DNA of 24,534 bases from a virus. The stretch is from IMG/VR virus record IMGVR_UViG_3300025674_000373, positions 1 through 24,534 of that record. One strand, written 5' to 3'. A program made the translations under genes and the position numbers. Position 1 is the stretch's first letter. Each line of letters begins with the position of its first letter. Below the pieces are notes generated by a model. The model was not told the origin of the DNA. It did not search any database and saw only the letters and a program-made list of their open reading frames with translations. Shown piece after piece: positions 1 through 24,534 of the stretch.

Positions 1-458
1 ATTCGTATCGGTGGTTCAATTTGAATGGCTAACTCAGCACTGCTTGCTGCCTCTCCGACCCGTGTGACATAAGTCCCTTGTGCGGATGGTGGCGTTGTTG
101 TAATCCCGCCTGCACTAGCATCCGATAAGAAGTAGACCTCGCCAGCATTTAATCCGGAACTTGCAAGAATGCCAACAACTAAAACGCGAACTTCTTCACC
201 CGCTAACTTACTTGTCTGGGCAAAACCAACGACCGTTGCTTTATCCACGGTGTCATTAGCGATTGCTCGCCCAACTTTCCCATCACTTGCCCTGGAATAT
301 AAAGCTTCTCCTTGTGTAACATCTTCAAAGGCAGGAGCTTGGAATCCTGCAACAGCGTAAACTGTTGCACCAGCCATTGTTGCTTTTAAATCAATTAGAG
401 CTTCAGTAAAACCTTGAGCATTGGGTGCATAAGGTTCATAATTACTGATTCCAGGCAT
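1..458 (-). CDS. Receptor/fibre-type virion protein, 3' end cut by window edge
   Basis: The reading frame opens with ATG at 458 and stays open to base 1, so at least 152 residues are present and the stop lies just outside. It is a clear paralogue of the gene immediately upstream (458-991). Both share a YEP motif near the start, a central DVTxGxALYxR..DGKVG segment, a VVGFA segment, and a C-terminal block with VYFLS, PS..G..VTRVGE and a closing EPPI. The last block resembles short beta-barrel domains of phage decoration and tail-fibre proteins (family knowledge). The start overlaps the upstream stop by one base (TAATG), so the two are translationally coupled. Because the paralogue ends only a few residues after EPPI, probably little is missing here. 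Surface adhesion or capsid decoration is inference. Confidence 0.8.
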   Translation of the reverse strand, partial: MPGISNYEPYAPNAQGFTEALIDLKATMAGATVYAVAGFQAPAFEDVTQGEALYSRASDGKVGRAIANDTVDKATVVGFAQTSKLAGEEVRVLVVGILASSGLNAGEVYFLSDASAGGITTTPPSAQGTYVTRVGEAASSAELAIQIEPPIR

Positions 459-991
459 TAGGCTAACAAGATAGGAGGTTCTAATTGAATACTGAAATCA
501 GTTGTTGTTGCCCCTTCTCCAACTCTGGTAACTGCTTCACCACTTCCTGATGGAGCTGTTAATGTGATGGCTCCAGGAGTTGTCGCACTTAGAAAATAAA
601 TGTCTCCAGGATCTATAGCACCTGGCATTGTTTTTAAACCCGTAACTAAAACTTTTACTTGATCTCCTAAAGAAGTAGTGGCATCAGCAAACCCAACAAC
701 TAAAGCATTCTCAAGAGTTCCATCTGCAGCAGAAGCTTTTCCAACCTTGCCATCAGGAGTACGCATATAAAGTGCATCCCCATCTGTGACATTTTCAAAA
801 CAGACTGCATCAAAACCAATTCTGCTAGGAGCAAAAACAGGGAAACCCTCCTTAACGTCAATGATGGCGTCAACAAGGCCCCTGTAATTAGGTTCGTAGG
901 GCTGACGTGTCATCGTAAACCCGTTGGCAGTCATAAGGTCAACAAGGACAGTTATAGCGCCTTCTATATTAGGTTCGTATCCGGTAGCCAC
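458..991 (-). CDS. Receptor/fibre-type virion protein with duplicated YEPN repeat
   Basis: This 177-residue protein is a tandem paralogue of the partial gene at 1-458. Its N-terminus carries two copies of a YEPNxxG...VD motif 27 residues apart (residues about 5-20 and 32-47). The middle holds DVTxGDALYMR and DGKVGKA; the end holds a GDIYFLS...GAIT...VTRVGE block and finishes EPPILLA. The start is GTG at 991, preceded at about 8 bases by AAAGG and further upstream by a TAGAAT box, so this pair may have its own promoter. The neighbouring genes are tail-like, so a role in tail adhesion or as a surface decoration is likely. No enzymatic motif is visible. Confidence 0.82.
   Translation of the reverse strand: MATGYEPNIEGAITVLVDLMTANGFTMTRQPYEPNYRGLVDAIIDVKEGFPVFAPSRIGFDAVCFENVTDGDALYMRTPDGKVGKASAADGTLENALVVGFADATTSLGDQVKVLVTGLKTMPGAIDPGDIYFLSATTPGAITLTAPSGSGEAVTRVGEGATTTDFSIQLEPPILLA
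869..979 (-). repeat. Internal duplication encoding the YEPN motifs
   Basis: The blocks GTCAACAAGG (869-878 and 938-947) and ATTAGGTTCGTA (887-898 and 968-979) each occur twice on the plus strand. Spacing differs by 12 bases, keeping frame. They encode the two YEPN...VD repeats at the start of the 458-991 protein, so the repeat arose by duplication within the gene. Confidence 0.7.
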
Positions 992-1014
992 AAATCCAAC
1001 CTTTCCTAAATAAT

Positions 1015-1041
1015 ATTCTAAATTGTTCCATCCTTTAGAAT
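1015..1041. promoter_or_regulatory. Divergent promoter region with perfect inverted repeat ATTCTAAA/TTTAGAAT
   Basis: An 8-bp inverted repeat (1015-1022 and 1034-1041) with an 11-base spacer sits in the AT-rich gap between the minus-strand fibre genes and the plus-strand gene. Each arm contains TAGAAT in the correct orientation to be the -10 box for the gene it faces: 1020-1015 for the minus gene starting at 991, and 1036-1041 for the plus gene starting at 1066. No good -35 box is seen for either. Confidence 0.4.
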
Positions 1042-1065
1042 AAAATTAATGTTAAAAATATTTTG

Positions 1066-1314
1066 ATGACGCCTGAAGTCATTATTGCTGCAATTACAGC
1101 AGGTCTTGCAGCATTTACTGGATTATCCAAGTCTTTATCTGCTTTTAATGAAAAGTTGAATGAGCGTTTTCTAAAAATGGAACACGATTATGACAAGTTA
1201 GAAAATACAATAATTCGTGATTATGTATTGAAGCAAGACTTTTTACGAGAGATGCAAGCAGTCCATCAGAAGTTAGATCGCATCTGGGATCACATGATTA
1301 ATCATAGGATTTAA
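1066..1314 (+). CDS. Small membrane-anchored coiled-coil protein, only plus-strand gene
   Basis: The protein is 82 residues from ATG at 1066 (a TTG just before it at 1063 is a possible alternative). Residues about 4-25 form a hydrophobic helix rich in Ile, Ala and Gly. The remainder is a charged, heptad-like helix with Leu/Ile at regular spacing and ends WDHMINHRI. This layout fits a small phage membrane protein such as a holin or spanin-like accessory, but no family motif is recognised. It is the only gene on this strand, with its own TAGAAT box 25 bases upstream, and converges on the 1311-1733 gene with overlapping stop codons. A lysis role is a guess from topology alone. Confidence 0.6.
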   Translation: MTPEVIIAAITAGLAAFTGLSKSLSAFNEKLNERFLKMEHDYDKLENTIIRDYVLKQDFLREMQAVHQKLDRIWDHMINHRI

Positions 1315-1733
1315 ACAGGAACCCAGCTAGCAGAAGTACCGTTGTAAATATAAAGAGCAGGTGCTGATTTATCGTAGTGGAGTTGACCATCTATAGGACT
1401 AGACGGAAAACCACTAGCAGATGTAGAAGCTACGGCTTTAGGAACCTGCCAACTAGTTCCATCATAAATTTTAAAGATCTGTGTGCTTACATTGTCTAAC
1501 CAGCTTTCCCCCTTGCTAAGCAACGTGTAGCCGGTAGGAGTGAGGTTTGGCTGTGTAGAAGATACATGAATAGGGCCAACCTTAATCAGAGCTGGAGAGG
1601 CGCTGCTATCACGGAAATAAAGACCAGGCTCTGTAACATTTGTATTCAGTGCCAGCTCACCATCGCCAAGGCGACTGGGGAACACGCGGTCATAAAGAAG
1701 GCTAGAGCGCAGCCGTAGGATTTGAACAGCCAT
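1311..1733 (-). CDS. Short tail-fibre-like protein
   Basis: This 140-residue protein has the arrangement seen in short fibre proteins of aquatic phages: RLRSS....PSRLGDGELALN, then EPGLYFRDS....LIKVGPIHVSS, then GESWLDN....FKIYDGTSW, and a final repeat of the same type (DGQLHYDKSAPALYIYNGT). The GELALN and PGLYFRD motifs are known from cyanophage and pelagiphage fibres. There are no hydrophobic helices and no Cys pairs. It starts with ATG overlapping the upstream stop (TAATG at 1733-1735), so it is coupled to the large tail protein. It ends tail-to-tail with the plus-strand gene; the two stops share the palindrome TTAA at 1311-1314. The likely job is part of a host-contacting fibre. Confidence 0.75.
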   Translation of the reverse strand: MAVQILRLRSSLLYDRVFPSRLGDGELALNTNVTEPGLYFRDSSASPALIKVGPIHVSSTQPNLTPTGYTLLSKGESWLDNVSTQIFKIYDGTSWQVPKAVASTSASGFPSSPIDGQLHYDKSAPALYIYNGTSASWVPV

Positions 1734-4099
1734 TAGGTATTAAGATAGATACCGCAATCAATCTGCGTAAATGGTGGTGTTGCTGGAACACCGTTGACAT
1801 AAACACCGCATTCTAAAAGATCTGAAGTACGAACACCTGTAGTTGGATTATAGTCTGCGGGATTACCGTTGAGATAAGTACCACAATCAATTTCACCAAA
1901 CCTAAAATCAGATGTGTAATCAGTTAGCGGCTGATCAAGCATACCAAACTTGGCAGCGTCAATCAAAGTCATATCAATATTAAACATCTTTTGCATCACA
2001 GTCAGCATCGTTGTTGTTGTATTCAACGGTGTACCTGTAAAACTAAAGCGATCACTATTAGGATCATTGGGATCGTAATCTGCATTACGTCTGAGGTTAT
2101 CGGTAACCATTAGGGTTACCAGATTGGGGTCAAAGTTAGCAACCTGAGTTGGTTGATTTCGATCTCCACTAATTGATTTAGCGCCAGTCCAAGGCATTCC
2201 GTAACCCATCATGGCTAAGCGTTCTGCTGCTTTTTTAAGTGCGCCATTTTCTCTCTCAATCTTTTTATTGAAAAGTTCAGCCATCTCGCCAGCTGGCGGA
2301 TCATTAGGTTCAAGTAGCCAAGTATTTACATATTCATGTGGTGTTAAGTTCTTAACTAAGCAGTAACCACCTGTTGTTTCTTGGAAAGGATAAATAATAG
2401 CGAAGGTATTAACATCAATAACCTGGCTAACAATATACTCTCCATTTAGCGCATCACCACTCTTAAACTCAAGATTAATGCGGGTATTTAAGCTTAAATT
2501 GTGGGGCTCATCAGTTTTTACAATAATGTTTACACCACTTTGGTTATAAGTTCCTGAAAGGTTTAAAGGATCATTACCTTCATCGTGAACAATAGACCAC
2601 ATGGCTGCATAAATATGTTTGCACCATCTAAGCTGATAGTACGCCAGGAGAGGGCGGGACATATCAGCAGTATCTTCGTAGCCAGGTAACTGATAGAAAT
2701 TATTGACCACCAAATAACCAAAGTCAGCATAAATGCCAACGTCATCTCTAGTTTCAATCAGGTTTCCATTACGATCTAACCGATAGCCAGGTCGAACAGA
2801 TCCTGTTTTTGTATTAGGAAATTTACGGCGTTGTTGTTCTTTATAAAAATCAAATGTTTCTCGCTTTAAATAATCTTGGCAAGTACATTGATAACGTATT
2901 TCTGTAGTTAGATAACGACCTACTTCAAAGCCACGATGGGCAGGAACAACAGTTTTTGGTACACCTTGCGTTGCAGGAAGATTAGTTACCGGATCAAAGA
3001 TACGAGTTCCATAGCTATCCGTTCTCTGGAATAAAATTTCATTGGTAGAAAGATCTACACCAGTAACGGTATAACCGACGTAATCATTATAATTAAATCC
3101 ACGAATTCTTCTGTTAACAATTAGTGTTCCAGTTGTACTACCGCTAGCAAGAGTGTCAAATGTAAACTGTGTTGAATTTAAAACAGTAATAACATATAAA
3201 CCAGATGGTACATTGCCGCTTGTAACTGCAACAAATATTTCATTGCCAGTTGAAAGTCCGTGTGCTGAACCACAGGTAACAGTAACTGTAGAACCTGTTC
3301 TGGAGTAAGTAGAAAATAAACCAGGATCCCTTTCAATAACACGATCAACTAGTCGCTCACCTGTAAAAAATGTTACCGGAGTTGGAATAGAACGAATACG
3401 AACACGAGTCTCTGTCCACTCTGGATCTGTAAATACAGTTACCTTTTGAACGGAAACATTGCCAGATGCAGTAACAGCTGCAGTAGCAGTACAGTTAAAT
3501 GCATTCTGTGTGGTGCTAGTTATTGTTAGTGTTTCATCAACACCAGCCCCACTTGTCATATTCAGGTAAACAGAGTCACCTGTTTCATAACCATGGTCTG
3601 AAATATTGACAGTAATCGTTGTTCCTATTTGCGAATACGTACCTGTCTTTGCTGCCTGCATATAGCGAACACCAAGGATAGGCAAACCAAAATTATAAAA
3701 ATTAAAAGAGTTGACATCACGCACGCCAACCATCTGCTCCCCAATCTCGCTATGAGTACTGGGAAATGTAAACATCCTTGCAGGAATAAAGACGCCAGGG
3801 AACTGCTGGAAAGCGCAGTACATCCTGAAGTCACCACGAGTATTACGACCTGTTGCGCTGCTTCCTAAGACTGTCTGCGTAAGCGTATAGAGTTCATATC
3901 CACGTCTCCAGCGATTCCACATAGAGTCGTGATTATAAAAACGAATTCGGCTTATTTGACTGCGATCAGACGGTTCAAAATCAAAAGGATTATCTTCTTT
4001 ATCAAAATCTTTTTTTAATGCACTCTTTTTGATAGTATCTGAGAAAGATTTAAAGCCACTATCAAATCTTCCACCAAAACTATCTTTACGCCTAGGCAT
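1733..4099 (-). CDS. Large tail/adhesion protein with three FCCH-like modules and a CxC...CxH motif
   Basis: This 788-residue protein has a basic N-terminus and a conserved-looking block (residues 50-146, with RFYNHDSMWNRWRRGYELY). Three copies of a beta-rich module follow at about 152-220, 263-330 and 515-583, each opening TYSQ.G...TV and containing HGL.TG, a hydrophobic strand and ST.F. The pattern resembles the FCCH-like domain widespread in phage tail proteins. Between copies 2 and 3, C405-T-C407 and C493-K-H495 form a CxC...CxH pattern like a SWIM zinc finger with a long insert. The C-terminus has three [ID]ECG/DCGxY[LV]N repeats at 737-788. The gene overlaps a 51-residue gene at its start by 8 bases and is coupled to the fibre gene downstream. 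A nozzle or tail-hub position is inferred from size and context. Confidence 0.75.
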   Translation of the reverse strand: MPRRKDSFGGRFDSGFKSFSDTIKKSALKKDFDKEDNPFDFEPSDRSQISRIRFYNHDSMWNRWRRGYELYTLTQTVLGSSATGRNTRGDFRMYCAFQQFPGVFIPARMFTFPSTHSEIGEQMVGVRDVNSFNFYNFGLPILGVRYMQAAKTGTYSQIGTTITVNISDHGYETGDSVYLNMTSGAGVDETLTITSTTQNAFNCTATAAVTASGNVSVQKVTVFTDPEWTETRVRIRSIPTPVTFFTGERLVDRVIERDPGLFSTYSRTGSTVTVTCGSAHGLSTGNEIFVAVTSGNVPSGLYVITVLNSTQFTFDTLASGSTTGTLIVNRRIRGFNYNDYVGYTVTGVDLSTNEILFQRTDSYGTRIFDPVTNLPATQGVPKTVVPAHRGFEVGRYLTTEIRYQCTCQDYLKRETFDFYKEQQRRKFPNTKTGSVRPGYRLDRNGNLIETRDDVGIYADFGYLVVNNFYQLPGYEDTADMSRPLLAYYQLRWCKHIYAAMWSIVHDEGNDPLNLSGTYNQSGVNIIVKTDEPHNLSLNTRINLEFKSGDALNGEYIVSQVIDVNTFAIIYPFQETTGGYCLVKNLTPHEYVNTWLLEPNDPPAGEMAELFNKKIERENGALKKAAERLAMMGYGMPWTGAKSISGDRNQPTQVANFDPNLVTLMVTDNLRRNADYDPNDPNSDRFSFTGTPLNTTTTMLTVMQKMFNIDMTLIDAAKFGMLDQPLTDYTSDFRFGEIDCGTYLNGNPADYNPTTGVRTSDLLECGVYVNGVPATPPFTQIDCGIYLNT

Positions 4100-4247
4100 T
4101 TAAAGAAAGTCCTTCTCTAGGATCACCTGGATAGGGATAATCTACTTCAGAAACATTCAACATTCTGCGCCATTGATTTGCCATATCAACGGCGCGTTTC
4201 CAACTTAAATATTCTTGCTCTCTTGACCAGCTATCAATATTTTTCAC
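4092..4247 (-). CDS. Small 51-residue protein upstream of the large tail gene
   Basis: A GTG-started frame (4247) runs 51 codons to a TAG at 4092-4094 and fills the otherwise unexplained 151-base gap. The product is polar and aromatic-rich: an amphipathic N-terminal helix with SWSREQEYLSWKRAVDMANQ, then WRRMLNV, then an acidic, proline-containing tail (DYPYPGDPREGLSL). GTG lies 3 bases after the stop of the 4251-5039 gene and in the same frame, so it is either a coupled gene or was once joined to that gene. It overlaps the next gene's ATG by 8 bases. Helical composition and tight packing support a real gene. I do not recognise a family. Confidence 0.6.
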   Translation of the reverse strand: MKNIDSWSREQEYLSWKRAVDMANQWRRMLNVSEVDYPYPGDPREGLSLNA

Positions 4248-4250
4248 GCT

Positions 4251-5039
4251 TTAGTAGTAACCGCCTTGCACATTCACATAGAAGCCATTAGTAAGCGAAG
4301 TAGTGCCGCTAACTGCTGCATATAAAGCTTGTCCGCGTTGAACAACTAAGCCACGTATTTTAGGAGAAACGCTACTGGTTGCAGAACTAAAGTTGCCTCC
4401 AGCATGGGGAACTGGGTGATTAATAAGTGGGAGAATCTGCTTTTCTGTTAAACTGAAAGCTTGGTTTGCTGCAATAGCAGGAATACTTGCTGTAAAGACA
4501 GGGAAAAATTGGTTTGTGTTAGTGACGGTATTAGCACCCACCAGATAAAAACAAATGTCAATAGGAGGGTAGACATTAACATCACCTGTAATAGGACCAG
4601 AAATACTTGGGATAGTCCCAGTAAAAGTTGTTGAGGTAACTGCAGTAACCGTAACAACTTGGTCGATAGGAGTAGAGCCTGAGCTATAGCTAGTGAAATC
4701 TAAATAGACTTCTTGCCCAACTTTAATGTTGTGACCAGCTGTAATAGTAACAACAACATCAGTACCATTTGCAGAATACGTACCAACGGTTGCTGATTGT
4801 GCGTCTAAGAAGATATTTCGTTCTTTGGTATAACGTAACCAAATCTCATCAATATATGCACCACTAATTGATGTGTCAACAAAACCCGTATCAATATCTA
4901 AAACATTAGTAGCATTACCAACTGCAGTTGGAATTAAACTAGTAGAAAAAAGCTGACCAGACGCTACCGTTAATAAAGTGCTATCCAGTAACGGGCGATC
5001 AATCATCGCCGGTAATTTATTGGTTGCGGTACTAGCCAC
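4251..5039 (-). CDS. Virion/tail protein with one FCCH-like module
   Basis: This 262-residue protein is mostly beta-rich, with Thr, Ser, Val and Gly abundant and no Cys-pair or transmembrane signal. An FCCH-like module at about 85-157 (VGTYSANG....TITAGHNIKVGQ....TFTGTI) matches those in the large tail protein just downstream. The rest includes an N-terminal LPAMIDRPLLDSTL segment and a C-terminal GLVVQRGQALYAAVSG...NGFYVNVQGGYY, the type of ending seen in structural proteins. Its start is GTG at 5039; the first in-frame ATG would be codon 12. There is no clear ribosome binding site but a TACAAT box lies 26 bases upstream. A tail or head-surface structural role is inferred. Confidence 0.72.
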   Translation of the reverse strand: MASTATNKLPAMIDRPLLDSTLLTVASGQLFSTSLIPTAVGNATNVLDIDTGFVDTSISGAYIDEIWLRYTKERNIFLDAQSATVGTYSANGTDVVVTITAGHNIKVGQEVYLDFTSYSSGSTPIDQVVTVTAVTSTTFTGTIPSISGPITGDVNVYPPIDICFYLVGANTVTNTNQFFPVFTASIPAIAANQAFSLTEKQILPLINHPVPHAGGNFSSATSSVSPKIRGLVVQRGQALYAAVSGTTSLTNGFYVNVQGGYY

Positions 5040-5065
5040 GTGCTAACAATTCAACTGCTAAAGCT

Positions 5066-5071
5066 ATTGTA
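5066..5071 (-). promoter_or_regulatory. Possible -10 box TACAAT
   Basis: TACAAT (minus strand, 5071-5066) lies in the 40-base gap before the GTG at 5039, within the context GCGCTACAATAG. No convincing -35 hexamer is present 17 bases upstream. It matches the TANAAT boxes seen in the other gaps. Confidence 0.3.
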
Positions 5072-5079
5072 GCGCAACT

Positions 5080-5292
5080 CTAAGCAAACAGTTTTGCAAA
5101 GATTGTTGGATCAACTTGCTCAATACCTTTAATTCGTTGACCAGCCATACGTCTGCTTCCTGGAGCATAAGGTAATCCAGGCATAAAATCACCCGGCAGC
5201 AAAGGCATTGTTAAATCTTCATCACCACGGATGTAACCTAAACCTTTACCTAGGACAGGTCTTTCTGGTTGGTTCTCAAGAGGATTAATCAT
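5080..5292 (-). CDS. Small unknown protein, 70 residues
   Basis: The protein is Pro/Gly-rich and soluble: an N-terminal INPLENQPERPVLGKGLGYI, then an acidic DEDLTMPLLPGDFMPGLPY, a basic SRRMAGQRIKG and an end of DPTIFAKLFA. No recognisable domain or membrane segment. ATG at 5292 overlaps the upstream stop (ATGA at 5289-5292). It sits between small basic proteins and the tail genes, so a minor virion or assembly role is plausible but not shown. Confidence 0.65.
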   Translation of the reverse strand: MINPLENQPERPVLGKGLGYIRGDEDLTMPLLPGDFMPGLPYAPGSRRMAGQRIKGIEQVDPTIFAKLFA

Positions 5293-5498
5293 GACTTTCT
5301 TTTGCTAGCAAGTTCAACAGCACGTCGAGCTTTTTTTGCTGTCTCAGTATTTTCTACAAACTGTTTTCCTGAACGCGATTCACGTCTCTTCTTATCATCA
5401 GTTTCTTTTCTTTGTTCTGGCGACATACGCGCCCACGCTTCTTTTGGAAGATAGCGTTCTGTTTCTTTCTTTCCAGGTTCAATTGCTTTATCAGTCAT
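5289..5498 (-). CDS. Small highly charged protein of a family common in aquatic phages
   Basis: This 69-residue protein is almost entirely charged helix (MTDKAIEPGKKETERYLPKEAW, then SPEQRKETDDKKRRESRSGKQFV, then NTETAKKARRAVELASKRKS). The YLPKEAW...KKR..S..GKQFV.NT..AKKAR pattern is familiar from small proteins in cyanophage genomes, with no defined function. I chose ATG at 5498 rather than an earlier in-frame start at 5549: it is preceded by GGAGG (5514-5510) and gives a normal 8-base overlap with the upstream stop. Basic charge suggests contact with DNA or capsid interior, but this is inference. Confidence 0.72.
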   Translation of the reverse strand: MTDKAIEPGKKETERYLPKEAWARMSPEQRKETDDKKRRESRSGKQFVENTETAKKARRAVELASKRKS

Positions 5499-5919
5499 CT
5501 TGAATTGAACCTCCATAGAGCCATGCATCACAAGTGCGTGCAGCTGCACATTTAAATTTAAACAGCTGGCAGTACCCTAGATTGGCGCGATCTAATACTT
5601 CATATGGATCGGCACCACGGTTCTCATTAATGCCGTCAATAATACAATCTAAGATCAAACCAGATTGATCAAAAGCTGCACAATTTCCGCAGCGAGCTGA
5701 CATTACAGTTTCTACATCGCTGTTCCATATGTCTGCTTTCTTTTCCCAGAAACCAGGATCAGGTTGATCTGGATTTAAGGGACCATAGCCAAAGTTGTTA
5801 ATAGTCCAATTTCTGTTTTTGATATTTTCTTCAATATCAGTTGTAGCACGAGGACACGACTGACCAACAGCTGTAGCTGTTTTACCAAGAAAGACTTTAG
5901 CTTTAAGTTGATCATTCAT
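5491..5919 (-). CDS. Cysteine-cluster protein, HiPIP-like pattern
   Basis: This 142-residue protein has seven cysteines, at 22, 77, 80, 92, 117, 124 and 130. The core reads CGNCAAFD (77-84) ... GYCQLFKFKC (115-124) ... RTCDAW (128-133). The frame CxxCxxF...GxCxxF...xCxxW is like high-potential iron-sulfur proteins (C-x2-C-x~15-C-x13-C with a trailing Trp), but here the middle spacer is 36 residues and two extra Cys are inserted. I have seen CGNCAAFD proteins in pelagic phage genomes without an assigned role. Start ATG 5919 gives an ATGA overlap with the upstream stop; a longer frame to 5952 exists but would overlap more. An Fe-S or zinc structural site is inferred. It lies among small assembly-type genes. 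Confidence 0.75.
   Translation of the reverse strand: MNDQLKAKVFLGKTATAVGQSCPRATTDIEENIKNRNWTINNFGYGPLNPDQPDPGFWEKKADIWNSDVETVMSARCGNCAAFDQSGLILDCIIDGINENRGADPYEVLDRANLGYCQLFKFKCAAARTCDAWLYGGSIQDD
5510..5514 (-). promoter_or_regulatory. Ribosome binding site GGAGG deciding the start at 5498
   Basis: GGAGG on the minus strand lies 11 bases before the ATG at 5498, inside the end of the upstream gene. It favours this start over the longer frame. Confidence 0.5.
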
Positions 5920-6146
5920 TTGTTTTTTTCGTATTCTTCGCGGGTCATCCATTTTTGATCACCCCAGCGTTTAAGAGATTTTTGTTTCTCTGTTTTTTTT
6001 CCGGTGTAACCACCACCTTTTTCTTTATACTGTTGAGCAAGAAGTTGAGCCTTTCGAGCACTCCATTGACCTGGCTTTCCTCCTTTGCTACCAGCCATAA
6101 TTTTGTCTTTGAGACGCTCCCGCATCTCAGGTTTTGTGTAAGCCAT
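5916..6146 (-). CDS. Basic small protein of the DUF5872-like family
   Basis: This 76-residue protein (about one quarter Lys/Arg) contains MAGSKGGKPGQWSARKAQLL, then QYKEKGGGYTGKKTEKQKSL, then RWGDQKWMT. This matches what I recall of the DUF5872 family, found in phages and some giant viruses; function unknown. The high charge and GGKPGQWS turn suggest nucleic-acid or protein-interaction roles. ATG at 6146 overlaps the upstream stop by one base (TAATG). Family assignment is from memory of the motif. Confidence 0.75.
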   Translation of the reverse strand: MAYTKPEMRERLKDKIMAGSKGGKPGQWSARKAQLLAQQYKEKGGGYTGKKTEKQKSLKRWGDQKWMTREEYEKNK

Positions 6147-6817
6147 TAAAAATATTTTGCAGTAGGAACAGATGTAATTGCTTTTGCAATAGTCATGGGA
6201 TCAAGGCTTAACTTCGTTCCCCCAAACATTTTATCAATATAGTTTTTTAATTGTTGCTGAGGATTTAAGATTGCAGTGCTATCTTCATCTTTTCCTGTCT
6301 GAATTAAAATATTAATTGACTTAGGTGCATCAGAAGACGCAGGCTGTTGTGGTGAAGGAAATTGTGGTGTTTGTTGATTGGTGGGAGAGGCTGAGGCAAT
6401 CGTTGTTTCTTTACCGCCTTTGGTATGAAGCAATTCAATTTCATAGCCCTCAGGGGTCTCAATCGTTCCTAAACCTTTACCAGGTTTAAAAGAACCTGCA
6501 CCTGTCCAATAAATTGGGGTGCCTCCAGGAATTCCAAAGTCAATACCTTTATGAAATGTAGAAGCACCAGCTGTAGGCGCTTTGCGTGCTCCGTACCCGG
6601 ATGTTACTTGGAAAGCTGGAGAAAACCCGTCTTTTGTTTGTTGGTATAGCGGTGTTTTTTTATCTCCAATTAAAAGATTTTGCAGACCACTACGCCACGT
6701 TGACGGATCAATGTATTGTCCTGCTTTACGAACACGAACATCTAAGTGGGCTCCTGTTGTAGGAAAAATATCCTCTCCAGGTTTAGCAACATATCCAGCA
6801 TGAAGAATACCCGGCAT
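6146..6817 (-). CDS. M23/LytM-like metallopeptidase with permuted motif order and C-terminal tag
   Basis: The protein is 223 residues from ATG 6817, two bases after the upstream stop (a TTG at 6823 is the alternative). Residues about 73-131 read as the start of an M23 endopeptidase: TSGYGARKAP, the zinc motif FHKGIDFGIPGGTPIY (H89, D93) and ETPEGYEIELLH. The motif that normally ends M23 domains (GPHLHFEVR..G..vdP) appears instead at residues 22-40 as GAHLDVRV..AGQYIDPSTW, with Asp for the second His. The domain therefore looks circularly permuted. A Pro/Gln linker (about 145-165) leads to a C-terminal module (INILIQTGK....DPMTIAKAI...AKYF) shared with the adjacent transglycosylase. Likely a virion-carried or lysis peptidoglycan peptidase; the Asp substitution leaves activity uncertain. 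Confidence 0.75.
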   Translation of the reverse strand: MPGILHAGYVAKPGEDIFPTTGAHLDVRVRKAGQYIDPSTWRSGLQNLLIGDKKTPLYQQTKDGFSPAFQVTSGYGARKAPTAGASTFHKGIDFGIPGGTPIYWTGAGSFKPGKGLGTIETPEGYEIELLHTKGGKETTIASASPTNQQTPQFPSPQQPASSDAPKSINILIQTGKDEDSTAILNPQQQLKNYIDKMFGGTKLSLDPMTIAKAITSVPTAKYF

Positions 6818-6819
6818 AA

Positions 6820-7551
6820 TCAACCAAAATAATTAACAGACTCAACATCAGTTAAGTTCTTTGCTAATTCTAATGGACTTGGAACAAAAGATTGATCTTG
6901 TTTTGCATTTGCTCCACGCATAAACCGCATCAAAAAATCAATTGGACTTAGTTCGGCTGATTGTCCTTTGCCTGTCACAATGATATTAATATTTGGAGTT
7001 GAAGGGCTTTGTTGTAAAGGTTGTGATGGGGTTTGTTGCTGAGGTGCGCTAGGACCCTGTCCTGCAACTTGTTGTTTCTGTTGTTCGTAGTATTTATACA
7101 GGTCACCGAGTTGTTTAGAAGGCTGCCCGTAATAGCTTCCTCCACCAGATGTTGGCAGTGAGGCCCACTCTGGAGCAAGCTTGTTAATAACAGTTCCGAA
7201 TTTTTCTCCTTTGAGGAATGGTTCTAATGCGCCACGACGTTCAATTAAATGAAGAGCAGCTAAGTCTTGTGATTTAGGATCAAATCCAGAAAGTCCTAAA
7301 GCTTTTTTAGCACCTTGCCAGGTACCAGGTAGGAATTGATAAGCACCTGCTGCAGCACTGTTGTAACCACCACTACTGATAACTTTGTCAGGATGTTTCC
7401 AGCCTTTAGAAGTATCAAATTTTCCACCACCAAACATGGTTTGATACCCCGCTTCTCCTGGAGTACCTTCTGCATATCTAATGGTATTTAGTAGTGAGCG
7501 GATTTCAGGTTTCTGAAGAAGTTGTTCATACCGCTGGCGTGTTGTAGACAC
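6820..7551 (-). CDS. Lambda R-type lytic transglycosylase (GH104-like) with C-terminal tag
   Basis: The catalytic domain (about residues 7-160) closely follows the lambda endolysin R pattern: RYAEGT with candidate catalytic Glu28, FGGGKF, HPDK, SAAAGAYQFLPGTW, LGL.GFDPKSQDLAALHLI, RRGAL, and APEWASLP. It cleaves the glycan strand of peptidoglycan, by family knowledge. I chose GTG at 7551 (243 residues), four bases after the upstream stop, because it places the domain at the same distance from the N-terminus as in lambda R; an ATG at 7602 or an even earlier start would overlap the upstream gene more. The C-terminus adds a Gln/Pro linker and a 55-residue module (NINIIVTGKG...SPLELAKNL...VNYFG) not found in lambda R but shared with the next gene. 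This points to virion association. Confidence 0.85.
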   Translation of the reverse strand: MSTTRQRYEQLLQKPEIRSLLNTIRYAEGTPGEAGYQTMFGGGKFDTSKGWKHPDKVISSGGYNSAAAGAYQFLPGTWQGAKKALGLSGFDPKSQDLAALHLIERRGALEPFLKGEKFGTVINKLAPEWASLPTSGGGSYYGQPSKQLGDLYKYYEQQKQQVAGQGPSAPQQQTPSQPLQQSPSTPNINIIVTGKGQSAELSPIDFLMRFMRGANAKQDQSFVPSPLELAKNLTDVESVNYFG

Positions 7552-7555
7552 TGGC

Positions 7556-8035
7556 TTAACGGAAGTTGTATTCGAAGTAGAACCGGGTTCCGACTGCAAC
7601 ATCTGCGGGGCCAGGTAAAGCTTGAATGAATTCAGCGCCTTCCCGCTCAAACCGATACCGGGCTTGCATAGGGTTTCTATAATTAGCGACGTACAGATGA
7701 AGAGCTAAGCGATCGGTTTCATAAAGATAAATGTCCGTCCAGGTTTTAAGTGTTTCTTTAAAATCAGTCGTTGTAATGGTACGGTCAACATCACCAGCAA
7801 TATTCTCTAAACGGTTACGAGGAACAGCAAAGTTATTTGCACTGCCAGTCATATCGGTGCGCTTTTCAGCTTCATCACACCGGCTGACTTGTTCGACCAA
7901 TTTCTGATACCAGAATGAATCTGGTACATTGTTCATAGCTTCCTCAAGTCGAGCTAAATCGCCAGCTGGGATTGATGTGGTGTTATATCCCAGATGCCAA
8001 CGAATTTTTGATTTAAGAAAACTATCAAGCTGCAT
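7556..8035 (-). CDS. Putative head-tail connector/virion protein
   Basis: This 159-residue protein has a helical N-terminal half (LDSFLKSKIRWHLGY, then ARLEEAMNNVPDSFWYQKL, VSRCDEAEKRT) and a beta-like C-terminal end (ADVAVGTRFYFEYNFR). No motif is diagnostic. Its position after the capsid genes, its size and the helix-then-strand composition fit a head-completion or connector protein. It begins with ATG overlapping the upstream stop (TAATG at 8035-8037) and runs into the transglycosylase gene. Function is inferred from place only. Confidence 0.68.
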   Translation of the reverse strand: MQLDSFLKSKIRWHLGYNTTSIPAGDLARLEEAMNNVPDSFWYQKLVEQVSRCDEAEKRTDMTGSANNFAVPRNRLENIAGDVDRTITTTDFKETLKTWTDIYLYETDRLALHLYVANYRNPMQARYRFEREGAEFIQALPGPADVAVGTRFYFEYNFR

Positions 8036-8475
8036 TATTCGACTCGAATAAGATTTTCTTTGATAATTTCATCCCAATCAACACGCTTAATTGCTTTAAG
8101 TTGATCTAAACGGACGAATTTCTCACCGGGCATTGAAGTTTGTAAATCTTTAATATCCCGTGCTGTCTTTAATCCTACACCAGGCAAATGGTCAGCAATC
8201 TGTCTTGCACTCGCAGTATTGATGTTAATGCGAGTATCAATTGGAAAGGTTTCTTTGTTTGTGGGAGTTGGAGGAGTAACGCCTTCTTCTTTTAACTTTT
8301 CAGTTAAACGTTGCTCTGTTAGATCCCTTTCGTTTGTAGCACTAATGTGAGGGACGAGATCCTCTCGATCAATATAGAGAACCTCGTCCTGAGAATCAAT
8401 ACACATCATGATGTTGTCACCATGATGAGAAATCATTTCAACAAGTTGGCCAGTTGGTTTGTATTGGTAGAGCAT
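8035..8475 (-). CDS. Helix-hairpin-helix (ComEA-like) protein
   Basis: Of 146 residues, the C-terminal part (82-138) is a ComEA-type helix-hairpin-helix: ININTASARQIADHLPGVGLKTARDI, followed by FVRLDQLKAIKRV. LPGVG is the hairpin that contacts the DNA backbone in this family. The N-terminal 45 residues look like a small beta-barrel (MLYQYKPTGQLVEM..., DEVLYIDREDLVPH) and are joined by a charged linker. Such a domain in a virion cluster could bind the DNA end at the connector or act in host takeover. Start ATG 8475 lies in the loop of a perfect 12-bp inverted repeat, and no ribosome binding site is seen, so translation may be restrained by the hairpin. Confidence 0.75.
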   Translation of the reverse strand: MLYQYKPTGQLVEMISHHGDNIMMCIDSQDEVLYIDREDLVPHISATNERDLTEQRLTEKLKEEGVTPPTPTNKETFPIDTRININTASARQIADHLPGVGLKTARDIKDLQTSMPGEKFVRLDQLKAIKRVDWDEIIKENLIRVE

Positions 8476-8508
8476 TCAAAAAGATGACAACTACCAATAC
8501 AATACCAA
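8454..8508 (-). promoter_or_regulatory. Long stem-loop around the start codon of the HhH gene
   Basis: TTGTATTGGTAG (8459-8470) and CTACCAATACAA (8491-8502) are perfect 12-bp inverted repeats with a 20-base loop; four further pairs (8454-8457 with 8505-8508) extend the stem after a small internal loop. The ATG at 8475 is in the loop edge. No U-run follows, so a simple intrinsic terminator is unlikely; translation control or RNA processing between capsid and downstream genes is possible. Confidence 0.6.
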
Positions 8509-8533
8509 CCTCAACTCAACTAATCAACTATGA

Positions 8534-9352
8534 TCAGCTATCAGTACCACCAACCTGAGAAGCAAAATCAATGAACTCATTGATGTCTTCCCAGCTCACG
8601 CCAGCAGCAGGACGCAGGTAGTTCACGCGGCACAGAATGTAGCCAGCGCGACCAGCATCAGAATCATCTTGGCTGATGAACACACCGTCGCCATCCACAG
8701 TAGTGGAGGTAACACCGTTGACGTTAAACACCTTAAAGGTCGTGTCAGCGGTCACCTTATAGAACATCGAGTTGGCAGCGTTAGCAGCCACGATGCCACC
8801 GGTAGTTACGGTGGTCCAGAAGGGCAGGTCAGCAACGGTAGTATCTGTCAGACCCTCTGCAAACAGGTTGCTGGTAGCAGAGATGATCGAGCTAGCAGCA
8901 GCCAGACCATTAGCCTGGGCAGAAGGCACACCGAAGGGAACGCCAGAGTTGCTAGGACCAAGCAGCAGACCTTCACCACTGGTACCGCCAATGTTGGCAG
9001 TCACAGGAGAAGCGGGGAAGCTAGCCTCGCCACCAGCAGGAAGATCCTGGCCAATAGCAATCGAAGCGCCATAGACGTAGGCGGGACGATCAGAGCTAGC
9101 ATTAACCACTAAAGATGTGCGGTTGTCGCGCACACGATCATCGATACGACGATCAGGGGAAGGAATCGTGATGTCAAAGCTCTTATAAGAAGCTCTATCA
9201 GCAACCAGGTTGGTAACCTTGGCATAACCGATCAGCTCAAAAGCTTCCACACCAGGCCAGCCATACACACCTTCGGTGTTGAAGGAGGAGAGGCGGTTGA
9301 TTTGGTTACCGGGCTGGAGGATAGCACCAGCGTTGGACTTGTAAGTAGCCAT
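8534..9352 (-). CDS. Abundant virion protein next to capsid (decoration or minor head)
   Basis: This 272-residue protein is acidic, Ala/Gly/Ser/Thr-rich, has no hydrophobic helix and only one Cys. It reads as beta-rich: ELIGYAKVTNLVADRASYKSF, DRPAYVYGASIAIGQDLPAGG, then a loop rich in Gly and Ala, then DGDGVFISQDDSDAG and an end of VSWEDINEFIDFASQVGG. It follows the capsid gene by only 19 bases and has the best ribosome binding site in the window, AGGAGG nine bases before ATG 9352, suggesting high expression. Decoration, head-fibre or tail-tube-like roles are all possible; decoration is favoured by position. Confidence 0.7.
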   Translation of the reverse strand: MATYKSNAGAILQPGNQINRLSSFNTEGVYGWPGVEAFELIGYAKVTNLVADRASYKSFDITIPSPDRRIDDRVRDNRTSLVVNASSDRPAYVYGASIAIGQDLPAGGEASFPASPVTANIGGTSGEGLLLGPSNSGVPFGVPSAQANGLAAASSIISATSNLFAEGLTDTTVADLPFWTTVTTGGIVAANAANSMFYKVTADTTFKVFNVNGVTSTTVDGDGVFISQDDSDAGRAGYILCRVNYLRPAAGVSWEDINEFIDFASQVGGTDS

Positions 9353-9361
9353 TGTTAATTA

Positions 9362-9367
9362 CCTCCT
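9362..9367 (-). promoter_or_regulatory. Strong ribosome binding site AGGAGG
   Basis: Full AGGAGG on the minus strand, nine bases before ATG 9352, in the short gap after the capsid gene. It is the strongest Shine-Dalgarno match noticed and points to high translation of the 8534-9352 protein. Confidence 0.65.
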
Positions 9368-9371
9368 ATCC

Positions 9372-10514
9372 TCAAACAATAGTGAACGCAGTGGTCACGA
9401 AGTCCTTATTCAGGTTCGCAAAGCCAGCGTACAGCTGCCAAATCAGAATGATGAAGCGGCTGAAGTCATCATTGTTGTTGATGAGCACCTGAGCATTAGG
9501 ACCACCGATACCCACGCCCACAGCCTGAGGACCGAAGAACAGTGCAGGAGGAGTGTCGTGAGAAATTGCACCAGCACCGTCGCCAATGTCAACAGTGATG
9601 GACTTGGAGGGGAAGTTGGTGGATTCGAAGAAACGCACACCTTCAAACACAAAGCCAGAAGGCATGGTGGGCTCACCGCCAACAAACTGAGCTTGGCCAT
9701 ACTGACCGCCACCGTAGATAGCAGCATTGGGGTTCATGCCGCTCATGATCGGGTTACCAGCAGCAAAGCCGGGGTAACGAGCCACTTCACGGAAGCCCTG
9801 ATCAGCACGCAGATCCTTCATGAAGGAGGGATCAGCAATACAACGATAGTAACCATCAGCAAAGACGGGGACGTTGCGCTTGCGGAGGCTCTTCACCACG
9901 TCAAGCAGGTCAGTCTTCACATTGAACTTATAACGCTCAGAGGCATACTCAGTAGCACTATAAGCAGTCAGCGTGGTAGCGCCAGTCTTAGCCTTACCGT
10001 TGGGATAGTAGTAACCACCTTGGGTGTCAGAGGACTGACCACGGGACTCAGACTTGAACAGCTCATCCAGGAACACACGATCGCGCCAGCGGCGATAGTC
10101 GTCGAGGAGGGTCAGCGAACCGATGGACTGGTGGAACATGTTGAGGTTCCCGGTGTCCAGCAGCAGACGCTGAGCAGTCATCAGAGTCTCACGAGCAATC
10201 TTGAAGGTGCTCGGGAGGTTAGCATTGTTCGGGTCAGCAGGACCGGTGTACTCACGGAGAGACACCAGCACTTTGTCCTTAACAATCGACCGGCTGTTAG
10301 CGGTACCGATGGTTTGATCCTGGGTACGCTCACGGTTGGTCTTCGTACCGGGGTTGCCCCAGAAACGATAACGGTCGAGCTGAACGGTTTGACCCGGCTG
10401 TTTAGTAAAGTCGTGGACTACGACGGGCTCGCAAGCCATCTCCACGATATAAGCTGGATGGGGACGGTACAGCTCCGCACCCAACAGCTTGGGAAAATCG
10501 TTATCAATAAACAT
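9372..10514 (-). CDS. Major capsid protein
   Basis: This 380-residue, soluble protein has the size and composition of an HK97-fold capsid protein and occupies the capsid position after portal and scaffold. Visible features are an N-terminal arm (FPKLLGAELYRPHPAYIVEM), a long segment DFTKQPGQTVQLDRYRFWGN, an extended charged loop, a spine-helix-like stretch TFKIARETLMTAQRLLLD, a P-domain-like VFADGYYRCIADPSFMKDLR, and the end NDDFSRFIILIWQLYAGFANLNKDF. No cleavage site can be read with certainty. The gene has a leader of about 100 bases with a strong -10 box and two stem-loops. Codons appear biased towards C-ending synonyms relative to the neighbours, as expected for a highly expressed gene. 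I did not identify the exact family. Confidence 0.85.
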   Translation of the reverse strand: MFIDNDFPKLLGAELYRPHPAYIVEMACEPVVVHDFTKQPGQTVQLDRYRFWGNPGTKTNRERTQDQTIGTANSRSIVKDKVLVSLREYTGPADPNNANLPSTFKIARETLMTAQRLLLDTGNLNMFHQSIGSLTLLDDYRRWRDRVFLDELFKSESRGQSSDTQGGYYYPNGKAKTGATTLTAYSATEYASERYKFNVKTDLLDVVKSLRKRNVPVFADGYYRCIADPSFMKDLRADQGFREVARYPGFAAGNPIMSGMNPNAAIYGGGQYGQAQFVGGEPTMPSGFVFEGVRFFESTNFPSKSITVDIGDGAGAISHDTPPALFFGPQAVGVGIGGPNAQVLINNNDDFSRFIILIWQLYAGFANLNKDFVTTAFTIV

Positions 10515-10522
10515 GTTGGTTC

Positions 10523-10544
10523 TTCAGCGTAAGGTGTAGCTGAA
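10523..10544 (-). promoter_or_regulatory. Small hairpin before the capsid start codon
   Basis: TTCAGC (10523-10528) and GCTGAA (10539-10544) pair across a 10-base loop, ending nine bases before the ATG at 10514. It is the second stem in the capsid mRNA leader. Confidence 0.4.
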
Positions 10545-10548
10545 ACCA

Positions 10549-10610
10549 GGACCCTAAAGATCCATGGATAATCGGTTCGAAACCGATGTTGCCTCTGGAA
10601 CTTTAGGTCC
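10549..10610 (-). promoter_or_regulatory. Structured 62-base leader element of the capsid mRNA
   Basis: The outer arms pair GGACC with GGTCC, CTAAAG with CTTTAG, and TCCA with TGGA, giving 14 bp with one bulge (10554) and one mismatch (10560/10600). Inside is a perfect hairpin, ATCGGTT CGA AACCGAT (10571-10587). The element starts within a few bases of the start site predicted from the TATAAT box at 10626-10621. A 5'-stabilising or processing structure is inferred; no U-run follows, so it is not a standard terminator. Confidence 0.55.
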
Positions 10611-10620
10611 CATTAATAAA

Positions 10621-10629
10621 ATTATAGCA
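10621..10629 (-). promoter_or_regulatory. Extended -10 promoter for the capsid transcript
   Basis: TGCTATAAT (minus strand, 10629-10621) is a perfect TATAAT with the extended TGN element. No good -35 hexamer is present, as is common for extended -10 promoters. It lies in the largest gap of the window, 106 bases before the capsid ATG. Confidence 0.55.
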
Positions 10630-10655
10630 ACACTTACTTACTACGATTAATAATC

Positions 10656-11321
10656 TTAAACTAATTTAGAAGCAAAAGACCTTAAAAACCTTCCAGTACC
10701 TACACCTGCAAGAGCACTAACAGCTGGTGCAATGCCGTACCCTGCCGTTTGAAAAGCAGCGGGTGCATGAGAAACAGGGTAACCAGCAGCATGAAGCATA
10801 TTGGTTCCACGCCGACTTGCTTCAAACTCGCTAATTAAACGACCACTATTGTTTAGATAGTTAAGACCCAGTGCTAGAGATGTTGCCCTTCTCATAGAGG
10901 GTGATGTAGCACCAATAGCAATATTTGCTAGCCCCATAACGTTGGGGTTAATTCCACCATAGGTATGTTTCTGAATCCACTGCAGCGGTCCACCACCAGC
11001 TTCAATTGACTGGTGCCCAAGCTCATGGCCAAGGGTAAACTGACTAGCTTTATCAACATTCAGTGAAATGGAATTTTCTCCAATCCGTGAATAGCTGGCC
11101 CCAGAAGGTTGAAAATTTGCAGTTACTTCTGGTGATAAACCTGTTTGTTTTTCGTACTGCCCAATAACGTTTTCAAAACCAGGTTGTGCAAAAGCACTAC
11201 CGGTTTCTTTCATTCCACGTTCTTGATATTGCTTGATCGCTGCATTTTGCAATGCATTAGCGCCGGTCATTGCGCCTAAGGCAACAGCTCCTTGCAATCC
11301 GTATTTAACAGCAGGTTGCAT
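10656..11321 (-). CDS. HExxH zinc metalloprotease, YugP-like
   Basis: This 221-residue protein contains FTLGHELGHQSIEAGGGP, with the zinc motif H99-E100-x-x-H103, and ISEFEASRRGTNML at about 163-176, where E165 or E167 would be the third ligand. The pair HE[LV]GH ... EFxASRR is the signature I recall for the YugP-type neutral zinc metallopeptidases (PF04298). The N-terminal (KYGLQGAVALGAMTGANAL) and C-terminal (YGIAPAVSALAGVGTG) ends are hydrophobic and Gly/Ala-rich and may touch membrane. The gene sits between scaffold and capsid genes, where tailed phages usually encode a serine-type prohead protease; no such protease was seen. It starts at a TAATG overlap. Head maturation is an inference; a role in DNA ejection is an alternative. 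Confidence 0.75.
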   Translation of the reverse strand: MQPAVKYGLQGAVALGAMTGANALQNAAIKQYQERGMKETGSAFAQPGFENVIGQYEKQTGLSPEVTANFQPSGASYSRIGENSISLNVDKASQFTLGHELGHQSIEAGGGPLQWIQKHTYGGINPNVMGLANIAIGATSPSMRRATSLALGLNYLNNSGRLISEFEASRRGTNMLHAAGYPVSHAPAAFQTAGYGIAPAVSALAGVGTGRFLRSFASKLV

Positions 11322-11527
11322 TAATCTGCAGGATCAAAATAAATTTCTTGTCCTGCAGCTCCAGCACGATTCCAATAACTGTATTCGTTAGGAGGAACCG
11401 GACCAAGCCTTGAATAAGGATTGTAATCCAAAGGCTGAAGAGTATTCTCTGGATTCCGTAATTCAGGAATCAGCTGTGTAATGTAAGCTTGAAGCTTTTC
11501 TTTTGCTTCTTTTTTATTGTTTGACAT
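11321..11527 (-). CDS. Small soluble unknown protein, 68 residues
   Basis: An N-terminal charged helix (SNNKKEAKEKLQAYITQLIP) is followed by a Pro/Asn/Tyr-rich, probably extended tail (LDYNPYSRLGPVPPNEYSYW) ending IYFDPAD. No Cys and no membrane segment. Its start overlaps the upstream stop (TGATG) and its stop overlaps the protease start (TAATG), so the three are one translational unit. A partner or substrate of the protease is conceivable, from position only. Confidence 0.68.
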   Translation of the reverse strand: MSNNKKEAKEKLQAYITQLIPELRNPENTLQPLDYNPYSRLGPVPPNEYSYWNRAGAAGQEIYFDPAD

Positions 11528-12243
11528 CAGTTTTCAGCTCCTTCACCACCCATCATGCCAAGAAGTGCAGTGCGAAGCATACGTTGGCGATCCTGAGCGA
11601 TTTTTACATCTACATTCTGGCGCAACATCTGCAAGCCCAAAGGGGAACCTAATTGATTTAATGCAATGTAACTAGCTTGCAAATCACTAGGCATTATATT
11701 GCCGCCAAGAGTTCCTGGCGTATCCTGTGTGTAAGTGAGTGGGTTATTCATTTGATAACCCATCAATGCATGAATACCAGAATTAGCACCCATGCCACCA
11801 ACAAAAGCACCCGTCATTGCAGCACCTGCTGCAGCTAGTCCTACATCTCGTTTTGCCATTGCGCCTTTAGCATTAGTTGCAACACCTTGCCCAAACTGTT
11901 GCATTGATTGACCTACGCCACCAATTGCTTCTGCTGTTGCACCACCTAAATTACTGACACCTCCACCAAGCGATTCTAAAAATCCGCCAACTTTAGCTGC
12001 AAGAGGATTTTGAGTTAAAGTTTTGGCTGCTTGTGAACCAGTAAGCCTAACTACATCTTCTTTAGCTCCTAACATTCCAACTCTTTGCCCAGCACTTTGA
12101 ATTTGTTGCCCAGAAACTCCAGCTACTCCAGTTAAACCTGAACTCATTCCAGCAACTCTTTTACCTTGTTTTTCAATACCTCTTGCAATACCACCACCCA
12201 AATAAGCTGCGGCAGTACGTGCAGATTCCGGAAGCATTGCCAT
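11527..12243 (-). CDS. Gly/Ala-rich internal-virion-like protein
   Basis: From ATG 12243 the protein has 238 residues. It is very rich in Gly, Ala and Gln with alternating small residues (AAYLGGGIARGIEKQGKRVAG; LAAAGAAMTGAFVGGMGANSG is a likely membrane-inserting stretch near the middle). The C-terminus is more ordinary helix (QNVDVKIAQDRQRMLRTALL). An earlier GTG at 12276 lies inside a terminator hairpin, so I reject that start. The composition is like that of the proteins at 18454-22334 and fits an internal or ejected virion component. Confidence 0.65.
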   Translation of the reverse strand: MAMLPESARTAAAYLGGGIARGIEKQGKRVAGMSSGLTGVAGVSGQQIQSAGQRVGMLGAKEDVVRLTGSQAAKTLTQNPLAAKVGGFLESLGGGVSNLGGATAEAIGGVGQSMQQFGQGVATNAKGAMAKRDVGLAAAGAAMTGAFVGGMGANSGIHALMGYQMNNPLTYTQDTPGTLGGNIMPSDLQASYIALNQLGSPLGLQMLRQNVDVKIAQDRQRMLRTALLGMMGGEGAEN

Positions 12244-12256
12244 ATTAGTTATAAAT

Positions 12257-12284
12257 AAAAAAGGGGCAGTTCTCACTACCCCTT
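12257..12284 (-). terminator. Intrinsic terminator after the scaffold gene
   Basis: Read on the minus strand, AAGGGG-T-AG and CT-G-CCCCTT pair around a six-base loop, and the stem runs straight into TTTTTTATTT. This is a standard GC stem plus U-tract. It lies after the scaffold-like gene and only 14 bases before the ATG at 12243. Confidence 0.65.
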
Positions 12285-12290
12285 ATTCTA
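12285..12290 (-). promoter_or_regulatory. -10 box TAGAAT next to the terminator
   Basis: TTTAGAAT on the minus strand abuts the terminator stem. If it acts as a promoter, its RNA would begin with the terminator hairpin, making an attenuator-like arrangement for the genes at 12243 and below. Confidence 0.35.
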
Positions 12291-12311
12291 AACTAAATTG
12301 TTTTTAGAAAA

Positions 12312-13301
12312 TCATTCCATTACCAGAAGCTTCTGGCGGAACACACCGGGGTTGCGTTGAGCTTGAGACAGATAGCGCCAGGCATTAGCTGGGTCCCGAT
12401 CAGCAACTGCACCAAAGTTATTCCAGAAATTACTTGCATCCATGTCTAGCTGAGGGCTAGGAGGAACAGGCATATTCTGGCGTTCAAACTGCTGAGGAGC
12501 GGCAGCAACAGGAACGGTCATTGCAGCTTCTTGAGGAGCATAAGCCATCTCCTGAGGCTGAGCTTGTGCATCTTGAACGGGATAAGGACCGTTGGGACCA
12601 AAGAATTCACAAGTGTAATCAGCTAAAACGTCCGGATCTGTCAGAATCGTTTCATAAGCTTGATGTTCTTGCGCCAGTTCTTGAAGCAGTGCCACAGATT
12701 CAGTCAGTTGCTCATAACGAGCAATTAACGCATCCTCAACTGTGCAGGCGTAATTGTTAAGTACGGCAGGTGCATCAGCACCAAAGTGGTCAAGAATTTC
12801 AAGACTTTCCGGACTTACCCCGTTTGCTAGGAGTTGTTGTGTCGTTATTTCCTGCGAGGTTGGGGAAGAGTTGGGCGAGTAACCCTGGCTGGAGGGATAA
12901 GTCGGGGCTGCCGAATTGTTGCTGTACCCCACGCTCTGTTGGGAACTGAAGCTGGCCGGGTCGATTCCTTGCGTCGGTGCGGACTGTTGACCCTGGAACG
13001 GGAATTGAACTGGAGAACTCAGGAGCGATACCACCCGATTGAACGCCTCCTTGTAAGGGTTCTCCTGTGTAGGTTGCGCTTGCGGGTACGACTGGATAGG
13101 GGCGTAAGGGGCTGCTGAGATCTGCGCCTGCATCTGCGGGGCTGGAGCCTGCGCCGATTGGTAAGGTGCTACCCACTGACTCGTTGTTGCTATCGGAGCC
13201 TGTGCTGCTGTCTGTTGTGCTACCGGAGCCGCGTAGCTGCTCGGCGGGGTCGAATATTGTTGGGGTGCCGATTGGATCGGCGCTGCGGTATCTGCCTGCA
13301 T
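12312..13301 (-). CDS. Putative capsid scaffolding protein, 5' half overprinted on portal gene
   Basis: This 329-residue protein has a disordered Gln/Ala/Pro/Ser-rich first half, then a helical section (SPESLEILDHFGADAPAVLN; VEDALIARYEQLTESVALLQ; EHQAYETILTDPDVLADYT), a short FFGPNGPYP turn, a second Gln/Pro/Ala stretch, and a helical end (DRDPANAWRYLSQAQRN, FRQKLL). A helical middle with flexible flanks and a basic helical tail, placed between portal and capsid, fits a scaffolding protein. ATG 13301 has a good site (AGAGG, six bases upstream), and no ATG, GTG or TTG start lies early enough after the portal stop. The first 168 codons therefore overlap the portal gene in another frame. The overlap is GC-rich compared with its surroundings. 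Confidence 0.72.
   Translation of the reverse strand: MQADTAAPIQSAPQQYSTPPSSYAAPVAQQTAAQAPIATTSQWVAPYQSAQAPAPQMQAQISAAPYAPIQSYPQAQPTQENPYKEAFNRVVSLLSSPVQFPFQGQQSAPTQGIDPASFSSQQSVGYSNNSAAPTYPSSQGYSPNSSPTSQEITTQQLLANGVSPESLEILDHFGADAPAVLNNYACTVEDALIARYEQLTESVALLQELAQEHQAYETILTDPDVLADYTCEFFGPNGPYPVQDAQAQPQEMAYAPQEAAMTVPVAAAPQQFERQNMPVPPSPQLDMDASNFWNNFGAVADRDPANAWRYLSQAQRNPGVFRQKLLVME
12799..13301 (-). other. Overprinted region: portal 3' end and scaffold 5' end
   Basis: Two open frames on the same strand share 503 bases, 168 codons of scaffold and the last 167 of portal. Both products are low-complexity here, one Ser/Gly/Thr/Pro-rich and one Gln/Ala/Pro-rich. The DNA is visibly GC-richer than the rest of the window, as expected when two frames avoid stop codons. 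Confidence 0.7.
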
Positions 13302-15033
13302 AGGTTACCTCTTTCTGGAGACTTTCGAGTGTTCTGTAAAGGAATGGCGTCAAATCGAGACGCGGATCAGCCGCCAGGGGGAGATCTGGACGCTGGGGGT
13401 GAGGTGTCCGCATTTCTTGATTGATGAGATCAAGAAAGGCTGAATACGCTCGTTGCACTTGTCCAACCATCCGGAACGGATAACCAGATAGCATTTCTGC
13501 AACCTCGTCATCTGTTTTGGAGGGGAACAAGTACTTAAGTGCCTCAATACTATCAACACCCAATTCTTGTAGGTTACGTGTGAAGATAGATTGATTAACT
13601 TTGTCTTGCGGAGTGTCCTCATAAACAGGACCCATCCACCGCCAAAGAACTGTACGATCACCATCGGGTGCCAAACCAATGACACCTTCAGGAATTTCTT
13701 TGGTTTCAAAAGCCTTGTTAAGAGCTTTATCTAAACCCTTTTCATACTTTTGTTTGGCCTTCTCGTGTTTTGCTAAAGCTACCTCATCTGGATTCTCTGG
13801 TAATACTGGATATGTTAACCCAGATGCTACTGCCAATGATTTACGGAAGAGCTGTTCTTCCTGATAAATCATTAATTCAAAACAGCGGCAAATACCATAG
13901 GTATAAAGTTGTAAACACTTTTTCTTTGCCGTAGCACTGACACGACCATAAGCAGACTTGATCTCTGTTGCAGTTACATTGGTAATTGAAAGATCATCAA
14001 TACCACCTAATGCTAAACGGATTTCAGAACGTAACTGATCAACGTAACGAGATTGATCTGTACTGATTGCATTAGGTGTAATAAAACCAACACGATCTGT
14101 CGGTTCTAAGTTGGCAATAACTCTTGGAACACGGAGCCCCCCGCCAGGTAAACCAATGTATCCGGCTTGCTGACGATCTGTTGGATCTTGTTTAAACGTA
14201 GAGCTTGATAAAGAAAACTCAGATTGGAAACCAGATTGACTTGAAATACTAGGACGTTGAACAGCTCCGTCTTGACCAGATTCAACAATGTCGTGTTTTG
14301 GACGAGAGGACAGAAGCGTGGGGTTACCAAAGAATGAAAGGTTTGCTCGAATATTTTTAACCATCTCATCATGAGCAATGATCTGGTTAGCAAGCCATTC
14401 AAATTCTCCACTGCCGTCAGTACCGAAAGCATCTGGATTATTTAAAACTTCAACACAAGGAATGAATCCTAAGCTGTTTACAGCAATCTTGTTGTTATTA
14501 AGATTTAAACCAACATCAACAGAATCAAAAGTTAATTCTTGCTCACTATGAAGTTCTTCAATCTCACTTGGAGTAATCCTTAAACGCACATAACGTTTAT
14601 CGGTTATTAATCCAACACCACCAAATCCACGACTGGATTTAACTTTGTAGGCATAAATAATGATGACTTCTTCTAACTCACCATCAGAAGAGTAATATGC
14701 CCGATAAGCATCCTTATCAAACCAATAGAGACGATAAGTCTTTTTAGTTGGGCGGATATAAAACAAACCCTTACCATAAGCTAGAAACCGATCCCAAATA
14801 GAATCAAGCCGTGCATCTAACTTATTAAACTTGATAACCTGTTCAACAAAGTCAAAACGTTGCGTACCAAAGTTATCTTGTTTTGGGTAAAACTCAACAC
14901 CCTGACGTACCCCAAACATTTTCATCTGGGATAGATGGGCATTAATGAGCATAGTGTCTGCTGTGCCCGTGGATTCACGGTTCACAACAGCTTTGAGCAT
15001 TCCTTCTAAAATGGATTGACTCGATGTGCTCAT
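12799..15033 (-). CDS. Portal protein with long disordered C-terminal extension
   Basis: This 744-residue protein lies two genes after the large terminase. The first ~575 residues are ordered with portal-type features: a wing-like N-terminal part (MKMFGVRQGVEFYPKQDN, WDRFLAYGKGLFYIRPTKK, YRLYWFDKDAYRAYYSSDGE), then GEFEWLANQIIAHDEMVKNI and a helix-rich stretch TEIKSAYGRVSATAKKKCLQ, followed by WRWMGPVYEDTPQDKVNQS. Residues 578-744 are a low-complexity Ser/Gly/Thr/Pro tail coded in the stretch shared with the scaffold gene. Portals form the dodecameric DNA gateway at one capsid vertex. Assignment rests on position, size and overall pattern; I cannot name the family. Confidence 0.8.
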   Translation of the reverse strand: MSTSSQSILEGMLKAVVNRESTGTADTMLINAHLSQMKMFGVRQGVEFYPKQDNFGTQRFDFVEQVIKFNKLDARLDSIWDRFLAYGKGLFYIRPTKKTYRLYWFDKDAYRAYYSSDGELEEVIIIYAYKVKSSRGFGGVGLITDKRYVRLRITPSEIEELHSEQELTFDSVDVGLNLNNNKIAVNSLGFIPCVEVLNNPDAFGTDGSGEFEWLANQIIAHDEMVKNIRANLSFFGNPTLLSSRPKHDIVESGQDGAVQRPSISSQSGFQSEFSLSSSTFKQDPTDRQQAGYIGLPGGGLRVPRVIANLEPTDRVGFITPNAISTDQSRYVDQLRSEIRLALGGIDDLSITNVTATEIKSAYGRVSATAKKKCLQLYTYGICRCFELMIYQEEQLFRKSLAVASGLTYPVLPENPDEVALAKHEKAKQKYEKGLDKALNKAFETKEIPEGVIGLAPDGDRTVLWRWMGPVYEDTPQDKVNQSIFTRNLQELGVDSIEALKYLFPSKTDDEVAEMLSGYPFRMVGQVQRAYSAFLDLINQEMRTPHPQRPDLPLAADPRLDLTPFLYRTLESLQKEVTYAGRYRSADPIGTPTIFDPAEQLRGSGSTTDSSTGSDSNNESVGSTLPIGAGSSPADAGADLSSPLRPYPVVPASATYTGEPLQGGVQSGGIAPEFSSSIPVPGSTVRTDARNRPGQLQFPTERGVQQQFGSPDLSLQPGLLAQLFPNLAGNNDTTTPSKRGKSGKS
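13308..13312 (-). promoter_or_regulatory. Ribosome binding site AGAGG for the overprinted scaffold start
   Basis: AGAGG lies six bases before ATG 13301, inside the portal coding frame. It supports true initiation there rather than a chance open frame. Confidence 0.55.
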
Positions 15034-15046
15034 AATAAGTAATTAA

Positions 15047-15232
15047 TCAGTTGTCTTCAATCTCGTAACCAGTCTGGAGACGACGAAGAGTGATGACATC
15101 ATCCTCGACTTCTACATCAAACTCAGTACCAGGTTGAAGGGCCATGTCATGACACAGCTCGTCTGGTAAAGGAATGATAGCTGAACCGTAAGAGTCTTGC
15201 TCTAGTTCAACAACAAAATAACTGGTGCTCAT
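15047..15232 (-). CDS. AbrB/SpoVT-like small DNA-binding protein
   Basis: This 61-residue protein reads as a single swapped-hairpin AbrB domain: a strand YFVVELEQDSYGSAIIPLP, then DELCHDMALQPGTEFDVEVE, then DDVITLRRLQTG. The IPLPdEL...LqpGteFdVEveDdvItL pattern matches the MazE/AbrB fold, which binds DNA as a dimer. The protein is acidic overall, unusual for a DNA binder, so it may instead bind protein. It lies between the large terminase and portal genes with 41- and 13-base gaps. Regulation of late genes or packaging are both possible. Confidence 0.72.
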   Translation of the reverse strand: MSTSYFVVELEQDSYGSAIIPLPDELCHDMALQPGTEFDVEVEDDVITLRRLQTGYEIEDN

Positions 15233-15273
15233 GCGAAACCTAGTATTAGTTTAATTCCGACAATACTCTAACC

Positions 15274-16797
15274 TTAATATTCCAACTCTAGCTTTCCCCT
15301 GGACATCAAACCATTGCACAACCAGACCATCGCATCAACACAGTCATCATGAGAACTCACGCCAAAATTAATGATCTCATCATGCAAAGCTAAGAATTTA
15401 CGGTAACGGTTAAAAAAGATTCGCCGTTGTTCAAAAAGACCCATGATTCCACGGAAACGCGCTAGTTTGTCACCACGGAATCCTTTGACTGGATGCCAAA
15501 TTAAGTTATAAAGTCCATGTTCAACTTGACAAATCCGTTTAAAGTCAGCTTCCAAAGAAGCTTGATACGCCACAGCTTCTGACCAAATATCAACACTGGA
15601 GCCAGTAGGAAAATATTTATCATCTTCCTTATACACAATTCCCCACTCATACATCATTTCCATTAGGGCTTCTAGTTTTTCTAAGTTGCCCATCAAACGA
15701 ACACGTTTGCAATCAATGATGTAGATCTTGTTTCCAACGCGACCACCTAAGACAAAAACACTGTAATCATTTCGTTCTTTAATGCCAGCAGAAAGATCAA
15801 CACCAACGCCAAGCGTATCGAATTCAGTTGGAATTGTATTCTTTACCAGCAGGTCAGGAGAAATTGAAAGCTCATTGGTTTGAACAATTTGGTTTTGGTA
15901 TTGAAAACTAAAGCTAATTGGTGCCTGCCGTTTACGATCTTGTAAGTATTCCAATGACCACATCTCGGGCCAGTAGGATTTTTCATCGCCATTATTATCA
16001 ACAGTAATTGCGGATTGAACAATTTGAACCCAGTCATTAGACGGCGTGAATGTTGTGTTATGAATGTCATCGTGGCGGAAACGAGTACCAAGACAAATAG
16101 CTCGCGCACCTTCAAACATTGTGGGAACAATAACTGAATTCCAGTTATCTTCCATTGCTACGCGAATGTCTCTATTTTTAATGTCATCAGCACTTTTAAT
16201 AGCGTCATCAATAATACAAAGATGAGAACGTTTAGAAGTCACTGCACCCTTAAGACCTGCACAACAAACAGTAAATTCTTCTTCACCAGTTGATTTAATA
16301 CCTGCAAACTTCCAATCAATACTCCAGTATTCATTAGAGTTAATTCCCTTGGCAATTTTTACCGTGGGAAAGATTTCCATGTAAGCTTTGCTTTCCTCAA
16401 TAATTCGTTTAATTGCTGCACTCTTAGGACGTGCAACATCTACGGTATACGAAATATAAAGAATCTTTAGGGGTTTTTTTTGTAAAGCATGAATTCCAAT
16501 TGCCCACGCTGTAAATAAACCTAAAACAGTAGACTTTGCAGAACCGCGTGGTGCCAGGATGTCAATATTGGGGCCACCAATACCAATTAGACATTCACTG
16601 TTATCTCCGGTGCACAAATATTTATGCCACTCTTTATGATGTGTGGCGGGAGGTTTGTCGCCAACAACATCACAGAAATAAGCAAAATCTGTTCTTGCTT
16701 TTTCAATATCAATATTGCTTGTCTTTTTAACAACTTGTTGCTTAGCACCTGCTCTAGCAGTGCGCCGATAAACCGAGTAGAGGGATGTGAGTGCCAT
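15274..16797 (-). CDS. terL: Terminase large subunit
   Basis: This 507-residue ATPase-nuclease drives DNA into the prohead. Visible motifs: Walker A APRGSAKST (82-90), Walker B LCIIDD (193-198), coupling motif LGTRF (236-240), then a C-terminal RNase H-like nuclease with VDLSAG (D334) and SSHDDCVDAM (D484, D485 and D488). The size is normal for the family. The Walker A has Arg in the second position as in many phage terminases. It starts with ATG 16797 after the putative small subunit. It acts with the portal at the packaging vertex. Confidence 0.92.
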   Translation of the reverse strand: MALTSLYSVYRRTARAGAKQQVVKKTSNIDIEKARTDFAYFCDVVGDKPPATHHKEWHKYLCTGDNSECLIGIGGPNIDILAPRGSAKSTVLGLFTAWAIGIHALQKKPLKILYISYTVDVARPKSAAIKRIIEESKAYMEIFPTVKIAKGINSNEYWSIDWKFAGIKSTGEEEFTVCCAGLKGAVTSKRSHLCIIDDAIKSADDIKNRDIRVAMEDNWNSVIVPTMFEGARAICLGTRFRHDDIHNTTFTPSNDWVQIVQSAITVDNNGDEKSYWPEMWSLEYLQDRKRQAPISFSFQYQNQIVQTNELSISPDLLVKNTIPTEFDTLGVGVDLSAGIKERNDYSVFVLGGRVGNKIYIIDCKRVRLMGNLEKLEALMEMMYEWGIVYKEDDKYFPTGSSVDIWSEAVAYQASLEADFKRICQVEHGLYNLIWHPVKGFRGDKLARFRGIMGLFEQRRIFFNRYRKFLALHDEIINFGVSSHDDCVDAMVWLCNGLMSRGKLELEY

Positions 16798-16820
16798 CCC
16801 CTTACCCTAACCCCCTACAC

Positions 16821-17306
16821 TCAGGATTCTTCTGCCAGAATCTTAGTCCAGACAGCCATGACCGCATCTTGAAGAGGACCTTCAATAGGGTCATCACGGA
16901 AGATTAAAACAATCTCTCGGAGAGCACGATCTGCACCAGCAAGAATTAAACCTTGTTTATCTGTTAGGTAGCGTTCGTCTTGGATTTGCTTGATGGCACC
17001 ACGCAATTCTTTCTGAAGCATTGCAATGCGAGCAGTGCCGTTGTCCTGTTTAACCAGGCCCATGTCAATAGCTTGACGTAGTTTTTCTACGTCCTCTCGC
17101 ATGTTATCAATTTCTATCTCCAGAATCTGCTGGAGATTACGTTTTTTAAATGCAGACTGCTGCCACTCATCACATTCAACAATGTTTCCTGTAAACCCAA
17201 GAAATCGGGCATACAGGTACATCTGAATGGGAGAAGCGTGTTTTCGGCAGAAGGTAAGGAAAGATTCTTTTTCGTTCGGAGTTAAAGTCTCAATCCAATC
17301 AATCAT
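16821..17306 (-). CDS. Putative terminase small subunit
   Basis: This 161-residue protein directly upstream of the large terminase starts with TPNEKESFLTFCRKHASPIQ, a helix-turn-helix-like arrangement, followed by QQILEIEIDNMREDVEKLRQ and RIAMLQKELRGAIKQIQDER, long coiled-coil segments as in small terminase oligomers. It is acidic and soluble. Its ATG overlaps the upstream stop (ATGA). Position and coiled-coil support a TerS role; no specific family motif is recognised. Confidence 0.65.
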   Translation of the reverse strand: MIDWIETLTPNEKESFLTFCRKHASPIQMYLYARFLGFTGNIVECDEWQQSAFKKRNLQQILEIEIDNMREDVEKLRQAIDMGLVKQDNGTARIAMLQKELRGAIKQIQDERYLTDKQGLILAGADRALREIVLIFRDDPIEGPLQDAVMAVWTKILAEES

Positions 17307-18415
17307 GCACGGAAAGCACGCAAAGCGTCGCTCTGATCTTTCTGTTCTTTATAGCGCCGGAACAACTCAGATTGCAATGCGGTTTCCCTATCTTGACGCG
17401 CCTGCTCTTGAATAGTGGAACGCTGCTCTGCTCCGGTCAAACCAATTTGACGTTCCTGGCCAGCAAGCAATTGTCCTTGCGTTGCGCGCTGCTCTCGGCC
17501 AGTTAAACTGATCTGCCGCTCTTGTCCGCTAAGGAGCTCTCTCTGAGTAGAACGTTGTTCTTGGCCGGTTAATCCAATCTGACGTTCTTGGCCAGAAAGT
17601 AATTGTTGTTGCAGTGCTCGTTGCTCTGCTCCGGTCAAACCAATCTGACGCTCTTGTCCAGCAAGCAGCTGTTCTTGCAGTGCTCGTTGCTCAGCTCCGG
17701 TTAGTCCAATCTGACGCTCTTGTCCAGCAAGCAGTTGTTCCTGCGTTGCTCGTTGCTCTCGGCCAGTTAAACCAATCTGGCGCTCTTGACCGCTAAGCAA
17801 ATCTGCTTGAGTCAATCGCTGCTGTTGACCAGTTGCCGAAATACTTAAACGCTCTTGAGAACCTTGTTCAATAGCTGTAAGTCTTTGTTGTTCACCTGAT
17901 AAGGCAACTTGGCGTTCTTGGCTAGCAGCAGTAACTCTAGATGATTCAATTTGACCACGTGCACCAGCTTCTGCAGCACCGATCGCTCCACGGGCTCCTT
18001 CTTTTGCCGCACCAATCTGCGCTTTACCAGCTTCCACAGCTGCTCCAATAACACCGCGAGCTTGCTCAGTTGCTTGGAAACGTTGTGCTTCTGCAGCTTG
18101 CCTTGCCGATTCTTTCTGCGCTTCTGCAGCAGCCTGGGCAGAAGCTTGTTGTGCTGCAGCAGCTTGTTCAGCGGCAAATCTTTGAGCATTTGCAGCTTGT
18201 TCAGCACTAAATTTTGTTGCCTCAGATTGCGACTTAACTCCTTGAAGGTTAAAGTCTGCAATCTTTTCTGCACTAGCATTATTAATAAGTGCTAGCTCTT
18301 GATCAGCCTTAGATTTTTGCTCATTAATTCGCTCAGCTTGCGCGTTGCCAATAATATCAATAATTCCCGTATAAACACTTGTAAGATCAGGAAGCTGGAT
18401 AATGTCAGCGGCCAC
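17303..18415 (-). CDS. Long helical protein with six 22-residue repeats
   Basis: This 370-residue protein begins with a short ordered part (ADIIQLPDLTSVYTGIIDII), then an Ala/Gln/Glu-rich helix (AEQAANAQRFAAEQAAAAQQ) and Gly/Ala-rich stretch, then six near-identical 22-residue repeats (206-337; consensus LLAGQERQIGLTGAEQRATQ with EQ) preceded by two degenerate copies (164-205). The end is a charged helix. The 22-residue period is twice 11, so each unit splits into two similar halves (SGQERQIGL T / GxEQRATQEQ). This predicts one very long hendecad helix, either a right-handed coiled coil or an amphipathic membrane-contacting helix. The start is GTG 18415 with AGAGG about ten bases before. Its place before TerS and after Gly-rich proteins suggests a virion component. 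Confidence 0.75.
   Translation of the reverse strand: MAADIIQLPDLTSVYTGIIDIIGNAQAERINEQKSKADQELALINNASAEKIADFNLQGVKSQSEATKFSAEQAANAQRFAAEQAAAAQQASAQAAAEAQKESARQAAEAQRFQATEQARGVIGAAVEAGKAQIGAAKEGARGAIGAAEAGARGQIESSRVTAASQERQVALSGEQQRLTAIEQGSQERLSISATGQQQRLTQADLLSGQERQIGLTGREQRATQEQLLAGQERQIGLTGAEQRALQEQLLAGQERQIGLTGAEQRALQQQLLSGQERQIGLTGQEQRSTQRELLSGQERQISLTGREQRATQGQLLAGQERQIGLTGAEQRSTIQEQARQDRETALQSELFRRYKEQKDQSDALRAFRA
17405..17800 (-). repeat. Six tandem 66-base repeats inside the helical protein gene
   Basis: Six 66-base units encode 22 residues each. The phrase CAATCTGACG[CT]TCTTG[GT]CC recurs with few changes, so the repeats are similar at base level and could change number by recombination. 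Two diverged units extend the array to about 17926. Confidence 0.85.
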
Positions 18416-18440
18416 GCTCTACCTACCTCTCGTTTTTACA

Positions 18441-18446
18441 ATTCTA
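18441..18446 (-). promoter_or_regulatory. Possible -10 box TAGAAT
   Basis: TTAGAAT (minus strand) lies 25 bases before GTG 18415 in a 38-base gap. No clear -35. Confidence 0.35.
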
Positions 18447-18453
18447 ACGTGGA

Positions 18454-19038
18454 TCAACGGATCCTTAAAGGCTCAATAATATTGCGCTTTAACTCACCAT
18501 AAGCACGCATCCGATCTGAAGTAGCAGCAGAAGCTAAAGATGCTTGTTGTTGCATACCAAGGTTACGTGCAGACTGTGCTGTAGGAGACAGTTCTTTAGT
18601 TTTAAATGCACCAAGCTGTCGCTCATATTCTTTATTCTTCATATATTCTGTGAATGGCATTTGCATTAAGCCAAACAGACCGGCACCAGCAAGATTCATT
18701 AAACCTTGTTGTGCTTGAGATTTAAGGTAGCCAGGTGCTAAAGCTTCTTGAAGTTTTTTGTAATAGTCGACAGAAGGCACAGTCGGTGTTAAATCACCGG
18801 CACCTTTTGGGCTAGGAACAGGTTGAAAAATCGGCGGAGTTTTGGGATCAAAAATCTCATAAGGAAATTTATCTTTTGGCTGCTGTAAAGCAAGATCAAC
18901 ATCCCGTTTTCCAGTGGATGTATCCATGCCAACAAAACGACCTTGTAAAGACTTTAGAAACTCAGGGCTCCAGACAGAAGAAGGATTAAAGCTCTGGGGA
19001 TTGCTGTAGTAATTATCAAAGTAGTTAATTTGTGGCAT
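18454..19038 (-). CDS. Unknown virion-type protein, 194 residues
   Basis: The first half is Pro/Asp/Tyr-rich and probably extended (YFDNYYSNPQSFNPSSVWSP; PKTPPIFQPVPSPKG). The second half has an amphipathic or weakly hydrophobic helix GLMNLAGAGLFGLMQMPF and a helical end (LASAATSDRMRAYGELKRNI). A good site (AGGAG, eight bases before ATG 19038) is present. No family is recognised. It lies in a run of Gly/Ala-rich genes and its helical end loosely resembles the end of the next protein upstream (19053-19841). Confidence 0.68.
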   Translation of the reverse strand: MPQINYFDNYYSNPQSFNPSSVWSPEFLKSLQGRFVGMDTSTGKRDVDLALQQPKDKFPYEIFDPKTPPIFQPVPSPKGAGDLTPTVPSVDYYKKLQEALAPGYLKSQAQQGLMNLAGAGLFGLMQMPFTEYMKNKEYERQLGAFKTKELSPTAQSARNLGMQQQASLASAATSDRMRAYGELKRNIIEPLRIR

Positions 19039-19052
19039 GGATTTATCTCCTA

Positions 19053-19841
19053 TCAGAAGTAACGATACTGGGTAGCGCCTGCTTGGCCAATATTACCAAG
19101 GAAGCCTTCTGCCATGCGTTGTGCACCAAGCTGACCTTGCCGACGCATTGCAGAATCGGTAGCAAGAGCAGTGCTTAGTTGTGCAGCTTTTGCATCACGA
19201 ATCAGATCAGCTTCTTTAGAACGCTGTTGATAGGCTTCCTGGTAAGGAGCATAACGTAAAGCGTTTTGCAGACTTTGAAGATATTGTTGGTTTTGAAAAC
19301 GAAGTTGGCTCTGGATGCGGCCAGTTGGATCAGCATACTGAACAGCATTAGGTGCACCGTACTGACCTAAATCAGTTGGCGTAAACTGAGTACCGCCGTA
19401 ACCAGGGACTCCAGGGAGGTCAGGCATCCCAATCCCAGTTGCCTGCATACCTAAACCAGCAGCGCCACTAGCAGCTTTAGCAGCTTGACCTGCCAGCTTT
19501 GCTCCCGCTGCTCCACTCGGACCAGCCAAAGCTGCCGTTACAGGCAGACCAACAAGACCAGCAGTACCTAAACCCGCAGCAGCAGGAATGCCGTATTGAA
19601 GGACATTGCCAAGAGGATTACCGGCTTGGACCAGCTTGGGTGCCATCTTACCAAGGGCAGTTTTACCCAGAAGCCCACCGGCCATGCGTTGACCTAAACG
19701 GCCAATGCCACCAGTTAAAGTACCGCCTGTTAAAGCACCTAAAGCAGTTGCACCTAAATCACCACCACTTTGCCGGTAGCCTTGTACACCGCCAGTTAAA
19801 GCACCAACCCCTGCAAGAATTGGCATTAAAGGTAAAGCCAT
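19053..19841 (-). CDS. Gly/Ala-rich membrane-active virion-type protein
   Basis: Of 262 residues, the first 140 alternate Gly, Ala and Leu (LPLMPILAGVGALTGGVQGY; TALGALTGGTLTGGIGRLGQ; GIPAAAGLGTAGLVGLPV is the most hydrophobic). The second part is Gln/Tyr/Ala-rich helix (RFQNQQYLQSLQNALRYAPY) and the protein ends TQYRYF. Gly-zipper-like spacing suggests insertion into membranes, as in ejection proteins of short-tailed phages, but no homologue is recognised. AAGAAGGA precedes the ATG by 11 bases. Confidence 0.68.
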   Translation of the reverse strand: MALPLMPILAGVGALTGGVQGYRQSGGDLGATALGALTGGTLTGGIGRLGQRMAGGLLGKTALGKMAPKLVQAGNPLGNVLQYGIPAAAGLGTAGLVGLPVTAALAGPSGAAGAKLAGQAAKAASGAAGLGMQATGIGMPDLPGVPGYGGTQFTPTDLGQYGAPNAVQYADPTGRIQSQLRFQNQQYLQSLQNALRYAPYQEAYQQRSKEADLIRDAKAAQLSTALATDSAMRRQGQLGAQRMAEGFLGNIGQAGATQYRYF

Positions 19842-19865
19842 TTAATTTAATCCTTCTTAGTAACT

Positions 19866-19871
19866 ATTTTA
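19866..19871 (-). promoter_or_regulatory. Possible -10 box TAAAAT
   Basis: TAAAAT (minus strand) in the 47-base gap before ATG 19841. It is a weak match on its own, listed because similar boxes occupy the other gaps. Confidence 0.22.
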
Positions 19872-19888
19872 GAAGCACTGTATTTAGA

Positions 19889-20443
19889 TTAGGTTCCAGC
19901 AACAGCATCAATGCCACGGCCAACACCTGCAGCAATAGGTACAGCTAACGGACCAAAGAAAGGTGTTGCTGCTAATAAAGGACCTGCAATACTTCCAATA
20001 GATCCAAATAAACCACCACCTCTGCTGCCCTGTACAACCTCTTTGCGCTCAGTAATCGTAGGACTACTTTGATACATGCGATAACCGCGTCCTTTGCCAA
20101 CAAGTTCTGCATTACCAACAGTACCTGTAATTCTTTGATCAAAACTCCTATTACTACCAGCAATTCCTTGGCTCTGGCCAAGACGACTTAATGATTTTCC
20201 AATAGCTTCAAATGCACGGTTAACATCAAACTTAGGTTCAGGTCTATAACCACCTAACAGACCGCTGCCACTAAACGAAGGTAAGTCAAAATTTCTACCC
20301 CAGTCAGGAGTAAAGCTGGGAGAAGAACCATAAGACCATGCATCACCTGACCAAGGACTATTACTGTAAGAAGGTGCAGAATCTCCAAAAACACTGCCTG
20401 CACTTTTAGTCCAATCGTAACTATTTGTATCCCAGGTAGACAT
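19889..20443 (-). CDS. Ser/Gly-rich protein with hydrophobic C-terminus
   Basis: The first 60 of 184 residues are disordered and rich in Ser, Trp, Asp and Pro. The middle is basic and polar (FDVNRAFEAIGKSLSRLGQS; GNAELVGKGRGYRMYQSS). The C-terminal 40 are hydrophobic with Gly (GLFGSIGSIAGPLLAATPFF, GPLAVPIAAGVGRGIDAVAG), probably one or two membrane-inserting helices. It starts by a TAATG overlap. The layout fits an ejected or membrane-contacting virion protein, but this is inference. Confidence 0.68.
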   Translation of the reverse strand: MSTWDTNSYDWTKSAGSVFGDSAPSYSNSPWSGDAWSYGSSPSFTPDWGRNFDLPSFSGSGLLGGYRPEPKFDVNRAFEAIGKSLSRLGQSQGIAGSNRSFDQRITGTVGNAELVGKGRGYRMYQSSPTITERKEVVQGSRGGGLFGSIGSIAGPLLAATPFFGPLAVPIAAGVGRGIDAVAGT

Positions 20444-21654
20444 TACTGATTAATGTAAGGAGTAAGTTGCTGCCAACTGCGAGCGTCAGGTTGCTCTAAA
20501 GCTTCGCTAGCAGATTGGAAAGAGCCATACTTGTGCTTTAAATATTCTACAGGTTGTTTTTCTTTTAATTGTTGTTCTGCTCTTTTATTGAAAGCAGTTT
20601 GTGTTGCTTGCTTAGCAAGATATCCTGCACCTAAACCTGCAAGAACAATACCTGCTGAAGTAGCAAGGCCAGGTGTTTTAAGAACTTCTGGTTTACGCAG
20701 TTGGCGCGCAAGATCTTGTAAGTCTTCAACAGCACGTGGAGTTACCTTGCCAAGTTTTTCTCCCGCTTTGGCAACTGCTGCTTCTCTACTAATTTCACCA
20801 GCAGCACGCTGCATTGGTGCTGTTGTTCCCATGAAAGTTCTTGCTTCTTTCATAGACTCTGGCAATGCTTTATAGAGAGCACCTGTAGTGCCCAATGCTG
20901 TTGCAGTTCCTACTGCAGTAGAAGCAGTTACAGGGAAACCAAAGTATTGAATTTCTGGTTCATTCAATCCTTGAGCAGTACCACGCAAAATACCAAGAGG
21001 TCCAACAAAAGATTGAGTTTGTGGATCAATCTTACCTAGACCAGAAGGTTTTAAATACTTATAGCGTAAATAAGAACTATAAGTGGGATACGCAATCTCA
21101 GGACGCTCTTCTTTGAAAGTAGAATAAGGCAGCGGATCTCCGCGACGACCTGTGAAATAACGCAGCACAGATTCAGCAACTGGACTAGAAGATGTTCGGC
21201 CAGTTGGATCTTCTTCTTTAGAAACTGGGAGAATACTTTTGTAACCAGCAGGACGACCACCTTTTAATGGGTTACCAACTAAACCGCCTAAAGCTGCAAT
21301 AGCAAAAGGAGTGCTGCGCCCAAGAAGATCTGTTGTAACTGGATCAAGCCCCAGCTTCTCACCAGCAGCTCGACCAACGTTACGCCCAACAGCAAGTGTA
21401 TGGTTTAAAAACCAATAGGTGCCACGACTGGCATCAGTAAGAACATCAAGAGTTCCTGTAGCTGCAGCTAACGGTAGATTACCTTGCTTTGCATAACCAA
21501 CTGCTTCTTTAAGCCCACCATATACAGCTCGAGGACCTGTACCAGTTCTTCCAATATTTAAACCTTCACCAAGATAAGTTCCAAACTCTTTACCAAACTT
21601 ATTTAGAGCTTGTCCACTATTGGAAAGATAATTTGTAATATTTGCAAAGCGCAT
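20443..21654 (-). CDS. Large Gly/Ala-rich virion-type protein, 403 residues
   Basis: It contains amphipathic segments near the start (YLSNSGQALNKFGKEFGTYL), a hydrophobic stretch DLLGRSTPFAIAALGGLVGN, a polar middle with several Tyr (YPTYSSYLRYKYLKPSGLGK), another apolar stretch ASTAVGTATALGTTGALYKA and a late hydrophobic helix GLATSAGIVLAGLGAGYLAK, followed by charged helix. No catalytic motif is visible. Its size and its place between similar proteins favour an internal virion or ejection protein. Coupled by TAATG at both ends. Confidence 0.7.
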   Translation of the reverse strand: MRFANITNYLSNSGQALNKFGKEFGTYLGEGLNIGRTGTGPRAVYGGLKEAVGYAKQGNLPLAAATGTLDVLTDASRGTYWFLNHTLAVGRNVGRAAGEKLGLDPVTTDLLGRSTPFAIAALGGLVGNPLKGGRPAGYKSILPVSKEEDPTGRTSSSPVAESVLRYFTGRRGDPLPYSTFKEERPEIAYPTYSSYLRYKYLKPSGLGKIDPQTQSFVGPLGILRGTAQGLNEPEIQYFGFPVTASTAVGTATALGTTGALYKALPESMKEARTFMGTTAPMQRAAGEISREAAVAKAGEKLGKVTPRAVEDLQDLARQLRKPEVLKTPGLATSAGIVLAGLGAGYLAKQATQTAFNKRAEQQLKEKQPVEYLKHKYGSFQSASEALEQPDARSWQQLTPYINQ

Positions 21655-22334
21655 TAGAAGTACCTAGCTGTAGGAGTACTTAGCATTTGGTTTGCAATAG
21701 CAAACGGATCGCCACCACCACCTTGGTTAGAAGAAATGTGATGAATATAGCTAGGGAACTTATAGTTCCTGGCATAAATTAATTCTAAACGACGTTGATG
21801 AGCTAAAGCCTCAGGATCCATTCCTTCTTGATTAGTCTGAACTACAGGAGGAATTACTTGTTGAATCGGCATATCTCCAACAATCCCCTGTTGACTTCCC
21901 GGCTCAGGAACAATTCCACGTGTAACAGCTTGCGCCAGGGGATCAACAACAGCAGCGCCGCCTGCAATACCAAGACCTAATTTACCGGCACCTGCCGTTA
22001 AACCTGCAAGCCTTTGAGCTGCACCAGGTTTCAGCCCCATGTTTCCTAAACGACCAGCAAGCTGCCCTTGCATTTGACTAACACCTGGGTAAAAAGATTT
22101 GACCCCAGCTAAGACACCGCGCTCAACCGGTCCACTAAGAAGACCAATGCCAGCAGAACGAATCACTGACTCACCAAGCGGTGCAGGTGCCCCAGTTAAT
22201 GCAAGTGATAAACCCTGTTCTAAAGCAGCGTTGATGGCTCCAGTTTTAATTGATTCTCGCGCCAGGGCTTTACCGCCTTGCGGCATCGCAATCGGAAGTA
22301 AACGTTGACCAGCTAAACGTAAAGCGTTAATCAT
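21654..22334 (-). CDS. Gly-rich virion-type protein with C-terminal tag
   Basis: The 226 residues begin with a basic amphipathic helix (INALRLAGQRLLPIAMPQGG) and Gly/Ala/Leu-rich segments (GAGKLGLGIAGGAAVVDPLA is the most hydrophobic), pass a Pro/Gln linker, a charged helix (DPEALAHQRRLELIYARNY) and Gly-rich spacer, and end with DPFAIANQML..PTARYF. That ending matches the ends of the M23-like peptidase (DPMTIAKAI..VPTAKYF) and the transglycosylase, while the rest is unrelated. ATG 22334 overlaps the upstream stop (ATGA). Confidence 0.7.
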   Translation of the reverse strand: MINALRLAGQRLLPIAMPQGGKALARESIKTGAINAALEQGLSLALTGAPAPLGESVIRSAGIGLLSGPVERGVLAGVKSFYPGVSQMQGQLAGRLGNMGLKPGAAQRLAGLTAGAGKLGLGIAGGAAVVDPLAQAVTRGIVPEPGSQQGIVGDMPIQQVIPPVVQTNQEGMDPEALAHQRRLELIYARNYKFPSYIHHISSNQGGGGDPFAIANQMLSTPTARYF

Positions 22335-22738
22335 GATACGGCAGTTCCTTCTGAACCAGGGAATTCTTTTGCTTTTTCAGCGCGTTGCTGAACATAACCA
22401 GTCAGACCTGCAGCACTGACTCTTTCTTCAGGATTTAATACTCTACTGGTGTCGTAATCGCGTAAGAAAGTATTTAGATGCTGGGGTCCGCTATGTAAGA
22501 ACGGATCTTTACCAGTGTTAGGAATAATCTGATTACCTAATTGTTTTAAATCAATACGTTCATCAAAAGGACCGTATTTCTTTGCAGGTAGCTCATTGGT
22601 ATCACGTAATTTTGCAAGCCAGGTATTAAGAAATTCCTTACCGGCCATCTGAGAGTCCGCGTAAGGACCCAAAGAACTTCCAGCTTCTTTAGAAGGAAGA
22701 TTAACGTTATCTGGATAAGAACTACGTGCTTTAAACAC
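22331..22738 (-). CDS. Unknown soluble protein, 135 residues
   Basis: It is polar, with NLPSKEAGSSLGPYADSQMA, then KEFLNTWLAKLRD, KKYGPFDERIDLKQLGNQII and a helical end VSAAGLTGYVQQRAEKAKEF. No membrane segment and no Cys. The start is GTG 22738, two bases after the upstream TGA, with AAAGG about nine bases before. Function unknown; its stop overlaps the next gene's start. Confidence 0.68.
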   Translation of the reverse strand: MFKARSSYPDNVNLPSKEAGSSLGPYADSQMAGKEFLNTWLAKLRDTNELPAKKYGPFDERIDLKQLGNQIIPNTGKDPFLHSGPQHLNTFLRDYDTSRVLNPEERVSAAGLTGYVQQRAEKAKEFPGSEGTAVS

Positions 22739-22740
22739 AA

Positions 22741-22947
22741 TCAGCTACCTTTCTTTTTCTTACGGAAACCAGCTAAGGTCTTGGCAAGTTGAGCACGCTT
22801 TACAGTTTTGTCACTGTAATCTTTTGGATTCTTTGTAACTTCTTCTGCAAATTCCGCAGTGCTCATACCAGCTTTTTTAGCTTGTGCAGAAAAAGCGCCT
22901 GGTTTTTTAATGGCACCTTGAATCCAGTTCTCTTTACCTTTAGCCAT
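22741..22947 (-). CDS. Small basic phage protein (WIQGAIKKPGAF family)
   Basis: The motif ENWIQGAIKKPGAFSAQAKK with a Lys-rich end (VKRAQLAKTLAGFRKKKKGS) is one I recall as widespread in aquatic phages, usually annotated as hypothetical. At 68 residues it is full length. High positive charge suggests binding to DNA or to acidic partners. Coupled to the upstream gene by a TAATG overlap. Confidence 0.75.
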   Translation of the reverse strand: MAKGKENWIQGAIKKPGAFSAQAKKAGMSTAEFAEEVTKNPKDYSDKTVKRAQLAKTLAGFRKKKKGS

Positions 22948-23381
22948 TACTTAAGCAGTTCCCGAGCTTTTGAAAGAGCCTCGACTTTAGTGATATTGCC
23001 AGAGACCACATTTGCAAGGACATCTGCCGCAGCCAAAGCCTTGGGTTGCTCAGCAGCAGTTTCATACTTGCGTACTTTTGCTGCAGCAACTTGAGGTAAC
23101 CACCGCTCAGATACTTGGCTAACCATTGTTCGCAGTTCTTTGGCAGTTAACTCACCATCACAAACGGCTTCAATGGCAAGCTCAATTGCAAACTCAACAT
23201 CGGATCCATTCCACTGGCGCATGTTTCGCTCCAGGAGAGGATCAAGAACATCATAAATACGGGCAAGAACAGGGCCGTACTTAAAAAGGTTTTTTGATGC
23301 AAGATAACGGCTGAGTAATGTAGTACCCGCAGTTAATCCTGCACCAATAATAATTGCAATGACTGGTTCCAAGGAGGTCAT
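22947..23381 (-). CDS. Small membrane-anchored protein, holin-like topology
   Basis: The N-terminus holds one transmembrane helix (residues about 5-26, PVIAIIIGAGLTAGTTLLS) followed by a soluble, mostly helical domain (VEFAIELAIEAVCDGELTAK; LRTMVSQVSERWLP; ADVLANVVSGNI). The transmembrane stretch resembles that of the plus-strand protein at 1066-1314. This could be a holin or another inner-membrane protein; nothing decides between them. ATG 23381 has AGGGAG about six bases upstream and TAGAAT at 23408-23403. Confidence 0.7.
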   Translation of the reverse strand: MTSLEPVIAIIIGAGLTAGTTLLSRYLASKNLFKYGPVLARIYDVLDPLLERNMRQWNGSDVEFAIELAIEAVCDGELTAKELRTMVSQVSERWLPQVAAAKVRKYETAAEQPKALAAADVLANVVSGNITKVEALSKARELLK

Positions 23382-23402
23382 AGATTCTCCCTAATAATTT
23401 TT

Positions 23403-23408
23403 ATTCTA
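23403..23408 (-). promoter_or_regulatory. -10 box TAGAAT
   Basis: CTTTAGAATAAAAATTA on the minus strand, 21 bases before ATG 23381. The same phrase CTTTAGAATAAAATTA appears on the plus strand before the gene at 1066, which strengthens both as promoter candidates. Confidence 0.42.
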
Positions 23409-23412
23409 AAGC

Positions 23413-24534
23413 TCATAACTCACCACGTAGTGCTTTGCGAACTAGTTCATCACGTTGACGCATTAATTCAATTCGTTGAGCACGAGCACTTCCTTCTGGT
23501 GCAGGAGTACGTCGAGAGAAACGGGTTCCAAGTGCGGGATCAACGCCAGATTCACTGATAGCACCACCGCGAACAATGCTGGCAGGAAGCTCAGTTCCCA
23601 TGCGTCCCCTAACTCGTTGACCGCTCTGACGCATCGCTTCTATCTGGCGGCGGCGTTGTGCAGCTTTCTCACCACCCATCGCCTGTTGGCTATAAGCAAG
23701 ACCAGAAGAAGGATCAATCCGCTCAGGAGTTGCTTCTGCAATTTGCGAAAGGATTGCAGGATCAAAAGAAGCAGGATCAATCACATTTGCCGCCACGCCT
23801 TTAAAGGTTCTACCTTCACGACCCATGATGCGTTGTGGTTCAACAGCCGTACCACGGATCGGAGTAACTGCGCCAGTTGCAATCTGTACAGGACTTACAT
23901 CTTCTGGACGGAAAACAGTTTGGCGGCCAGTAAGATCATCAATTCCTTTGTAAAGAACAGGAGTTACATCTTCTACGGAACCCTGTCCAACTCCAAAGGT
24001 CAAACCTTCTAAACCTTCAATAGCTTCCCGGCGACGCCCAACACCACCGACTTCTTGGCGGCCTGCACCACCCCGAGCTCGCATTTGGTAATACTCACTG
24101 GTGGGAAGACCTTGGACTTCAGGCACTACACGAGAACCAACAACTTCACCACTGAGTTCGCTGATAACAGGAACTTCACGAATACCTTCAGTTACTTCCG
24201 GACGTAATTTGTACAAAAGTTGATTAGCTTCTGCTTGAGCTAAACGATTACGTGCATCTTCTGTTGCTTGTGCAGTAGTGCCTAACAGTTTTTTGGTAGA
24301 AGGTGCAAGCTGTTGTAATTCAGCTTGAGAAGGTTGATAAGTAGAAGGAACACCAAGTTGTTCTAACGCACGAGCTTTCATTGCATTCTGCATGTTAAGC
24401 GCGGCTTGTAAAGATTCAGCACGTACTTGAGTTGTTGGTGGTCCGCTATAAGTAGTCACTCCGGTGTATTTATCAATTACTGGTTGTTGAGTAATACCAA
24501 ATGCTTCATACAAAGAACTTGTAGGAACACTTTC
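23413..24534 (-). CDS. Gln/Arg-rich protein, 5' end outside the window
   Basis: The frame is open from the right edge to the stop at 23413, at least 373 residues. A TTG at 24513 could start translation, but the frame continues upstream to the edge, so the N-terminus is probably missing. It is helical and polar (RAESLQAALNMQNAMKARAL; TAQATEDARNRLAQAEANQL), with a central REVPVISELSGEVVGSRVVP and an Arg-rich end (RQIEAMRQSGQRVRGRMG; RAQRIELMRQRDELVRKALR). Long charged helices fit a virion or packaging protein. No family recognised. Confidence 0.72.
   Translation of the reverse strand, partial: ESVPTSSLYEAFGITQQPVIDKYTGVTTYSGPPTTQVRAESLQAALNMQNAMKARALEQLGVPSTYQPSQAELQQLAPSTKKLLGTTAQATEDARNRLAQAEANQLLYKLRPEVTEGIREVPVISELSGEVVGSRVVPEVQGLPTSEYYQMRARGGAGRQEVGGVGRRREAIEGLEGLTFGVGQGSVEDVTPVLYKGIDDLTGRQTVFRPEDVSPVQIATGAVTPIRGTAVEPQRIMGREGRTFKGVAANVIDPASFDPAILSQIAEATPERIDPSSGLAYSQQAMGGEKAAQRRRQIEAMRQSGQRVRGRMGTELPASIVRGGAISESGVDPALGTRFSRRTPAPEGSARAQRIELMRQRDELVRKALRGEL

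Follow-up and report, generated by a model that had tools for sequence, protein, structure and literature searches.

Genes for the serine prohead proteases (families S78, S14, S49 and S77) lie between the scaffold or portal gene and the capsid gene. The only phage metalloprotease for which a literature search yielded a proposed part in head maturation is gp46 of Vibrio phage XM1, a Spartan-like protein suggested to be the prohead protease of that phage (PMC10457771). Zincin-like metallopeptidases share a core order of helix, three strands, HExxH helix and glutamate-bearing helix (PMC5512222). The gene described here occupies the same neighbourhood as the serine protease genes and differs from them in catalytic type. 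It lies in a virus record of 24,534 bases, the whole of which was analysed and is called the window below. Our favoured reading, held with moderate confidence, is that it is an accessory gene of one phage clade and encodes a gluzincin zinc metalloprotease, remotely like YugP and M48, that is likely a minor virion or ejection protein or is directed at the host membrane.

The window is an S-EIV1-like cyanophage; its portal, its capsid protein and the C-terminal part of its terminase are 52%, 70% and 67% identical, respectively, to those of the cultured freshwater cyanophage S-EIV1 (KJ410740), and all of its assigned structural genes are on the minus strand. The portal gene (12799–15033, with PHROG portal matches) is followed by a scaffold-like gene of 329 codons (12312–13301), recognised by its position and composition and conserved in 145 loci, whose 5' part lies within the portal gene. 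Next come gene A, a 249-codon ORF for a variable Gly/Ala-rich protein (11527–12276, with its true start probably the ATG near 12243), gene B of 68 codons (11321–11527), the HELGH gene of 221 codons (10656–11321) and the major capsid protein gene (9372–10514, PHROG major head protein, E = 3.5e-16), all of them (−). The HELGH gene starts with an ATG that overlaps the stop codon of gene B in the sequence TAATG. The preliminary description had placed this gene between scaffold and capsid genes and coupled it to a 68-residue gene; this is borne out, its coordinates and motif positions are exact, and the 249-codon ORF also intervenes. Short genes akin to gene B occur in protease-free phages too. The HELGH codons (residues 99–103) are at 11013–11027 (−) and those of a second motif, EFEASRR (residues 165–171), are at 10809–10829 (−); this ORF is the sole one with an HExxH motif among the window ORFs of at least 60 amino acids.

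Beyond the 3' end of the protease gene is an extended −10 promoter element of the capsid gene, TGCTATAAT (10621–10629, −). Of 94 distinct regions upstream of capsid genes, 85 have the −10 element and 64 have it in the extended form, of which about 0.01 would be expected per region. Between it and the capsid gene is a hairpin that forms a structured 5' leader of the capsid mRNA (10540–10620, −), with a fold z-score of −3.4 for 10500–10660; the hairpin at 10540–10615 matched neither a tRNA nor an Rfam family and is read as the capsid leader. A terminator-like hairpin followed by TTTTATTTAT is also present at 12261–12284 (−), just past the scaffold gene and near the start of gene A, and a similar hairpin and T run are visible in the related locus L150. 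Sites of this kind are no more frequent than in shuffled sequences.

About the first 500 nt of the scaffold-like gene are also portal sequence, read in the +1 frame (12799–13301, −). Among 103 distinct relatives, the window included, the scaffold start is ATG and its frame +1 in all 103, an SD-like site precedes it in 102, and the median overlap is 524 nt. Synonymous divergence of the portal gene (median pS) is 0.096 inside the overlap versus 0.553 outside it, and is lower inside in 242 of 242 pairs, which is strong sequence-based evidence that the portal tail and the scaffold head are dual-coded. We note that the corresponding S-EIV1 region (L002:21751–24474, about 59287–62010 of KJ410740) has in GenBank a truncated scaffold CDS, and a capsid gene overlaid by an antisense CDS and a C-terminal fragment; the intact ORFs there encode a capsid protein of 383 and a scaffold of 325 amino acids.

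The HELGH protein belongs to no family recognised at present. Used alone as the query, it had no match in Pfam, PHROGs, the GenBank phages or IMG/VR, no family model in Pfam, PHROGs or NCBIfam matched it significantly, bacterial and archaeal genomes yielded no relatives when scanned, and no isolate carrying the gene was found; its relatives were reached solely through portal, capsid and profile searches. Fourteen homologues, the most distant of them about 23% identical, were aligned; the residues that never vary among them include H99, E100, L101, G102, H103, E165, A168, G180, Q191 and Y195, and R170 is nearly invariant. HELGH itself is kept in all 24 homologues from scaffold-to-capsid regions. 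The protein diverges fast, with 30–72% identity to most relatives whose capsid proteins are 92–98% identical, and its pairwise dN/dS is 0.02–0.24. Invariant residues and such dN/dS values despite this divergence make a functional enzyme the simplest reading, and the gene product is probably, on these comparisons, a catalytically active metalloprotease. That the motif is decorative and the protein a catalytically dead structural component is very improbable in our estimation; the lack of a significant family-model match and the predicted nature of the activity are compatible with it, but all four catalytic positions (H99, E100, H103 and E165) are invariant among homologues of 23–37% identity, whereas most other columns vary. 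The gene defines an unrecognised family of phage gluzincins with invariant catalytic residues.

An AlphaFold model built on the homologue alignment (pLDDT 93.2) starts with two helices, the N-terminal one long, which are followed by three strands, the HELGH helix (94–109) and a helix that carries E165 (143–178); another helix forms the C terminus. The three strands (65–69, 77–79 and 84–88) form a sheet that precedes the HExxH helix, and the downstream glutamate thus sits on a helix separate from that of HELGH. The model supports a gluzincin-type (clan MA) fold and active-site type, in which H99 and H103 are the predicted histidine zinc ligands, E100 the predicted general base and E165 the likely third ligand. 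Structural matches found with Foldseek include selecase, abylysin, IrrE, BlaR1, and phage M48 and polyvalent proteins, all with weak E-values (the best in the PDB being 0.11). About 70 residues are superposed at 3–4 Å on the minigluzincins selecase and abylysin and on M48 and M56 gluzincins; these differ from the phage protein in that it has long additional helices at both ends, there is no significant sequence match, and the Foldseek E-values are above 1. With the zincin-like metallopeptidase domains of polyvalent phage proteins (PMC5512222) the HELGH protein shares its predicted core order and its occurrence in phages, and several polyvalent proteins are among the viral structure matches to the model; unlike those domains, it is a stand-alone protein of 221 amino acids with no other domain match and no effector fusion.

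The preliminary description had likened the active site to that of YugP (PF04298, MEROPS M65). As regards fold and active-site type this holds. In YugP, as in the phage protein, the HExxH motif is followed some 65–70 residues on by EF-x-A-S-x-R and then by a helix rich in small residues, and EFEASRR aligns with the EFNASxR of real YugP proteins, both in the alignment and by profile comparison, with order and spacing alike. A profile of 83 YugP proteins is in register with the phage family at each of the two zinc motifs (P = 8.6e-5, probability 60 with a wide alignment and 25 with a close one); two unrelated pairs compared in the same way gave P = 0.1 and 0.19. An approximate YugP sequence served as bait for this YugP set, and most of the annotated matches are named zinc metallopeptidases. 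Strict membership of PF04298 is not supported by the HMM searches: the PF04298 model has no match to the protein at E up to 10, hmmscan gave none, and our own HMM of the 83 YugP proteins gives the phage proteins no significant score. YugP differs also in having strongly hydrophobic helices. Hydropathy predicts no clear transmembrane helix in six members of the phage family, whose best 19-residue windows are at most 1.57 (none above 1.2 in the window protein), compared with 1.3–2.5 in two YugP proteins. Among other metallopeptidase families, Peptidase M48 (PF01435) gave sub-threshold matches to 4 of 21 homologues (best E = 0.019), and none of the 21 reached its cut-off. The sequence comparisons suggest a remote kinship with YugP, and the protein probably resembles a YugP-type gluzincin and works like one.

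When IMG/VR was searched with portal and capsid sequences, about 150 loci were recovered, 106 of which have a distinct scaffold-to-capsid region. A HELGH homologue is present in 24 of these regions and absent from 82; the divergent members L186, L187 and L188 were added by profile searching. Mapped onto a portal tree (86 rows), head-site copies fall in 21 of the 24 rows of one clade and in none of the 62 others. Many relatives whose capsid protein is 85–97% identical have no HELGH gene at the head site, and the sister phages L150 and L186, with portals 79% identical, differ in the gene and share 78 of the first 82 capsid residues. The isolate S-EIV1, whose genome is complete at 79.2 kb, and the relative G009 (77.6 kb, capsid protein 92% identical) contain no HExxH ORF of at least 90 amino acids and no profile match to the family. 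Of the remaining match-free records, many are fragmentary and cannot prove absence.

That the gene has merely been relocated in phages without a head-site copy was considered, and two profiles and the HExxH ORF scan show this to be false for S-EIV1 and G009; it is true for G007 and, in the form of a paralogue, for G008. G007 (capsid 92% identical) has a head site without the gene and a divergent copy beside its DNA polymerase gene, on the strand opposite to its neighbours. A paralogous family with the pattern HE[FL]GH ... E-E-A-L-A-[ST]-R, related to the head family by profile comparison (P = 1.3e-5), is represented beside the DNA polymerase gene of G001, which has a head copy as well, and near that of G008, which has none. 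In the main clade the gene is always in the structural module, adjoining gene B, and in one locus (L018:11149–12555) two tandem, diverged HELGH genes of 222 and 242 codons lie between gene B and the capsid gene. In relatives this pre-capsid site also holds HNH genes, and LAGLIDADG genes are found at, near or within the start of the capsid gene. Judged from gene content across these loci, the head-site location is shown to be a site of gene turnover between gene B and the capsid promoter, and its occupation by the HELGH gene to be optional; the latter is probably an accessory gene of one S-EIV1-like cyanophage clade.

This distribution bears directly on the idea, advanced in the preliminary description, that the HELGH protein takes the place of the prohead protease. 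The gene lies where prohead protease genes lie, but it is not present wherever this capsid type is made, and with 82 of 106 regions and S-EIV1 lacking it the prohead maturation reading is not supported. Lack of the HExxH motif in close relatives had been named as counter-evidence; the finding goes further, in that most relatives with an 85–97% identical capsid protein are missing the whole gene at the head site. The remark that no serine protease was seen is correct: searches found no S78, S14, S49 or S77 protease in seven phage records, HELGH-less ones included, and the HELGH protein itself belongs to none of these families. Since the HELGH-less relatives lack such enzymes equally, their absence does not mark the HELGH gene as a substitute; the lineage probably assembles its heads without an enzyme of this kind. 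These observations suggest that no recognised maturation protease takes part in the assembly of S-EIV1-like capsids, and the HELGH protease is probably not a step required for the maturation of this capsid type. A capsid protein matured by a protease would be expected to have a removable N-terminal domain. The N terminus here is short and does not vary, whether or not the phage has the gene, but the AlphaFold capsid model has a pLDDT of just 30, and no solved structure matches the capsid protein by sequence.

A narrower proposal is that the protein is the head-maturation protease of its own clade, with scaffold, protein A or portal as its substrate while the prohead is assembled. A metalloprotease would then do what serine proteases usually do. 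The place of the gene between the scaffold and capsid genes in the main clade is in keeping with this, as are the failure to find an S78, S14, S49 or S77 protease, the proposal for XM1 (PMC10457771), and a gene A that, in every HELGH locus where it was recognised, is longer and has a Gly/Ala-zipper segment (a pattern confounded by ancestry). The main clade has kept the gene in this position throughout, and its closeness to the capsid gene could be the sign of a head role in these phages. Against it stand the relatives with 85–97% identical capsids and no gene at the head site, the absence from S-EIV1 and G009 of both an HExxH ORF of at least 90 amino acids and a known prohead protease, the near-identical capsid starts of L150 and L186 and the capsid N terminus that is unchanged regardless of the gene. 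The copies outside the head module in G007, G001 and G008, the tandem pair in L018, and the arrival of HNH genes at the same site and of LAGLIDADG genes at the capsid start likewise speak against it, and so does the fact that the capsid gene is served by a separate promoter and structured leader, both of which lie downstream of the HELGH gene. We consider it quite improbable that a gluzincin has been added to head assembly in one clade, where it would process scaffold or protein A; if it has, head maturation would be optional and of recent acquisition, and no part of the core process. The idea of head maturation by a metalloprotease, put forward in the preliminary description as a new type, is not wholly new in view of the XM1 proposal, which likewise concerns a metalloprotease suggested as the head protease of a tailed phage. 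That protein is Spartan-like and the HELGH protein YugP-like, the XM1 role is likewise only proposed, and in the present case the gene is missing from relatives whose capsid is almost unchanged. The HELGH case argues against assuming that a protease encoded beside a capsid gene is a maturation enzyme.

What, then, might the enzyme do? One zinc ion would be bound through H99, H103 and E165, and with E100 as general base peptides would be cleaved. The protease would be made late, with the assembly genes, genes A and B among them, and its long Gly/Ala-rich helices may rest on a membrane or against the Gly/Ala-rich protein A. It would most likely act as a minor virion, ejection-associated or host-membrane-directed protease. 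The specific assignment to the virion or to ejection is tentative, and is argued from position, composition and analogy; the weights given to it and to the alternatives discussed here are judgements and were not computed.

A more particular version of a virion role is that the enzyme processes a minor virion or ejection protein such as A or B, in phages with the long type of A and B only. The order A-B-HELGH in the main clade and the co-variation of gene A length with the HELGH gene agree with this, and so does the P1 protein DdrB, which bears such a domain and is proteolytically processed before packaging (PMC5512222). The co-variation, however, follows phylogeny, and L119 and L150 break the pattern in having long or hydrophobic A genes without a HELGH gene at the head site, so the longer gene A was not taken as evidence for a substrate; we regard processing of A or B as unlikely. 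Equally doubtful is an unpackaged, host-directed late protease whose attack on, for example, a host membrane protein would serve lysis, superinfection exclusion or defence evasion. Its accessory distribution, its rapid divergence relative to capsid and portal, the G007 copy among replication genes and the effector role suggested for zincin-like metallopeptidases in phage polyvalent proteins (PMC5512222) would all suit such a role, but the main-clade gene is always in the structural module, adjoining gene B, and the host target is hypothetical. The virion or ejection role is the one we would place first.

Several other features of these phages deserve mention. An ArdC/IrrE-like HELGH protein is encoded outside the head module at L209:9068–10012, L188:12795–13811 and L204:23–337; the L209 copy matches PF06114 (E = 9.8e-5) and PF08401 (E = 0.0019). 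The capsid gene of L187 (3677–7327) is in at least five pieces, encoding residues 4–31, 32–54, 54–88, 88–148 and 145–353, with a LAGLIDADG-like ORF between pieces, and is read as one capsid gene with several introns. Four different window proteins, encoded at 6146–6823, 6820–7650, 19053–19841 and 21654–22334 (all −) and including M23-like and lysozyme-like proteins, have similar C-terminal tails (PTAKYF, ESVNYFG, QYRYF and PTARYF). Their homologues in G001 and G005 end in PTANYFA, PVTNYFA, PTNYFA, PTNYFK, QYRYF and PTTRYF, and the shared tail is possibly a C-terminal targeting tag.
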